Source: Pseudanabaena sp. PCC 6802
GTDB taxonomy: Bacteria; Cyanobacteriota; Cyanobacteriia; Pseudanabaenales; Pseudanabaenaceae
Direction of reading: 5' to 3'
NCBI RefSeq assembly: GCF_000332175.1
Contig: NZ_KB235914.1
Location: 937,966-1,001,965 of the forward strand
DNA: 64,000 nt
Shown: positions 1 to 64,000 of the stretch, piece after piece
Numbering within the stretch: the stretch's first letter is position 1
How the letters are laid out: each line of letters starts with the position of its first letter
Translations under genes and position numbers: made by a program
The notes under the pieces: generated by a model
Seen by the model: the letters and a program-made list of their open reading frames with translations, nothing else
What the model was told of the DNA's origin: nothing
Database searches by the model: none

Positions 1-906
1 GTTTATCAAGAGGATACAACTACTCCGAAAACTGGCAGCCCTGCTGGTAGTAAGCCCTATCAAGATCCAAACGGCGATCCTAATGCTGCGATCGTCGCTA
101 TGACCAGCGATGCCGAACCGCTAGTTTTGCCTGTGCTTCAGGTACACGCACCAGAAGTTGCGATCTCTGCGGCTGGCACGACAACCCTAGCACAGGATGA
201 AGGTGCAACCAACGACGAGGATGCCAGGTGGGTAGAAGTTGCCACCGATACAGAAGTAAATGCCTACTTTGTCGCTGGCAATACACCATCCCGCGCCTTT
301 GTCACGTACTCAGCTTCAACCAACCCCGCTGGGTTCACTGCAGAAACAGGCGGTGGGTTGCACAACTTCATTCGTTATATGCAGAGTTGGAGAAATACTA
401 ACTCCCGGATTTCCGGTGGTTTTATCCAATCTCGTCGTAGTGTATTTGCGACGGCACCCTTCTCATCCACTGCTCCTTATACTAACCTCGCCACTGCTCA
501 GGATAATGCTAGTGGTAACAGTAGTGCGATTACCAGCTTGTTTGGTGCTGCTTCTGATGGCATTACCCGGAAATACTATCAATCTCTGACAAACCAGGCG
601 TTGCCTTTCTACCGTCCACCTCAAAGACAATGGGGTTATGATGTTGGGTTACTAACACAGCCTTCTGACCTGTTTGCGCTCAGGTTCTCCAAAGCTTCGC
701 CCGATCCCAACGAGTTCTTCCGCGAAGTAGGGAAAGACGATCCGTATATCCAAAATCTGTTGTGTGCTTTGCAACCTGCTAATGCCACTACCACAGTTAC
801 CGATAGTGCTAGAAAAGGTATAGGAACCGATGCCGAAATTGCCGACTATACTGTACGTGCCCTACCTGGTGCTGTTACCTGCCCAACTCCCACATACAAC
901 CCGTAG
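1..906 (+). CDS. HpsA-like hormogonium polysaccharide protein, C-terminal part
   Basis: The reading frame is open from the first base of the window, so the N-terminus lies outside; 301 codons are visible before the TAG. The visible part is rich in Thr, Ser and Asn. Its C-terminal half carries segments I associate with cyanobacterial HpsA proteins: GYDVGLLTQPSDLFALRF, then FFREVGKDDPYIQNLLCAL. HpsA-type proteins are large, probably exported, and needed for polysaccharide secretion and gliding of hormogonia. The next two genes are HpsB- and HpsC-type pseudopilins, the usual order of that locus, with a 14-bp gap to the first, which supports an operon. The assignment rests on recalled family motifs and context. 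Confidence 0.7.
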   Translation, partial: VYQEDTTTPKTGSPAGSKPYQDPNGDPNAAIVAMTSDAEPLVLPVLQVHAPEVAISAAGTTTLAQDEGATNDEDARWVEVATDTEVNAYFVAGNTPSRAFVTYSASTNPAGFTAETGGGLHNFIRYMQSWRNTNSRISGGFIQSRRSVFATAPFSSTAPYTNLATAQDNASGNSSAITSLFGAASDGITRKYYQSLTNQALPFYRPPQRQWGYDVGLLTQPSDLFALRFSKASPDPNEFFREVGKDDPYIQNLLCALQPANATTTVTDSARKGIGTDAEIADYTVRALPGAVTCPTPTYNP

Positions 907-920
907 TACGGAGATCGATT

Positions 921-1703
921 ATGTTGATGATTAATCGGAAAAGCGACTTAGCCACCCAAGCGCGAGGGCAAAAACTCAAGCACGAGATTGGGAGATCGAT
1001 CCGAATGCACATCGTTGCATCGTCTGAGGTACCTAAACAATCGGGATTTACGCTGCTGGAATCCCTAATCGCTATGGTTGTGGTCAGTACTTTATTGGTG
1101 GGCATCGCGCCCATGCTTGCTTTAACCGTTGCTGCGCGGGTGCAAGCTCGCAGAGTCGATCTAGCTACTCAGGCAGCCAGAGCTTACATGAATGGCGTGA
1201 GGGCAGGCTCGATTACCGTTCCCGCTGTCCCCAGCGGCGTGACTGCCACCACGACCGCCATCAATTTGTACAACGCTGCTGCTCCAACTACTGCACCTAC
1301 AGATAGTTCGACCAGGGTAGATACCAATGGTAATGGATTTTCATTCGACGATCCTAACGATCTGGTCATTCAGCCAATTCGTAACGGGCAGACGGTCAGT
1401 ACTACGGTTACAGAGGCTGATGTCAGAAAACGCGGATTCGATCTAGTAGTCAGGGTCTATCGTGCTGATGCTTTTAATTCTTCTGGAACTGCAATTAGTA
1501 CGTTGCAGAAAAACTCACCTACTTCTAGCGCCACTGCTTCCCCCTTTACCGGCACTCTGGGGTCGCGGACGGCACCTCTAATAGTAGCCTCTGCGAATGC
1601 GATCGACTCTACAACTAACATGAGCGATTACGCCAACTGCAATCCTAACGATGCTGATGCTACTATTGCTGCCAGTTGCCAAAGTCGCCTTCTCGGACAA
1701 TAA
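921..1703 (+). CDS. hpsB: Pseudopilin, HpsB type
   Basis: A type IV pilin-like protein of 260 residues. The prepilin peptidase site SG/FTLLES is followed by a hydrophobic helix (LIAMVVVSTLLVGIAPMLAL) and the segment RVQARRVDLATQAARAYMNG, typical of HpsB. The leader before the site is long (42 residues) from the ATG at 921, which has a GGAG seven bases upstream. An in-frame ATG at 1005, also behind a GGGAG, would give a 14-residue leader and is a real alternative. HpsB-type pseudopilins are thought to build a type II-like secretion or gliding apparatus in the inner membrane. The gene follows the HpsA-like frame by 14 bp and precedes hpsC by 68 bp. Confidence 0.8.
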   Translation: MLMINRKSDLATQARGQKLKHEIGRSIRMHIVASSEVPKQSGFTLLESLIAMVVVSTLLVGIAPMLALTVAARVQARRVDLATQAARAYMNGVRAGSITVPAVPSGVTATTTAINLYNAAAPTTAPTDSSTRVDTNGNGFSFDDPNDLVIQPIRNGQTVSTTVTEADVRKRGFDLVVRVYRADAFNSSGTAISTLQKNSPTSSATASPFTGTLGSRTAPLIVASANAIDSTTNMSDYANCNPNDADATIAASCQSRLLGQ

Positions 1704-1771
1704 ATAGATTTTGTGATTATTTTGCTGTTACTTCTGCTTTCACACTATGCTTTCATAATGAAACCGAACAT

Positions 1772-2980
1772 ATGAAAAGGATCTTTTTACAGCGACTATT
1801 ACTAAGAACTGCCAGAGTTTCTAGAGGAACAAGTGGTTTCACGTTACTAGAGCTGCTGGTTTCTGCCATTATGGCGGTAATTATGGTAACAACGCTGATT
1901 ACCTTTGCCACTAGCATTTTGGAAACAGATCGCAAAGAGCAGGCTAAAGTTGCCACCCAAGAAGAGATTCAGGCAGCGCTCGACTACATTGCCGATGACA
2001 TGCAAGAAGCCGTTTATATCTATGATGCCGATGGTATAGCCGCAATTACTTCAGGTACCAATAGTGCAAATAAGTTGCCAACAGGCACTGACAAAACCCC
2101 TGTTTTAGTGTTTTGGAAGCGGACACTTTTAGAGCGAGACTCTGAAGTCACTTTAGCCATTGATGGGACAAAGAGGTTAGTTAAATGTCTTGGAGTAGCA
2201 ACTCCTGCGGCTGATGGCTCTAATTGTTACGGCACCGATCAATTTGTCTATTCGCTAGTTGCTTATTACCTGGTGAAAGACGCTACCCCTAGTGCAACCT
2301 GGTCAAAAGCTGCTCGCATCGAAAGATGGGAGGTCAAAGATGGCATTGTCAATCCTAACTGTGCGTCTACGGATGCTACTTGTACTACTGGTGCAAGGCG
2401 CAGCGATGGATATCAAACCGTTGATACAAATTATTACTATGTCAAACCAGATAATGGTTTTGTAAGGTTCGATCTGAGTGCCCAAGCTACTACCCTATCA
2501 GGCAAAATGAACCTATGGAAAGAGACTGCGGCAGTTGCATTTAATTCCTATAGTGCTCAAACCCTAGTAGACTATATTGACGACACGCCACATGCCTCTA
2601 ACCAGGATGACGGTAGTGGGAGCGGGATATTGAACATCCCTATTCGTTCCAATGCGACGGCTTTGAATTCGACTAATAATGCCAATTTGGACTGCGAAAG
2701 CAACGCAGCCGATAGTAAAGGTGGTACGGGTGGCGGTTCTGTGCGCGTACCCGCAGACTTTGGATCTGCAACTATTAATCCCACAGGCTTAACTAGCTTT
2801 TATGCTTGTGTAAATTCCAGGCTAGATCGCCCCGTGGCAAGGGTATTTATTCGAGGCAATGCGCTGGCGCGTTTGTTTGATGACAAGAGTTTCCGTCCGT
2901 TAGGCAATGCCAACAACAATACGTTTATTCCCACAGCTAATACCCTGATATTTGGCCGCAGCGTCGTCGTGCCCAATTAG
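1772..2980 (+). CDS. hpsC: Pseudopilin, HpsC type
   Basis: A large pseudopilin of 402 residues from the chosen ATG. A basic leader (MKRIFLQRLLLRTARVSRG) runs to the site SG/FTLLELL, followed by one hydrophobic helix. The segment EEIQAALDYIADDMQEAVYI after the helix is characteristic of HpsC/PulJ-like minor pseudopilins. The frame stays open upstream to 1676, but that would overlap hpsB and add a cysteine-rich stretch unlike a prepilin leader, so 1772 is preferred. The C-terminal part is long and Asn/Thr-rich with several Cys residues. Probable inner-membrane component of the same secretion or gliding machine as its neighbours. Confidence 0.8.
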   Translation: MKRIFLQRLLLRTARVSRGTSGFTLLELLVSAIMAVIMVTTLITFATSILETDRKEQAKVATQEEIQAALDYIADDMQEAVYIYDADGIAAITSGTNSANKLPTGTDKTPVLVFWKRTLLERDSEVTLAIDGTKRLVKCLGVATPAADGSNCYGTDQFVYSLVAYYLVKDATPSATWSKAARIERWEVKDGIVNPNCASTDATCTTGARRSDGYQTVDTNYYYVKPDNGFVRFDLSAQATTLSGKMNLWKETAAVAFNSYSAQTLVDYIDDTPHASNQDDGSGSGILNIPIRSNATALNSTNNANLDCESNAADSKGGTGGGSVRVPADFGSATINPTGLTSFYACVNSRLDRPVARVFIRGNALARLFDDKSFRPLGNANNNTFIPTANTLIFGRSVVVPN

Positions 2981-3091
2981 TTCCTAACTAGAGTCCGATC
3001 GGCGGTTTAATATTTGGTTACGATTACAGGATAAGGAGAAATATTTTGAGAAACTGGCGATCGCTCATCTCCCATACTTAACAAAACTGCT

Positions 3092-4135
3092 ATGGCAAAG
3101 TCAAAATCACCAACGGCAAAGCCTCCTAAAAAAAATGGTCAAAGGAAGACTAAAAATAGATGGTGGATAGCGATCGTCGGTGCTATTCTCCTAGCTGTTG
3201 CCATAGTAGCAGTCACCTACATCCAGTTCCCCTGTAGCCTGAGCGATTATTGCAAAAATCCAGATATAGCCAGAATTCTGACCGGACATCAGGGAGACGT
3301 GCGTTATGTCATTTTCAGCCCTGATGGCAAAACACTTTACAGTTCGGCACGGGATAATACAATTCGGGTTTGGGATCCGTACTTAGGTATTCAATGGCGC
3401 AAACTAGAGGGGCATACCGACTGGGTTTATGGGTTGGCAATTAGCCCAAATGGCAAACTACTTGCAAGCGGAAGCAAGGATAAAACGATCAAAATCTGGA
3501 ATACCCAAACAGGAGAATTACTGCGTACTCTAACTGGGCATACAGATACGGTTATAGATTTGGCGATTAGCCCGGATGGCAAAACCCTAGCGAGCGGCGG
3601 TTGGGATAAAACTGTCAAAATTTGGGATCTAGACAGTGGTAATTTGATAAATACGCTGACAGGTCATACTGATATCGTTCCTGCTGTGATTTTTAGTTCC
3701 GACGGTAGCAGAATTGTTAGTGGTAGTAATCCAGAGATTAAGATTTGGGATACCAAAACTGGTCAGCTCCAAAAAACGCTAAAAGGGCATAGCAATCTGG
3801 TGCTATCATTGGCTCTCACTCCTGATGGCAGAAAAATAGCGAGCGGTAGCGATGATGCCACAATTAGAATTTGGGATCTCAACTCTGGGGAGCTTTTAAA
3901 AACAATTTCAGAGGTAAATAATGTTAAGTCTGTAGCGATTACTCGTGATGGGCAAAGACTGGTTGCTGGGAATACTCTTCCTACAGTTACAGTTAGGAAT
4001 TTCAATACTGGCGATCTAATTAAAGATTTTAAGTGGCATGACAACATTGTATGGTCTGTAGCAATTAGTCCAGACGGTAAGCGGGCGGTGAGCGGCAGTC
4101 GAGATTCAAAAATTATCGTATGGAAATTAGATTAG
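3092..4135 (+). CDS. Membrane-anchored seven-blade WD40 repeat protein
   Basis: 347 residues. A lysine-rich N-terminus (about residues 1-24) precedes one membrane helix (about 25-45, IAIVGAILLAVAIVAVTYI). Then come seven WD40 repeats filling the rest, each with the GH...D...W pattern (for example GHTDTVIDLAISPDGKTLAS and KIWD). Seven blades make one complete propeller, expected on one face of the membrane as a protein-binding platform. The substrate or partner is not visible. The gene lies between the pseudopilin genes on the same strand, 111 bp after hpsC and 47 bp before the next pseudopilin, so a scaffold role for the pilin-like machine is a reasonable inference. Confidence 0.9.
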   Translation: MAKSKSPTAKPPKKNGQRKTKNRWWIAIVGAILLAVAIVAVTYIQFPCSLSDYCKNPDIARILTGHQGDVRYVIFSPDGKTLYSSARDNTIRVWDPYLGIQWRKLEGHTDWVYGLAISPNGKLLASGSKDKTIKIWNTQTGELLRTLTGHTDTVIDLAISPDGKTLASGGWDKTVKIWDLDSGNLINTLTGHTDIVPAVIFSSDGSRIVSGSNPEIKIWDTKTGQLQKTLKGHSNLVLSLALTPDGRKIASGSDDATIRIWDLNSGELLKTISEVNNVKSVAITRDGQRLVAGNTLPTVTVRNFNTGDLIKDFKWHDNIVWSVAISPDGKRAVSGSRDSKIIVWKLD

Positions 4136-4182
4136 TCAAATTCCAATAGCATTAAACAGGTATTTGGGAGGTAGTGTGATAA

Positions 4183-4740
4183 ATGAATAATATATTGCGA
4201 TCGCAACTTCTAAAGCACGTAGCTGCTAATAGTAAATCTAAAGCATCTGGTTTTACCATGATAGAGATACTAGTTGTGGTAATTATTATTGGTGTGTTGG
4301 CAGCGATCGCTGGCCCTAACTGGTTAGCATTTAACAACAGACAAAAACTCAACTCCGCCACTAATAAGGTATTTACTGCTCTGAAAAGTGCACAAAGTCA
4401 GGCTAAGAAGGAAAATCGTCCTAAAACAGTTACGATCGATGTAGCCAATGGTACGATTACATCTCCCAATGCCCAGGAATCGCTTGATAGTACAGTTAAG
4501 ATAACTAGCATAACGAGAGATAATCCAACCGTTTCGATTATCTCTAGTAACCAAGCAACAATTCTATTCGATGAAAAAGGCACTCCATATAAATTGGATA
4601 CTACATTTACTCCCAATACGCGTTCCAAAGACAACCTGATACCTATTCAAATCAAGCTAAAGCACAATTTGATCGGACAAGAGCAATGCGTAACTATTCG
4701 GACATTACTTGGCTCAGTTGATACAAATTGCTCTCTATAG
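4183..4740 (+). CDS. GspH-like pseudopilin
   Basis: 185 residues beginning with a 23-residue basic leader that ends in SG/FTMIEI, followed by a hydrophobic helix (LVVVIIIGVLAAIAGPNW). The segment NRQKLNSATNKVFTALKSAQ after it matches GspH/FimT-type minor pseudopilins. The C-terminal half is a small beta-rich domain with two cysteines (EQCVTIRTLLGSVDTNC). The ATG lies after GGGAGG at about 4168. A second protein of the same type is encoded at 7496. Together with hpsB and hpsC this gives four pseudopilins within 8 kb. Confidence 0.88.
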   Translation: MNNILRSQLLKHVAANSKSKASGFTMIEILVVVIIIGVLAAIAGPNWLAFNNRQKLNSATNKVFTALKSAQSQAKKENRPKTVTIDVANGTITSPNAQESLDSTVKITSITRDNPTVSIISSNQATILFDEKGTPYKLDTTFTPNTRSKDNLIPIQIKLKHNLIGQEQCVTIRTLLGSVDTNCSL

Positions 4741-4752
4741 CGATCGATAGAC

Positions 4753-5643
4753 GTGAGAACTGACACCCTGTTCTATCAGTTGCTGAAAACCTTTCAATCG
4801 CTCCTGTTTGAGCTAACCGAGCAGCCAATTCCCAGTGTAGACGATTATGAGTTTGTTTCTGTCGAAGTAAAAGAAAAAGCGTTTCGATTTGATGGCGTTT
4901 TCTTACCCAAAACTGGCGATAAACCGATCGTCTTTACCGAGGTGCAGTCCCAGCGCAAAAACAATTTCTACAGCGCGTTCATGGCGGAGATTTGCATGTA
5001 CCTCAGCCAGTACGAGCCAGAACAAAATTGGCAAGCGGTGGCCATCTTTGCCCGTCGCAGCTACGACCCTGGTGAAGCCGAGCATTTTCGCGAACTATTT
5101 GCCAGTAATCGGATTCGGCGGGTTTACCTGGATGATTGGCAGGAGCGCGAAACTGATTCCTGGGCAATTAAGATCGTGCAGTTAATCGTGACACCATCGG
5201 CGACAACTCCTGAATTTGTCGAGAACCTCAAGGCAGAGGTGGAGCAGAGATGTTTGCCAGAGCTAAAGGCGACTGTAGTAGAATTTATGGAGACTGTCCT
5301 AGTATATAAGTTCCCTCAGTTAAGCCGGGAGGAGATTCAAGCGATGTTTACATTAGACGACCTGCGGCAGACTCGGGTCTATCAGGATGCCAAGCAAGAG
5401 GGTATGCAGCAAGGTATGCAGCAAGGCATGCAGCAAGGCATGCAGCAAGGTATGCAGCAAGGCAGACAAAATGAGGCGCGATCGCTTTTATTACGCCAAC
5501 TATCAAAAAAGCTTGGCATGCTAAGCGATCGCCACCAAACCCAAATTAATAATCTTACTCTCGCACAAATGGAATCTCTCAGTGAAGCGTTGTTAGATTT
5601 CAATGATATTACCGACCTCGATCGCTGGTTGAATGAGAGCTAG
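4753..5643 (+). CDS. Rpn family (PD-(D/E)XK) nuclease/transposase-like protein
   Basis: 296 residues starting with GTG, 12 bp after the preceding gene. The N-terminal half shows the Rpn/DUF2887 pattern common in cyanobacteria: a start like RTDTLFYQLLKTF, an Asp in FRFDGVF and the Glu-x-Gln of VFTEVQSQ. This resembles the PD-(D/E)XK nuclease core. The middle carries IQAMFTLDDLRQTRVYQDA, also typical. Next comes a run of five Gly-Met-Gln-Gln units (residues about 217-236) and a helical C-terminus. Rpn proteins in enterobacteria promote RecA-independent recombination; whether this one cuts DNA is unknown. Confidence 0.85.
   Translation: MRTDTLFYQLLKTFQSLLFELTEQPIPSVDDYEFVSVEVKEKAFRFDGVFLPKTGDKPIVFTEVQSQRKNNFYSAFMAEICMYLSQYEPEQNWQAVAIFARRSYDPGEAEHFRELFASNRIRRVYLDDWQERETDSWAIKIVQLIVTPSATTPEFVENLKAEVEQRCLPELKATVVEFMETVLVYKFPQLSREEIQAMFTLDDLRQTRVYQDAKQEGMQQGMQQGMQQGMQQGMQQGRQNEARSLLLRQLSKKLGMLSDRHQTQINNLTLAQMESLSEALLDFNDITDLDRWLNES
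5401..5460 (+). repeat. Five tandem 12-bp units inside the Rpn-like gene
   Basis: Five consecutive 12-mers of the form GGYATGCAGCAA encode Gly-Met-Gln-Gln five times. The units differ only at the third base of the Gly codon. Because 12 is a multiple of three, slippage would change the length of the helical linker without breaking the frame. Confidence 0.95.
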
Positions 5644-5668
5644 GAGCGCGATCGCCACATAACCACCA

Positions 5669-6206
5669 TGACGATCTCGCAGTAATATGGATAAATACAC
5701 ACGTTAAAGTTACCAGATATCTTTTCCGGCTCCTCGATCGGGAAATCCAAAGACTGAATATAGATTGGGAGATTTTTTACGGTGATGTGGGGATTCGCAC
5801 CAAACTGACTTATGCCCGAATTCCCGATATCGCCATTGTCGAAGGTGCAGTATGGAGATCGCTCGGCAATCGATCGTCTGCTGTACTGGAAACCCCGATG
5901 ATATTAGTAATTGAGGTGGTTAGTCCTGGTGAAGAAAGTCGAGAGCGCGACTATCTCAAGAAAAAAATAGAATATCAGGACATGCAAATTCCTGAATATT
6001 GGATTATCGATCCACAACTAGCTCAGATTTCCATCTTGACGTTGATTAGTAATGTCGATACTCAAGATGGCGATCGCTATGACGAGAAAGTTTACAGAGG
6101 TGAAGATCTCATTCTGTCCCGCACCTTCCCCCAGTTAAAACTTTCTGTCGCCCAGATTTTAGGGTGCGATCGGAATTTTGTGTATCGAGCCTCTGAAACA
6201 GCGTAA
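5669..6206 (+). pseudogene. Broken Uma2-family gene
   Basis: From 5787 (GTG) to 6206 a 139-residue frame encodes the C-terminal three quarters of a Uma2/DUF820 protein (ARIPDIAIVEG, then MILVIEVVSPGEESRERDYL, then IPEYWIIDP). The same frame stays open upstream and continues to look like the family (REIQRLNIDWEIFYGDVGIR) but has no ATG. The natural start appears to be ATG 5669, whose surroundings nearly duplicate those of the intact Uma2 gene at 6335, but that frame stops after five codons (MTISQ). The best reading is an internal deletion with frameshift near 5680. A short product from 5787 may still be made, but it would lack the N-terminal helices. Confidence 0.65.
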
Positions 6207-6334
6207 ATACGTACTTCAGGACTCAATTTACACAAAAATCTGAACACTCTCGATTTTACAAGCAGGCTCAGTATGACAGCCTATCAACAGTTATGCTAAG
6301 TTAGCTCTAGTAATGCGATCGCAACATAACCACC

Positions 6335-7075
6335 ATGACGATCTCAACTGACATACTAGACCCCCTAAATACAATTGAATATCCCGAAGAGGACGATCTA
6401 CCAATGGCAGAAGGCGATGCCCAGCGCGAGTATCTCAGCTATGCCACTATAGTATTGCGGATTTTCTTTCAAGCTCGTCAAGATGTCTACGTATCAGGTA
6501 ATTTATTAATCTACTACGAAAAAGGCAATAAGGATGCGTGTGTTGCCCCAGACACGTTTGTAGTATTTGGCGTAGATAATCGCGATCGCGGTAGCTACAA
6601 AGTCTGGGAAGAAAACAACACCATCCCCGCATTTGTTCTGGAAATCACTTCAGCTGCAACTGCTGCAAGAGATAGGCGTGATAAACCCAAGCTATACCAA
6701 AAATTAGGCGTAAAGGAATACTTTCAGTACGATCCAACTGGTAAATACCTAAAAAATGACTTTTTGCAGGGCAAAAGTCTCAAACAAGGAAAATATTGGG
6801 ATATCACTCCCTCTACTTTGCCAGATGGCTCTTTATGCCTATTTAGCCAAACCCTCAATTTAGAATTACGGTTATATCCAGACAAAGGCTTACGTTTCTA
6901 CGACCCAATTTCTGGCGAACTGTTGCGATCGCACAAAGAAGCAGAACAAGCCAGACTGTTAGCAGAGCAAACCGCACAACTAGAGCGACAAGACAAGCTA
7001 GCAGAACGGCAACGAGTTGATAGGCTGGAAGCTTACCTGCGATCGCTTGGCATCGATCCCGATAAAATAGTATAG
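6335..7075 (+). CDS. Uma2 family endonuclease-like protein
   Basis: 246 residues. The core is the Uma2 (DUF820) restriction-endonuclease-like fold: CVAPDTFVVFGVD, then PAFVLEITSAATAARDR, then KPKLYQKLGVKEYFQYD, giving the Asp, Glu and Lys positions of a PD-(D/E)XK site. The C-terminus (about residues 200-240) is a charged coiled coil (EAEQARLLAEQTAQLERQDK), common in this subfamily. These proteins are greatly expanded in cyanobacteria and their function is not established. The start ATG follows ACCACC and is supported by its duplicate before the broken copy at 5669. Confidence 0.9.
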   Translation: MTISTDILDPLNTIEYPEEDDLPMAEGDAQREYLSYATIVLRIFFQARQDVYVSGNLLIYYEKGNKDACVAPDTFVVFGVDNRDRGSYKVWEENNTIPAFVLEITSAATAARDRRDKPKLYQKLGVKEYFQYDPTGKYLKNDFLQGKSLKQGKYWDITPSTLPDGSLCLFSQTLNLELRLYPDKGLRFYDPISGELLRSHKEAEQARLLAEQTAQLERQDKLAERQRVDRLEAYLRSLGIDPDKIV

Positions 7076-7100
7076 ATTGATACATTTAGCCGATCGCGCC

Positions 7101-7379
7101 TCAAGGAGTAACAGCCGATGATTGAGATCGCTTCCCATCTCTTGCTTTAGAGCGATCGATCGCCGCTAAAAGGTGTTGAGCATTGGGGGGGACTTCAGCA
7201 GATAAGCAGTTTCCATTAAGCTGGACAAATCGGACTCAGCAAGAAGAACAACATTTTCCTTACCCTTACGGTTAATCACAACTATATTCCGCAGGCAGGT
7301 CGGTCACCTTTTCCAATAATTCAAAAAACTGTTTTCTTGCCTCGGTGGGAGTAGCAGTCTGAAATGCTAGCATAAACAT
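7101..7379 (-). pseudogene. Frameshifted YefM/Phd-type antitoxin gene
   Basis: Read on the minus strand from ATG at 7379 the first frame gives ATPTEARKQFFELLEKVTD and stops soon after. A second frame continues with INRKGKENVVLLAESDLSSL then METAYLLKSP. A third frame after a run of seven C (7185-7191 as G on the plus strand) continues with NAQHLLAAIDRSK to a TGA at 7101. Joined, the pieces match the YefM/Phd antitoxin pattern from start to end. So there are two single-base-type frameshifts, one near 7310 and one in the homopolymer. No partner toxin is seen on either side. A sequencing error in the homopolymer could explain one break but not both. Confidence 0.7.
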
Positions 7380-7495
7380 GTACCTGAACCACGTACATAA
7401 TATTATATTGCAATCCAAAATGATTTGTGCAAGCTAGCGGTCAGACATATCTAAGCCCATCTACTGGACAAATTTTGCAAACGGATGCAGAATAA

Positions 7496-8170
7496 TTGGT
7501 AGATGTTTTGGGTATTGCATTGCTAAAGCAAATCGCTAGGAAGTTAGGGAGGACAAACCTAGAGGCAAAGCTAGGTAAGCATTTGCTGTTGACAGATGGA
7601 TTTACCCTGATTGAGATTTTAGTCGTTATTGCAATTATTGGGATTTTGAGCGCGATCGCAGCTCCGGGGTGGTTGGGATTTATCAATAGACAAAAGTTAA
7701 GTGCCGTTCAAAATCGTACGTTTACGGCTTTTCGCACCGCTCAAAGTAATGCCAAGCGCGATAAACTCGTATGGCAAACCAGCCTCCGCAATGCCTTTGA
7801 TGGTACGCTCCAATTAGCTATTCATAGACCTCTATCCAATACTCCCTCTGCTTCTGATATCAATGGATTACCCTGGATTGTCTTAGAAAATAGCGTTTCC
7901 ATTAGAACATCCAATACTTGTCCCGCATCGCCTGTCCCTAAAAGCTGCACGACTATGCTGACTAAAACGGTAGCAGGTGCAGGGACGATCTACACGGTTC
8001 AGTTTGATAAAGATGGATTTCCCGAACGCGGTCTTAACGATCAACGCCGCGTGACTTTCGCCCTCAATGGCACTGAAAACGAACCAAATAGCCCCCGCGT
8101 GTGCGTTGTGGTATCGACTCTATTGGGTGCCATGCGAACTGGAGAGGGACAGGGCTGCGATCGCACTTAA
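7496..8170 (+). CDS. GspH-like pseudopilin
   Basis: 224 residues from a TTG start; no in-frame ATG exists before the signal, so the start is uncertain. The prepilin site is DG/FTLIEI, followed by LVVIAIIGILSAIAAPGW and NRQKLSAVQNRTFTAFRTAQ. This closely parallels the pseudopilin at 4183, and the two are probably diverged paralogues. The C-terminal domain contains Cys pairs (NTCPASPVPKSC) and ends near RVCVVVSTLLGAMRTGEGQG, again like the other copy. It is separated from the main pseudopilin group by the Rpn/Uma2 cluster. Confidence 0.85.
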   Translation: MVDVLGIALLKQIARKLGRTNLEAKLGKHLLLTDGFTLIEILVVIAIIGILSAIAAPGWLGFINRQKLSAVQNRTFTAFRTAQSNAKRDKLVWQTSLRNAFDGTLQLAIHRPLSNTPSASDINGLPWIVLENSVSIRTSNTCPASPVPKSCTTMLTKTVAGAGTIYTVQFDKDGFPERGLNDQRRVTFALNGTENEPNSPRVCVVVSTLLGAMRTGEGQGCDRT

Positions 8171-8171
8171 T

Positions 8172-8275
8172 TATAGCTATAGCCAACAGGCTGAGGACGG
8201 GGTGCAGGGGTTCCACCCCTGCGTGGGGGCGCAGCCCCCACACCCCCTGTCCTAACAGATCTGTCTATGGCTATA
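8172..8275 (+). repeat. Family A palindromic dispersed repeat, copy A1
   Basis: A 104-bp element with ends TATAGCTATAG and a diverged inverse (CTATGGCTATA). Inside are two GC-rich hairpins: GCAGGGG/CCCCTGC and GTGGGGGC/GCCCCCAC, enclosed by GGACGGGG...CCCCCTGTCC. Similar copies are at 15267, 17344, 32000, 37944 and 60360. It carries no gene. Its size, terminal inverted repeats and intergenic placement are MITE-like. Confidence 0.9.
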
Positions 8276-8303
8276 ATTTCTCAAAGTCGTTACATAATAG
8301 TTG

Positions 8304-8419
8304 TTATAGCGCTTGTCAGATCGGAAAGAGTAGGGGGTTTGGGGGCGTTGCCCCCAAGAAGGGGGTTCTACCCCTTCACCCCAAAAATAAAACCTGTTCT
8401 CAAGTGAAAACCGCTATAA
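8304..8419 (+). repeat. Family B palindromic dispersed repeat, copy B1
   Basis: A 116-bp element beginning TTATAGCG and ending CGCTATAA. It contains the hairpin GGGGGCGTTGCCCCC, a second stem AAGGGG...CCCCTT, and a tail near AAAACCTGTTCTCAA. Related copies are at 28741 and 36803. It lies only 28 bp from family A copy A1. Confidence 0.88.
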
Positions 8420-8456
8420 GGCACATATTTGCTTCGCGCTAGCTAGCGTCTGACCT

Positions 8457-9041
8457 ATGATTGCTATAACTGCTAAAAAAATTACTTTTGCCGAATATTT
8501 AACCTACGATGATGGTACAGACAACCGTTATGAATTCGTGGACGGGGAACTCGTACTGATGCCCCCGCCCACTGGAAAACATGAGGACATCGTTCATTTT
8601 GTATTTTTAGCTTTTTATCAGGAGATCTTGCGGCTGGGGTTAGATTTAGTTCCCAAAGTCGGAAATACAGGTGTTCGCACTACTTCTAAGCGATCGAGAT
8701 TTCCTGACGTTGTGGTCATAACTAAAGAGCAAAACCAGTCAATTCGTGATGTATCTTCCGTACTGGAGTCAGCTCCATTATTAGTTGTAGAGGTAGTTAG
8801 CTCGGGTAATCCCGAAAATGACTATCGCTATAAACGCTCGGAATATGCCGCTCTTGGCATTCAAGAATATTGGATTGTGGATGTTTTTCAACACAAAGTT
8901 TCTATCCTGTCTCTGGTGGATGGCTTCTATGAGGTTGCTGAATTTTTTGGCAGCGATCGCATTGTCTCGCAAGTCTTTCCAGAACTTACTCTAACTGCGA
9001 TGCAGGTTCTAGAAGCAGGAATCCAGGCTAATGGCTATTAA
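8457..9041 (+). CDS. Uma2 family endonuclease-like protein
   Basis: 194 residues, the usual length for a compact Uma2 protein. It shows the N-terminal FAEYLTYDDGTDNRYEFVDG motif, RFPDVVVITKEQ, LLVVEVVSSGNPENDY and GIQEYWIVD, which together give the PD-(D/E)XK-like Asp, Glu and the following basic residues. It has no coiled-coil tail, unlike the copy at 6335. It stands alone between the two palindromic repeats and menD. Function unknown; nuclease-like by fold. Confidence 0.92.
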   Translation: MIAITAKKITFAEYLTYDDGTDNRYEFVDGELVLMPPPTGKHEDIVHFVFLAFYQEILRLGLDLVPKVGNTGVRTTSKRSRFPDVVVITKEQNQSIRDVSSVLESAPLLVVEVVSSGNPENDYRYKRSEYAALGIQEYWIVDVFQHKVSILSLVDGFYEVAEFFGSDRIVSQVFPELTLTAMQVLEAGIQANGY

Positions 9042-9053
9042 CATCCCCTTCAC

Positions 9054-9092
9054 CATCAGCCACCGAAAAGCTGACGGCTGACGGTGGAGTGC
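9054..9092 (+). terminator. Possible hairpin between uma2 and menD
   Basis: The stretch contains a CAGCCACCG segment and a later GCTGACGGTGG segment that can pair in part (CACC...GGTG and CAGC...GCTG). There is no clear U-run, so termination is only suggested by its place just after the Uma2 gene and before menD. Confidence 0.35.
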
Positions 9093-9138
9093 TTGTTTAA
9101 CCTTATGATTCGATCGCAGCAGTTTACAGCATAAATGC

Positions 9139-10932
9139 ATGGGTGTAGTTAACCGAAATAACCTGTGGGCGACAATTGTCGCGGAAGAGTTGTATCGCTC
9201 TGGAGTACGTACGATCTGCGCCTCACCTGGTTCGCGCTCTGCCCCGTTAATTACTGCCTTTGCGGCGCACCCTCACCTTGAAGTGCTCGTGCATATTGAC
9301 GAGCGTTCCGGCAGTTTTTTCGCCCTCGGTCACGCCAAACAAAATGCGGTGCCTGTAGCGTTACTATGTACCTCCGGCACTGCGGCGGCAAATTATTACC
9401 CCGCTGCGATCGAAGCATTTTATAGTGGAATTCCCTTAGTGATTCTCACCGCCGATCGCCCACCTGCCTTGAGAAGTTGTGGTGCGGGTCAAACCATCGA
9501 CCAGATCGAGCTTTATGGCAACTACACCCGCTTCTTTTTTGAGGTTGGCGTACCGGGGGTGTCGGAGTTTCAACTGCGACATTTGCGATCGCTCGTCAGC
9601 CATGCCGTCGCGGTAGCAATTGGTGCGACCAAATTACCTGCGGGGCCAGTCCATCTAAATTTTGCCTTTGCCGATCCGCTCGCCCCCATACCCTTACCAA
9701 ATGACGTGCCCGCAGATCTAGCAATATCCAGTCCTTTAGCCTGGTATGGCAGGGATGCACGTACAGATTCAGGCGCGTACAATCGCGTAATTTCTGGTAA
9801 GACCGTGCTGGGGACAGAGGAGATCGCCGCCATTGCCGCTCGAATCACGAATAATCCCAAGGGTGTAATTGTAGTGGGAGTTTACGATGCTCCGTCAGGT
9901 TTTAACGATGCCGTAAAAAGATTGGCTGAAGTGACTGGCTATCCCCTACTGGTAGAGGCGACTGGATGCGATCGCCGTGGAGCGATCGGCAGGTATGACA
10001 GTTTTCTGCGATCGCGAAAATTTGCCAGTCAATACGCTCCTGAATTGATAATTCGCTTCGGTGCGATGCCAACTTCTAAAGCCTATTTGCTGTGGTTGGA
10101 ACAGCATATTCAATGCCATCAAATCATAGTGGGTAATGGCGACAATACCGATCCTACACATGGCTTAGTGCAGTTCGTTCATGCCGATACTACGATTTTT
10201 TGCGAACAGGTTTCCGACTACCTGAACTTGCATGCATTGCCAGGTTGGCAAGATAAGCAGTGGCGATCTGTCTTTGAGCAGGCGGAAGCGATCGCTGCCG
10301 ATGCGATCGATCTTTTTTTGGCATCTGTGGATGTTTTATTTGAGGGCAAGGTATACGCCGAGTTGGCAAAATGGCTGCCCGATGATGTTTGTATTTACAT
10401 TGGCAGCAGTATGCCTATTCGCGATCTCGATACTTTTTTACAGCCCCAACAACGCTTGTCCGTTCTGGCAAATCGCGGGGCGAACGGCATAGATGGTACG
10501 GTTTCCAGTGCTTTGGGTGCAGCATGGCGACACGCACAACCTGCGATCTTAATCTGCGGCGATCTAGCGTTTTATCACGACCTCAATGGTTTGATGGCGA
10601 CAAAGCAATTCCAGATTAACTTGACGATTATTCTGATCGATAACAATGGCGGCGGCATTTTTGAACTGTTACCGATCTCTAATTTCGAGCCGCCGTTCGA
10701 GCAATACTTTGCAACACCGCATGGTCTGGATTTTGCCCCTATCGTCACTGCCTATGGCTGCGGATATACGCTAGTTGAGGATTGGCAGCATTTTAAGCAG
10801 TTGGTATTGAGATCTCTAACTCAAACTGGTACCCAAGTAATTGAAATTAAAAGCGATCGCAAGCGAGATAAACAACTGCGCCAGGAACTCTGGCAAAGTG
10901 CGATCGCTCAGATCGACAAACATTTGATTTGA
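9139..10932 (+). CDS. menD: 2-succinyl-5-enolpyruvyl-6-hydroxy-3-cyclohexene-1-carboxylate synthase
   Basis: 597 residues, close to the family length. MenD is a thiamin diphosphate enzyme that joins 2-oxoglutarate and isochorismate in phylloquinone/menaquinone synthesis. Visible signatures are the N-terminal YRSGVRTICASPGSRSAPLI, the LLCTSGTAAANYYPAAIEA segment and the ThDP-binding region LICGDLAFYHDLNGL with IDNNGGGIFELLP. In cyanobacteria the product feeds the phylloquinone of photosystem I. The isochorismate synthase that supplies its substrate (menF) is also in this window at 46311, on the other strand. Confidence 0.97.
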   Translation: MGVVNRNNLWATIVAEELYRSGVRTICASPGSRSAPLITAFAAHPHLEVLVHIDERSGSFFALGHAKQNAVPVALLCTSGTAAANYYPAAIEAFYSGIPLVILTADRPPALRSCGAGQTIDQIELYGNYTRFFFEVGVPGVSEFQLRHLRSLVSHAVAVAIGATKLPAGPVHLNFAFADPLAPIPLPNDVPADLAISSPLAWYGRDARTDSGAYNRVISGKTVLGTEEIAAIAARITNNPKGVIVVGVYDAPSGFNDAVKRLAEVTGYPLLVEATGCDRRGAIGRYDSFLRSRKFASQYAPELIIRFGAMPTSKAYLLWLEQHIQCHQIIVGNGDNTDPTHGLVQFVHADTTIFCEQVSDYLNLHALPGWQDKQWRSVFEQAEAIAADAIDLFLASVDVLFEGKVYAELAKWLPDDVCIYIGSSMPIRDLDTFLQPQQRLSVLANRGANGIDGTVSSALGAAWRHAQPAILICGDLAFYHDLNGLMATKQFQINLTIILIDNNGGGIFELLPISNFEPPFEQYFATPHGLDFAPIVTAYGCGYTLVEDWQHFKQLVLRSLTQTGTQVIEIKSDRKRDKQLRQELWQSAIAQIDKHLI

Positions 10933-11978
10933 TTATCGTATGCATAGATAAAATCTAATGCATTGAGATTCTTGCATATCGTAAATTTGCACATCCCGAT
11001 CGCTTCTCTTTGTATTTCGCAAATATATCTATCTTAAGTAGTAGATTCGATCGGGAAAATAGTTACTAAAAATAAGTCTTTAGATAGATTTAGAGCGATA
11101 AAATGCCAGATCGCAACTTATTTACAAGTAGTAATACTTGATGAATTTAATTATTTATAGTTCCTGAAATAGTCTATAAATTTACAGCAATACACTGCCA
11201 TTCAGCCTCTATAGCAACTAGATAGGGCAATTCACAATCGTTTTTTATGCTTTTTATTAAGCCAAGATCGAGGGACAGGAAAAACTTAACTAATTTTATC
11301 AACTATTACAAATACACGGTGAGATCGTTAACTGGCAAGCATTTGCGCGGCCAGCATTTCTTGTGCTTAGATCGCTATTTGCCCATATCTATACCAGGGT
11401 TGAGTTGACAAAACTATAAACAAATGATTAAAGTTCTTCACAGGCGCTTAATTGATTAGTGAATAAGTGACTGAGTCACTTTAGTGTTTATTACGCTCAT
11501 TATGTTAATTAATTCTGAGTCTAACCTTACCAACTACCTTAACTAACAATTCAGGGAGGTTTGTATGTGGATTGCCCAGATCGAGTCCTTGTGGGAAAGA
11601 GTCCCGCCATCAACCTATGACATCAGATCTACAAAAAATTCTGCCATAGGTGTTATCCAAAAAAGATTTATTAGCTTTATTAGCTGAAATCGAGCTGAGA
11701 TTGCCAATAAGTATCCGATGCCTTTGGTGATTCTATATAGTCCGGATAACTTGGAATCAGTTCGTTCTTGACTTTCGATCGCTCGGTTTCTCTGACTGCG
11801 CGGGCAGTCATAACAGTTCGTAACAAGCAATATTGCTACAGCGGTATTGCGATCGCTTTGGATATCCTTATTACTCTTGCCTAAGAGTTCTTCAAGAGGC
11901 ATCCTTAGCTCCAACAGGAAGGCGCAATCGCCTTCGCTAGCTCCATCACACAATTAATTATATTTGAGGTTATAGGGT
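10933..11978. other. Long intergenic stretch between menD and the GT4 gene
   Basis: About 1 kb with no convincing long gene. It is AT-rich between roughly 11000 and 11560, then of ordinary composition. The only coding candidate is the 40-codon frame at 11565. A 112-codon minus-strand frame (11615-11953) has no recognisable motif and was not accepted. No tRNA or family A/B repeat was seen. Confidence 0.6.
11565..11687 (+). CDS. Possible small protein of 40 residues
   Basis: ATG preceded by a strong GGGAGG seven to eleven bases upstream (about 11554). It encodes a 40-residue peptide starting MWIAQIESLWERVPPSTYDI, with no family I recognise. The ribosome-binding site is better than that of most genes here, which is the main argument. 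It might be a leader peptide or a remnant of a longer gene, since the frame closes soon. Confidence 0.3.
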   Translation: MWIAQIESLWERVPPSTYDIRSTKNSAIGVIQKRFISFIS

Positions 11979-13334
11979 ATGTTGAATTTAAACAGGCAGC
12001 CCATTGCGCTAATTTCCGACCATGCCGATCCTGCTGCCAATATTGGTGCAGAAGAAGCAGGTGGACAAAACGTCTACGTGCGCCAAGTTGGCGAGAAACT
12101 GGCAGCTTTGGGCTGGCAAGTGGATATGTTTACACGCAAATCTAATCCCGAAGATGCGGATATCGTCGAACATGCACCCCACTGCCGCACGATTAGATTG
12201 AAAGCTGGCCCCTTAGAATTTATCCCTAGAGATAAGTTGTTCGATTACATGCCTGAGTTCGTGCAATCTTTTCGAGCTTGGCAAGCAAAGCAATCGATTA
12301 ACTATCCTCTCGTTCATACTAACTACTGGTTATCGGCATGGATAGGCTTAGAACTGCGCAAGCACAGCCAGATACAACTAGTGCATACTTATCACTCGCT
12401 TGGAGCCGTAAAGTATCGCTCTGTGAACGATCTGCCCGCGATCGCAGATGTTCGCCTCAGCGTAGAAAAGCAGATTCTCGAACAGGCAGATTGTGTCGTG
12501 GCAACCAGCCCGCAGGAGCACGAAAACATGCGCGATCTGGTCTCGACATTGGGCAATATCGAGGTCATCCCTTGCGGTACCGATACCAGTAACTTCTATT
12601 TGATGCCAAAGTCTGAAGCTCGCGATCGCTTAGGTTTCGATCCACATGACAAGATCGTTCTCTATGTCGGTAGATTCGATCCTCGTAAGGGAATTGAAAC
12701 TGCTGTAAGAGCGTTTGCCAAAATGCAACCCGAGCTTGATGCATTCAGATCTGAGAAGTTCAAGCTGGTTATCGTAGGCGGAAGTTCCCACGATCGCACC
12801 GATGGCATAGAGAGAGCTAGAATCGAGCAAATCGTGCGGGAAGAAGGCATATCAGAGCAGGTTGTATTTGCCGGTCAAATCGGTCACGATCTCCTACCTC
12901 TCTACTACTCTGCTGCCGATGCCTGTGTAATTCCCAGCCATTACGAGCCGTTTGGTTTAGTGGCGATCGAGGCGATGGCATGCGGTACTCCTGTGGTAGC
13001 TTCTAACGTCGGAGGGCTAAAGTTTACGGTGTTACCTGAAGAAACTGGCTTACTGGTGCCGCCGAAGGATGTAGCAGGGTTTGCTCGTGCAATCCAAAGG
13101 ATTTTGGGTGATGAGGTATGGGCAAGAAAGCTGAGAAGACAAGCTTCTGCTAACGTCAGCCAGCGATTTAGTTGGAACGGTGTCGGCATTCAGCTTAGCA
13201 ACCTGTATCGCCGCATGTTGGCGCAGTCGATCGCGCTAGAGCCTGTAAGTGCAAAGCTGTCCGGCCTCAGAGAAACCCCTGTCGTACCTTTAAAAGGCAA
13301 GACCGTGCGGACAAAGCTATCTGGTGCGGTTTAG
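11979..13334 (+). CDS. GT4 glycosyltransferase, probable sucrose-phosphate synthase
   Basis: 451 residues with two Rossmann domains of GT-B fold. The N-terminal segment EEAGGQNVYVRQVGEKLAAL binds the acceptor side in SPS/MshA-like enzymes. The C-terminal domain has VLYVGRFDPRKGIETAVRAF and the nucleotide-sugar site PSHYEPFGLVAIEAMACG with the E-x7-E pair. Length and the N-terminal signature agree with the short cyanobacterial SPS-A form that lacks a phosphatase domain; a different donor or acceptor cannot be excluded. Sucrose synthase lies 4.7 kb downstream on the same strand, which supports sucrose metabolism. GAGG about ten bases upstream fits the ATG. A 30-residue basic tail follows the catalytic fold. 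Confidence 0.8.
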   Translation: MLNLNRQPIALISDHADPAANIGAEEAGGQNVYVRQVGEKLAALGWQVDMFTRKSNPEDADIVEHAPHCRTIRLKAGPLEFIPRDKLFDYMPEFVQSFRAWQAKQSINYPLVHTNYWLSAWIGLELRKHSQIQLVHTYHSLGAVKYRSVNDLPAIADVRLSVEKQILEQADCVVATSPQEHENMRDLVSTLGNIEVIPCGTDTSNFYLMPKSEARDRLGFDPHDKIVLYVGRFDPRKGIETAVRAFAKMQPELDAFRSEKFKLVIVGGSSHDRTDGIERARIEQIVREEGISEQVVFAGQIGHDLLPLYYSAADACVIPSHYEPFGLVAIEAMACGTPVVASNVGGLKFTVLPEETGLLVPPKDVAGFARAIQRILGDEVWARKLRRQASANVSQRFSWNGVGIQLSNLYRRMLAQSIALEPVSAKLSGLRETPVVPLKGKTVRTKLSGAV

Positions 13335-13398
13335 CTGGCTAAGCTTTGGGGTATATTGTTTAGGAATGTACTACATGTCCTGAATCCTAAAAATCTAG

Positions 13399-14361
13399 AT
13401 GAAGCCGACCGTCAGTCTGCTCAGTACGCATAGCTATGCAATTGATTCCCTCGCGATCGCTCTAGAAAAGTTACTGGAGCCTTGCGGGGGAATCGGTACT
13501 ATGGTTAAACCCGGCGATCGCGTTTTGCTGAAGCCCAACCTGCTCACGGGCGCTCGCCCCACCAAAGAATGCGTGACTCGCCCCGAACTCATCTATTGCG
13601 TGGCAAAGATGGTGCAGGCAGCAGGCGGCAAGCCCTTTTTAGGCGACAGTCCGGCGTTTGGTAGTGCGATGGGGGTGGCACGGGCAAATGGCCTAGCAGA
13701 AATGGCAGCGGAGCTAAATTTGCCGATCGTAGAATTTCACGGACATCGCTATGAAACTGGCGGTGAATTGCAGCATCTCCGCCTCAGTAAGGAGGCAATG
13801 GGCGCTGACGTGGTAATTAATTTACCGAAGCTCAAATCCCACATGCAGCTTACTTTGACTATGGGGGTGAAAAACCTCTTCGGTTGCGTGCCTGGCAAGA
13901 TGAAAGCCTGGTGGCACATGGAAGCAGGTAAAGACGTGCATAAGTTTGCCAATATGCTGATCGAAACCGCCCAGGCGATCGCGCCGCAACTCACGATTAT
14001 CGACGGCATCATCGGTCACGAAGGCAACGGGCCTAGCGCTGGCGAACCGAGAGACCTGGGCGTATTGGGGGCAGCAACAGATGTTTTCGCCCTGGATCGG
14101 GCGATCGCCGCCATCCTGTGTGTCGATCCCGATCGAGTACCGACCATAGCCGCAGCCATCCGCATGGGTTTGTGTAGCGAACGCATTGAGGAGCTCGAGG
14201 TCGTAGGCGCAACGATCGAGCAATTGCGCGTTCCTGACTGGAAATTGCCAACGGAGATTATACCAATCGATTTTGGCTTACCTCGGATAATGCGATCGAC
14301 CTTTAAGCATCTTTACATCAAATTTATTAAAGAGCCAATCAGTGCCTACGCCCGAACCTAG
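13399..14361 (+). CDS. DUF362 domain protein
   Basis: 320 residues. Family features are VKPGDRVLLKPNLL near the start, VINLPKLKSHMQLTLTMGVK in the middle and TIIDGIIGHEGNGPSAGEPR towards the end. DUF362 proteins are conserved, sometimes fused to ferredoxin domains, with no agreed function; no Cys cluster for an Fe-S centre is present here. The 3' end overlaps the next gene by 20 bp, so the two are probably co-transcribed. Confidence 0.9.
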   Translation: MKPTVSLLSTHSYAIDSLAIALEKLLEPCGGIGTMVKPGDRVLLKPNLLTGARPTKECVTRPELIYCVAKMVQAAGGKPFLGDSPAFGSAMGVARANGLAEMAAELNLPIVEFHGHRYETGGELQHLRLSKEAMGADVVINLPKLKSHMQLTLTMGVKNLFGCVPGKMKAWWHMEAGKDVHKFANMLIETAQAIAPQLTIIDGIIGHEGNGPSAGEPRDLGVLGAATDVFALDRAIAAILCVDPDRVPTIAAAIRMGLCSERIEELEVVGATIEQLRVPDWKLPTEIIPIDFGLPRIMRSTFKHLYIKFIKEPISAYART

Positions 14362-14761
14362 CTCCAAGCAACTTCCCACTTTATTAGTTGTAGAAGATGC
14401 CCCAGATAACCTGGCATTGATCGAGCAGATCTTTGACGGTTCAGATTACATCATTCAGTCGGCACACGATGGTATGGCTGCGATGGCGTGGTTAGAACAA
14501 AACATGCCAGACTTGATCCTGCTCGATCTGTCGTTACCAGCGATGGATGGTTGGGAAGTTGCCCGCCGCCTCAAAGCCGACGATCGCACGAAAGATATTC
14601 CCATTGTGGCAATTACTGCAAATGCGATGTTGGGCGATAAAGAAGCGGCGATCGCGGCAGGCTGCGACGACTATTTACCCAAACCCCTGGATATCGAGCA
14701 ACTAGAAAATCGCGTCACGTATTGGCTGAGTAGATCGAGCGATCTAAACAAAGCTCGTTGA
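14342..14761 (+). CDS. Receiver-only response regulator (CheY-like)
   Basis: 139 residues from a GTG start inside the end of the DUF362 gene. One receiver domain: acidic pair Glu18-Asp19 in LLVVEDAPDN, phospho-acceptor Asp62 in LILLDLSLPAMDGWE, Thr92 in IVAITANAML and Lys114 in DYLPKPLD. There is no output domain, so it acts through protein contact, as in the DivK/CheY type. The partner kinase is not in this window. Its last 47 bp overlap the end of a truncated convergent gene. Confidence 0.95.
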   Translation: MPTPEPSSKQLPTLLVVEDAPDNLALIEQIFDGSDYIIQSAHDGMAAMAWLEQNMPDLILLDLSLPAMDGWEVARRLKADDRTKDIPIVAITANAMLGDKEAAIAAGCDDYLPKPLDIEQLENRVTYWLSRSSDLNKAR

Positions 14762-14876
14762 CTCGTAGAAAATAGGCATTTGCCTTCACCCTTCCTGTAT
14801 CCTCGTCAATCCATTGTTTCCGTAATAGTGCTCGATAAGCGGTGGCATTATCTGGTAGAGGGGCGAACTGGCTCAT
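14715..14876 (-). pseudogene. Truncated conserved hypothetical gene
   Basis: The minus-strand ATG at 14876 opens a 53-codon frame starting MSQFAPLPDNATAYRALLRK and then QWIDEDTGRVKANAYFLR. That N-terminus resembles a conserved cyanobacterial protein that normally continues for tens more residues. Here the frame runs into the 3' end of the response regulator gene and stops. It shares ATGA with the stop of the upstream gene, so the two were a translationally coupled pair. Confidence 0.5.
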
Positions 14877-15265
14877 ACTTGATTCAACCATTCCAACCAC
14901 TGCAAGAGAATAGAGCTTGTCACTTCTCGTTCTATTGCATAATTGTTGCCTAACTCGTGATAAAGATAGGCTTGCTGGTCGGCGCGAGCAGGACAAATCA
15001 ACCTGACTTCGCATTCTGGTTCTAACCTGCTCCATATCAGGCGAATGCTGCCTTGCTCATCTGTAGAAACCGATGCTTTGGGGAAGCGATCGCCCATTGC
15101 ATCATAAGCCTCTACCACAAATCGCATTGCTAGCTTAAACGCAGCTTGACTTGGTTGTAGAATGCCATACTCATCTACCTCATCCTCTTCTAAGAGAGCG
15201 ACGAGGCGTTTCAACGTCACTGTAATTGAACTACTGGATGGTTTTGTCGATTGAGCAATTGTCAT
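14873..15265 (-). CDS. Conserved hypothetical protein (first of a coupled pair)
   Basis: 130 residues starting MTIAQSTKPSSSSITVTLKR. No catalytic motif is recognised. Visible are an acidic segment (LLEEDEVDEYG), a mixed alpha/beta middle and AYLYHELGNNYAIEREV near the end. The stop TGA overlaps the ATG of the next gene by four bases. Cyanobacterial pairs of this layout often act like toxin-antitoxin modules, but nothing here proves that. Family A repeat copy A2 begins two bases upstream of the start codon, so little native promoter remains. Confidence 0.65.
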   Translation of the reverse strand: MTIAQSTKPSSSSITVTLKRLVALLEEDEVDEYGILQPSQAAFKLAMRFVVEAYDAMGDRFPKASVSTDEQGSIRLIWSRLEPECEVRLICPARADQQAYLYHELGNNYAIEREVTSSILLQWLEWLNQV

Positions 15266-15266
15266 A

Positions 15267-15370
15267 TATAGCTATAGTCAACAGGCTTAGGACGGGGTGC
15301 AGGGGTTTCACCCCTGCGTGGGGGCGCAGCCCCCACACCCCCTGTCCTAACAGATCTGTCTATAGCTATA
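15267..15370 (+). repeat. Family A palindromic dispersed repeat, copy A2
   Basis: 104 bp in the same orientation as A1, with perfect terminal repeats TATAGCTATAG and CTATAGCTATA and the same two GC-rich hairpins. It is the least worn copy of the long form and can serve as the reference. It sits directly in front of the minus-strand gene at 14873. Confidence 0.92.
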
Positions 15371-15405
15371 ACATTAAGCCACATTGCAAATGGTATTTCA
15401 CTTAC

Positions 15406-16602
15406 TCATTTTCTAACTCTAAACATGCCAAAAGCGGATGTGTAGCCGTGCAAAAAGGTCGTACCGCCTACCGGCCCAATTTCTCCGCTACAGAAAAACC
15501 CGCCTACCGGGATGTTACCCATATATTTGCCGAATAGGGCGGAGTCAAAATTAGGCTTGCCATATAGCCGTTCTCCCCTCCCCAAGCAGGAAAACATCAC
15601 AGCCGCACTGGGTGGGTTGGCACCAACCTGATTGTGGTAGCGGGTCAGTGCCTCTTCTAGATCTTCTTCGGAAGCTTTTGCATCCCGCAAATGCAACTGG
15701 ATTCTCTGCCCGGGACGCATGCGATCGCCAACCGCAATCGCCCCAGTTTTAGGATCGACACCAATAATATTGCGAATGAGGAAGTCGCCTTGCTCGGGCA
15801 TAAGTTTAAATTCATTCATCACCACGCCAATAAATAGCGAGTGCTGCGCCAGATCGCGATCGCTTGGGCTAAGCTCGCTAACCACATCTTGCAGTACTTC
15901 TAAGGGCGATTTATCGTCGAGTGCCAAAATAATATTGCGATCGCAGTCCGATACTTGTAAAGTCTGTCCGATAGGGCGGCATCCCTGCGCCACTACGGCA
16001 TCAATTGTAATATCACCTTGTAAAGCTACCCCCACCAGACCTTGCCGATGCAACTTATAGTTGCCATTGCGATCGCTGCAAAACAGGGCATTGGCACCAA
16101 GACCGCCGCTGCTACCCAATCCCCCCACCTTGACGGCGCTAGGGTAGGCAAAATCAAGACCGCGCAAGAAATCAGTAATGGGGAAAGAGAAAGGATCGCC
16201 GAGGATCACAAAGCTAGGCTGTTCTCTCGGATCAGCACCGATTAGTGCTTGCCACGTATCCGGTGGGCTGTCTAGATCCGGTAATTCTTCCTCAACAATA
16301 TGAAATGTCTCGATCTCCACATTTGGCAGGCTGGCGACCAGTAGTGACAGGGCTGGGAGCTGTTCCAGTTCCTGACCGTCGCCAACAATGCCGCCCCCCG
16401 AACAACCAACCAGATGCTTAATGTTAATTTTTTCTGCAACTAAAGGCAGCAAGCGGGGATATTCACTGGTAAAGGTATTAGAGACAAACAGAATACCCAA
16501 GTCCGGCGATCGCCCCTCTAAGCCACTCAGAACCTGCTGAGTAACCTCCTGTACGGCAGCTTCTAGAGATACTCTTGTAGATAGGCTACCAACCCATTTC
16601 AT
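15406..16602 (-). CDS. FIST domain sensor protein
   Basis: 398 residues matching a FIST_N plus FIST_C protein. Visible features are LGILFVSNTFTSEYPRLLPL and HLVGCSGGGIVGDGQE in the N-terminal part. GVVMNEFKLMPEQGDFLIRN and the C-terminal PSAAVMFSCLGRGERLYG and GGFFCSGEIGPVGGTTFLHG follow. FIST domains are thought to sense small ligands such as amino acids and usually work with kinases or cyclases; none is adjacent here. It is transcribed away from apcF. Confidence 0.92.
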   Translation of the reverse strand: MKWVGSLSTRVSLEAAVQEVTQQVLSGLEGRSPDLGILFVSNTFTSEYPRLLPLVAEKINIKHLVGCSGGGIVGDGQELEQLPALSLLVASLPNVEIETFHIVEEELPDLDSPPDTWQALIGADPREQPSFVILGDPFSFPITDFLRGLDFAYPSAVKVGGLGSSGGLGANALFCSDRNGNYKLHRQGLVGVALQGDITIDAVVAQGCRPIGQTLQVSDCDRNIILALDDKSPLEVLQDVVSELSPSDRDLAQHSLFIGVVMNEFKLMPEQGDFLIRNIIGVDPKTGAIAVGDRMRPGQRIQLHLRDAKASEEDLEEALTRYHNQVGANPPSAAVMFSCLGRGERLYGKPNFDSALFGKYMGNIPVGGFFCSGEIGPVGGTTFLHGYTSAFGMFRVRK

Positions 16603-16738
16603 ATACCCGTCCTTGCCAATTCTGCTAAAGTCAAACTGTGTTGTAAAGATTCGATAAGTCGCTGTGTAGCGAAGTCCTGTATCTTAAAAGAATATATAAG
16701 ACCGACTCAAAAAACAAAAAATTAAGGGAGCAATTTTT

Positions 16739-17236
16739 ATGCAAGATGCCGTAACATCTCTGATTGGCAACTACGATGCTATAGGCCGTTATTTTGACCG
16801 CAATGCGCTCGATCGCCTGCAATCCTATTTTGGCACTGGTGCTGCCCGTTTAAAAGCTGCATCGGTAATTACAGCTAATGCTTCTTCTATTGTGCGCCAA
16901 GCTGCCTCAAAGCTATTTGAGATCGTGCCAGATCTAATTGCTGCGGGGGGCAATGCTTATACAACTCGCCGCTATGCTGCTTGCTTGCGGGATATGGACT
17001 ACTACCTACGCTATGCCAGCTATGCCTTAGTCGCTGGTAGTAATGACGTACTCGATGAAAGAGTTTTACAAGGATTGCGGGATACCTATAGTGCCTTAGG
17101 GGTGCCAATTGGTCCTACGGTGCGGAGCATTCAAATTATGAAAGATTTGGCGATGGAGTTAGCTGGTGAAAATGCGGATTGGTTGGCCGAACCATTTGAC
17201 TACATGAGCCGCGAGCTAAGCGAAAAGAATGTTTAG
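16739..17236 (+). CDS. apcF: Allophycocyanin beta-18 subunit
   Basis: 165 residues, a phycobiliprotein of the phycobilisome core. The bilin-binding cysteine is in NAYTTRRYAACLRDMDYYLR. It is assigned to ApcF rather than ApcB because of NYDAIGRYFDRNALDRLQSY and VLDERVLQGLRDTYSALGVP. ApcF pairs with ApcE in the terminal emitter of the core and affects energy transfer to photosystem II. It is monocistronic: AAGGGAGC precedes the ATG, and a strong hairpin lies 57 bp after the stop. Confidence 0.96.
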   Translation: MQDAVTSLIGNYDAIGRYFDRNALDRLQSYFGTGAARLKAASVITANASSIVRQAASKLFEIVPDLIAAGGNAYTTRRYAACLRDMDYYLRYASYALVAGSNDVLDERVLQGLRDTYSALGVPIGPTVRSIQIMKDLAMELAGENADWLAEPFDYMSRELSEKNV

Positions 17237-17292
17237 GCCATAGCTATAGCTATAAGAATGCTGCTGTTTTTATAATTCTTTACAATGTATCT

Positions 17293-17315
17293 GGGGTAAG
17301 TGTTGCACTTGCCCC
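17293..17315 (+). terminator. Hairpin after apcF
   Basis: GGGGTAAGTG pairs with CACTTGCCCC across a very short loop, followed by ATGTTTG. The position 57 bp after apcF fits a transcription terminator, though the T-run is weak. Confidence 0.65.
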
Positions 17316-17343
17316 ATGTTTGTACGTGCATTTTCAGGTTTAA

Positions 17344-17492
17344 TATAGCCATAGATAGATCTGTTAGGACAGGGGGGTGTGGGGGCTGCGCCCCCACGCA
17401 GGGGAGGCAGGGCGGTCTTGGGGGTTCCCCGCTAGAGCCACTGCCGTGTAGAACCCCTGCACCCCGTCCTAAGCCTGTTGGCTATAGCTATA
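17344..17492 (-). repeat. Family A repeat, copy A3, with secondary insert
   Basis: Reverse orientation relative to A1. Ends are TATAGCC and GGCTATAGCTATA. It is longer than other copies because the loop of one hairpin holds a separate small element at 17405-17449. Without that insert the copy would be of normal length. Confidence 0.9.
17405..17449 (+). mobile_element. Nested 45-bp hairpin element inside repeat A3
   Basis: Begins AGGCAGGGCGG, has a central GGGGG-TT-CCCC hairpin and ends CCACTGCCGTGT; the outer arms GGCAG/CTGCC pair. The identical stretch occurs at 28801 inside a family B repeat, at the equivalent loop position after GGGG. No gene is present. It is called mobile because it is shared by two otherwise different hosts. 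Confidence 0.7.
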
Positions 17493-17571
17493 GATGCAAT
17501 AAATGCAATAAATGCGCTAATTTCCGCTAATATTCAAAGCAAATTGCTGAGATTGCTGAGAGGCAGTAATT

Positions 17572-17985
17572 ATGAGACAGACTAAACCTAAATTTCCTGG
17601 TATGTCTGTACTAACCCTTTTAGTTGGCTATGGTACGTTCGGGTGGCTCTTGGCCATCTATGGTGCCGATTGGCGCGTTTGGACAATTACTGGCGCGATC
17701 GCGTTTGGCATTGAGTGGTTTTTAGCATTGGTATGGGCTGTAGCAGCGATTTTGCTCATCTTTGCGGCTAAACCTCATGCCTTAGCCTTAGCGATCGGCA
17801 TTAGCTTGATCTGGGCTTTACTAATGTATGTCGCCAGAATTGAAGTGCGAGCTTTTAGTAACAATAAAATCGAGAGTTTCTTTACCTTGGCACTAATTGC
17901 CGGTCTGGGTATGGCTCTGGGTTGGTTTACCGACAACACGTTTTTCCCCAGCATTGGCAAGGCGATCTTGAAAGTAGGGCAATAA
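17572..17985 (+). CDS. Four-helix membrane protein of unknown function
   Basis: 137 residues with about four hydrophobic helices (near 13-30, 36-70, 72-88 and 104-122). It has a short basic N-terminus and no recognisable motif. Length and composition resemble conserved cyanobacterial membrane proteins without a name. It precedes sucrose synthase by 78 bp on the same strand, but no functional link is evident. Confidence 0.75.
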   Translation: MRQTKPKFPGMSVLTLLVGYGTFGWLLAIYGADWRVWTITGAIAFGIEWFLALVWAVAAILLIFAAKPHALALAIGISLIWALLMYVARIEVRAFSNNKIESFFTLALIAGLGMALGWFTDNTFFPSIGKAILKVGQ

Positions 17986-18063
17986 TTGTAGCGACTTCTG
18001 CATATTTCGATTTCTGGTTCTTTGTTTCGTTAGAGCACCCTTAAAGAAGTTTTAGAGGTTTTT

Positions 18064-20493
18064 ATGATCGACCTCATTGAGTCTATTGTCAGTAGCAATG
18101 AGAAAAAAGATTTTCAACAATTTTTGCACCAGCTCAGACAACAGGAAAAACGCTACTGGCTGCGAAATGACATCTTGACAGCGTTTAACGAGTATTGCAG
18201 CCGTCTGGACAAGCCCGAACCGTTTTGCCGATCGTCTAATTTAGGACAACTGATCTATTACACCCAGGAAATTATCCTGGAGAGCGAGTGTTTTTGTTTG
18301 GTAGTGCGACCCAAGATTGCAACCCAGCAGACTTTTCGCCTGACGGACGATCTGGCCTACGAGCCAATGACCGTCCAGGAGTTATTAGATTTGCGCGATC
18401 GCCTGGTCAACTGCTACCACCCTGAAGAGGGAGACCTGCTGGAATTAGACTTCCAGCCCTTTTACGACTACAGTCCCGTAATTCGAGATCCCAAAAACAT
18501 TGGCAAGGGCGTGCAGTTCCTCAACCGCTACCTCTCTAGCAAGCTTTTTCAGGCCGAGCAATCAGGCGAGAAATGGCTGGAGGCAGCCTTTAAGTTCCTG
18601 AGCCTGCATCATTACAATGGCTTCCAATTGTTGATTAACGATCGCATTCGCAACCAACGGCAGCTATCCGATCGCGTCAAGGCAGCTCTGGCTTTTATGG
18701 AGCGCTACCCGGATGCGGAACCCTGCGCCAACTTTCGCTTTGAGCTGCAGGTGATGGGATTCGAGGCCGGTTGGGGCAATACAGCGGGGCGGGTCAGAGA
18801 AACCCTGGAACTGCTCGATGCCCTGATCGACTCTCCTGACAATCAAACCCTCGAAACATTTCTCTCTCGCATTCCCATGCTCTTCCGCATCGTTTTAGTA
18901 TCCGTTCACGGCTGGTTCGGTCAGCAGGGCGTGTTAGGAAGGCCGGATACGGGTGGGCAGGTGGTTTACGTTTTAGACCAGGCGAGGAGTTTGGAGAAGC
19001 AATTACAGGAAGACATGGTTCTAGCGGGTCTGGAAGGCTTGGGCATCGAACCCAAGATCGTTATCCTCACGCGACTCATTCCCAACAGCGACGGCACTCG
19101 CTGCAACGAGCGGTTAGAGAAAGTCTATGGAACCGATAACGTCTGGATTTTACGCATTCCCTTTCGCGAATTCAATCCCAACGTCACTCAGAACTGGATA
19201 TCTCGCTTCGAAATTTGGCCTTACCTGGAGACATTCGCCCTCGATGCGGAAAGAGAATTGCTAGCCGAACTTCGCGGGCGACCGGATTTAATTGTAGGCA
19301 ACTATTCTGATGGCAACTTAGTAGCGTTCCTGTTAGCTCGGAAGTTGAAAGTAACTCAGTGCAACATCGCCCACGCTCTAGAAAAATCCAAATATCTGTT
19401 CAGCAACCTTTACTGGCAAGATATGGAGGAAGATTATCGCTTCTCCCTTCAGTTTACGGCGGATTTAATCGCTATGAATGCCGCTAACTTCATCATCAGC
19501 AGCACGTACCAGGAAATTGTGGGAACTCCAGACAGTGTCGGACAGTACGAATCCTATAAGTGTTTCACTATGCCGGAACTGTACCATGTAGTGAGTGGAA
19601 TCGAACTATTCAGCCCCAAGTTCAACGTCGTCCCGCCGGGGGTCAACGAGAACTTCTTCTTCCCCTATACCAACACTCAAGACCGACTCCTGGGAGAACG
19701 GGAGCGCCTGGAAGATTTGCTATTTACCCTCGAAGATCCGGATCGCGCGATCGGCAAACTTGAAGATCCCAACAAACGCCCGATCTTCTCCTTAGCCAGG
19801 CTGGATCGGATTAAGAACCTCACGGGGCTGGCAGAATGTTTTGGCAAGAGCGAGGCACTTCAGGCAACCTGCAACTTAATCCTGGTGGCGGGCAAGCTGC
19901 GAGTCGAGGACAGTAACGATCGCGAGGAGATCGGCGAAATTGAGAAGCTCTATCACATCATCGATTGCTACAACCTCCACGGTAAAATTCGCTGGTTGGG
20001 GGTGATGCTGCCCAAAGCTGACGCTGGCGAGATTTACCGCATTATTGCCGATCGCGGGGGTATATTCGTCCAACCTGCTTTGTTTGAGGCTTTTGGCTTG
20101 ACCGTCCTGGAGGCGATGATTACGGGACTGCCGATGTTTGCTACCGAGTTTGGCGGCCCGAAGGAAATCATTCAAAACCGAGTCAATGGTTTCCTGATCA
20201 ACCCCACCCATCCAGAAGAAATGGCGGAAACTATCATCGATTTTCTATCCAAGTGCGATCGCCATCCCGATTACTGGCAGGAAATCTCTCGGAGAGCGAT
20301 CGAGCGCGTCTACAGCCACTACACGTGGAAAATCCATACTACTAGCTTGCTATCCCTGGCTCGGATTTACGGCTTCTGGAATTATACTTCCAAAGAAAAT
20401 CGAGAGGAGTTGCTGCGCTATACCGAAACGCTGTTTTATCTTCTGTTTAAACCAAGAGCGCAATCCCTCCTGGAACAACACATGCAAAGATAA
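18064..20493 (+). CDS. susA: Sucrose synthase
   Basis: 809 residues, matching the usual length of about 806. The N-terminal regulatory half (residues 1-270) is followed by the GT4 domain with PMLFRIVLVSVHGWFGQQGV, RPDTGGQVVYVLDQARSLE and the nucleotide site VQPALFEAFGLTVLEAMITG with its E-x7-E pair. The enzyme reversibly converts sucrose plus a nucleoside diphosphate into sugar nucleotide and fructose; in cyanobacteria it mainly degrades sucrose to feed ADP-glucose. A probable sucrose-phosphate synthase lies upstream at 11979. Confidence 0.97.
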   Translation: MIDLIESIVSSNEKKDFQQFLHQLRQQEKRYWLRNDILTAFNEYCSRLDKPEPFCRSSNLGQLIYYTQEIILESECFCLVVRPKIATQQTFRLTDDLAYEPMTVQELLDLRDRLVNCYHPEEGDLLELDFQPFYDYSPVIRDPKNIGKGVQFLNRYLSSKLFQAEQSGEKWLEAAFKFLSLHHYNGFQLLINDRIRNQRQLSDRVKAALAFMERYPDAEPCANFRFELQVMGFEAGWGNTAGRVRETLELLDALIDSPDNQTLETFLSRIPMLFRIVLVSVHGWFGQQGVLGRPDTGGQVVYVLDQARSLEKQLQEDMVLAGLEGLGIEPKIVILTRLIPNSDGTRCNERLEKVYGTDNVWILRIPFREFNPNVTQNWISRFEIWPYLETFALDAERELLAELRGRPDLIVGNYSDGNLVAFLLARKLKVTQCNIAHALEKSKYLFSNLYWQDMEEDYRFSLQFTADLIAMNAANFIISSTYQEIVGTPDSVGQYESYKCFTMPELYHVVSGIELFSPKFNVVPPGVNENFFFPYTNTQDRLLGERERLEDLLFTLEDPDRAIGKLEDPNKRPIFSLARLDRIKNLTGLAECFGKSEALQATCNLILVAGKLRVEDSNDREEIGEIEKLYHIIDCYNLHGKIRWLGVMLPKADAGEIYRIIADRGGIFVQPALFEAFGLTVLEAMITGLPMFATEFGGPKEIIQNRVNGFLINPTHPEEMAETIIDFLSKCDRHPDYWQEISRRAIERVYSHYTWKIHTTSLLSLARIYGFWNYTSKENREELLRYTETLFYLLFKPRAQSLLEQHMQR

Positions 20494-20520
20494 AAGCAAC
20501 CTCATAACCTCATAATTGCA

Positions 20521-20545
20521 GTAGGGTGGGCAATGCCCACCCTAC
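20521..20545. terminator. Palindrome between susA and rpsA
   Basis: A near-perfect inverted repeat, GTAGGGTGGGCA against TGCCCACCCTAC, lies in the gap between two convergent genes. Such motifs are scattered in many cyanobacterial genomes. Here it could act as a bidirectional terminator. Confidence 0.6.
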
Positions 20546-20576
20546 CAAGCTTCTTTAGTCAACCTGCAAGCTCAGC

Positions 20577-21536
20577 TTATGCCTCTACAGGTTCCTCTAA
20601 AGAAAGTTCAGTGGCGATCGTCACGGTCATGCTGGCAGGAGGAGTATTCATCTGTTCTCTGTACTTGGCAGCCATTTCTTCGGCACCAGCATAGACAATC
20701 TGAGGATCTCTGACCATATCACCTGCCTCGGCTTCCAGTTGCTTGGTCGATAGCGAGATGCGTCCGCGCTCTGCATCGAGGTCGATAATCATGACCTTGA
20801 CTTCGTCGTTGACGTTGAATACGTTATGCGGCGTATCGATGTGATCGTGAGAGATTTCGGAGATGTGCAACAGGCCGCTGACCCCACCAATATCGATAAA
20901 GGCACCGTAGGGCTTGATACCGCGCACAACGCCGACTACAACTTCGCCAACTTCAAGCTTGTTCATCTTGCGCTCTACAAGGGCGCGGCGGTGGCTGAGA
21001 ACGAGGCGGTTGCGGTCTTCATCCACTTCTAGGAATTTTAAGGGTAACTCTTCGCCAACTAATTCTTCCTTGACCTTGCGGGTACTGATGTGGGAACCAG
21101 GAATAAACCCGCGCAGACCCTCAATTCTGACCAGGGCACCACCACGGTTGGTGGCGAAAATTAAGGAACGGACGGTAGCATCTTCCTGTTGGAGTTGGCG
21201 CACTCTTTCCCAGGCACGCATGTATTCGATGCGGCGAATGGACAGCGTCAGTTGTCCTTCTTCGTTTTCATCGGTGAGAATGAAAAATTCGCGGGTGTCG
21301 TTGTTTTGCAATACTTCTTCGGGCTGGTCGATGCGGTTGATCGACATTTCCTGGATGGGGATATAGGCAGCAGTTTTTGCGCCGATATCAATTAGAGCAC
21401 CTCTGGGTTCAAGACTAAAAACTGTGCCTGCTACAATGTCGCCGGGGCTGAAATGGTAGTCGTATTTGTCTAGTAAGGCAGCAAAATCTTCGTGTGTAAA
21501 GCTGACATTGGCAGTAGTTTTTGTCTTATTAACCAT
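20577..21536 (-). CDS. rpsA: 30S ribosomal protein S1
   Basis: 319 residues, the short three-S1-domain form of cyanobacteria and chloroplasts. The domains begin near GDIVAGTVFSLEPRGALIDI, VRSLIFATNRGGALVRIEGL and GEVVVGVVRGIKPYGAFIDI; each shows the S1 RNA-binding pattern, the last ending VSGLLHISEISHDHI. The protein binds mRNA on the small subunit. It is monocistronic and convergent with susA. Confidence 0.97.
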   Translation of the reverse strand: MVNKTKTTANVSFTHEDFAALLDKYDYHFSPGDIVAGTVFSLEPRGALIDIGAKTAAYIPIQEMSINRIDQPEEVLQNNDTREFFILTDENEEGQLTLSIRRIEYMRAWERVRQLQQEDATVRSLIFATNRGGALVRIEGLRGFIPGSHISTRKVKEELVGEELPLKFLEVDEDRNRLVLSHRRALVERKMNKLEVGEVVVGVVRGIKPYGAFIDIGGVSGLLHISEISHDHIDTPHNVFNVNDEVKVMIIDLDAERGRISLSTKQLEAEAGDMVRDPQIVYAGAEEMAAKYREQMNTPPASMTVTIATELSLEEPVEA

Positions 21537-21769
21537 ACTAAAGTTTTCCTAAATTATTCATCCTGTGTAAATGTGCTCCTCCAAAAATGTAATAGCAACT
21601 ACATGGGCAGCGCGGTTTACATCCAACGTCGTACCTTGGTTACATCTGGGTTCCAGGTTAAACATAGATAGACATAGGTTTTTAATCTTAACATAAATTT
21701 AGCGTGTCGACATGCGTATTTCTGATATTTGCCGCGATCGCCAGCCAGTCACGATGCTATTCTAGAAAC

Positions 21770-23137
21770 TTAAAGTTTTTCTAGCCTCGCCATAAAAAAG
21801 CCATCCATATCGTGGTGGTGCGGTATGACTTCAATCCATTGCGATGGCGTAAGAAATTGGGCGGCGGGATGCGTGGGGGCAACTTCCCCCAACTGCCAGT
21901 CGGAACGACCTGCTAAAAATTGCTGAATTACCAATTCATTCTCAACTGGGTGCAGCGTACAGGTGGAGTAGACAATACTGCCGCTTGGCTTCACCCATTT
22001 CGAAGCTCGCTCCAGCAATTCTATTTGGATTTGATGAAGCTTGTCTGGTTCATTGGGAGTTTGTCGCCAGCGAGCATCGGCGTGGCGGTGCAGCGTGCCC
22101 AAGCCCGAACAGGGTACGTCAAGCAATACCCGATCGCTTGAATTCTCAAAATCGGTAAACTTGCGGCTGTCTCCGTCACGGATTTTGATGTTGGTTAACC
22201 CCAGGCGATCGCAGTTTTGTTGCAGTTTTTGCAGGCGTTGGGCGGAGCGATCGCACGCCCAGATCTTCCCTTCATTGCCCATCAGTTCGGCAATGTGGGT
22301 CGTTTTACCACCGGGGGCGGCACAGGCATCGATTATGACCTCATGGGGCTGTGGATCGAGTAGCAGGGCAGCAAGTTGAGCGCTGGCATCCTGCACCGAC
22401 CACCATCCTTCGTTATAGCCAGGTAGATCGGCGATCGCACCCGCACCTTGAGGCAAGCGCAAGGCATAGGGTATATGAGGCAGGGGTATAGCCGTTATGC
22501 CTGCTTTGGCAAATGCAGATAAGACTGTTTCTGGATGCGATCGCAGGCGGTTAACGCGCAGATCGATATGGGGCGATCGGTTGAACCATTGGCATAATTT
22601 CTCGGTTTCATCTGCGCCAAATTTGTCCTGCCATAGCTGTATTAGCCAATCAGGGAAACTATGTTTAATCCCCAACCCTTTATCTTCGAGATATGACCAT
22701 AGGGTATCGTTTTGTTTGGCTGTGGAGATCGCTCGCAATACTGCATTCACCAAGCCAGCCAGCCCCGCGAGCTTGTTATGCTTGGCCAAGTCTACGCTGG
22801 TATTAACGGCGGCAGAAGGTGGAATCAGATCGAGAAAACAAATCTGATAGATGCCCAGTTGCAAAATTAACCGCAAATCTGGAGGCTGTTTGTGGGCGGG
22901 CTGACGGGCAAAGCGATCGATCAGGGCATCGAGCGTGCGTTGACGGCGGGTAACCCCGTAGACTAACTCGGTGGTGAGGTGGCGATCTCGTGGTGTCAGG
23001 TCTTGAGATTGACTGTGGGACTGGGATGGATTGTGCGATCGGCTCAAAACGCGATCGAGGGCAACGTCAGCATAAGCCCCCCGCTGGCTAATCGAACGGA
23101 GGGCTTCAAAAGCTAATTGTCTAGGACGAGACGACAT
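21770..23137 (-). CDS. rsmB: 16S rRNA (cytosine967-C5)-methyltransferase
   Basis: 455 residues. An N-terminal NusB-like helical domain (about 1-140, starting RPRQLAFEALRSISQRGAYA) is joined to a SAM methyltransferase domain. The SAM loop is IDACAAPGGKTTHIAELMGN. The two cysteines of m5C RNA methyltransferases are in LLDVPCSGLGTLHRH and VYSTCTLHPVENE. The start ATG shares one base with the stop of the upstream peptidase gene (TAATG), indicating translational coupling. Confidence 0.95.
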   Translation of the reverse strand: MSSRPRQLAFEALRSISQRGAYADVALDRVLSRSHNPSQSHSQSQDLTPRDRHLTTELVYGVTRRQRTLDALIDRFARQPAHKQPPDLRLILQLGIYQICFLDLIPPSAAVNTSVDLAKHNKLAGLAGLVNAVLRAISTAKQNDTLWSYLEDKGLGIKHSFPDWLIQLWQDKFGADETEKLCQWFNRSPHIDLRVNRLRSHPETVLSAFAKAGITAIPLPHIPYALRLPQGAGAIADLPGYNEGWWSVQDASAQLAALLLDPQPHEVIIDACAAPGGKTTHIAELMGNEGKIWACDRSAQRLQKLQQNCDRLGLTNIKIRDGDSRKFTDFENSSDRVLLDVPCSGLGTLHRHADARWRQTPNEPDKLHQIQIELLERASKWVKPSGSIVYSTCTLHPVENELVIQQFLAGRSDWQLGEVAPTHPAAQFLTPSQWIEVIPHHHDMDGFFMARLEKL

Positions 23138-23817
23138 TAGCGGTTTTCACGTAACAGCAAGAGCTGGACTAATTGCAAGACCGCATACAATGCCGTAGCG
23201 ACATAGGTAAAAGCGGCGGCGTTAAGCACTGCACGGGCTGCCTGATTTTCTTTACCCTGGAGGATGCCATACTCATCGATCAGTTTCAAGGCGCGGCTAG
23301 AGGCATCGAACTCTACTGGTAGCGTGACTACATGGAACAGAATCACCGCCGTGAACAGGGCAATACCGATGTTGATAAAAATTCCACCCGCTGCACCGAG
23401 GAAGAAACCAACCAATACCAGCATTGGCCCGAGATTAGAGCCGATATTAGCAGCAGGCACGAGGGCGGCACGCAAGTTCATAGGTTTGTAGCCCTGGACA
23501 TCTTGCAGGACGTGCCCGCATTCGTGGGCTGCCACGGCGGCGGCGGCAAGGGAGTCGGATGCGAAAATACCTTCAGACAGGCGAACAGCTTTAGCACCTG
23601 GATCGTAGTGATCGGTGAGTTCGCCCTGTACTGGTTCCACGGTGACATTGTGAACGCCCATGCGTCGCAGGATTGTTTTTGCCACTTCGGCACCAGTCAT
23701 GCCCATACTGGAACGGACATCGGCATATTTACGATAGGTACCCTGAACCCGGCTTTGTGCCCAAAACATGAGCAGCATACCTGGAATCAAAATCAGATAG
23801 GACGGGTGAAATATCAT
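23137..23817 (-). CDS. YugP-type zinc metallopeptidase, membrane-bound
   Basis: 226 residues with membrane helices at the N-terminus (about 5-20), the middle (about 125-165) and the C-terminus. The zinc site HECGH is at residues 98-102 within AAVAAHECGHVLQDVQGY. PVEFDASSRALKLIDEYGIL is also typical of the family. Substrates are unknown. It forms a coupled pair with rsmB through TAATG. Confidence 0.93.
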   Translation of the reverse strand: MIFHPSYLILIPGMLLMFWAQSRVQGTYRKYADVRSSMGMTGAEVAKTILRRMGVHNVTVEPVQGELTDHYDPGAKAVRLSEGIFASDSLAAAAVAAHECGHVLQDVQGYKPMNLRAALVPAANIGSNLGPMLVLVGFFLGAAGGIFINIGIALFTAVILFHVVTLPVEFDASSRALKLIDEYGILQGKENQAARAVLNAAAFTYVATALYAVLQLVQLLLLRENR

Positions 23818-23931
23818 ATGTTCCCTCTTGCAACCTGTAATCTTAAAGAGTCGCTAAAAGCTCTGTTATTCAACGATTTGGCAGACGCGATCGCATTGAC
23901 TTTAACAAAGACATTTTAACATCGACAACTC

Positions 23932-24540
23932 TTACGGTTGGGGGTAGCGATCGCCGTATTGAGGTGTGGTTAACCAACCAAAGCGCCGATCGAATGGCCA
24001 AAATCTGAGGCAGGCACGACCGATGATATTTTGCTTGGGCAGAAATCCCCAAACATGGGAGTCATTGCTAAAGTTACGGTTATCTCCCATGACCCAATAT
24101 GCATTAGGCGGGACGGTCAAAGCTTGAATGTCGTACTTCGGGACAGCGGCGATATATGCTTCTGTTAGCGGACGATCGTTAACAAATACTTTCCCAGATT
24201 CTATCCTGATGCGATCGCCAGGTAACCCAATTATGCGTTTGATAAAGGGCTGGCTAGTATCGTCAATTGCTGGCGATTGGGGAGGGTAGAAAACGACAAT
24301 CTCTCCCCTTTGAGGTTGGTTAAATAGGTAGGAGACTTTATCGACAATGATGCGATCGTTAACGAGCAGGCTCGGTATCATCGAGCCGGAGGGGATGTAG
24401 CGCGGCTCGGCAACGAAAATTCGTAAAATGAAGGCGATCGCCAGGGCAATGACAATGACCTGAATATTGTCCCGCTGACTATGCCACCAAGAAGTTGGTT
24501 TTTCAGCTTTGTCTTTTTCTAGTTTTTGTTCTGCAGTCAT
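23932..24540 (-). CDS. lepB: Signal peptidase I, copy 1
   Basis: 202 residues with one N-terminal membrane helix (about 26-44). The catalytic serine is Ser53 in YIPSGSMIPSLL and the lysine is Lys68 in RIIVDKVSYLF. RGEIVVFYPP, IKRIIGLPGDRI and YWVMGDNRNFSNDSHVWGF are family boxes C to E. The enzyme removes signal peptides of exported proteins on the outer face of the membrane. It lies 22 bp downstream of a second copy, so the two probably form one transcript. Confidence 0.95.
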   Translation of the reverse strand: MTAEQKLEKDKAEKPTSWWHSQRDNIQVIVIALAIAFILRIFVAEPRYIPSGSMIPSLLVNDRIIVDKVSYLFNQPQRGEIVVFYPPQSPAIDDTSQPFIKRIIGLPGDRIRIESGKVFVNDRPLTEAYIAAVPKYDIQALTVPPNAYWVMGDNRNFSNDSHVWGFLPKQNIIGRACLRFWPFDRRFGWLTTPQYGDRYPQP

Positions 24541-24562
24541 GTGGGGAAGAAAAGTGAATGCT

Positions 24563-25237
24563 TTAATACTGTGGTGTTATTAGTTCACCGGTGCGCCGAT
24601 CGAAGGGCCAGTAACGCAAGTAGGCACGTCCAACAATATTTTCCTGCGGCAAAAAGCCCCAGACATGAGAGTCCTGGCTGTTGTTCCGATTATCTCCCAT
24701 TACCCAATACTTACCAGGGGGCACTGTGAAGCTAGGAAGGTTGCCATCCTGGATGATGGTGCTGGGTTGAAAGCAGTTAGGGCATTGAACGGGTTCTTGG
24801 GCGGGCAAATCGTATTGAGGTGGTTGAGCAATGTACGGCTCGTTTAGGGCTTGACTATTCACGTAAACCTTACCGTTTTGAATGGAAATGCGATCGCCCG
24901 GCAAACCTATTACTCTTTTGATATAAACCTTTGAGGTATCTTCTACAGCGGGATTGGGCGGTGGATTAAACACAACGATTTCACCCCTCGCAGGTTTGCG
25001 GAAGTAGTAGGATAACTTTTCAATGATCAGGCGATCGTCAATCTGTAACGTTGGCTCCATCGAACTGGAAGGAATGTAGCGCGGCTCCGCTACCAGCCAT
25101 CGCACACCCACAGCCAGTAAGACTGCTACACCTACGGTCGGGAGATTGTCTACAATCAGCTCTTTAAGCCGATCGCCCGTTGATTTGGGTACGCTGTTCT
25201 CGTCTGAGAGCCGATCGGAGGGTTGCTTAGAGGACAT
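24563..25237 (-). CDS. lepB: Signal peptidase I, copy 2
   Basis: 224 residues. The membrane helix is at about 33-50, Ser59 in YIPSSSMEPTLQ and Lys74 in RLIIEKLSYYFRK. It differs from copy 1 by an insert of about 20 residues (around PVQCPNCFQPSTIIQDGN) that holds a Cys-x-x-Cys. Copies 1 and 2 are tandem duplicates. Many cyanobacteria keep two signal peptidases, one of them tied to thylakoid or photosynthetic proteins; which is which cannot be told here. Confidence 0.95.
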   Translation of the reverse strand: MSSKQPSDRLSDENSVPKSTGDRLKELIVDNLPTVGVAVLLAVGVRWLVAEPRYIPSSSMEPTLQIDDRLIIEKLSYYFRKPARGEIVVFNPPPNPAVEDTSKVYIKRVIGLPGDRISIQNGKVYVNSQALNEPYIAQPPQYDLPAQEPVQCPNCFQPSTIIQDGNLPSFTVPPGKYWVMGDNRNNSQDSHVWGFLPQENIVGRAYLRYWPFDRRTGELITPQY

Positions 25238-25315
25238 AAATTAATTTAGGCATTGCATGACATTTTAACTTTCGCGATCTCTAACATTATCAACGGTTAT
25301 CTCTAACCCTGTTGC

Positions 25316-27211
25316 TTATCTCGATACCGCTCCCGGTACTGATATCGATTTCTCGCCTTCTAGCTCGAAGGCTTGGTGAACCACTTTCAAGGCAGTCTCG
25401 GCGACATTCTGGGCAATTACACAACTAACCTTAATTTCAGAGGTGGCAATCATTTCGATGTTGATGTTTGACTGGGCAAGTGCGTCGAACATCGTAGCTG
25501 CTACCCCCGTTGCTTTCATCATACCCGAGCCCACAATACTGACTTTGGCAATTTCGCGATCGGCGATCGCCTCGCCACACCCCAACTCTGACGCAGCTTG
25601 TTTGAGATAGGTTTCAGCGATTGCCGCATCACCAATAGGCACGGTAAAGGCTATTTCATTCACGTCCTGACTGGACTGGGACTGGATGATCGTGTCAACG
25701 CAAATACGGCGATCGGCCAGGTACTGTAATAGTTTAGCCGCTATGCCAGGTCGATCTGGCACCTGCCGTACTGCCAGACGGGCGCGGTTAATATCCAGGG
25801 CTACACCGCGTACAGGTGGTAAATCTGTGGGCTGGCTAGCTCGATCGCCGTGGCGATCGCTGACATCGGGCACGTTAAAAGATGACATCAAAGCCGCAAT
25901 AGCGCGATCGCTACCAGCTTCATCAATTACACAACTAACTTTAATTTCCGATGTTGAAATCATTTGGATGTTTATACCAGCTTCAGCCAAAGCCGTAAAC
26001 ATCTGTACTGCAATTCCCGGTCTGCCGACAATTCCGACACCCACAATACTGACTTTGGCCACCCGATCGTCCACCACAATTGCCTTTGCACCCAGATCCA
26101 GGCTGCGAGTAACTGCTTCCGCCCGCTCTAGTTCCTGTTTTGGTACGGTGAAAGCAATATCGTTCACGTCTTTTGGCTCTTGTACGGCCTGGACGATCAA
26201 ATCGACGTTGATACCTTGTGCCGCCAAAGCTTGAAATATCTGGGCGGCAATGCCGGGACGATCTGGCACCTGGAGCAGCGCTATTTTGGCTTGATCGCGA
26301 TCGAGCAATACACCATCGACAAACCGATTTACCTCCAGTGCCATGCGATCGCCATTGCCCAAAGCTGATGAAGTCACGATCGTGCCCGGATCGTCCAGCC
26401 AACTAGAGCGGACAGCCATCTTGACCCCAAAATTACGGGCAATTTCCACCGATCGCGGATGCAACACCTTGGCACCCATACTCGCCAGCTCCAGCATTTC
26501 ATCGCTGGTAATCTCCGCTAGCATCCGAGCCTTGGGCACGATACGCGGGTCTGTGGTCAGAATGCCCGGTACATCGGTATAGATCTCGCACAGGTCGGCT
26601 TCGAGGGCGGCGGCGATCGCCACGGCTGAGGTATCCGAGCCGCCACGTCCTAGAGTGGTAATTTCGGAAGTAACCTTTTTGGCAGCCATATCCTTGGCGA
26701 CACCCTGAAATCCAGCCACCACAACCACCTCGCCCAGATCGAGGTGCTGGCGGATTAGTTCGGTTTCTACAAATAAAATACGAGCGCGGGTGTGACTGTG
26801 CTCGGTTACAACTCTAACTTGACTGCCCGTGAAGGATATGGCTGGTTGCCCCATAGATTGCAACGCCATAGTCAGCAGGGAAATGGTCACCTGTTCGCCC
26901 GTGGCAAGCAACATATCTAGTTCGCGCGGGTTAGGCGTTAGTGCTGCTGGTTCGACTAGAGGCTGATGCGACCGATCCGGGTCGTTCCGATCCTGGCGAT
27001 CGCGATCGTCGTCCTGCTCCGGTCGATCTAGCGGTTGCATTACGGCTTTGGCAAGATTAATCAAGCCATCTGTGGTCTTCCCCATCGCCGAGACCACTAC
27101 CAACACCTGGTGCCCTGCTTCTACGGTGCGCTTAACTCGACTAGCAACCGCCTGTATCCGCTCCGCATCGGCAACGGACGAACCACCATATTTTTGTACT
27201 ATTAATCCCAT
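25316..27211 (-). CDS. lysC: Aspartate kinase with four ACT domains
   Basis: 631 residues. The kinase domain (about 1-285) begins [20 protein letters not shown] and contains [20 protein letters not shown]. Four ACT domains follow, for example [20 protein letters not shown] and [20 protein letters not shown], each pair ending in [10 protein letters not shown]. Duplicated ACT pairs are the usual cyanobacterial form and mediate feedback by lysine and threonine. One oddity is a highly charged insert at residues about 63-85 ([20 protein letters not shown]) that appears to be built from HIP1-like DNA. The enzyme starts the Lys/Thr/Met pathway. Confidence 0.96.
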
Positions 27212-27344
27212 TTTTATCGATCGTAAATTTCGCCATCTGTCAATTTTCCATATGCGCTATACGTACGGGCAGGTTTAGCTAGAAGTTCTCGATTTTTACC
27301 AGTGACGATCGTACAAAACCTGCCCCTACCCCAATGGATTAACC

Positions 27345-28328
27345 TTAAACAGGTACTCCCAGCATCTCCTCAACGGCATTGATGATGTCTTGAGGTTGCA
27401 CGATCGTCAAGTTTTCCAGGGTTGTATTGTAAGGAGTCGGTACGTCTAACGAGGCAAGCCGCTTGACTGGGGCATCAAGCTCGTCGAAGAGGTTATCGTT
27501 GATGGAAGCAATGATTTCGGCACCGATGCCACCACAACGCATGTCTTCTTCGACAATAATGACGCGATGGGTCTTGCGCAACGATGTCGCGATCGCTTCC
27601 ATATCCAATGGCTTCAGCGAAATTAGATCGATAACCTCGGGGTCGTAGCCCTTCTTGGTTAGGGTTTCCACCGCCTTGAGAACGTGATAGCGCATGCGCG
27701 AATAGGTCAGGATCGTGACATCTTTACCCGGACGCACGATTTCAGCTTTATCGAGCGGCAGCCAATATTCCTTATCGGGTAAATTTTCTTTGAGGTTGTA
27801 CAGCAGGACGTGCTCGAAAAATAGAACAGGATTGTCATCGCGGATTGCTGACTTGAGCAAGCCTTTGGCATTGTAGGGCGTAGAGCAGGCCACAATTTTG
27901 ATCCCGGGCACGGCTTGGAAATATGCCTCCAGGCGCTGGGAGTGTTCCGCACCAAGGTTTTTGCCAACACCACCAGGCCCGCGTACGACAACGGGAATCT
28001 TGAAATTGCCGCCGGACGTGTAGCGCAACATTCCGGCGTTGTTAGAAATTTGGTTAAAGGCTAGCAGGAGAAACCCCATATTCATGCCTTCGATCACGGG
28101 GCGCAAGCCAGTCATGGCAGAACCGATCGCCATGCCTGTAAAGCTGTTTTCGCAGATCGGCGTATCTAGCAAACGCAGGTCACCATATTTTTTGTAGAGA
28201 TCTTTAGTAACTTTATACGAGCCACCATAGAAACCCACATCCTCGCCCATTACATAAACTGTGGGGTCGTGTGCCATCTCCTCATCTAATGCTGCTCTGA
28301 GGGCGTTAAAAAAGGTAACCTCTGCCAT
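27345..28328 (-). CDS. pdhB: Pyruvate dehydrogenase E1 component, beta subunit
   Basis: 327 residues, full length. Signatures are [40 protein letters not shown] and [20 protein letters not shown]. The subunit completes the thiamin diphosphate site of the E1 heterotetramer that turns pyruvate into acetyl-CoA. The alpha subunit gene is not nearby, which is common in cyanobacteria. Confidence 0.96.
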
Positions 28329-28505
28329 AAATTAAATTTTGAATTTTGTAAATTCCGTTGCTTGCAAATTATATCCCCTATGGGGTATCAGGATTGCTGT
28401 GTTAGCTATGGCCCGATGACAGATTGGCGATCGAGCGGGCAAAATAGGTTAATTACGACAAACGCGAGGGTACGCGATCGCTTTGGGTTTTCAGGGGAAA
28501 ATAAC

Positions 28506-28647
28506 GCGATGTGCAACTTTCCCCCATTGCCCTCACCCTAAACTCCTCTCCCAGAGCGGGAGAGGGACTTTGACCGATTTTGGCTCCCCTTCTCCCAAGA
28601 TAGGAGAAGGGGCTGGGGGATGAGGGAGTACGTTAGTTGCACATTGC
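28506..28647. mobile_element. MITE-like element with 13-bp terminal inverted repeats
   Basis: The ends GCGATGTGCAACT and AGTTGCACATTGC are inverted copies with one mismatch. Between them lie two palindromes, CTCTCCC...GGGAGAGG and CTCCCCTTCTCC...GGAGAAGGGG, then GCTGGGGGATGAGGG. The internal part resembles a repeat widespread in cyanobacterial genomes. No coding potential. Confidence 0.7.
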
Positions 28648-28740
28648 GTAAAGTATTAAAATTAATCCAGACGGGAATTATTTACTGAGCATTACAAGGT
28701 CAGTTATGTACAAAACTAAGTTGCAGAAGTCTTGAGGAGC

Positions 28741-28897
28741 TATAGCGGTTTTCATCTGAAAACGAGAAGGGGGTTTGGGGGCGTTGCCCCCAAGAAGGGG
28801 AGGCAGGGCGGTCTTGGGGGTTCCCCGCTAGAGCCACTGCCGTGTTCCACCCCTTCACCCCGTCAATAAAACCTGTTCTCAATTGAAAAACGCTATA
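28741..28897 (+). repeat. Family B repeat, copy B2, with secondary insert
   Basis: Ends TATAGCGG and CGCTATA. It has the GGGGGCGTTGCCCCC hairpin and the AAAACCTGTTCTCAA tail of the family. The second hairpin loop is interrupted by the insert at 28801-28844, also found in A3. The rest of the 28329-29061 gap holds the element at 28506 and nothing else recognised. Confidence 0.88.
28801..28844 (+). mobile_element. Nested 44-bp hairpin element inside repeat B2
   Basis: The same sequence and orientation as 17405-17449. The flanks AGGGG and TTCCACCCCTT are exactly what the uninterrupted copy B3 shows side by side, so the insertion is clean and the boundaries are well defined here. Confidence 0.72.
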
Positions 28898-29061
28898 GAA
28901 GCTTGCTTACATTATCTAGATTAAGTTCTACATTGACAAAACTTAGTTTTGGTGATTTCTATAGCAAAATAAATCAAAACTGCGATTAACGTGCTTAATT
29001 TGTAAATCTAAGCACCACATGAGACCAAAGTCAGTTCTTGCCACCAGATAGAGTTAACCAT

Positions 29062-31899
29062 ATGGGAAATAGTACACCGCCAGATCGTCAACGCGATAAT
29101 GACTTTCTCGAAACAGAAGACGAGGATCTAAGCAATATTGATTGGTCAATGCTAACGGATTTGAGTACTAAGATTACTAACTCTAATTTGGATGCAGCGA
29201 CAGCCAAACAATCACAGTCCAGTGCATCTAGTTCTCCTTTTGATTTACCCGGCTGGGCTGAGGAGGTGGAAGATACTGAGGCATCTTTAGCTGAAATGCT
29301 GGGTTTGGAAGGCTTAGATGATAGCACTCTAGAAGATGTCAGTGGCGATCTCGCAGCGGAATTGGGGTTGGAGAACTTCGACGATCGCTTTTCTGCTCGA
29401 GAGCGATCGGGCGATAATTTCGATCTCAACCTCGATTTAGATTCCCCTATTAATTTGTCTAGCAATTCGTCAAGTCATGAAAGTGCAGATGCAACGATAA
29501 TTACTTCTAACCCGGTTAGCTCTAACCCAGCAGTTTCTGACCCGGAAATCTTTAGTAATGACGAGCCTGAGAGCGCTGGCTCGATCGACCCTGTGGATGA
29601 ACTACTAGCAGAAGCAGCAAATATCTCTGACTTTCCCCTAGACGAAGATGAGAATCTAAACTGGAACATTACCGATCGGGATCTACAAGCTTACACCAAT
29701 CCAGCCAATATCGGGTACAACACGTATACAACAGATGAATCTGGTTGGGGAGATGACTCAGGGGGCGATCGCGAAGACTACGCTTCCTACGAGTTCGATC
29801 CTGATTATGGAACCAATGCCAATGCCTCTGATGAGAAAAGAGCGACAGACGTACCAGATTACTACGCCGATGAAGTCGAGCCAGCATCTCTCGATCGATA
29901 CGCAACTCCGTTATCAAGTCAAGACCAAAATCTGGATTTCGATCTTGGTAGCTCGGGCGATCCGTTTGCAGAATCACCTCCCATGCCCCAGGATATCCTC
30001 GGGATGCAACCAGCAGAAAATATGGCGATCGCGCCTGATAAACCTCAACAAGCTAGTAGATGGGAATTTTCAAGTGCGTCAGATGTAGGGATTGACGAGC
30101 TGGATATCGATCGCGAATTTAGCGATCTCGATGCTATGGATGAGAACTTTTCAGATAGTACTAAGATCGAGAACGATAGTAGATTTGGCAGCGAAAATGA
30201 TGCCTCTGCGCGTTATTCCGCAGACTGGGAAGAAGAATTAAGTAGCAGTTACTATTCTGATGTAACCGAGCAAGAGTTAATGGAGGCTCTCCATCAGAAC
30301 AGAGCAGATCGAGATCGCGGAATGGAATCTGCCGATATTGCCGACGACGATCTATTTGGCATCCCATCCGATTATGTAGAACAGCAGGAAGCCCTTGACG
30401 AAGAAGACAATACAGGTCTAGCTAACTCGATATCGCTGCCATCACCTCCACCATTGCCTCCGTTACCTTCCCTGCCTCCACTACCTCCTCTGGATCGAAC
30501 TAATCGAACTCGACCAAGCAATAGTGCGACACCTCGTCAAGATAATCCTAGCACCAAAACCAGGCAGCAGAAGGATTTCGAGCAGTTCGAGTCATTCGAT
30601 CTCCCTGACGTGGAGTGGGCGGAAACAATTAGTCCGAGGTTGGGAGAAAATACGGGATTGCGGGAAGAGCGCCCGTCAAATCCCATACCACCTCATATGG
30701 TTCCTAAGAACATCAAGTCCAATCCCGTTAAGGGATCGTCTGAGTATAAAAAGCAGTTGTCAGATAACATCAGCAACGATACGAGCTGGTCGGAAATACT
30801 CGATCGCCAGCCAGATATTTCTGAAGAGATGAATAATACTGGTTATGGGGCTGCTAATACCGTTAAACCCGATCGCAGCGCTTTCATACCAAACGCATCT
30901 AAACAAGATCGCCAGCCAGATCGCGATTTGCCTGTAGATAGCATAGGACAAATGGGAGCTTTTGATGATTATGACGACGATATAGACGATTATGAGATTC
31001 CCAAATTCACTCAAGCTAGCGATCTGTCGGATGCGGATTTTCAGCGTCGCGCTAAAAGAGGCATCAATCTAGGCGAGCTTTGGCAATATTATGGGGGATA
31101 TCTAAAAATCCCAGCTATTGCCATTGGAGCGATCGCCGTGGTTTGGGGGATTTTCTCTATCCCACCGATCAAACGATTTTCCACAGAAATCGGTTTGAGA
31201 ACTGGTCTGAATCGGAATGCAGCAGGTCAGGACTTAGCAGGCATTAACCTCAAGGGCAGCAATCTAGAAAAAGCTAACTTCGATAATGCCAATCTCGCCA
31301 GTGCCAATTTAGAAGCGGCTAATCTCAAGGGTGCTTCCCTGATTGGGACGAAGCTGAATGGTGCTAATTTGCAGAAAGCCGATCTAAAGGGGGCGAGGCT
31401 AGTCAATGCCAATTTAGTGCTGGCAAATCTAAGCAATGCCGCACTTAATCAAGCAGACTTGAGTAGCGCTAATTTAGCAAAAACCAATTTGACTAATGCC
31501 AACATGAGTGGAGCTTTATTGAAGGATAGCCAGATCGACCTGAACGATCCGAAGTCTCCGACCAAGATAGACGATGAAGATCTATTGATGTGGCAAATCG
31601 TGAACGAACCCAGGGGCAATCGCAATTTAGCAGGTATCAATATGACTGGATTTAACCTGAGTTCTGCCAAGCTGCAGGGAGCAAATCTAGTTGGGGCAAA
31701 GCTGGCGTGGGCAGATTTAAGTTTATCGGATCTGAGCAATGCCAAATTGGATGGGTCGGAGCTATCCGGTGCCAATCTCAACGGTGCTAACCTGAGAGGG
31801 GCTAATATAGCTAGTGCCACCTGGGCAAAAGATCGAACTCCTAAAACTGACGGTCAAACCACTTGTCCCAACGGCACTCCAGGGCCTTGTAAATTCTAG
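29062..31899 (+). CDS. Large acidic membrane protein with C-terminal pentapeptide repeats
   Basis: 945 residues from the ATG at 29062; an in-frame TTG at 29038 is a weaker start. About 650 residues are low-complexity, very rich in Asp, Glu, Ser and Asn, with a proline tract near residues 470-485 (PPPLPPLPSLPPLPPL). A single membrane helix (IPAIAIGAIAVVWGIFSI) follows at about 677-695. Then come roughly 200 residues of pentapeptide repeats (pattern A-N/D-L-x-x), split by an acidic loop (SPTKIDDEDLLMWQ). The layout predicts a disordered acidic arm on one side of a membrane and a rigid beta-helix on the other. No function is assigned. Confidence 0.88.
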   Translation: MGNSTPPDRQRDNDFLETEDEDLSNIDWSMLTDLSTKITNSNLDAATAKQSQSSASSSPFDLPGWAEEVEDTEASLAEMLGLEGLDDSTLEDVSGDLAAELGLENFDDRFSARERSGDNFDLNLDLDSPINLSSNSSSHESADATIITSNPVSSNPAVSDPEIFSNDEPESAGSIDPVDELLAEAANISDFPLDEDENLNWNITDRDLQAYTNPANIGYNTYTTDESGWGDDSGGDREDYASYEFDPDYGTNANASDEKRATDVPDYYADEVEPASLDRYATPLSSQDQNLDFDLGSSGDPFAESPPMPQDILGMQPAENMAIAPDKPQQASRWEFSSASDVGIDELDIDREFSDLDAMDENFSDSTKIENDSRFGSENDASARYSADWEEELSSSYYSDVTEQELMEALHQNRADRDRGMESADIADDDLFGIPSDYVEQQEALDEEDNTGLANSISLPSPPPLPPLPSLPPLPPLDRTNRTRPSNSATPRQDNPSTKTRQQKDFEQFESFDLPDVEWAETISPRLGENTGLREERPSNPIPPHMVPKNIKSNPVKGSSEYKKQLSDNISNDTSWSEILDRQPDISEEMNNTGYGAANTVKPDRSAFIPNASKQDRQPDRDLPVDSIGQMGAFDDYDDDIDDYEIPKFTQASDLSDADFQRRAKRGINLGELWQYYGGYLKIPAIAIGAIAVVWGIFSIPPIKRFSTEIGLRTGLNRNAAGQDLAGINLKGSNLEKANFDNANLASANLEAANLKGASLIGTKLNGANLQKADLKGARLVNANLVLANLSNAALNQADLSSANLAKTNLTNANMSGALLKDSQIDLNDPKSPTKIDDEDLLMWQIVNEPRGNRNLAGINMTGFNLSSAKLQGANLVGAKLAWADLSLSDLSNAKLDGSELSGANLNGANLRGANIASATWAKDRTPKTDGQTTCPNGTPGPCKF

Positions 31900-31999
31900 T
31901 GTTGCCAGTCATAAACTTGGCAACATGAGGGAGTGGGAGTTGACCTCCCAGAAGGGTTTCATCCCCTTCTGCCCCTTCAAAACTTTTGTTTCTGCGTAC

Positions 32000-32107
32000 T
32001 ATAGCCGTATGCAGATCTGTGAGGACAGGGAGGGGGATTGGAGGCTGTGCCCCCACGCAGGGGTGGAACCCCTGCACCCCATCCTAAGTCCGTTGAGTAC
32101 AGCTATA
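32000..32107 (-). repeat. Family A repeat, copy A4
   Basis: Reverse orientation and more diverged than A1 or A2 (TATAGCCGTATGCAGATCTG at the left end, CAGCTATA at the right). It ends 18 bp before the purH start codon, so any purH promoter lies within it or upstream of it. Confidence 0.85.
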
Positions 32108-32125
32108 ATTTCATTAAAAAACGTC

Positions 32126-33694
32126 ATGACCGAATCGGCATCCCCAAAAATTGCACTGATCAGCGTATCTGATAAAACTGGAGTCATCGATCTTGCCCGA
32201 TCGCTAGTGGAGACGTGGCAATTTCAACTAATCAGTAGTGGTGGTACGGCAAAGGTACTGAAAGATGCCGGTCTGCCTGTAACCAGGGTGTCCGACTATA
32301 CTGGCGCTCCCGAAATTTTAGGTGGTAGGGTCAAGACTCTCCACCCCAAAATACATGGGGGTATTTTAGCTCGTCGGGATCTTGCCGCCGATCGCGAAGA
32401 TCTAGAGGCTAATGGCATAGCAGCGATCGCTCTGGTAGCAGTCAATCTCTATCCGTTCGAGCAAACTATCGCCAGGCCGGACGTATCGGTTGATGAGGCG
32501 ATCGAGCAAATCGACATCGGCGGCCCTGCTATGATGCGGGCGGCTGCTAAAAATCACCAATACATAACCGTCCTTTCTAGCCCCAATCAGTACGATCGTT
32601 ACCTCAAAGAACTTGCTGACCATCATGGGGAAACAAGTCTGGAATTCCGGCGATCGCTAGCCTTTGCCGCCTTTCAGCACACGCAGCTCTACGATCGGGC
32701 GATCGCTAATTATCTCGCCTCCCAAACGCGCGGTTGCTCCCAGTTACACTTGGCACAGTCCTATGATTTAAAAGGTATCGATCCCAAGCCTTTGCGCTAT
32801 GGCGAAAACCCCCATCAAAACGCCACCTGGTATCAGGTAGGCGATCGATCCAGCGGCTGGTCGGCAGCGGCACAGCTACAGGGCAAAGAACTTAGCTATA
32901 ACAATCTTTTAGATCTTGAAGCTGCCCGCAGTATCGTAGCGGAGTTTGTTGACGATCGCCCGTGCGCCGTTATTGTCAAGCACAATAACCCCTGCGGTGT
33001 AGCATTAGGGGATAGTTTAGTCGAAGCCTACCAAAAAGCTTTTGCAGCGGACTCAACTTCCGCATTTGGCGGCATTGTGGCGCTCAATCGCCCCCTAGAT
33101 CCCGATACCGCCCAGGCCATGACTGCAACATTTTTAGAGTGCGTAGTTGCACCCAGTTGCCAACCGGAAGCAGCAGCGATCCTGCAAGCTAAGTCAAATC
33201 TCAGGGTGTTAGTCTTGCCCGATTTGACAACTGGCGCGCCAGAAACTGTGAAATCGATCGCGGGTGGTTTGCTAGTGCAGCAAAGCGACGATCTACCCGT
33301 CCAGCCCGACGACTGGAAAGTTGTTACCCAACTGCAACCGACAGTGGAGCAGATGCAGGAGATGATATTTGCCTGGAAAATCTGTCGCCATGTTAAATCC
33401 AATGCGATCGCGGTGACAGCTAACAGTACTACCCTGGGTATTGGTGCCGGGCAAATGAATCGGGTGGGTTCGGCTCAACTTGCGATCTCCCAAGCAGGCG
33501 ATCGCGCTCGGGGTGGTATCTTAGCTAGTGATGGCTTTTTCCCGTTTGACGATACGGTCAGGTCGGCGGCGGCAGCGGGGATTAGAGCGATCGTGCAGCC
33601 CGGTGGCAGCATCCGCGATCGAGACTCCATTAGTGCCGCTGACGAGCTAGGCCTGGTCATGGTTTTGACCAACAAGCGCCACTTTTTGCATTAG
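32126..33694 (+). CDS. purH: Bifunctional AICAR formyltransferase/IMP cyclohydrolase
   Basis: 522 residues from ATG 32126. The N-terminal cyclohydrolase domain (about 1-200) begins KIALISVSDKTGVIDLARSL, with GGRVKTLHPKIHGGILARRD. The formyltransferase domain has KPLRYGENPHQNATWYQ and VIVKHNNPCGVALGDSLVEA, ending SIRDRDSISAADELGLVMV. It catalyses the last two steps to IMP. The frame is open upstream into repeat A4, but those residues are not part of the family, so the internal ATG is used. Confidence 0.96.
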   Translation: MTESASPKIALISVSDKTGVIDLARSLVETWQFQLISSGGTAKVLKDAGLPVTRVSDYTGAPEILGGRVKTLHPKIHGGILARRDLAADREDLEANGIAAIALVAVNLYPFEQTIARPDVSVDEAIEQIDIGGPAMMRAAAKNHQYITVLSSPNQYDRYLKELADHHGETSLEFRRSLAFAAFQHTQLYDRAIANYLASQTRGCSQLHLAQSYDLKGIDPKPLRYGENPHQNATWYQVGDRSSGWSAAAQLQGKELSYNNLLDLEAARSIVAEFVDDRPCAVIVKHNNPCGVALGDSLVEAYQKAFAADSTSAFGGIVALNRPLDPDTAQAMTATFLECVVAPSCQPEAAAILQAKSNLRVLVLPDLTTGAPETVKSIAGGLLVQQSDDLPVQPDDWKVVTQLQPTVEQMQEMIFAWKICRHVKSNAIAVTANSTTLGIGAGQMNRVGSAQLAISQAGDRARGGILASDGFFPFDDTVRSAAAAGIRAIVQPGGSIRDRDSISAADELGLVMVLTNKRHFLH

Positions 33695-33809
33695 TTTTTA
33701 CGTAACGTATGTAAAGATGGCGGTTTTCTCGAATGGCAAAAACATAAAATATAAGCTTACGATCTTAACCTAGAGTCGATCTAACCTCTGCCTGTTAATC
33801 CTGGAACCT

Positions 33810-34781
33810 ATGCAAAACTTTCGCAACTATTACGACATTCTTGATGTACCCAAAACTGCTTCTATTGATGATATTAAGAAAGCATATCGTAAGCTAGCTC
33901 GGAAGTACCATCCAGACTTAAATCCGGGTGATAAGATCGCTGAGGAAAAGTTCAAAGATATTGGTGAAGCCTACGAGGTACTTTCTGACCCCAACAAACG
34001 CAAGCAATACGATCAGTTCGGTCAATTTTGGCGGCAAGGCGGCTTTCAGGGTGGCAGGACTTCATCGCAGAGCGATTCTTGGAATCCAGATTACGATCGA
34101 GGCTACCCCAATGATGTTGACTTTAGCCAGTTCAGCGATTTTCAGGAGTTTGTCGATCAGTTATTAGGTAAGTTCCGCACGAACGAGCCGCCACGACCCA
34201 GTGGTTCTTCCACTTACAATAATTACAGATCGACGACGCAGGCTCCACCGCGCACCAGTACGCGCCGCGATGCCGAAGCACTACTCAACCTTCCGCTCGA
34301 ACGGGCATTTGTGGGTGGACGGGAACGGATTCGTCTCGAAGATGGGCGATCGCTGGAAGTCAATATGCCAGCGGGCGTGATGACAGGACAGCGCATCAGG
34401 TTAAAGGGTCAAGGTCCTTCAGGAGGGGATCTCTACCTGAAGATCAATCTCCAAACCCATCCATTCTTTACCCTGGATGGCTACGATATCCGTTGCCAAC
34501 TGCCCGTTTCGCCCAGCGAGTCGGTTTTGGGCGCGCAGGTGGAAGTCCCAACCCTGAGCGGTATAGTTAAACTCAACATCCCAGCAGGGGTAAAGTCCGG
34601 ACAGCAGTTGCGATTGGCAGGCAAGGGATTCCCTAAGGACAATCGTACCTTTGGCGATCAATACGTTGAAGTTCAAATTGTCGTTCCCAAAAAACCATCC
34701 AATCGCGAACTCGAACTATACGAGAAACTACTAGAAATTCAGTCCTTCGACCCCCGCGAAAACCTGGCAAAAATGAAGTAA
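33810..34781 (+). CDS. DnaJ/CbpA-type co-chaperone without zinc finger
   Basis: 323 residues. The J domain (1-70) has [20 protein letters not shown] and the HPD motif at 34-36, which stimulates DnaK ATPase. A Gly/Ser-rich linker (about 75-140) replaces the G/F and zinc-finger regions. The C-terminal substrate domains include [20 protein letters not shown] and [20 protein letters not shown]. This type II/CbpA layout has no Cys-x-x-Cys repeats. Confidence 0.94.
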
Positions 34782-34787
34782 TCGCAA

Positions 34788-35384
34788 TTATTTGAAGTGA
34801 ACGTTATAAACCGTTGGCTGAAAAGCGGGGGGGATTTCCACATCTGAAGTTGATTCCTCAGAGATGATTTTTACCTCATTTCTGAAGATGGCAAACTTAG
34901 TGGTGCTGGTTGATGAAATCAGCAATCTTGGCCCCTTGACCGTTCTGGCATCTACTATACTCGTGACGTTGGCAAATGCTGTCTTGCGGTCTGGCGAAAC
35001 TCTTATTTTTACGTCATGATAGAGAAAGTCAAAGCTATCAATGTTGACAAAGCTTTCCTGCGTAGCTTGTCTTTGTTCCTCGGCACCTTTTAGAACCGAA
35101 ACTATTTCCTTTGCCTTGCCAGCCGTCCACAGCCGCACCGTGTTCTTGGAAGTGGCAAAAGGGATTAAAAATTTGACTATCCCATCAACGTCTTTACGCT
35201 CGGTTGCTGCCACCATGTCATCGAAAATTTGTTGGATTTCAGCCTCGCTAATCTTGCGATCGCTGCGATCGGGAGACTCAATAAACAGTTGTTTGTTTTT
35301 CTCGACCGCGATCGCTGGAGCCAGACAAACCATCCCCATTGCAAGCGTCGCTGGCACAACTCCAATTAGCCGTCTAAAGTTCAT
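34788..35384 (-). CDS. Secreted hypothetical protein, possibly NTF2-like
   Basis: 198 residues with an N-terminal signal peptide (MNFRRLIGVVPATLAMGMVC, cleavage probably near APAIA). The mature part has helices (SEAEIQQIFDDMVAATERKD) followed by beta strands, which is compatible with an NTF2/SnoaL-like fold. That is an inference from pattern, not a recognised family. It converges on the DnaJ-like gene with 6 bp between the stops. Confidence 0.72.
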   Translation of the reverse strand: MNFRRLIGVVPATLAMGMVCLAPAIAVEKNKQLFIESPDRSDRKISEAEIQQIFDDMVAATERKDVDGIVKFLIPFATSKNTVRLWTAGKAKEIVSVLKGAEEQRQATQESFVNIDSFDFLYHDVKIRVSPDRKTAFANVTSIVDARTVKGPRLLISSTSTTKFAIFRNEVKIISEESTSDVEIPPAFQPTVYNVHFK

Positions 35385-35527
35385 GCGTTACTCCCAATTG
35401 TTGCCTAATATCGATAAAACTGCACTATATAAGAGCATACAGCAATACCAACCACACAACAAACCCGAGCTGGTGCTAGAATGGGCTGGCGGATGTAAAG
35501 TTTTTTAACAAATTACGACTAAAATAA

Positions 35528-36700
35528 ATGCGAATTATTTTAATGACAGGTAAGGGTGGCGTAGGCAAAACATCCGTGGCAGCGGCTACTGGGTTGCGCT
35601 GTGCCGAGCTTGGCTATAAAACCCTAGTTCTGAGTACGGATCCCGCCCATTCCCTGGCGGATAGCTTTGACATGGAGCTAGCTCACGATCCTAGAGAGGT
35701 ACGTCCAAATCTGTGGGGTGCGGAATTAGACGCGCTGCGAGAGTTAGAGGGAAACTGGGGGGCAGTTAAGCGTTATATCAGCGAAGTGTTGCAGGCGCGG
35801 GGACTGGAGGGCGTGCAAGCAGAGGAGCTGGCAATTTTACCCGGTATGGATGAAATCTTTGGACTGGTGCGGGTGAAACGACACTACGATGCCAAGGACT
35901 TTGAGGTATTGATTATCGACTCTGCACCCACTGGCACGGCGTTGCGGCTGCTATCGCTGCCCGAGGTGGCGGGCTGGTACATGCGCAAGTTTTACAAACC
36001 GTTACAGGGGATGGCACAGGTACTCAGTCCTGTATTCGAGCCAATTTTTAAGCGGGTTACGGGTTTCTCTTTACCAAACAAGGATGTGATGGATGCACCT
36101 TACGAGTTTTATGAGGAACTGGAAGCATTGGAGAAGGTGCTGACCGACAATACCACCACCACGGTGCGTCTGGTGACCAATCCTGAAAAGATGGTGATTA
36201 AAGAATCTCTCAGGGCGCATTCTTATCTCAGTCTCTACAATGTGGCTACGGATCTGGTGATTGCCAATCGCATTATCCCCGACACAGTTCAGGATGCTTT
36301 TTTCCAGGCGTGGAAGGAATCTCAAAAGGAATATTGCCAGCAAATTCATACTGATTTTCATCCGTTGCCGGTGAAACAAATTCCACTCTATTCTGAGGAG
36401 ATGTGCGGGCTGGCTGCGCTAGAAAGACTGAAAGAGACTCTCTACGGCTCAGAAGATCCGACCCAGGTTTACTACAAGGAGAACACCCTGCGAGTGATTG
36501 AGGAAAACGGAAAATATCGCCTCGATCTCTATCTACCAGGCGTACCCAAAGAAAAGATTGAATTAACTAAAACCGCTGACGAGTTAAATATCCGTATCGG
36601 CAATCATCGTCGCAATCTAGTACTGCCCCAAGCTCTATCTTTATTACAGCCTTCAGGAGCCAAGATGGAAGATGATTACCTGAAGATTCGCTTCGCCTAA
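35528..36700 (+). CDS. Get3/ArsA-family ATPase with HSP20-like C-terminus
   Basis: 390 residues. The deviant Walker A motif is [20 protein letters not shown], followed by [19 protein letters not shown] and the [12 protein letters not shown] switch region. Residues about 325-390 ([20 protein letters not shown], then DDYLKIRFA) look like an alpha-crystallin/HSP20 domain, the typical architecture of the cyanobacterial and chloroplast-type Get3 homologue. There is no second ATPase half and no Cys pair for arsenite, so targeting or chaperoning of membrane proteins is more likely than arsenite transport. Confidence 0.93.
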
Positions 36701-36802
36701 TTGGCGATCGCATAGCTCAGATATCCCACCGTCGTCGCGATCGGCGATCGCTGCTAGCTCCCTTATTGTGTTATTGTCGTGAATTAATAGTCAAGTTCCT
36801 GG

Positions 36803-36916
36803 TTATAGCGGTTTTCAGATCGGAAGGAGTAGGGGGTTTGGGGGCGTTGCCCCCAAGAAGGGGTTCCACCCCTTCACCCCAAAAATAAAACCCGTTCTCA
36901 ATTAAAAACCGCTATA
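36803..36916 (+). repeat. Family B repeat, copy B3
   Basis: Ends TTATAGCGG and CCGCTATA, nearly perfect inverse copies. It contains the uninterrupted loop AGAAGGGGTTCCACCCCTT that shows the empty site for the insert found in B2. Confidence 0.9.
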
Positions 36917-36930
36917 GTGCTGATTTTTTG

Positions 36931-37785
36931 CTAGTTGTCCGTGCCTGCGATCGCATAGCTACCAAATACTTTTAAAGTTTCGGTAAACTCCAATAGTTCG
37001 TGCAGAGCCGATTGGACTCGTTCTTCTTCTACTGCTGCTTCAATATCGATAAAGAAGATGTAGTCGCCCAAGGTTTTTTTGGCTGGACGCGATTCAATAC
37101 GGCTCATGTTAATGTTGCGATCGGCAAATACGGATAATGGGCGCACCAGCGCGCCGGGAATATTCTGTTTAGTACTGAAAGCAAGCGATGTATGCGTACC
37201 GCGAGTCGTCGGTGGGGTTAGTCCTAGAACCCAAAATCGCGTGCAATTGTCGGGGTAGTCGTTGATCGGAGAGGCTAATATCGGCAGATCGTGCAATTCG
37301 GCGGCGCGTTGCGAAGCGATCGCAGCTACGGTGGAGTCGTTAGCGACAAACTTTAGACCCTCCGTAGTTGAATCGGTTGGGATAATCTGTACTTGAGGAA
37401 GAAAGCGTTCTAGCCATTGCTGACACTGGGCAAGTGCTTGGGGATGCGAGTAGACAACCTTAACCTGGTTAACTTCTGAAGCGAGCGCAATCAGAGCATG
37501 GTTAATGGGAAGTTCTAACGCCTGTTGAATTTGCAGTTTATCCCATTGCCAAATACCATCTAGGGTCATCGTCACGCCGCCTTGAATCGAGTTCTCCACT
37601 GGGGCAACAGCAACATCGACCTCACCTGTAGCTGCGGCTCTCATAGCTTGCGCGATCGTGGGATAGGGACAGAGCTGGGAATTATCAAAGCGATCGTCTG
37701 GGTTGCTATAGCATAACTTTAAATACAGCAGCGCTGCTGCTTCGGCATAGGTACCAGGTGGGCCAAGGTAAGCAATTGATGGCAT
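36931..37785 (-). CDS. pheA: Prephenate dehydratase
   Basis: 284 residues. It begins IAYLGPPGTYAEAAALLYL and has VAPVENSIQGGVTMTLDGIW. The catalytic Thr is in DNCTRFWVLG. The C-terminal ACT domain (about 200-280) has RIESRPAKKTLGDYIFFIDI, the ESRP motif that binds phenylalanine. It converts prephenate to phenylpyruvate and should be feedback-inhibited by Phe. It is a stand-alone enzyme without a chorismate mutase domain. Confidence 0.96.
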   Translation of the reverse strand: MPSIAYLGPPGTYAEAAALLYLKLCYSNPDDRFDNSQLCPYPTIAQAMRAAATGEVDVAVAPVENSIQGGVTMTLDGIWQWDKLQIQQALELPINHALIALASEVNQVKVVYSHPQALAQCQQWLERFLPQVQIIPTDSTTEGLKFVANDSTVAAIASQRAAELHDLPILASPINDYPDNCTRFWVLGLTPPTTRGTHTSLAFSTKQNIPGALVRPLSVFADRNINMSRIESRPAKKTLGDYIFFIDIEAAVEEERVQSALHELLEFTETLKVFGSYAIAGTDN

Positions 37786-37868
37786 AAATAATGATGAAAC
37801 ATGCGAAAAGCGCCACTAATATAGCATTCGGATGAATCCGATCGCCATCAGCGGGGATGGCAAAAGCT

Positions 37869-37915
37869 AAGCAGACTTCGTTTGTGTAGGCGCGAATTTA
37901 TTCGCCAGCGCCCAT
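37869..37915. repeat. Family C short repeat, copy 1
   Basis: Contains GCAGACTTCGTTTGTGTAG followed by GCGAATTTATTCGCC, a small hairpin with its conserved flank. A closely similar sequence lies at 39010-39060. The type is common in cyanobacterial genomes. No coding content. Confidence 0.6.
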
Positions 37916-37943
37916 CAACTGTTGTCAGTCAACCAGCACCTCT

Positions 37944-38051
37944 TATAGCCGTAGACAGATCTGTTAGGACAGGGGGTGTGGGAGCTGCGCCCCCACACAG
38001 GGGTTCCACCCCTACACCCACCCCGTCCTAAGCCTATTGGCTATAGCTATA
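37944..38051 (-). repeat. Family A repeat, copy A5
   Basis: 108 bp, reverse orientation. Ends TATAGCCGTAGACAG and GGCTATAGCTATA, with both GC hairpins slightly worn (GTGGGAGCTGCGCCCCCAC). It fills most of the pheA to 38158 gap. Confidence 0.88.
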
Positions 38052-38157
38052 ACTCTGAAAAATAGCAATTGTAGTGCTAGCTAAATTAGGTGGCGCATGA
38101 TAGACTATCGCCCGAGTTTCTACCTCACGTCTTCGCTTGCAAATTTGGGTGCAATTA

Positions 38158-38961
38158 ATGCTTATGCTGAGAAATTATGCTAAAAGTTTGTTCGTAGTTT
38201 TGGGGCTAGGTCTAGCGTCATTAGCTAGTACAACAACTGTTGCCGCCCAAAATTCTTCTTTCCCTCAGGATGCCGGAACTCCAAGCCCCAGCAGCTATAA
38301 TGCGGCTAGTCAATATTTGGTCTACGTACCGAATACCGATCCCGCAACCGTACAGCAGGTTAAAGCGATCGCGCCCGAAGCTTTTCGGAGCCAGCTCAGT
38401 TCTGGTGAAATGGTGATGCAGATCGGTCGATTCAATAATATGAATCTGGCCCAACATCGAGTTGAAGAGTTAAAAAGTGCTGGCATCATCGCGCAGGTAA
38501 CTCAAGTCTCAACCAAGTTGGCTACCGCACCGAGTAGTTTCCCAACCGCTACACATCCAACTGCAACACCACCAATTACCCAAGCCCCACTACCAAGCAA
38601 TCCTAATACTGGCATACCGAGTCCTAGCGATAATGTCTCGGCACTGCCAGGAGTTCCTTCCACGCCGAATCAAGGTCAAACTATTGATATCTCCCGACCT
38701 GGGCAGACTGTCTCCCCAGATACTTCCACTGCTGTCAATCCACCACCAACACTTTCGCGCAATCGCTATTTCGTGATCGTGCCTTCCTCCGTAGAATCAG
38801 TGCTGCAAAAAGTGCGAACCATTGCACCAAATGCTCGCTTGACGGCTTCCGAACGAGGAACTTACATTGAGGCACAGGGATTCCCAGATCGCGGGAGCGC
38901 AGAGGCATTGAACACAACTATGCGATCGCAAGGGTTAGATTCTCGCGTGATCTATTTCTAG
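38158..38961 (+). CDS. Secreted protein with two SPOR-like halves
   Basis: About 267 residues. The start is taken at ATG 38158 (38164 is also possible); an upstream TTG lacks support. A signal peptide or anchor (LFVVLGLGLASLASTTTVAA) leads to a first domain (YLVYVPNTDPATVQQVKAIA, then GRFNNMNLAQHRVEELKSAG). A proline/Ser/Thr-rich linker of about 75 residues separates it from a second domain (RYFVIVPSSVESVLQKVRTI, then GFPDRGSAEALNTTMRSQGL). Both domains resemble SPOR peptidoglycan-binding repeats in strand-helix order. That resemblance is inference; the protein is probably periplasmic. Confidence 0.75.
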   Translation: MLMLRNYAKSLFVVLGLGLASLASTTTVAAQNSSFPQDAGTPSPSSYNAASQYLVYVPNTDPATVQQVKAIAPEAFRSQLSSGEMVMQIGRFNNMNLAQHRVEELKSAGIIAQVTQVSTKLATAPSSFPTATHPTATPPITQAPLPSNPNTGIPSPSDNVSALPGVPSTPNQGQTIDISRPGQTVSPDTSTAVNPPPTLSRNRYFVIVPSSVESVLQKVRTIAPNARLTASERGTYIEAQGFPDRGSAEALNTTMRSQGLDSRVIYF

Positions 38962-39009
38962 CGAGTTATAACAAGCGAGTCTCTATTGGCTACCCCTCTT
39001 TTCTTGAAG

Positions 39010-39060
39010 TCCGCGCAGGCGGACTTTGCTTGTGTAGCCGCGACTTTCAGTCGCCAGGCA
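39010..39060. repeat. Family C short repeat, copy 2
   Basis: Carries GTCCGCGCAGGCGGAC, a GC-rich palindrome, then TTGCTTGTGTAGCCGCGAC and a second small hairpin. It matches the copy at 37869 in its TTTGTGTAG-like core. Confidence 0.6.
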
Positions 39061-39090
39061 ATATTAGGAATAATTAACCCGGACTTAGTA

Positions 39091-39537
39091 TTACAACCAT
39101 TTTGTTAGAAGATATCGGTCATGGTCGATGAATCCCGATCTCCGATACAAAGCCTGAGCGTAGGTATTTTCGCGCTCTACCTCTAAATGCAAAGCTTGAA
39201 TGCCTTGGGTCCGACAAATCTCCTCAGCCAACTTTAAACTCTTCTTTCCTACACCTTGTCCGCGATACTTCTCCTGAATATAGATTTCATCAACGAAAGC
39301 ATCGCGCCCGCGAAACTCTAAGCTGAAACCAAATGTCACGACTAGATAGCCAGCGATCTCGTTGTTAATATAGATCAAGTGGATCTGACCATACGCATCG
39401 TTGTCAAAGATGAGTTTTAGTGTCGAGCGGGCAGCCTTTTCCTCGAAGGGTAAACGTTCGTGTGCGTAGAGTTCGCTCATCAAATTGACAAGTATCTCTG
39501 TATTTGAAGCAGATGCAAGCTTGAAGACAGGTTCCAT
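39091..39537 (-). CDS. GNAT family N-acetyltransferase
   Basis: 148 residues from ATG at 39537. The frame is open to 39582, but that would overlap the divergent gene, so the inner start is used. The acetyl-CoA loop is IQEKYRGQGVGKKSLKLAEE, and LHLEVERENTYAQALYRRSG gives strand and helix of motif B. Substrate unknown; a single-domain GNAT of usual length. Confidence 0.9.
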   Translation of the reverse strand: MEPVFKLASASNTEILVNLMSELYAHERLPFEEKAARSTLKLIFDNDAYGQIHLIYINNEIAGYLVVTFGFSLEFRGRDAFVDEIYIQEKYRGQGVGKKSLKLAEEICRTQGIQALHLEVERENTYAQALYRRSGFIDHDRYLLTKWL

Positions 39538-39575
39538 ATCTAAGAGTTTACCAGTAGTTCCTACGGGCGATCGCC

Positions 39576-39998
39576 ATGCCAAACAAAATTTCCCTGCTGC
39601 TAGCTTCTATCTACCTATTTACAGGAGCTTCCAGCGCTTATGCCGATTCTAAAGATTGGCTCGAACTTAGTCGGAGTTCCAATGGCATCATCTATATGGG
39701 TAGCAAGCCGTCAAGAGTTCCGAAGCAACGAGATCTTGTCAACTACTCTGCTCTAATCGTACCCATCAAACCATTTGAAGGGGTGATGTACAGCGCCATG
39801 ATTCAATTTCGAGGTTCTTGTAAAGCGCCCCAATTTACAAAAGTGCAGAGCGTATCAGCTTTTGATGCCAAGGGCAATCCTTTATTTGATGTATCTGCTA
39901 CTTTACTCGGTAGCAAGGTATCTACGTTTGAAACTATGTCTCCTGGAAATGGTAACGATCTTTTGTTGCGCAAAGCCTGCGAGATGAGCAACAAGTAG
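39576..39998 (+). CDS. Small secreted hypothetical protein
   Basis: 140 residues. A signal peptide (MPNKISLLLASIYLFTGASS, cleavage near AYA-DS) precedes a compact domain with two cysteines (FRGSCKAPQF and LLRKACEMSN) that could form a disulphide. No family is recognised. It is divergent from the acetyltransferase gene and is followed by a strong terminator. Confidence 0.75.
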   Translation: MPNKISLLLASIYLFTGASSAYADSKDWLELSRSSNGIIYMGSKPSRVPKQRDLVNYSALIVPIKPFEGVMYSAMIQFRGSCKAPQFTKVQSVSAFDAKGNPLFDVSATLLGSKVSTFETMSPGNGNDLLLRKACEMSNK

Positions 39999-40036
39999 GT
40001 TTCGAGCAATCAAATAAAAATAACGCTTAAGAAGCA

Positions 40037-40063
40037 TAAAAGCCCTGCCAAGCAGAGCTTTTA
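40037..40063. terminator. Bidirectional rho-independent terminator
   Basis: The arms TAAAAGC-CTGC and GCAG-GCTTTTA form a stem with one mismatch and a short loop, followed by ACTTTT. It lies between two convergent genes and has A and T runs on both sides, so it can serve both. Confidence 0.85.
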
Positions 40064-40093
40064 CTTTTGTAATTTGTCAGTGTATTAACAGGT

Positions 40094-41671
40094 TTAACGA
40101 ACCGTCAAATCTAGCGGTGCTGAGTTTGCAATGGGCGTAACATCCAAAACCGCTGACTTGGCGGACTGCAAGAATTTAGTTTCTTGGACTGACTGGTTTG
40201 ACGCTGTAAATAGCGGATTGGAGGCAATACCAGCAAGACTGGTAAATACCAGCGTCAAGACGATCGCTACTTGTAGCGGTCTCATGCCGATTGCCGACCA
40301 GGCTTTACCACCTGTGAGATCGGGGTAGTTTTGCACGGAAACAGACATCTCGGTAGGTTCCTTCACCACCATCATCTTGATCACGCGGATGTAGTAGTAA
40401 ATGGAAACCACGCTCATGACTAGTGCCAAAATCACCAGACCATATGCTTTGGCTTGCCAGCCTGCCCAGAAAATATACAGCTTACCGAAAAAGCCTGCCA
40501 GAGGAGGAATGCCACCCAGAGATAGCAAGGAAATACTCAAAGCCAGGGTCAAGAGCGGATCTTTTTGATATAAGCCGCTGTATTCGCTAATCTGGTCGGT
40601 GCCCGTGCGCAGAGAGAATAGGATGACGCAGGCAAACGCTCCCATATTCATGAACAGATAAACCAGCGTGTAAAAAACCATGCTGGAGTAACCAGATTCC
40701 GTGCCAATCAGTAGACCGAGCATCACGAATCCTGCCTGCCCGATGGAGGAATAGGCAAGCATGCGCTTCATACTGGTTTGGGCGATCGCCACCACATTGC
40801 CCAGCACCATACTGAGAATGGTTAAAACTACAAACACGTAATGCCACTGCTCCGTGATGTTGGGGAACACCGTCACCATAAACCGGATCGCAAGTGCAAA
40901 TCCCGCCACCTTAGAGCCAATCGACAGAAAAGCGACAACAGGCGTAGGCGAGCCTTCATACACATCCGGCGTCCACTGGTGAAAAGGAACTGCCGAAAGC
41001 TTAAAGGCAATACCCGCAACCACAAAAACCATTGCTAAAATTAAACTGATGCCGCTGTGTGGCAGCTTAGCTGCAATATCGATCAGGTTCGTCTCTCCAC
41101 CAGAGAGGCCGTACAGTAAAGACATGCCATACAGGAATATGGCAGAGCTGGAGGCCCCAACTAACAGGTATTTCAGTGCAGCTTCATTAGAACGAGGGTC
41201 GCGCTTTGTATAGCCCGTGAGCAAATAAGAGGAAATACTCAGGGTTTCCAGGGCAACAAATATCATCACCATCTCGTTAGAACCAGCCAGGAACATACCA
41301 CCTAAGGTTGCTGCTAACAGGATGTTGATATACTCAGCTAGCACGACTCTTGCTTGGTGCAGATAGCTGACTGAAATCAAAATTGTCAACAGGGCTGAAA
41401 GAGCAATGATGATACGGAAGATAATGCTGAGTTTATCGCCGTAGAAACTACCAATAAATGAAGCAGGATTATCTAAACTCGTCCATTGCCAATAGAGGGC
41501 AGCCACAGCTCCTACCAAACCAATGCTTGCCACGTAGGGCAGGAATTTAGCTGATTGGGCACTAGTGATAATCAGATCGATCGTTAGCACCACAACAAGC
41601 GTTGCAGTCACGATCAGCTCAGGTAATATGACACCAGCATTAAGCAGGGTGCTGAGATTTGCAAAATCCAT
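40094..41671 (-). CDS. ndhB: NDH-1 subunit 2 (NdhB)
   Basis: 525 residues with about 14 membrane helices, the expected length for NdhB. Diagnostic segments are [40 protein letters not shown] and [20 protein letters not shown]. It is an antiporter-like proton-channel subunit of the photosynthetic NDH-1 complex for cyclic electron flow, respiration and CO2 uptake. It is single copy here and monocistronic, with a T-rich stretch upstream of the ATG. Confidence 0.97.
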
Positions 41672-41833
41672 TTTTTTTTAACTTTATCTCTCATCAAGCA
41701 TTCTAGCTGCGAAGTGCGTCAATTTTTGCAACAAAAAGTAATAATTACCTAAATTTAAGGCACATGCAGGGATGCAATTATTCTATGGTTGGGATAGGGT
41801 TTGTTTATGGGGGTAACGAATCGCCAATGCGCC

Positions 41834-42949
41834 TTACCTCTGGTTAATTGCCTCGGATAAATGATCTGCTACGGCTTGCACGGAGGCGATCGCTCGTTCG
41901 TAGGCTAAACGGGTAGGGCCGAGCACGCTCACACTGCCCGCTACCGTACTTTCATTATTATTGAAATTACTGTAGGTGCAGGAAATCAAGGTACAGTTTT
42001 GAATTGGTTCCAGGCTGATTTCGGAGCCGATTTTCACCTTAACTCGCCTGCGATCGTTGGTTGAGTCTGGTTGCTCGAAAATTAATGGAAATAGATCGGC
42101 TTGATTTTCCTCTAGCAACTGCACGATCGCTTTTACCTGACTGAGCTGGCTAAACTCGGGTTGGCGCAACAATTCCGTCAAACCGCTGATAAAAATCTGC
42201 CCCATTTCCGGTGGGTTGCAAGCACGGGTTAGTTCTCGTAAGGGCTGCTCCAGGACAGTAGCGTATTTGCGAAATTGAGCGTCCAGGTCGAGCCAGTTCA
42301 GGTTAGCCAGGTCATGCCACTGGCGATCGCGTAAGTGCGCGTTTAAGAATTTATTGAGTATCTGCAGTTCCTCGCTTAGAGAACTGGTATCAGGAGAGGC
42401 AGGTAGATCGACTAACACCGAAGCCGTGTGATAGGAATCGCTAACGGCAACGATCGTGACTTTGCTAGCGTCGATCTCGATCAGTTGAATGTGGCGAATT
42501 TTAGAGGAATGTACGTGCGGAGCCGTGATTAGGGCAATACAGCCGCTCAATGTTGCCAAAATATGTGCCACGCTACGCAAGAGCATTTCAAGGCTGCAAT
42601 TTTCCGTTAAATGCATCGACTGCGACAGTTGCTGGTGCATATGAGACGACAAATCGTCAGGGGGGCTAATTAGATCGTCTACGTAAACCCTATAACCCGA
42701 GTGTGAAGGAATTCGTCCGGCGGAGGTATGGGGTTGATAGAGTAAGCCAAATTTATCCAGCACACCCATAACATTACGAATAGTGGCAGCACTGATATCA
42801 AATTTATATTCCTCTACCAAAACTTTAGAACCAACTGGTTCAGCCGTAGCAATATAGTGATTCACCGTTGCCCAAAGCACCTTTTGTTCTCTAGTGGTTA
42901 AGTTTGCCTTCGTAATGTTTGAGGAGCTTTGCACCATTGAACGCACCAT
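41834..42949 (-). CDS. hrcA: Heat-inducible transcription repressor HrcA
   Basis: 371 residues. The N-terminal winged helix has LTTREQKVLWATVNHYIATA then EPVGSKVLVEEY and SAATIRNVMGVLDKFGLLYQ. PHTSAGRIPSHSGYRVYVDD is the family hallmark. HrcA binds CIRCE operators before groE genes; no CIRCE sequence was seen next to this gene. The start could be the ATG at 42949 or the next one four codons in (42937). Confidence 0.95.
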   Translation of the reverse strand: MVRSMVQSSSNITKANLTTREQKVLWATVNHYIATAEPVGSKVLVEEYKFDISAATIRNVMGVLDKFGLLYQPHTSAGRIPSHSGYRVYVDDLISPPDDLSSHMHQQLSQSMHLTENCSLEMLLRSVAHILATLSGCIALITAPHVHSSKIRHIQLIEIDASKVTIVAVSDSYHTASVLVDLPASPDTSSLSEELQILNKFLNAHLRDRQWHDLANLNWLDLDAQFRKYATVLEQPLRELTRACNPPEMGQIFISGLTELLRQPEFSQLSQVKAIVQLLEENQADLFPLIFEQPDSTNDRRRVKVKIGSEISLEPIQNCTLISCTYSNFNNNESTVAGSVSVLGPTRLAYERAIASVQAVADHLSEAINQR

Positions 42950-43303
42950 TAAAAATTGCCAAAAACAAAAAAATAATTAAAAAAGCTTTAATGATTAATA
43001 GAATAACCAGATTCGGTGGAAATTAGGTACTTGACGAACATTAAGAACTTTAAAATCTTAGGACTGCCGAGCGCGATCCCAAGCTCGACGCGAGCAAAAG
43101 TTGTGCTACGGTGTCAGTACGGTTTCAGCGCCTAAGATACTTAAATTATGCTCTTAATTATGCTTCTGAATACGTGCAAAAAAGCTACCATTAACTAACC
43201 GCAAGCAACTAGCAATAGAACCCGGCCAACTACGCTATAAAAAACACAGCAAGAAGGTATAACAACATTTAAGGGTCTTAGTAGGGAAAAACAGGTTTTT
43301 TAG
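42950..43303. other. Divergent intergenic region between hrcA and the PP2C gene
   Basis: 354 bp holding the promoters of two divergent genes. No inverted repeat of CIRCE type, palindromic family or RNA gene was recognised. Confidence 0.5.
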
Positions 43304-45250
43304 ATGAATAGAGACGATCAATCCACTCAAGTTCCACAACTCTACCTTTGGGCAGTAGGGCTAGATGTCGAAGCATTTCCCCCAGGCAAGATGTTGGGCG
43401 ATCGCTACCTCATACACGATTCTCAAGTGGTAATCGACACGCAACAATACCGTTTACCTGAAAGTCCTGACGAGATTCCCTCCTATGTTGTCTCTTACCT
43501 GAAGCTGTCAAGATTGCCCCTGCACTTACCCCGACCCTATGGGTTATTGCGATGGGGTCAGGAACTTAGCTTATCTGAGGTTTTGCTCTTAGAAAATATC
43601 CCGGTCAGTGTAGATGGACATCTGCTGCCAACCTTAGCATCAAGTTGGGCAAAGGCTTCGGCATTAAGGCAAATCAACTGGCTGTGGCAAGTTTTGCAAC
43701 TTTGGCAGCCTTTAGCCGAACAAAATATGACCCGGACGTTGCTCAAAAGTGACCTGTTGCGGGTGGATGGATCCTGGGTACGCCTGCTGGAATTGCAAGC
43801 CGACGTGACTGAGGCAGAACCTTCACAGTTAGGCGATCTGTGGAAAGAATGGTTACCTCAAGCGCAGCCGGAAATTGCCGAGTCGCTGGCCGATTGCGTT
43901 TATGCCCTGGCTCGCAAGGCTGTGGATGTCAATGAAGCGATCGCTCAGTTAGATGAATTGGCTAATGCCCAATTCCAAACTAAACCCTTCTCGGTGCGGG
44001 TTGCCAGCGGCACCGACCAGGGCCCCAGCCGCGATCACAATGAAGATACATGCTATCCCGATCCCAAGCAACAGGATCGAATGCAACACAATGAATTCCT
44101 GCGCGATCGCGTCGCTATCATTTGCGATGGCCTGGGCGGTCATGAAGGCGGTGAAGTAGCTAGCACCATGGCTATTAAAACCATCGAGCAACAGCTCCAA
44201 ATTCTCTTACATCAAGTCGAGAGCGACTCAGAGCCGTTCTCTCCCGCCGCCTTTTCCAGACAACTGGAGTCAATCATCAGAGTCGTTAATAATCAAATCG
44301 TAGCGCTTAACGACCAGCAGCAGCGCCAGGCACAACAGCGCATGGGTACTACCCTGGTAATGGCGGTCATACCGCGCTCGCAGGGACAGGTCTGCAATCA
44401 AGTTTACATCGTCCATGTCGGAGATAGCCGGATCTATTGGGTAAGTCCGCAGAACTGCAGACAGGTTACGCTCGACGATGATGTAGCTACCCGCGAATCT
44501 GTTTTGGGATACAACTTTTACATTTATTCGCACCAGCGCGTTGATGGTGGAGCGCTAATTCAAGCTTTAGGTACCAGAGCTTCGGATAACCTCGTGCCCA
44601 GGATTCAACGCTTCCAAATTGATGAAGACTGCCTGCTCCTGTTGTGCTCCGATGGCTTGAGCGATTTCGAGCGCGTCAACGAACTATACGATAGCCACAT
44701 TCGACCGATTCTGACAGATAACTTACTGCTGGGGTCGGCTTGTCGAAGTCTAATTAACGAAGCAAACACTCGTAACGGTCATGACAATGTTACTGTAGCT
44801 TTGATGCGCTGTCGTCTTACGCCGTTGGATCCCAATGATGATATACAGTTGGACAATGTTGAGGATAGCGTTCCTACGGAAATACCCAGCGTTCCCACCG
44901 TAATTCCGGCAGATTACGCAGTTAATAGCGAACCAAGTAGCAACGTTGAGAATTTTGCAGGCGATGTTAAAAGCGATGTCGAAGACATCAACCCCAAGGC
45001 ATATCAAGCCACAGACATCCTTCCACAAAAACAAACGGGAGAATCCGAAGATATCAATCTGGACGAAACAGAGGAGGATGAAGATGATTCTGAAGACTCT
45101 AGCGCACCAGAGCAAACAAGTTTGATATCAATTATCCTCATCGTGGTAATTGCTTTTCTGATGGGCTGTGGTATCTTTGCTGCCATCCAGACCCCCTTTG
45201 TCAAACAGTTAATGCAACCTCAAAGTACACCTCAGGTTCCCCAAAAATAA
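43304..45250 (+). CDS. PP2C-type protein phosphatase with membrane anchor
   Basis: 648 residues. Residues 1-220 are an N-terminal extension ending near DELANAQFQTKPFSVR, resembling a degenerate kinase-like or regulatory region (not certain). The PP2C domain spans about 225-505: TDQGPSRDHNEDTCYPDP, VAIICDGLGGHEGGEVASTM, VHVGDSRIYWV, LLLLCSDGLSDF and GHDNVTVALMR give the metal-binding aspartates. An acidic linker (ETEEDEDDSEDS) leads to one membrane helix (about 608-628, ISIILIVVIAFLMGCGIFAA). So it is a membrane-tethered Ser/Thr phosphatase facing the cytoplasm. Confidence 0.93.
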   Translation: MNRDDQSTQVPQLYLWAVGLDVEAFPPGKMLGDRYLIHDSQVVIDTQQYRLPESPDEIPSYVVSYLKLSRLPLHLPRPYGLLRWGQELSLSEVLLLENIPVSVDGHLLPTLASSWAKASALRQINWLWQVLQLWQPLAEQNMTRTLLKSDLLRVDGSWVRLLELQADVTEAEPSQLGDLWKEWLPQAQPEIAESLADCVYALARKAVDVNEAIAQLDELANAQFQTKPFSVRVASGTDQGPSRDHNEDTCYPDPKQQDRMQHNEFLRDRVAIICDGLGGHEGGEVASTMAIKTIEQQLQILLHQVESDSEPFSPAAFSRQLESIIRVVNNQIVALNDQQQRQAQQRMGTTLVMAVIPRSQGQVCNQVYIVHVGDSRIYWVSPQNCRQVTLDDDVATRESVLGYNFYIYSHQRVDGGALIQALGTRASDNLVPRIQRFQIDEDCLLLLCSDGLSDFERVNELYDSHIRPILTDNLLLGSACRSLINEANTRNGHDNVTVALMRCRLTPLDPNDDIQLDNVEDSVPTEIPSVPTVIPADYAVNSEPSSNVENFAGDVKSDVEDINPKAYQATDILPQKQTGESEDINLDETEEDEDDSEDSSAPEQTSLISIILIVVIAFLMGCGIFAAIQTPFVKQLMQPQSTPQVPQK

Positions 45251-45299
45251 CACCTGACAAGAAAAGGATGGCTTTGGCAACCTCCATTCAACCATAAAC

Positions 45300-46295
45300 T
45301 TATAACAAGGCACCACCACAACTCGAACCACTGCCTGCCGTGCAGCCATAGCAATAGGATGCCGTTTGCACTGTTGAAATTAGATCTAGATTATCCAACT
45401 CCAATAACTTGCTGATACTAAGTAATTCCCCATTCCCAGCCCTAGCTGGCAAACCCACCATCTGATTAAAATCGCAATCGTAGACATTACCGAGATAATC
45501 GATGGATAATTCATTCCGACACATCAAATTCTCAACTGTCTGTTCGTTAAAGTTGGACTCCAGAAACTCCAGATAGGGTTGATACAGGTTGAGGCGTTCT
45601 AGGTGTAACCCAGTGCGACCTATAGGCAAATTGGTAATCGCAAACAGGCGATTGAAGTCGATCCCGTAATGCTCCCGCAAGTGCGCTTTGTAGTCCTGCT
45701 CCAGTTTGCTTTGGTTAGGAGCAAGCGAGAACTTTGTCGATACAGGTAGTGGTGGATTGTAAACCAGATCGAGAACTAAATTCGGATTCGTACCATAACC
45801 CAGTCTATTAAGCCATTGGAGCGCTCGAATTGAGTCGTGGAATACGCCCTTCCCTCGCATTTTATCGACATTATCTTCCAGGTAGCAGGGTAGAGAAGCT
45901 ACAACTCTTAGTTGAAGTTCGGCGCAATATTCCGGCAAATCGCCGTAGCCATCCTCAAAGTAAATAGTCAAGTTAGAGCGGACGATTACTTCTTTATTCA
46001 AGGCTCTGGCAGCGGCGGCGATCGCTCTAAATCCATAGTTCATCTCCGGTGCCCCCCCTGTGAGATCTACGGTTTGAATCTGGGGAAATTTTTGGATGAG
46101 GGTAATTAACTGTTCGCAAATCTGAGGCGATAACTCTTCTGTGCGCTTGGGGCTAGCTTCGACATGGCAATGATTGCAGGTAATATTACAGCGCCTACCG
46201 AGATTAATCTGCAAGACCGTTATCTTTTGTTTAGTGAGAGGAACACCGAGCTTTTGGTCAAATGGCGTGGTGTTATTTACTGTTTGCAAGTGCAT
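45300..46295 (-). CDS. arsS: Arsenosugar biosynthesis radical SAM protein ArsS
   Basis: 331 residues. The radical SAM cluster CxxxCxxC is at Cys36, Cys40 and Cys43 (GRRCNITCNHCHVEAS). VDLTGGAPEMNYGFRAI is the SAM-binding strand-loop. The DUF3641-type C-terminal half has VLDLVYNPPLPVSTKFSLAP and a Cys-rich tail (SYCYGCTAGSGSSCGGALL). ArsS attaches the 5'-deoxyadenosyl group to methylated arsenicals. The methyltransferase ArsM is not in view. It lies 15 bp after menF on the same strand. Confidence 0.92.
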   Translation of the reverse strand: MHLQTVNNTTPFDQKLGVPLTKQKITVLQINLGRRCNITCNHCHVEASPKRTEELSPQICEQLITLIQKFPQIQTVDLTGGAPEMNYGFRAIAAAARALNKEVIVRSNLTIYFEDGYGDLPEYCAELQLRVVASLPCYLEDNVDKMRGKGVFHDSIRALQWLNRLGYGTNPNLVLDLVYNPPLPVSTKFSLAPNQSKLEQDYKAHLREHYGIDFNRLFAITNLPIGRTGLHLERLNLYQPYLEFLESNFNEQTVENLMCRNELSIDYLGNVYDCDFNQMVGLPARAGNGELLSISKLLELDNLDLISTVQTASYCYGCTAGSGSSCGGALL

Positions 46296-46310
46296 TTCTG
46301 TTTAAGAATA

Positions 46311-47885
46311 TCAATCTTGATTTGGATCTAAAGCCTGGAGGAGGGCTTCAAACTTAATCGCAGTTTCATCAAATTCGGCATCCAACTGCGAGTCAGAGAC
46401 AATGCCTGCCCCTGCATAAATCCTGGCTTTGTTATCGCTAAAATATCCAGAGCGAATACCGACAGCAAACGCGCCTTCGCCATTACTATTCACCCACCCA
46501 ATGGGAGCGGCGTACCAGCCGCGATCGCACACTTCCCACTCCCGCATCAGATGTAATGCCGTGGCTTTAGGATCGCCACCCACGGCAGCGGTGGGATGGA
46601 GTTGTGCCAGCACGTCAAACGCTGCCAACCAATTTGTATTAGCTAATTCCGCCACGATCGGCGTGTACAGGTGCTGCACGTTGGATAACTTCAGTAATTT
46701 TGGTGGTTGCAGAGGGTGCAGGTTAGCCCCCACCTTATGCAAGCAGTTGCAGATAGATTCGATCACGATTTCGTGTTCGCTGCGATCCTTATGACTGTTG
46801 AGGAGGCGATCGCCCAACTGCACGTCCGCATCGGCAGACGAACTGCGCTCGATCGAACCTGCCACTGCTTCGCTACTAAGCAGCAAGCCACCATCGCGGG
46901 TCTGAAATTTCAGTAACATCTCTGGCGTAGCTCCTAGAAATGCCGTTCCCATACCAAAATCAACCAAAAAAGCGATGCACTCAGGGTAGCTCTGTCGCAG
47001 GCGATCCAGTATTTCTAACGGATCGTAGTTTCGGCTGGCAGTCACCTCTAAGGCTCTTGCCAAAACTACTTTATCTAGCTTGCCGCACCGAATGCGATCT
47101 ACCGCCTGCTGCACTATATCTGCCCAGGGCAAATCCCCGACGATTTCGGCAATTTGTAATTCACCGGGCAGTTGGTTTTGGGATGGATCGAGCAATTGAC
47201 TGAGGGAGTGCGATTGGGCAAAGATCGCGCTTCGCGATCGCCCCGTTACCATCTTTGGCTGAAAATCTTGACGCAGGTAGGCGATCGATTGCTGCATCGA
47301 TACTTCAATATCCTCTGGATCGTCCAGGGGATAGACACAATGATTAATCGTTAATGTCGGATCCGACAACGCACCGCCTGCATCTATTGTTGTTTGCCGC
47401 ATCAACCATTGCGGAATAAACAGCTTCACCGCCGGAAACCCATACCAGGTTTCTCGATCGACATCATGGAAGGAAAACCCACCCAATACATAAGCACCCG
47501 GCAATACCCCCCGATCGGCTCCTGGCTCGACTAAATTAGGTTCCCCACCTACAACCGCATGGGTTAGATAGCGTTGGGCAAAACGCTTGGCCAGGTCAAA
47601 TCTTAAATCTGGCTGCTCTAGAGTGGCAGCGCGATCTGTATCTGCAACCATACCGCCTGCCGCCAAAGTGAGTCCCTGTTCTGGCTGCTGCCAATAAAAC
47701 CTGTATTGCCCCACCTTATGCTTGGCAGCTAGAAATGCTAGAGGGTCTACGTGCTGCCATGCCTGCGTATAGCTAAGGATTATCGGCTGCTCCAGATGCT
47801 TAGCGCGAGCGATCGCCACTCTAATCAAATCTTGCAGAGACGCGGGATGGGTGATAGGTTTGACGATTCGCTGCTCCAGTTGCAT
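46311..47885 (-). CDS. menF: Isochorismate synthase
   Basis: 524 residues with the chorismate-binding fold in the C-terminal half: KLDKVVLARALEVTASR, FLVDFGMGTAFLGATPEMLL, LHPTAAVGGDPKATALHLM and VGIRSGYFSDNKARIYAGAG. It converts chorismate to isochorismate for phylloquinone; menD in this window uses the product. The salicylate- and anthranilate-type relatives are less likely given the menD context. Confidence 0.93.
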   Translation of the reverse strand: MQLEQRIVKPITHPASLQDLIRVAIARAKHLEQPIILSYTQAWQHVDPLAFLAAKHKVGQYRFYWQQPEQGLTLAAGGMVADTDRAATLEQPDLRFDLAKRFAQRYLTHAVVGGEPNLVEPGADRGVLPGAYVLGGFSFHDVDRETWYGFPAVKLFIPQWLMRQTTIDAGGALSDPTLTINHCVYPLDDPEDIEVSMQQSIAYLRQDFQPKMVTGRSRSAIFAQSHSLSQLLDPSQNQLPGELQIAEIVGDLPWADIVQQAVDRIRCGKLDKVVLARALEVTASRNYDPLEILDRLRQSYPECIAFLVDFGMGTAFLGATPEMLLKFQTRDGGLLLSSEAVAGSIERSSSADADVQLGDRLLNSHKDRSEHEIVIESICNCLHKVGANLHPLQPPKLLKLSNVQHLYTPIVAELANTNWLAAFDVLAQLHPTAAVGGDPKATALHLMREWEVCDRGWYAAPIGWVNSNGEGAFAVGIRSGYFSDNKARIYAGAGIVSDSQLDAEFDETAIKFEALLQALDPNQD

Positions 47886-47946
47886 AAAAACATTTTAATG
47901 CCCATCCTGCGCAAGAATTCACTATCTACTGAAAAATTACCTACAC

Positions 47947-49083
47947 CTATGCCCCAAATCCCGTCGGCTTAGCAAATTTATGCCAGATGGCAAGGCCACC
48001 TCGATCGTTACCCGCCGCCAGTTTGCACTGCTGGGGATGCCATTGCAAGCAAGTAATTTCCGAGGTCGAGGCATCAATTGACTGCTGCCAATCCGACGCA
48101 TCTTGCCACAAGCTAATGATGCCATCCTCCCCGGCTGAGGCCAACAAATTTGTATGGGGTTGAAACTGCACCAGATTGACATTGCCAACATGCCCTCGCA
48201 GCACTTCGCCTTCCCAACCAATATTGGGGTTGGCGTGCTTGCGCCAAACTACCGCCTCATCGCCGCTAGTAGTCACCAAAATCGGCTCTGCTCCTGCCTG
48301 TAATTCAGACCAGGCAAATGCCCTGATCTTGCCCGGAAATCCTTGCATGCGCCAGGGTTGCGGGTCAAAGTTCCTACCCAGCCACTGGATCAACACCACA
48401 GTTTTATCGAGTGTATTAGCGGCCAGGTATTGCCCTGTGCTATCCCACGCTATAACGCCCGTAGCAGTGGGCATTTCAAAGTAAATCGGATCTTCGTACC
48501 AGTCCGATACCTGCCACATTTTAATACCCTGATAACCGCCGACAGCCAACCAGTCACCGCTGGGGTGCCAACTCAGCGCCAGTACGGATGAAGCATCAAA
48601 ATTCACCGTTGTCACGATATCCTGACTTTCAGCACTCCAAACCTGGACGTATTTGCCCAAACTAAACGCGAATTCGGCGCGGCTGGGGTGCCAAGCCAGG
48701 CGATCGATCCATTCATTTCCCTGTTCTAGCGTAGTAACGAGTTGAAATTCATTATTTTCCACCTGCCACAAATAAATTTTGCCATTTTGACCCGCCGCCG
48801 CCAGCCATTTGCCATCCGCTGAGAATCCCACGCAGTCTATAGACTCATCAGTTGGCGATCGCAGAGCAGTCAATCTCTGAGCCAATGGCTTACTTTCCTG
48901 GTAAATGACAACCTCGCCCGCCGCTGTCGTCCCCGCCAGGAATTGTCCGTTGGGCGACCAGGCGATCGCCGTGACATATTCGCCCAAAGTCTCTTGCCAC
49001 TGGGGTTTAGGCGTTAATATTTGCTGTTTCCTGGCGATCGGCATACTAGCAAGACGTGCAATATTGTGAGGTGCATTATTCAC
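47947..49083 (-). CDS. Soluble WD40 repeat protein
   Basis: 378 residues with about seven diverged WD40 repeats, for example YVTAIAWSPNGQFLAGTTAA, SIDCVGFSADGKWLAAAGQN and NVNLVQFQPHTNLLASAGED. There is no membrane helix or signal peptide, unlike the WD40 protein at 3092. It forms a single propeller and probably acts as a protein scaffold. An inner ATG (residue 14) is an alternative start. It lies 61 bp upstream of menF on the same strand. Confidence 0.9.
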   Translation of the reverse strand: MNNAPHNIARLASMPIARKQQILTPKPQWQETLGEYVTAIAWSPNGQFLAGTTAAGEVVIYQESKPLAQRLTALRSPTDESIDCVGFSADGKWLAAAGQNGKIYLWQVENNEFQLVTTLEQGNEWIDRLAWHPSRAEFAFSLGKYVQVWSAESQDIVTTVNFDASSVLALSWHPSGDWLAVGGYQGIKMWQVSDWYEDPIYFEMPTATGVIAWDSTGQYLAANTLDKTVVLIQWLGRNFDPQPWRMQGFPGKIRAFAWSELQAGAEPILVTTSGDEAVVWRKHANPNIGWEGEVLRGHVGNVNLVQFQPHTNLLASAGEDGIISLWQDASDWQQSIDASTSEITCLQWHPQQCKLAAGNDRGGLAIWHKFAKPTGFGA

Positions 49084-49121
49084 TGTAGCAGGGATAATTC
49101 GTATGGATTGGGTATTAACTA

Positions 49122-49277
49122 TAGCAATCCTATTTCATGCGTAAATACCTGTAGGGGTTAGTGCCCCCGTGCCTACCCCATCCGCTGTGGCGATTCCCTT
49201 CAGGATGCGTACCGCCGTGGAGGGATTGCCCCTCCACGATGCGATCGGAATAATTTGCAAACCATTTAGGATTGCTA
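49122..49277. mobile_element. MITE-like element with perfect 11-bp terminal inverted repeats
   Basis: TAGCAATCCTA at 49122-49132 and its exact inverse TAGGATTGCTA at 49267-49277 bound 156 bp. Inside are two further hairpins, one around GTAGGGG...CCCCGTGCCTACC and one GTGGAGGGATTGCCCCTCCAC-like (GTGGAGGG/CCCCTCCAC). No coding capacity. It ends four bases before the left 27-bp direct repeat. Confidence 0.7.
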
Positions 49278-49281
49278 CATC

Positions 49282-49308
49282 AAACTTCAGGCAGTTTGTA
49301 ACGCGATA
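49282..49308 (+). repeat. Left 27-bp direct repeat (copy of the bciB 3' end)
   Basis: 27 bases identical except one to 52924-52950, the last codons of bciB. Read on the minus strand it still spells RYKLPEV and a stop (TGA). It marks the left boundary of the accessory segment. Confidence 0.8.
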
Positions 49309-49330
49309 TAACGGCTCAAATCAGCGGCGG

Positions 49331-49388
49331 CAGATAACCTTGAAGCACCAGCGTCTTTCGTCCGTTCGCTGCCACGCAGTGTTAGCTG
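49331..49388 (-). other. attC-like site after the VapBC-type cassette
   Basis: On the minus strand it begins CAGCTAACACTGCGTGGCAG and ends with GTTATCTG. Outer arms CAG-TAAC/GTTA-CTG and inner arms CAGCG/CGCTG pair with unpaired bases between, as in integron attC sites. It begins five bases after the broken toxin stop. The core GTTATCT departs from the GTTRRRY consensus, so confidence is moderate. Confidence 0.5.
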
Positions 49389-49393
49389 GCGGT

Positions 49394-49683
49394 TCAAGGG
49401 AATAACTCAAAGTAATTGCAGTGACTTGGACGTATAATCGAAAAATCTCGGCGATCGAGCGTATAAACACGAGTAATATCAAGCCTTTCAGCTATAGCAA
49501 CGATCGCCGCATCGGTAAAATCAAGCTGATTATCAGAATACTGCTCCAAGATCTGATGCACTCGTACCAAATCTTCTGTGGTCACAGACTCAACCTGAAC
49601 CGCATCAGGTGTGATATTGGATACAAAACATCGCCTTGGTCAGTTAGCGCAAACAAAAAAGTGGTGTCGAGGAGTGCTGTCAT
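49394..49683 (-). pseudogene. VapC-type PIN toxin gene with internal deletion
   Basis: ATG at 49683 overlaps the antitoxin stop (ATGA). The first codons read MTALLDTTFLFALTDQGD, the PIN start with its catalytic Asp. The frame is then lost, and the C-terminal part resumes in another frame: SVTTEDLVRVHQILEQYSDN, then DFTDAAIVAIAERL and TLDRRDFSIIRPSHCNYFEL. About 50 central residues of the normal protein are missing. The remaining 63-codon frame from 49585 contains the second acidic site but not the first, so no active toxin is expected. Confidence 0.75.
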
Positions 49684-49955
49684 GCCGTTTCACTCGGCTT
49701 GAGACTCCAGCCATAAATCGGATCGATTTCGTTACGTAGAATCTCCTCATCTCGTTCTGAAACATCAGGTTGTCCAGAGTTACCCAAACCTGCAATTGCA
49801 ACTAGAAAGTTGGAAGCACTATTACTATAATCTCTTCGCAAAATTGACTTGTAACGAAGATAATCAAGAAAACTAGCAAGTTCAAGCAAAGCTTCATCAG
49901 GGAGGGTACTGACTACCTCAATTAGCTTTTGTCGTTCTACAATAATTCCGTCCAT
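49680..49955 (-). CDS. Antitoxin of a VapBC-type pair
   Basis: 91 residues starting MDGIIVERQKLIEVVSTLPD. The segment PDEALLELASFLDYLRYK is typical of DUF2281-like antitoxins of cyanobacterial PIN toxins. The tail ERDEEILRNEIDPIYGWSLK also fits such antitoxins. It is coupled to the broken PIN gene by ATGA. Intact as far as can be seen, so it may persist without its toxin. Confidence 0.7.
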   Translation of the reverse strand: MDGIIVERQKLIEVVSTLPDEALLELASFLDYLRYKSILRRDYSNSASNFLVAIAGLGNSGQPDVSERDEEILRNEIDPIYGWSLKPSETA

Positions 49956-50076
49956 CGCTAAACCTTAAGGAAAGGGATTGTCCCTATTTTACTCCCTCAC
50001 TGAAGGACATGGTCGATCCGACCATAGTTACCCAACAGACCAGTTCCAAGCACTGTCTCCGCTCAAAAAATGAGCC

Positions 50077-50164
50077 AGCTAACGTCCCCGTTCACCCGCC
50101 GCTAGTAATCTTTCGGATTCAGCGACCAACTTGATACGGTCGGCGTGCAACGGGATTGTTAGCA
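50077..50164 (-). other. attC-like site after the restriction-modification cassette
   Basis: On the minus strand it reads TGCTAACAATCCCGTTGCAC at the left and GTGAACGGGGACGTTAGCT at the right. The arms CTAAC/GTTAG, CCCGTT/AACGGG and CGCCG/CGGCG pair with small mismatched spacers around a loop of about 45 bases. This matches the layout of integron attC sites (xCTAACAAx-CGTT-x...GTTAG). It starts five bases after the methyltransferase stop, as expected for a gene cassette. Confidence 0.65.
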
Positions 50165-50168
50165 GTTG

Positions 50169-51329
50169 TTACACACAGACTGTTCGCGCTAAGGAACTCG
50201 CTATATGGTGGCTTAGTTCTACGGGTACAGCATTGCCAATCTGCCTCATTGCTTCTGTCCATGAACCCCAAATTTTATAGTCATCTGGGAAAGTCTGAAT
50301 TCGTTTAGCCTCAAAGGTCGTGTAGTAGCGAACTTGACCATCTGGATATCGAATCATATTTTCTCCTCCAGGAACTCCATGATCTCCTGCTTTCAGTGCT
50401 TTAGAAGGCATGTCAATATAACTGCCAGTATGTCCAAGATATGATTTTGCACCCTCTCTAAGAACATGCTCACTGTCAAAACTACCTTCAAAATCAGGTT
50501 CTGGGAGATCCCCAATTTGATCTCTCACTGTTTTCCAAGGCTCCAAAGATGGTCTAAATAAAGTAGGCTGTTGAATCAGTCGATGAACTCTTTGCTGATT
50601 TCTTGTATCTAGGTGTTCAATTGCTGAAGGCTTGATCTTATGCCGTTCCCAATAATCATAGCTAACAAATTGCGACCATAGCAATGAATCCAAAGAGTGC
50701 GTTTCTTTTGGAAAAGCCCATTCTATATTTAAGTCTTCTCTTATACCGACGATGAAAACACGTTCACGGCGTTGTGGAATACCATAATTTGCTGCGTCTA
50801 GTAGCCGAAAAATTACATTATATTTAATGGAATCGAATTTCCCAGATGTATGGATTTTCTCAAGCCTTCTTAGATGATCTTCCCAGTTTTCTGAAGTTTT
50901 GGGCTGAACATCAGGATAAGTTAATCTTAGAATAATGTACTCAAAGTAACTATTAAATGATTTTCGTAAGAGTCCTTTGACATTTTCAAGAATGAAAATT
51001 TTTGGCGTATAAGTGCTGATGGCCTTGCAAGCATAAGGGAACATATCTCGCTGATCCATATTTCCTTTATGTTTTCCCCCCATTGAAAATGGTTGACAAG
51101 GAGGCCCTCCTGAAACTATGTCAATATGACCAAACTGCTCAAACTGGAATGAGCGAATATCTACATTATGAACAAGCTTGTTGCTGTAGTTATTTATCAG
51201 TGTCTGGCAGGCATCCTTATTGCATTCGATTAAAGCTTTATGCTTAACTCCAGAGAGTTCTAGCCCTTTTGCTAGTCCACCCGCACCAGCAAATAGCTCT
51301 AAGCAAGATATTTCAGGAATTTTCTTCAT
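50169..51329 (-). CDS. DNA (cytosine-5) methyltransferase of a type II system
   Basis: 386 residues with all main m5C methyltransferase motifs. Motif I is CLELFAGAGGLAKGLELSG and motif IV is VSGGPPCQPFSMGG with catalytic Cys78. Motif VI is FILENVKGLL, motif VIII YGIPQRRERVFIVG and motif X RQIGNAVPVELSHHIASSL. The target-recognition region lies around 225-330. It overlaps the upstream endonuclease gene by 17 bp. By its partner the site is predicted to be CCGCGG. The stretch is AT-rich and lacks HIP1 octamers, unlike its neighbours, which suggests transfer. Confidence 0.95.
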   Translation of the reverse strand: MKKIPEISCLELFAGAGGLAKGLELSGVKHKALIECNKDACQTLINNYSNKLVHNVDIRSFQFEQFGHIDIVSGGPPCQPFSMGGKHKGNMDQRDMFPYACKAISTYTPKIFILENVKGLLRKSFNSYFEYIILRLTYPDVQPKTSENWEDHLRRLEKIHTSGKFDSIKYNVIFRLLDAANYGIPQRRERVFIVGIREDLNIEWAFPKETHSLDSLLWSQFVSYDYWERHKIKPSAIEHLDTRNQQRVHRLIQQPTLFRPSLEPWKTVRDQIGDLPEPDFEGSFDSEHVLREGAKSYLGHTGSYIDMPSKALKAGDHGVPGGENMIRYPDGQVRYYTTFEAKRIQTFPDDYKIWGSWTEAMRQIGNAVPVELSHHIASSLARTVCV

Positions 51330-51957
51330 TTAAATTTCTTAAAAACTCTTCAATACTTTGGACAAGAATTTCTTTGTTTGCAGGTACTCCCTGACACTTT
51401 TCTGCCCAAGCACGTCCTGGATGACAGACATCCCAATCTGACTTTGCTTGCTCGTACCTACCCTTTCCAGGATCATGATTACCAAAACCATCAATCAAAG
51501 TATTCCATATTGGTTTGTACTTTCGGATTAGGGCTGCTTCGACAGTGCCTATCAAATCGCTTTCTTTCCCCTCAAGAATCATAAAACGGCAGAAAAAATC
51601 TGAGATATTCAAACCGTCCCCAATGTCGATGCTGCGGCTATGCTCTTTGATGCGATTATATAGCTCATAAACTTTAGCGTCTACAGAGGGTAATAGCCTA
51701 GATTGTCGCCATCCTTTTGGAACAGCCTTTCCAACATAAATTGGCATACGAAATTCAGTTCTATTTACCAAATGGAACTTTGAATAAATTCCAGATTTGG
51801 CAATGCAGTAGAGAGCATATACGCCTGTACCATGAAAACGCTCTGGAGTGGGAATTGAATGTACAGGTGTGCCATTAAAAAAACGTATTGTGTCTTTTAT
51901 AACCTCATCAAGATCGGGAGAGACATAAACATGGTCAGAACGATGAAAAACATTCAT
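51313..51957 (-). CDS. Eco29kI-like GIY-YIG restriction endonuclease
   Basis: 214 residues. The GIY-YIG core is seen in GTGVYALYCIAKSGIYSKF and RMPIYVGKAVPKGWRQSRL. The catalytic Glu is in VEAALIRKYKPIWNTLIDGF, and GNHDPGKGRYEQAKSDWDV then CHPGRAWAEKC complete the Eco29kI pattern. Eco29kI-type enzymes cut CCGCGG. It is the first gene of a two-gene operon with the methyltransferase; a promoter is recognisable upstream. Confidence 0.9.
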   Translation of the reverse strand: MNVFHRSDHVYVSPDLDEVIKDTIRFFNGTPVHSIPTPERFHGTGVYALYCIAKSGIYSKFHLVNRTEFRMPIYVGKAVPKGWRQSRLLPSVDAKVYELYNRIKEHSRSIDIGDGLNISDFFCRFMILEGKESDLIGTVEAALIRKYKPIWNTLIDGFGNHDPGKGRYEQAKSDWDVCHPGRAWAEKCQGVPANKEILVQSIEEFLRNLNEENS

Positions 51958-51996
51958 GTTGGCTGAGGCTTGGAGCGATCACCATAAGGACGCTCT

Positions 51997-52025
51997 ATTA
52001 TACTTGATTTCCGTGATGCTGATAA
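51997..52025 (-). promoter_or_regulatory. Promoter of the restriction-modification operon
   Basis: On the minus strand TTATCA (52025-52020) and a perfect TATAAT (52002-51997) are separated by 17 bases. The start of transcription would fall near 51990, about 33 bases before the endonuclease ATG. In an integron reading it would take the place of the cassette promoter Pc. Confidence 0.65.
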
Positions 52026-52085
52026 CTGATGGATCAAAGCCGCTCAAGCACTGAGCCAACGGGGTTTCCTAGACTGCTAACTATA

Positions 52086-52311
52086 TTTTAGACTGATTTT
52101 TTCTACCTAAACACCTATTTAAGACGATTAGCCAGACTTTTTCTGCCTAACTACCCTGGATAGATGGTTAGCCAGACCTTTTCTACCTAACTACCCCGTA
52201 AAGGTGATTAGCCAGAACATTTCAGCCTAATCACCCATTTGGGTGTGTTAGACAGATTTTTTCTGGGTAACATCCCGTATAGGTGATCTAGATAGATAAT
52301 TTCAGCCTAAC
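52086..52311 (+). repeat. 40-bp tandem palindromic array before the integrase gene
   Basis: Five complete 40-bp units start at 52086, 52126, 52166, 52206 and 52246. A sixth (52286) is cut at base 26 by the integrase ATG. Each unit contains an inverted repeat of the form TTAGnCAGA-n5-TCTGnCTAA, and a second small palindrome (clearest as CACCCATTTGGGTG) bridges neighbouring units. Units differ by point changes but the spacing is exact. GCCTAAC recurs (RYYYAAC, the integron core on one strand). Confidence 0.92.
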
Positions 52312-52900
52312 ATGACGACTACTGTTGAGCAACGCCCCAGAAAATTGTTGGATCGGGTTCGCGATGTTGTTCGCGCTAAGCACTACTCCTACCGAACCGA
52401 AGAAACCTACGTGCAATGGATTCGACGTTACATTTTGTTTCATAACAAACGTCATCCTTGTGAGATGGGTTGTGAGGAGGTCAATGCATTTTTAACCCAC
52501 CTTGCAGTTGAAGAACACGTTGCGGCTTCTACGCAGAACCAAGCTTTATGCGCAATTTTATTTTTGTATCGTGAAGTTTTACAGCAGGAAATCGGACTGG
52601 AATTAAATGCCATACGTGCAAAGCGATCGCGCTATTTACCAACAGTGTTAACAACTGAGGAGGTTAGAGCAGTAATCTGTAATTTGTCTGGTGTATACCA
52701 ACTGGTAGTCAAGTTGCTCTATGGCTGTGGTTTAAGGCTAAATGAAGCACTATAGTTTCGCCACGCATTTGCTGCAAAATGGCTACGATATCCGTACCGT
52801 CCAGGAATTGTTGGGGCACAAAGATGTCAAAACGACGACGATCTACACGCATGTCCTCAATCGTGGGGAGAGAGGCGTACGCAGCCCACTAGATGTATAG
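52312..52900 (+). pseudogene. IntI-like tyrosine recombinase gene with central deletion
   Basis: The first 147 codons encode the N-terminal core-binding part of an integron-type integrase: [40 protein letters not shown] and [19 protein letters not shown], ending at the box I arginine ([13 protein letters not shown]). A stop follows at once. In another frame the C-terminus resumes with [40 protein letters not shown] and SPLDV, including the nucleophile Tyr. Roughly 100-130 residues between are deleted, so the enzyme is dead. The IntI-specific insert would lie in the missing part, so the IntI label rests on the N- and C-terminal motifs. Confidence 0.85.
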
Positions 52901-52921
52901 ATATCCGGATGTGGGTATAGA

Positions 52922-54118
52922 TTAAACTTCAGGAAGTTTGTAACGCGATACGATGCGCTTGGCATATTCCGGTACGTGTGCTTCTAATTTCTGGGGATAG
53001 TTGCGACGCACGTAGAGATAGTTGCGAATAAAGTGGGAATCAATCGAAAAACGTCCGTATTCCAATCCCTTGGGGCCAATTTTATTCACCACGAAACTAA
53101 TTACCCACGCCAGCCACATGGGAATTGTGGTGGCGTTGTCGTAGGCGGCTATACCTTGCTGCACAGCAGCGGTGCGATCGCCGCTTGACATCACTGGTTG
53201 CGTAAATAACTTATCCTGTACCAGATCGAGCATTTCTTTACCCGTGTCGTTGCGCACCACAACCCACTGCCAACCAAACGGCGCGCCCATGTAGCCGACC
53301 ACCAGATCGGCAAGGGAATTGACATAGTCAAAACAGGTCATGCAGGAAGGGGCAAATACATCCTTGAGTTCCTTAGTATTCAAGCCAAAAAACGGCACCT
53401 TCTCGATCGCGCCATCTTCGTGCTTAAAATGCACGTTGAAGTCCTGCATGAATTCGTAATGCACTACCGTCTCCGGCGATCGGCTGGTAGTTTCTAAGAA
53501 TTTTTGCAACCCAGCCCGACTGACATTATCAACGCAGGGCGTACCCAGCACGTAGAGTTTTTCTAAGCCCAGTTGCTTTTCTACGGTACGCAACGCCTGA
53601 ATTTGACAACCAACCCCAATTACCAACAAGCGCTTCATGCCTGAGCGCTCGACTTGTTCTAACACAGATAGGTTGGGCGATAGGGTGGGCTTATTCACCC
53701 TGGCTGCCAGAATCTCTTCCGGTGTGGTGGCAATAATAGGCGTGGGTTGAAAGCGATCGCTCTGGCTAGATTGCACGCACACCACCCCCTCAACTTTCCC
53801 TTGTTGCAGCATTTCAATCGCAATGCTGGACACAATTCCAGTCCACTGCGCGCCAGGGATCGGGTCTTTTTTGCGCGCTGCCATCATCTCCTGATGCACG
53901 CCAAAATACAGGTCGCGATCGCGATCTAGATCGCGGGTACGTCCGTGGGCTTCCACCTCCATCTCGCTAATGTGCTGCGTAATAAACGCACAGGCTTCCT
54001 TCACGTAGTGAATGTAATAAGTGTCACAGAGACCGCATTCACTACATAGAGCTTTAGCAGGGCGGCGCTTGACAGTGGGTAAGGCTTTGGCTTTGTGGTG
54101 AGCAGGAGTAACGGACAT
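52922..54118 (-). CDS. bciB: 3,8-divinyl chlorophyllide 8-vinyl-reductase, F420-dehydrogenase type
   Basis: 398 residues. Fe-S ligands are visible in ALCSECGLCDTYYIHYVKE and PSCMTCFDYVNSLADLVVG. GVGCQIQALRTVEKQLGLEK and FGLNTKELKDVFAPSCMTC match the FrhB-like family member that cyanobacteria use as 8-vinyl-reductase. It uses reduced ferredoxin and FAD to make monovinyl chlorophyllide. The last codons (52924-52950) are repeated at 49282, so the 3' end may have been rebuilt by an integration event. Confidence 0.93.
   Translation of the reverse strand: MSVTPAHHKAKALPTVKRRPAKALCSECGLCDTYYIHYVKEACAFITQHISEMEVEAHGRTRDLDRDRDLYFGVHQEMMAARKKDPIPGAQWTGIVSSIAIEMLQQGKVEGVVCVQSSQSDRFQPTPIIATTPEEILAARVNKPTLSPNLSVLEQVERSGMKRLLVIGVGCQIQALRTVEKQLGLEKLYVLGTPCVDNVSRAGLQKFLETTSRSPETVVHYEFMQDFNVHFKHEDGAIEKVPFFGLNTKELKDVFAPSCMTCFDYVNSLADLVVGYMGAPFGWQWVVVRNDTGKEMLDLVQDKLFTQPVMSSGDRTAAVQQGIAAYDNATTIPMWLAWVISFVVNKIGPKGLEYGRFSIDSHFIRNYLYVRRNYPQKLEAHVPEYAKRIVSRYKLPEV
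52924..52950 (+). repeat. Right 27-bp direct repeat (within the bciB 3' end)
   Basis: Partner of 49282-49308, one mismatch. It contains AAACTTCAGGAAGTTT, a perfect 7-bp inverted repeat with a two-base centre; the left copy has the mismatch inside this palindrome. Confidence 0.8.
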
Positions 54119-54212
54119 GGTCGAGGTAATTTTTGCTTACATGGCTATCTTAATGCAGTCTGGTACAGGGAGTTCGAGATCGCCAGAGGGATCTGCGATG
54201 CGCGCATCGCCC

Positions 54213-56642
54213 CTAACTTCTCAAACTGACCTGGAATTTCTCTTCCAGCATGTCGCGAATCTTTTGATGGACTGGATTAATGTCATCTTCCGTCAGCGTA
54301 CGATCGCTTTTGCGATAGGTCAGGCGAAAAGCGAGACTGCGCTGTCCGGCTGGTACGCCATCGCCCACATATCGATCGAATAGCTGGACCGATTCTAATA
54401 ACTCTCCACCAGCACGGGCGATCGCTTTTTGCAAGTCGGCAACAGACACCTTAGTAGCAGCAAAAAAGGCTAGATCGCGATCGCTCTTGGGAAAACTAGA
54501 AAAAGGTTGGAATACAGGAACGGCAAGCCGATCCATTGCCTCCAGGAGAACGTACAGATCTAGCTCGAACGCGTAGACCTCATCGGGCAAGTCTAGCTGC
54601 GATCGCAGTTGGGGATGAAGCTGTCCGAACGTTCCCAATCCTTGACCGGCAATCCATAAAGAAGCCGTGCGACCGGGGTGCAGGCGCGGATCTTTGTGGT
54701 CGGGCTGATATTCCACATTTACACCTAGCCTGTGGAAAACTGTTTCCAATACTCCCTTAGCGGCATACCAGTCCATCGGGCTGGAGTTATGCTGCCACGC
54801 CCCGACTGTGGGATCGCCGCCTAAAATGCCAGCAATGCGATCGGCTTCATCGGTTCCGGCTTCATCCGACCAGAATACGCGCCCAATCTCAAAGGCATTC
54901 AGACAACCATTACCCTGACTGAGGTTATAGACGCAGGCATCGATCAAGCCCGACATTAAGTCCACCCGCAAAGCGCTATATTCCACAGCCACGGGGTTAT
55001 TGATCGTGACTTGCCGACTTGCATTAGGGCTGCAGAGTGAATTATGCATCACCTCGGTTAACCCCACACCACGAAAGCTTTCACGGATCTGACGAATCAA
55101 CACCTGATCGACCGATAGATATCCCAGTTCCGTGCGCGACGGTAATGTCTCGCAGAATTTGTCATATCCATAAATGCGAGCGATTTCTTCGATTAGATCG
55201 ATTTCGCGCTCGACATCAGCGTAGCGATAGGGTGGCACGGTCACGCTCCAGATCGTATCGTCGCCTTCTTGATTCGTCGTCGAATTGGGAGTTAATTCAA
55301 AGGAAAGCGATCGCAGCGTGGTTTCCACCGTTTCGGCGGATAAATCCTGTTCTTCATCGCTGTCGGTAGCAATGGTGCCTAAAACTTGTTGGGCGCGACT
55401 CAGTCTTAATTCAATTTTGCGGATCGTGGGACTGCGATAATCGACCGGACACTGCTCTACAACCTGACCGCCAGCCACATCCAGGATCGTTTTCACAGCC
55501 CTCGCACAGGCAATTTCCAATCCCGACTGGTTGACTCCCCTTTCATAGCGAGCCGATGCCTCTGTCCGCAAGCCTTGCGCCCTCGCCGAACGCCTCACCA
55601 CCGCCTGGTCGAACAGGGCCGCTTCTAAAACAATATTTGTGGTGCGCTGCGATACCTCCGTATCCTTGCCACCCATGACCCCTGCGATCGCGATCGGCAC
55701 GTCTCCTGAAGTAATCAGAAGATTATGCGGCTGCAGTTCGCATTCGCGATCGTCGAGAGTTTTAAGCTTTTCCTTCTGCTTGCCCTGCGTATTGGTAAAT
55801 CTGACACCAATATCGATACCATCTTTCAAAGTATCGGCATCAAAGGCGTGCAAAGGCTGCCCCCACTCCAGCAAAATATAATTCGTCACGTCAACGATGT
55901 TGTTAATCGGTCGCATACCTGCCGCGTGCAACCGCCGCTGCAACCATAGAGGTGACGGACGTACTGTCACAGACCGAATCAGAGTACCAATATAAGCTGG
56001 ACAAGCTTTGCGATCGGCAATACTCACCCATTTAGCCTTCGGGTTCTCAACTTTTAGCATTGGCGCATCGGGCAATGTTAATTTCCCTCCCGTCAATGCC
56101 GCTACCTCTCGTGCAATCCCAACCATACTAAGGGCATCGGCACGATTGGCAGTGGAGGTCACGTCCAGGATGACATCATCTAGAGCTAGCAGCGGCCTCA
56201 CATCAGCCCCCAAAGTCGGCTGCCCCTCAAACTCGTAAATACCACTAGACTCTTTTTCCAAGCCCAATTCTGCCAAAGAGCAAATCATGCCCTCTGACTT
56301 GACCCCGCGCAATTTCGTAGGGCGTAGCTTCAAATCGACGTTGGGCAAATAAGTACCTACAGTCGCCACCGGCACGTACAGATCGGTTCTGGCATTAGCA
56401 GCCCCGCACACAATGCTCAAAGGTGCCTCTCTGCCAACATCTACGCTGCATACCTGGAGTTTATCGGCATTAGGGTGGCGATCGGCAGAGAGGATGCGCC
56501 CCACAACTACACCATCTGCCCAAGTTCGTCGATCTTCGATCGCTTCCACTTCAAAACCCGCCATTGTTAGTTTGTCAGCTAGATCTTCGGCAGGCAGATC
56601 GAAGCTTACAAGTTCACGCAGCCAATTTAACGAAATACGCAT
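54213..56642 (-). CDS. pheT: Phenylalanyl-tRNA synthetase beta chain
   Basis: 809 residues. The N-terminal tRNA-binding (EMAP-like) domain includes [21 protein letters not shown]3/B4 editing and B5 domains follow ([20 protein letters not shown]). The C-terminal anticodon-binding (FDX-ACB) domain has [20 protein letters not shown] and [19 protein letters not shown]. It forms an alpha2-beta2 enzyme with PheS, encoded elsewhere. It is the last gene before the putative origin. Confidence 0.97.
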
Positions 56643-56892
56643 CTACTAGTTTCAGAAAAATTCTCAATGCCATTCATCCTAGCAGAATCGTTACATTGCC
56701 CCACAGGTTTACAGTCGCGGCGCAATCCTCGCTAAGCTTACCAAATGGTCGATCGGCGGACAAAAGTTTTTTATCGTATCCGCATTCACCAGTCAAAGTA
56801 AAGCACTCGTCGTAAAGATTTCGCAACCAATATTAACTTTATACCAATTTTTGTGAATTTTTATTACTATTCATATTTAGCACGAGTTAGCC

Positions 56893-57175
56893 TGTGGAAA
56901 ACTTGTGGAAAAACCCTATTTTTCTGTGGGAAACCCCTATTTTTCTGTGGAAAAATCAGGCCAATCTGTGGAAAACTTTCTATAAGTATAAATACTCTGT
57001 GGAAAAAATGCCTACTTATCCACAGAGTTTTCCACAGGGGAAAATCTCTGTAAAGCCTAATTTGTCACGATCCCCGTTTTTTTCCACACTTTCCACAGCC
57101 CCTACTACTACTATTATTTAATTTATAAAAAAGAATTTTAGAATTTATAGTTTTGCGTGAAAAAAATTTTTTGAG
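56893..57175 (+). other. Putative chromosomal replication origin (oriC)
   Basis: Ten DnaA-box-like nonamers in 205 bp. TGTGGAAAA lies at 56893, 56904, 56946, 56967 and 56998, with a degenerate TGTGGGAAA at 56925. On the other strand are TTATCCACA at 57016, TTTTCCACA at 57028 and 57080, and CTTTCCACA at 57089. The last box is followed by a short GC stretch (57098-57102) and then TAC-TAC-TAC-TAT-TAT-TTA (57103-57120), a DnaA-trio-like run. An AT-rich unwinding region follows to about 57175. dnaN starts 100 bp further on, the usual bacterial origin context. Confidence 0.9.
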
Positions 57176-57273
57176 GCTTCTAGTCAGAGCGAAGCAACAG
57201 TGATACGATAAGCTCCCTGCCATTGAGCTACTTAACCTCGATCGCACCAAAATCTGTCATTTGCGATTTGCAT

Positions 57274-58419
57274 ATGCGTCTTGTTTGCTCTCAAAACCAA
57301 CTCGCTTCTAATCTTTCGCTAGTCAGCCGAGCCGTAGCTTCTCGTCCTACGCATCCGGTGCTTGCAAATATTTTGTTCAACGCAGATGCGAAGTTGCAGA
57401 CGCTCGGTATGACAGCGTTCGATCTAAATTTGGGGATTCAGGTGACTTTTGGTGCGGATGTAACGGTTGGTGGCTCAACTACACTGCCGGCAAGACTTTT
57501 GAATGATATTGTCTCGCGCTTACCGGACGAAGACATCACCTTGAGTATTGACGATGACATTGCCACGATCTCCTGTGGTTCGGGTCGGTATGAGGTACAC
57601 GGGCTACCCGTGCAGGAATTTCCAGAATTACCCAAAATTGATGCGGATGGGGAAACGACCTATTTGCCCGTGGAGTCGTTGCTGCTGGGGCTAGATGGCT
57701 CTTTATTTGCGGCTTCGACCGATGAAACCAAGCGAATTTTAACGGGCGTGCACGTAACTGCCAGTGCCGATCGATTGGAGTTTGCTGCTACTGATGGGCA
57801 TCGTTTGGCAGTGGTGCAGACAAATTTCCTGCCTGCCGACGATCTACCTGTACCAGTGGATGAGAAAGCTCGCTTAGAGGTGACTATTCCGGCGCGGGCA
57901 TTACGCGAACTGGAGCGCATGCTAAACGTGCAGACGGAAGGGGCGATCGCAGTTAGATTCGATCGATCGCAGATGATTTTCCAAAGTGCCAATCAGATTT
58001 TGACTTCGCGCTTGCTGGACGGCAGCTATCCCAACTACCGTGCCTTAATTCCCAGCCAGTTCGAGCGTCAAGTTACGCTAGAACGTAAAGTGCTGGTTTC
58101 GGCGTTAGAAAGAATTGCAGTTTTAGCCGATCAAAAAAACAATATCGTCAAAATTTCATTTAATACCACCGGTCAAGAAATTTCGCTTTCGGTGGAAGCC
58201 CCCGATGTTGCAACTGGCCGAGAGTCTTTACCAGCACAAATCTCTGGCGGAGATCTCGAAATTGCTTTTAATGTGAAATATCTCTTAGATGGACTGAAAG
58301 CGATCGATAGCAACGATATTCAGCTCAAGCTGAACAATCCCACCAGTCCCGCTATAGTTACCCCCATTGGTTCTGCGCAGATGACGTATCTGATTATGCC
58401 CGTGCAAATCCGTTCCTAG
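57274..58419 (+). CDS. dnaN: DNA polymerase III beta sliding clamp
   Basis: 381 residues from ATG 57274 (MRLVCSQNQLASNLSLVSRA); the frame is open to 57223, but the extra residues are not in the family. Three clamp domains of about 120 residues follow each other, with HPVLANILFNADA, LEFAATDGHRLAVVQTNF and LDGSYPNYRALIPSQFERQV, ending in MTYLIMPVQIRS. The clamp ring tethers polymerase III. The origin lies directly upstream. dnaA is not adjacent, as is usual in cyanobacteria. Confidence 0.97.
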   Translation: MRLVCSQNQLASNLSLVSRAVASRPTHPVLANILFNADAKLQTLGMTAFDLNLGIQVTFGADVTVGGSTTLPARLLNDIVSRLPDEDITLSIDDDIATISCGSGRYEVHGLPVQEFPELPKIDADGETTYLPVESLLLGLDGSLFAASTDETKRILTGVHVTASADRLEFAATDGHRLAVVQTNFLPADDLPVPVDEKARLEVTIPARALRELERMLNVQTEGAIAVRFDRSQMIFQSANQILTSRLLDGSYPNYRALIPSQFERQVTLERKVLVSALERIAVLADQKNNIVKISFNTTGQEISLSVEAPDVATGRESLPAQISGGDLEIAFNVKYLLDGLKAIDSNDIQLKLNNPTSPAIVTPIGSAQMTYLIMPVQIRS

Positions 58420-58474
58420 ATGCCACTGCAGATGAGAGATCGATAAAGGTATGCCATCTGAGTAGCCGCGATCG

Positions 58475-58678
58475 CTAGCTCATTTCCGTGACGGACATAA
58501 TGTATTTCTTAGTTTCTTCGTCTGAAGCTGAGAGGATGGATAGAAAAGCTTTTTTACTGAGCAGCAGCTCGTCGGGGGTAAAGGAAAAATCGACACCAAT
58601 CGTTAGTCCGAGTTCCCCCATCAGAAAATCTTTAATAAAGCTGATTTCCCCGTCTTTGTCGTTGTTATAGCTGAACAT
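58475..58678 (-). CDS. Small hypothetical protein
   Basis: 67 residues starting MFSYNNDKDGEISFIKDFLM. The sequence is acidic, predicted helical, with no Cys and no membrane segment. No family is recognised. The reverse-strand frame covering the same bases (58488-58670) is serine-rich and looks like an antisense shadow. It lies convergent to dnaN. Confidence 0.6.
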   Translation of the reverse strand: MFSYNNDKDGEISFIKDFLMGELGLTIGVDFSFTPDELLLSKKAFLSILSASDEETKKYIMSVTEMS

Positions 58679-58902
58679 TTTTGTTTCTCTGTTGTTACTT
58701 AAATTCTCGATCCGTGAGATTATTCTGTCATGGTTTTATGGCTATCGACTCCCCCTCCAGGATTACGCAAATGGGTTAAAATTATTTGCTCTCTTGGGTG
58801 ATAGGAAAGCAGTTGTTTTTGGGTAGTAGTCGAACTGACCATTTGCATTGGCGCAAGTTTGAGCGATCTTCGTGCTGATTTGTATTTAAGGAGAGATATT
58901 GT

Positions 58903-59313
58903 ATGGCCTACTGGTTGCTTAAAAGCGAACCAAATGTTTATTCCTATGCCGACTTAGAAAGGGATGGAACAACCGTGTGGGATGGTGTCAACAATAACCT
59001 CGCCCTCAAACACATCAGGACAATGTTACCCAAAGATTTAGCTTTGATATACCATACGGGCGAAGAAAGAAGAGCAATGGGAATTGCAGAAGTAATCAGC
59101 CAGCCCTATGCCGATCCTAAACTCAGCGATCCTAAGCGTGCGGTGGTGGACGTGACGGTAGTTAAGGCTTTGCCTCGACCTGTGACTCTTGCGCAAATCA
59201 AGCAAGATCCTGCATTTGAAGGGTTCGATCTGCTGCGTATTTCGCGGCTATCGGTCGTGCCTGTTTCGGAAGCCCACTGGCAGCGCATTCTAACCCTGGC
59301 TGGGGCTAATTAA
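58903..59313 (+). CDS. EVE domain protein
   Basis: 136 residues, the usual length of a single EVE (PUA-like) domain. It starts MAYWLLKSEPNVYSYADLER, with WDGVNNNLALKHIRTMLPKD and LALIYHTGEERRAMGIAEVI. EVE domains bind modified bases in DNA or RNA. The ATG follows AAGGAGAG, a strong ribosome-binding site. Its last 8 bp overlap the end of the convergent gene. Confidence 0.95.
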   Translation: MAYWLLKSEPNVYSYADLERDGTTVWDGVNNNLALKHIRTMLPKDLALIYHTGEERRAMGIAEVISQPYADPKLSDPKRAVVDVTVVKALPRPVTLAQIKQDPAFEGFDLLRISRLSVVPVSEAHWQRILTLAGAN

Positions 59314-59524
59314 AGTTCTGTTCGTATTGGATGTCCGTACTGACGATCGTGCGATCGTCGCTTTCGTGGAATTCCGGGAGTAACTCTCGCTTGATAACTT
59401 CTCCCAGAGACGCTTCGAGCGCCTCGGTTGCTTTTAGACAAGCATCGCCATGCCCGTCGATCGCGCGCTCTTCGAGCTTGCCATCCTTATCGATTAAAAA
59501 CTCAATTCTTTGGTACTCAGACAT
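59306..59524 (-). CDS. DUF2997 domain protein
   Basis: 72 residues starting MSEYQRIEFLIDKDGKLEER, then ACLKATEALEASLGEVIKRE and LLPEFHESDD. This is the small DUF2997 family, widespread in cyanobacteria and often found with Ycf35-type proteins. Function unknown. It lies between the EVE and MHYT genes and overlaps the EVE gene by 8 bp. Confidence 0.85.
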   Translation of the reverse strand: MSEYQRIEFLIDKDGKLEERAIDGHGDACLKATEALEASLGEVIKRELLPEFHESDDRTIVSTDIQYEQNFN

Positions 59525-59535
59525 GGCAATTTTGT

Positions 59536-60276
59536 TTAAACTCTGGCTTCTGTTTTAGAGTTAGTATAGACAATAAACAAGGTAGCAAATAGGACTAAGA
59601 ACGTTATCCCGCCAACGATTGTAGCTAAGGCAAAGTTACTAATGCTAGAACCAACTTCTGTCGCCCTGTTAAAGTTAGGCGTAAAGACGGCTGCTGCCAT
59701 ACCTGTATAGTGCATAGAAAGTACCGCAAAACCCATGACAACTGCACTACCCATCTTTCCCCACATGGCCTGACGACCCGTGCGATCGCGGAAGAAAATA
59801 GCAATTTTCAAGGCGACAAAAGACACCACAATCGCAATGATGACTGACAGTATAAACAAAAAGGGATTGTAACTCGTATCTGCTTGCATCCTCATCGCCA
59901 GCATACCGATGTAGTGCATGCCCGCAATCGCAATTCCCATCGAAGCACTACCAATTAGCAAAAGGCGGTTGTCGATGATGGGGCGGCTCACAATGCTTAA
60001 TGCCTGCGCCGATGCCACAATTGCAGCGATCAGCGAAACTACAACGATTAAAAAATCATAGCTAATAAAAATCGGTATAGCAAAGGCTAGCATGGCAATG
60101 AAGTGCATCGACCAGATACCCATGCCCATCGATGTCGAACCCAGTATCAGCCAGAACTTACGATCGAACCCCCTTTCATATGGTATTTGACCGGCCAGGA
60201 TCAATGCTACGTAAGAAGCGAGCATTGCAATAAAAGCTGATAGTACGACAAGATAAGGATTGTATATTACATTCAT
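59536..60276 (-). CDS. MHYT domain integral membrane sensor
   Basis: 246 residues with seven predicted helices. Three MHYT-type signatures are seen: WSMHFIAMLAFAIPI, AGMHYIGMLAMRMQ and LSMHYTGMAAAVF, whose Met and His residues are proposed to bind copper and sense diatomic gases. There is no attached GGDEF, EAL or kinase domain, so it would signal through a partner. The DUF2997 gene follows 11 bp downstream on the same strand. Confidence 0.93.
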   Translation of the reverse strand: MNVIYNPYLVVLSAFIAMLASYVALILAGQIPYERGFDRKFWLILGSTSMGMGIWSMHFIAMLAFAIPIFISYDFLIVVVSLIAAIVASAQALSIVSRPIIDNRLLLIGSASMGIAIAGMHYIGMLAMRMQADTSYNPFLFILSVIIAIVVSFVALKIAIFFRDRTGRQAMWGKMGSAVVMGFAVLSMHYTGMAAAVFTPNFNRATEVGSSISNFALATIVGGITFLVLFATLFIVYTNSKTEARV

Positions 60277-60359
60277 AACTAATGCCTATTCTTAGACTAG
60301 GTGCTGAAGTTTAACATCTAATATACCCACAGCACGGAAATTACATAGCATTTTGCTTT

Positions 60360-60442
60360 TATAGCCATAGACAGATCTGTTAGGACGGGGTGCAGGGGTG
60401 AAACCCCTGCACCCCGTCCTAAGCCTGTTGACTATAGCTATA
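60360..60442 (-). repeat. Family A repeat, copy A6 (short, perfect palindrome)
   Basis: 83 bp. It lacks the second GC hairpin of other copies, and its centre has become one long palindrome: GGACGGGGTGCAGGGGT, three bases, then the exact inverse to CCCCGTCC. Ends TATAGCC and CTATAGCTATA are kept. Confidence 0.9.
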
Positions 60443-60544
60443 ACTCCTAATAGTAAAAAGGTTGGTGGTATCTAACTGACCGAGTGTGCAAAAATCAGAT
60501 GGGGAAGGCTATTTCCTGGCATATATACTTTCGGAAATAAGACT

Positions 60545-61384
60545 ATGCACCAGGCTACACTCAGGCAAAAGCTATTGACAACTAAATGCTGTCCGGGCTG
60601 CTACTTAGAAGGGATTAATCTGGTTTATGCCAGTTTGAGGCATGCCGATCTAGAAGGTGTTAATCTCAGCGGTGCTAATTTAAGTAATATCGATCTGCGC
60701 GAAGCGGCGATTAACGATGCAGAGATGATTTATACCACCCTGGTCGGTGCTTACTTGATTGGTGCCAATCTCAGCGGGACTGACCTGAGCGGCTCGATGC
60801 TGGTGGGAGCAAACCTGCGCTTAGCCAATTTTGTCAAAAGCGATCTGAAAGGGGCAGATTTGCGTGAAGTAATTCTGAGGAATGCCAACTTGAGTCATGC
60901 TAACTTGACTGGTTGTAATTTAAGCAATTCCGATCTGATTCATGCCAACTTAGAGGGGGCCGATCTCAGACAAGCCAACCTGACTAATGCTGACTTACTC
61001 TATGCCGATTTACACGGTGCCAACCTCAGCGGTGCCAACCTCAGCGGTGCTAACCTCAGCGGTGCTAACCTCAGCGGTGCTAACCTGACAGAAGCAATTT
61101 TGCCTAAAGCCAGGTTGAGCAATGCGAACTTGAGCGATGCCTGCTTAGTAGAAGCAATTTGCGTGAAGGCAAATTTAATCGGTACCAACTTGAGCGGAGC
61201 GGATCTCAAAGGAGCTATTTTAACCAAAGCCGAAATTGCAGGCTCAGATTGGACTGGCGTTAATCTTGAAGATGCGATTATGCCTGGCAACAGCGATCGC
61301 AGCGAGGTTAAACATGACGATGCGGTGGACGACACTCTGACGCTTGTGACTGATGCTTCCCTAGTACGCGATCGCAGCACTTAA
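60545..61384 (+). CDS. Pentapeptide repeat protein
   Basis: 279 residues, almost entirely A(N/D)LSG-type pentapeptide repeats from about residue 18 to 250. They predict a right-handed quadrilateral beta-helix. There is no signal peptide or membrane helix. Cys-Cys-Pro-Gly-Cys near the N-terminus (KCCPGCYLEG) is unusual. Such proteins can mimic DNA or act as scaffolds; function not assigned. Confidence 0.9.
   Translation: MHQATLRQKLLTTKCCPGCYLEGINLVYASLRHADLEGVNLSGANLSNIDLREAAINDAEMIYTTLVGAYLIGANLSGTDLSGSMLVGANLRLANFVKSDLKGADLREVILRNANLSHANLTGCNLSNSDLIHANLEGADLRQANLTNADLLYADLHGANLSGANLSGANLSGANLSGANLTEAILPKARLSNANLSDACLVEAICVKANLIGTNLSGADLKGAILTKAEIAGSDWTGVNLEDAIMPGNSDRSEVKHDDAVDDTLTLVTDASLVRDRST
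61016..61090 (+). repeat. 15-bp tandem units in the pentapeptide gene
   Basis: Four near-identical units GGTGCYAACCTCAGC and a fifth diverged one encode consecutive Gly-Ala-Asn-Leu-Ser. The near identity at DNA level points to recent slippage expansion by whole pentapeptides. Confidence 0.9.
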
Positions 61385-61419
61385 CGATAAGATCGATCTA
61401 GATCGTATTTTTATTTCCT

Positions 61420-62157
61420 ATGACTACAAGCTCAGAAGTTGATAGCGCTGTCGCCCAGTTACAGGGCAAGTCACCGCAGGAAGTCCTGGCGTGGGCTCTA
61501 GATAAATTTCACCCCCATGTGTCCTTGGCATCAAGCTTTGGTGCTGAGGATGTCGTCTTAATCGACATGATGGCTCGCATTCGCCCCGATGCTTGTGTAT
61601 TTACCCTCGATACCGGTCGTTTGCCTGGAGAAACCTATGACGCGATCGCTGCGATCGCCAAGAAATATCCCCAGCTCCAGCTCCAGACCATGTTTCCTCA
61701 GACCGAAGCTGTAGAAAAGATGGTGCGAGAGCATGGCATTAATCTCTTCTACGACACTGTTGAAAATCGCAAACTGTGCTGTTATATCCGTAAGGTAGAA
61801 CCGCTCAATCGGGCTTTGGAAGGCTTGCAAGCCTGGATTACAGGACTGCGGCGGGATCAAACTGACAATAGATCTCAGATGGAGGTAGTGGAATTGGATG
61901 CCGCAAGGGATATTCTCAAAATCAATCCATTAATTGATTGGACAAACGATATGGTTTGGGAATATATTCGCGCCAATGACGTGCCCTACAATGCTTTGCA
62001 CGATCGCCACTATCCCAGTATTGGCTGCGCTCCTTGTACGAGAGCGATCGCGCCGGGCGAAGACCTCCGAGCCGGACGCTGGTGGTGGGAGCAAAATAAC
62101 CAGGAATGCGGTTTGCATGTCAATGCTGAGGGCAAACTCGTTCGTGCTAAGGGGTAA
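61420..62157 (+). CDS. cysH: Adenylylsulfate (APS/PAPS) reductase, Fe-S type
   Basis: 245 residues. It has the PAPS reductase fold (LASSFGAEDVVLIDMMARI, TLDTGRLPGETYD). The Cys-Cys of NRKLCCYIRKVEPL and Cys-x-x-Cys of SIGCAPCTRAI are ligands of a 4Fe-4S cluster, so APS is the likely substrate. The C-terminal ECGLH holds the catalytic Cys. It makes sulfite from activated sulfate with thioredoxin. The 3' end overlaps the next frame by 14 bp. Confidence 0.95.
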   Translation: MTTSSEVDSAVAQLQGKSPQEVLAWALDKFHPHVSLASSFGAEDVVLIDMMARIRPDACVFTLDTGRLPGETYDAIAAIAKKYPQLQLQTMFPQTEAVEKMVREHGINLFYDTVENRKLCCYIRKVEPLNRALEGLQAWITGLRRDQTDNRSQMEVVELDAARDILKINPLIDWTNDMVWEYIRANDVPYNALHDRHYPSIGCAPCTRAIAPGEDLRAGRWWWEQNNQECGLHVNAEGKLVRAKG

Positions 62158-64000
62158 TCCTCCCATTCCTTGGCACCATTGGGAGATCGAGCAGGTGTTG
62201 TCCCATCTGCAATCGCAGCGAGAAGGATTGACCTACGTGGTGGCACGGCAAAGACTGCGGCGCTATGGTCGGAATCAAGTGCCGACCCAGCGCCGTATAG
62301 TGCAGATTGTCAGACAACCCTTGACTACTCCTTTCACATATCTGCTGCTGGCGATCGCTGCTGTAGCACAATATGTAAGTGGTGAAGGTTGGTACGTGCT
62401 GGGGTTGGGTATATTTCATGCGTGTATTGGCATGTGGTTGACTGCTAGAGCCATTCGCGCGCGCGAGGCTGCGCTACTGGGAACTCCAGATCGAGATCGT
62501 TCTCCTGCTATAGAAGAAGCCAGGGTAAGGCGCGATGGTCAGGTCGTATCGATTTCTGCCCGCGATCTGGTGGTGGGGGATATCGTAGAAATTCAAGCGG
62601 GCGATCGCCCCAGTGTCGATCTGCGCTTGTTTGAATCTGAAGATTTGCAAACCGATCGGACTGGCATTACTAGTAATGCCAGGAATGGCAGCATGTCTAT
62701 TGTAGATAAGCAGGGGCAAACGGCACTACCTCTATCTACACCTGCCGTGGAACGCAGTAATATCGTCTACGCTGGCACTACAGTGACCTCTGGAAGAGGC
62801 GTGGGTGTAGCGATCGCCACGGGTAGCAGTGTGTACGGCTACAAAATCTGGCGGTGCGAGCAGCCCGTGTCGATGATGCACGATACGCTGCGTCGCCTGC
62901 GCCAAATTTGGTTTGTAGGAATTAGTATCGCGATCGCAATTCTGGTCAGGATATTCATCGATCGCGGCGAAACCGACTGGTATGAGATTAGTTTTCTCTG
63001 CCTGGCGATCGCGATCGGTACCTATCCGCAAAATCTGCTCCGCATCGCAACATTGATGCAATGGGTGGGAATTCAGAACCTGGCGCAAAAAGGTCTGTGG
63101 GTGAAGTTTCCATCTGCGATCGACGCGCTGTCACATCTATCCATAATTACTCCTATCCTTGACTCCAATCTAGAGCTTAGCATAGATAATCTCGATCGAG
63201 CGGGGATTAAATGGCATGGCTTAATTCGCGCTTCCCAAACTGATGCTGATGCTTTAGGGAAAGTGCTGGGTATTGAAGTTAGTAGCTACTTCGATCGCCC
63301 CCTGGAAACGATCCGGTTGTGGCAGTCAGGAGAGCGCATAGAGAATCAAAATGTTCGTCACAGCCGCCGTGCATCTGTTGCTGTAGTTGCTGAAGCAAAC
63401 GACGATATTCCGTTGCTGCGACAGGCCGATGTCGGTATTTGCGCCCGTACTGCACCTCAATTAGTGCAAAATAGCGCGGGATTGATTTTGCCTGAGGCGC
63501 ACTTTCACTATATTCCTCTCGCGATCGCGGCAGGGAGAAGCGTTGTCGATCCTCTGCAACGCATTGTCTGGCAGATCGCGATCTCTGCTGTGGCGCTTGT
63601 ACTCCTGGCGATCGCGGCTGTCTATATTAAGGCTGCGATCGTGCCGTTGCAGATCGTTTGGGTTGGTGCGATCGCTACTCCTCTACTAGCGTTGGTATTG
63701 ATGCTCGACCTCACGCCAACCAATATCATGACCAGACACTCAAAACAGTTTCAGTCGATATGGCGTAGCAACTATCTACATGTAGGCATTGCGATCGCCA
63801 CGATTGCGATGACCGTGGGTGCAGTATTCTGGTTTAAGTACCAACAGAGTGCTTCAGGCATGTTGCAAGAAGCCCGCACTATGGCGTTTACCACCCTGGT
63901 ATTCAGCCAGATCTTTTATACCTGTAGCTTGGTGCGCTCTAGCGTATTCTCTAACATCCCTCTCATGGCGATCGCCGCATTTTTAGCGATCGCTCAAGTT
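62144..64000 (+). CDS. Degenerate P-type ATPase homologue, partial at the right edge
   Basis: An uninterrupted frame of 619 codons from a GTG at 62144 to the window end. It has the cation-ATPase N-terminal domain (WEIEQVLSHLQSQREGLTYV), first membrane pair, actuator domain (VSISARDLVVGDIVEIQAGD), and later helices (PLQRIVWQIAISAVALVLLA). Where active pumps have the DKTGT phosphorylation site there is SIITPILDSNLELS. The nucleotide-binding domain is almost absent, about 100 residues instead of several hundred. The hinge motif TGDGVND is replaced by VVAEANDDIPLL, and the TGES loop by TGITSNARN. The frame is intact over 1.85 kb with no stop, so it is probably an expressed non-pumping relative and not debris. 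It may be coupled to cysH. Confidence 0.82.
   Translation, partial: MLRGNPPIPWHHWEIEQVLSHLQSQREGLTYVVARQRLRRYGRNQVPTQRRIVQIVRQPLTTPFTYLLLAIAAVAQYVSGEGWYVLGLGIFHACIGMWLTARAIRAREAALLGTPDRDRSPAIEEARVRRDGQVVSISARDLVVGDIVEIQAGDRPSVDLRLFESEDLQTDRTGITSNARNGSMSIVDKQGQTALPLSTPAVERSNIVYAGTTVTSGRGVGVAIATGSSVYGYKIWRCEQPVSMMHDTLRRLRQIWFVGISIAIAILVRIFIDRGETDWYEISFLCLAIAIGTYPQNLLRIATLMQWVGIQNLAQKGLWVKFPSAIDALSHLSIITPILDSNLELSIDNLDRAGIKWHGLIRASQTDADALGKVLGIEVSSYFDRPLETIRLWQSGERIENQNVRHSRRASVAVVAEANDDIPLLRQADVGICARTAPQLVQNSAGLILPEAHFHYIPLAIAAGRSVVDPLQRIVWQIAISAVALVLLAIAAVYIKAAIVPLQIVWVGAIATPLLALVLMLDLTPTNIMTRHSKQFQSIWRSNYLHVGIAIATIAMTVGAVFWFKYQQSASGMLQEARTMAFTTLVFSQIFYTCSLVRSSVFSNIPLMAIAAFLAIAQV

Follow-up and report, generated by a model that had tools for sequence, protein, structure and literature searches.

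What is the repeat array that runs up to the start of an integrase gene in Pseudanabaena sp. PCC 6802, and does it belong to the integrase, to a recombination site or to neither? We analyzed the 64,000-nt stretch of this genome that contains the array (hereafter, the window). A first-pass annotation had described positions 52086-52311 as a series of 40-bp palindromic units. That periodicity is real: direct repeats lie in register at spacings of 40, 40, 40 and 40 within those limits, TRF returned a period of 40, and self-identity is 0.66 at lag 40 and 0.62 at lag 80. The 40-bp spacing is exact, but the true repeat unit is 20 bp, with successive copies alternately inverted, and the array consists of 12 copies of a single ~17-bp box (consensus GGGnnnTTAKnCnGAAA).

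52082 to 52318, no strand assigned: array of alternately inverted ~17-bp boxes, n = 12 (held-out box model score 149.9, shuffle maximum 14.3)
52089, 52109, 52129, 52149, 52169, 52189, 52209, 52229, 52249, 52269, 52289, 52309: box anchors

The held-out box model was trained without the window or its near relatives, and its shuffle maximum comes from 50 shuffles. The anchors advance in exact 20-bp steps from 52089 to 52309 with zero base drift. The two hairpins noted earlier, one within each unit and a second joining neighboring units, are the head-to-head and tail-to-tail pairings of one box; the second is the identical box viewed from the opposite side. A search of Rfam with the array gave no match. 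Short tandem repeats with periods of 12 and 15 also occur in the window, at 5393-5462 and 61015-61086, and are unrelated to the array.

The array had been called fused to the integrase start. An integron integrase start does adjoin it, but the gene is broken.

52312 to 52755, plus strand: integron integrase remnant, N-terminal 147 residues followed by a stop (TIGR02249 positions 1-136)
52742 to 52902, plus strand: C-terminal integrase remnant of ~50 residues, in a different frame (TIGR02249 positions 266-313)

The two halves match TIGR02249 at 1.2e-51 and 3.9e-26, respectively. The middle part of the protein, including the HxxR motif, has been deleted, and there is a frameshift; this copy of the integrase is thus not intact. 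The adjacent integrase is dead, and the window holds a dead integron.

At its other end, the array does not start at 52086, as had been reported. It begins at an attI core that the first-pass annotation had not noticed.

52078 to 52091, minus strand: attI core (crossover) site; the same core is found at the first box in almost all cyanobacterial intI loci and also in attI1

On the plus strand, the core reads TAACTATATTTTAG (52078-52091) and directly precedes the first array box. On the minus strand, it reads CTAAAATATA-GTTA, its R box being GTTAGCA and its L box CTAAAAT; the latter doubles as box 1 of the array. Most of the loci checked have a GTTRRRY or near-GTTRRRY R box; in the window, two of the last letters are off this consensus. 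The attI1 sequence from a plasmid record carries TAACTTTGTTTTAG at the corresponding core position. We placed the crossover, G^TT, between 52081 and 52080 of the minus strand. The cassette junction falls at the core both in the window and in other loci, and the complement (R'') of the eight junction letters recurs upstream in 29 of 62 loci. The expected number, from 200 trials in which prefixes were exchanged between loci, was 4.5, and the 200 shuffles gave no more than 11. Because the complement of the cassette start recurs this often, we regard the core as the true crossover point.

On the far side of the core lies at least one gene cassette.

50082 to 52080, minus strand: gene cassette 1 (restriction-modification pair), from the attI crossover to the attC1 crossover; its start GTTAGCAG complements R'' CTGCTAAC at the far end
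51313 to 51957, minus strand: Eco29kI-like restriction endonuclease gene (PF09517, E 1.6e-68)
50169 to 51329, minus strand: C5 cytosine DNA methyltransferase gene (PF00145)
50077 to 50165, minus strand: attC of cassette 1, R'' CTGCTAAC ... R' GTTAGCT; the bottom strand folds better than shuffles (z -2.9)
49300 to 50082, minus strand: probable cassette 2; R'' CCAGCTAAC at 49389-49381 complements the cassette start GTTAGCTGG

The genes of cassette 1 are transcribed away from intI. Two small ORFs in cassette 2 (49680-49955 and 49394-49585) resemble, by eye, a putative antitoxin and a PIN-toxin-like protein. The attC2 of the window, at the far end of this cassette, folds no better than shuffles, so the end of cassette 2 is uncertain. 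The same Eco29kI-type restriction-modification cassette is present at attI, with the same junction, on another cyanobacterial contig (L032, 1-2650).

The locus therefore has an intI gene beside the core (broken here, intact in relatives), inverted L and R boxes of the GTTRRRY type within it, and cassettes joined at G^TT with attC (the 29 of 62 loci above; attC1 folds). These are the marks of an integron attI site, which IntI would bind and recombine. The earlier description of the array as "attI-like" was borne out to the extent that it adjoins a canonical attI core, beyond which a cassette lies. Core and first box are separated by exactly 10 bp in 25 of 38 loci, whereas the distance from the last box to the start of the IntI match varies from -4 to 183 bp. 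Because the first of these is fixed while the second varies, the register of the array is set by the attI core and not by the intI ATG. The last unit had been said to end exactly at the integrase ATG; the last box does overlap the ATG in the window, but the variable distance means that this is not general.

The array is not peculiar to the window. Using the intact IntI homologue of the same genome (L014) as query, we obtained 80 loci, for the most part cyanobacterial or from Chloroflexi. Loose repeat autocorrelation of the upstream regions lacked the power to detect diverged arrays, and we turned to a palindrome-period test that needs no sequence profile and to a box profile. By the palindrome-period test, many cyanobacterial loci separate from their own shuffles and from the interiors of their own intI genes, with z up to 10. 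The box profile, in which orientation alternates and which was learnt iteratively, detects arrays beginning at the core. Control windows elsewhere in the loci (~80 loci of 3-13 kb) had a median profile score of 7.5 and a 99th percentile of 16.2, the only clear exception being a second intI start. One IntI clade contains 61 cyanobacterial rows (SH-aLRT 95). Six of these lie on contigs too short to be scored; among the remaining 55 loci, the array is present in 51, short in 2 and absent from 2. In related Chloroflexi, IntI rows have 0-8 boxes.

Cyanobacterial attI sites carry 6-18 boxes, and the steps between boxes are 20-21 bp in ~80% of cases. Both the box word and this step persist in cyanobacterial loci whose IntI has as little as 63-81% identity to the query, whereas the remainder of the unit varies. 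With the held-out profile, seven Pseudanabaena-type loci scored 80-113 (149.9 for the window; shuffles at most 20) and three other box types of the window's genome scored 14-41; for one box type of that genome (C5:3287034) the score was no better than in shuffles. In an even draw of 292 cyanobacterial genomes, intI was found in 16. Among 18 scorable intI places, 12 have an array (2 of them in the window's genome), 1 has a three-box remnant and 5 have none, 3 of the latter being in one family. One marine-type cyanobacterial IntI lineage (L117, L119, L120) has no array; not all cyanobacterial integrons therefore need one. Its layout is nevertheless conserved across cyanobacterial integrons. The first-pass annotation had proposed looking for arrays beside intact homologous integrases, where their absence would count against a link, and there they are present. 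An Alteromonas plasmid (L109:1150-1486) carries, ahead of a broken intI, four copies of a palindrome like TTACTAAGAMTTCTYATTAA at intervals of ~85-115 bp, which may be a repeated site of a different form.

The docking site of the best-studied integron holds four integrase-binding sites. Two points are still under debate: why attI far outdoes other sites as a cassette target, and which function the additional boxes have in attI1. Binding of IntI1 to L, R, DR1 and DR2 of attI1 is established (PMC12901181). When the cyanobacterial profile was run over attI1, R, L, DR2 and DR1 ranked 7th, 4th, 3rd and 2nd of 388 positions. The held-out profile ranked them 6th, 5th, 2nd and 3rd, and none of 200,000 random four-position draws matched these ranks, in a comparison that rests on four sites. 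DR2 lies one box step from L and has the orientation of box 2, which is the first reversed copy in the array. The core geometry, TAAC-N6-TTAG, is also shared, and the array has what appear by sequence to be extra IntI boxes beside the core, with a box word common to DR1, DR2, L and R. In attI1, however, there are exactly two accessory boxes, in direct orientation, whereas the window has 12 alternately inverted boxes and cyanobacterial sites have 6-18 in total, at 20-21 bp steps. The resemblance is strong evidence at the sequence level, and from it we infer that the array represents accessory integrase-binding sites, that is, the DR1/DR2 arrangement expanded three- to four-fold.

Other known integron sites are less similar. 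The attIA site of Vibrio and other gammaproteobacterial attI sites share the TAAC-N6-TTAG core, but no array was found in five gammaproteobacterial attI regions (scores 8-19.5), nor in class 1. DRs have been reported absent from most attI sites, attIA included (PMC8191803). The array does not form an attC site either, which would be an imperfect R''-L''-L'-R' hairpin ending a cassette; its boxes are evenly spaced, its units are gene-free and their arms do not covary.

We therefore think it probable that, in an extended attI site, the array forms the accessory arm, with boxes that would act as IntI half-sites and favor insertion at the core. Each box would be the half-site for one IntI monomer, and neighboring inverted boxes could take IntI pairs, perhaps cooperatively. 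A step of 20-21 bp is about two helical turns, which would put all boxes on nearly one face of the DNA. An array loaded in this way may keep integrase at attI and give the DNA a shape by which attI x attC insertion would be favored at the single core that has crossover spacing. This is the role proposed for DR1 and DR2 of attI1, scaled from four boxes to 6-18; the DRs have been proposed to act as topological filters (PMC8946536, PMC8191803). Because its own integrase is dead, the array in the window would be a relic of such a site.

It had also been suggested that the array binds a regulator of the integrase, and the boxes could be operators for a repressor, or for IntI itself, that control the intI and cassette promoters. 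The array does occupy the expected position of PintI and Pc, and in the window it extends into the start codon. Autoregulation by IntI would also be compatible with the accessory-arm explanation. The idea fits less well with a register fixed to the attI core and not to intI, and the matching box word in attI1 is an IntI site. LexA-like motifs (AGTACNNNTGTTCT, 0-2 mismatches, at most 130 bp before intI) occur separately near the gene start in 10 of 76 loci vs. 3.7% in shuffles, a weak excess; since they are separate, SOS-type control need not use the array. On balance we regard an operator array as unlikely. The loci with LexA-like motifs include L095, L060, L064, L067, L053 and L054.

Many arrays have no intact integrase beside them. 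We located arrays in the 292 genomes with a sequence-only site model, which misses more diverged box types. It matched in 55 genomes, often at several places each, compared with the 16 that have an intact-looking intI. Thirty such loci were examined: 8 have intI or a fragment of it downstream, and 22 do not. Several further genomes have many arrays with no intI detected, and many array-bearing genomes hold intI fragments. The window's genome has about 13 array places and two intact intI genes; its intI-less arrays are at C5:2385430, 2616432, 2000297, 1449103 and 2057597, at C2:37873 and at C1:636917. Arrays of the same unit at unrelated loci had been named as a point against a link with the integrase; such arrays do occur at loci without intI, but most of them carry an attI core. 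At one place (L021:1501-1680, C5:2616290), an insert of ~136 bp lies between the attI core and the array, with TTAGA at both junctions.

That intI-less arrays are common means either that they are long-lasting relics or that the array has another use. They are probably integron relics, decay being the plain reading. There is also a small chance that the arrays themselves spread, by box recombination or in attI-bearing cassettes, and are used in trans by a few intact integrases, giving many attI sites per cell. The delta-attI cassettes of class 1 and 2 integrons likewise place parts of attI away from an integrase (PMC12901181), but the solo arrays of cyanobacteria keep the core and many boxes and are scattered over the chromosome.

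Tandem repeats can also arise by slippage, and an array that formed in this way beside attI could now be inert or decayed. Unit number differs by whole units among four related copies in the window's genome, some arrays (L064) have near-identical units, and many have lost intI, all of which would suit such an origin. Lack of function is nonetheless improbable, given that the box word and the 20-21 bp step persist among cyanobacterial IntI proteins with as little as 63-81% identity to the query, whereas the remainder of the unit varies. Among the four related arrays, box columns had 6.6% differences vs. 23.8%; we set this apparent column constraint aside because the alignment pairs non-orthologous units.

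The first-pass annotation had listed among its options a multi-copy recombination platform, in which several boxes act as cassette crossover points, and had proposed looking for cassette junctions at the box cores. Junctions do fall at the attI core, but no cassette was seen within an intact array. Only the core has two inverted boxes 10 bp apart; boxes in the array are 20-21 bp apart, so array pairs lack crossover spacing. Two places could point the other way. At L134:2905-3300 (C5:4398404), in the window's genome, two attI arrays of different box type are fused head to tail without intI nearby, with a single TAAC belonging both to the last box of the first and to the core of the second; L002 stops precisely at its final CTAAC. 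The fusion can be explained by 4 bp of shared letters, however, and the end of L002 by the start of an adjacent transposase gene (IS1380 type, named by eye), which leaves multiple crossover points very unlikely. The least probable idea, a single-strand hairpin that acts when the strand is exposed, as attC does, draws on fold scores of the window array, which on each strand are far better than those of shuffles (z -6.1 and -7.6), but any palindromic array is expected to fold well, the arms of a unit match no better than arms shuffled within the array (253 dyads, z -1.1), the second dyad reaches only z +1.9, carried by GGG/CCC columns, and since arms of a unit do not covary beyond the consensus, we give this folded structure hardly any weight.

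Integrons in Cyanobacteria are already known (PMC8618304, PMC2426708). The loci described here resemble the chromosomal integrons surveyed in that phylum in having intI, attI and cassettes with attC; the published mentions differ in giving no description of an arrayed attI architecture. Our literature searches agree with the first impression that no integron with such an array had been described: none was found in the open-licence literature, although an account in a subscription journal could be missed. Accessory boxes have been regarded as something that class 1 mobile integrons specially acquired (PMC8191803, PMC8946536). Their presence, 6-18 to a site, in a large lineage of cyanobacteria suggests instead that accessory boxes are an old and variable part of attI. 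The arrays form a natural series of lengths that could be used to measure the role of accessory boxes, and the site model lets attI sites and dead integrons be found where cyanobacterial intI has decayed (55 of 292 genomes vs. 16).
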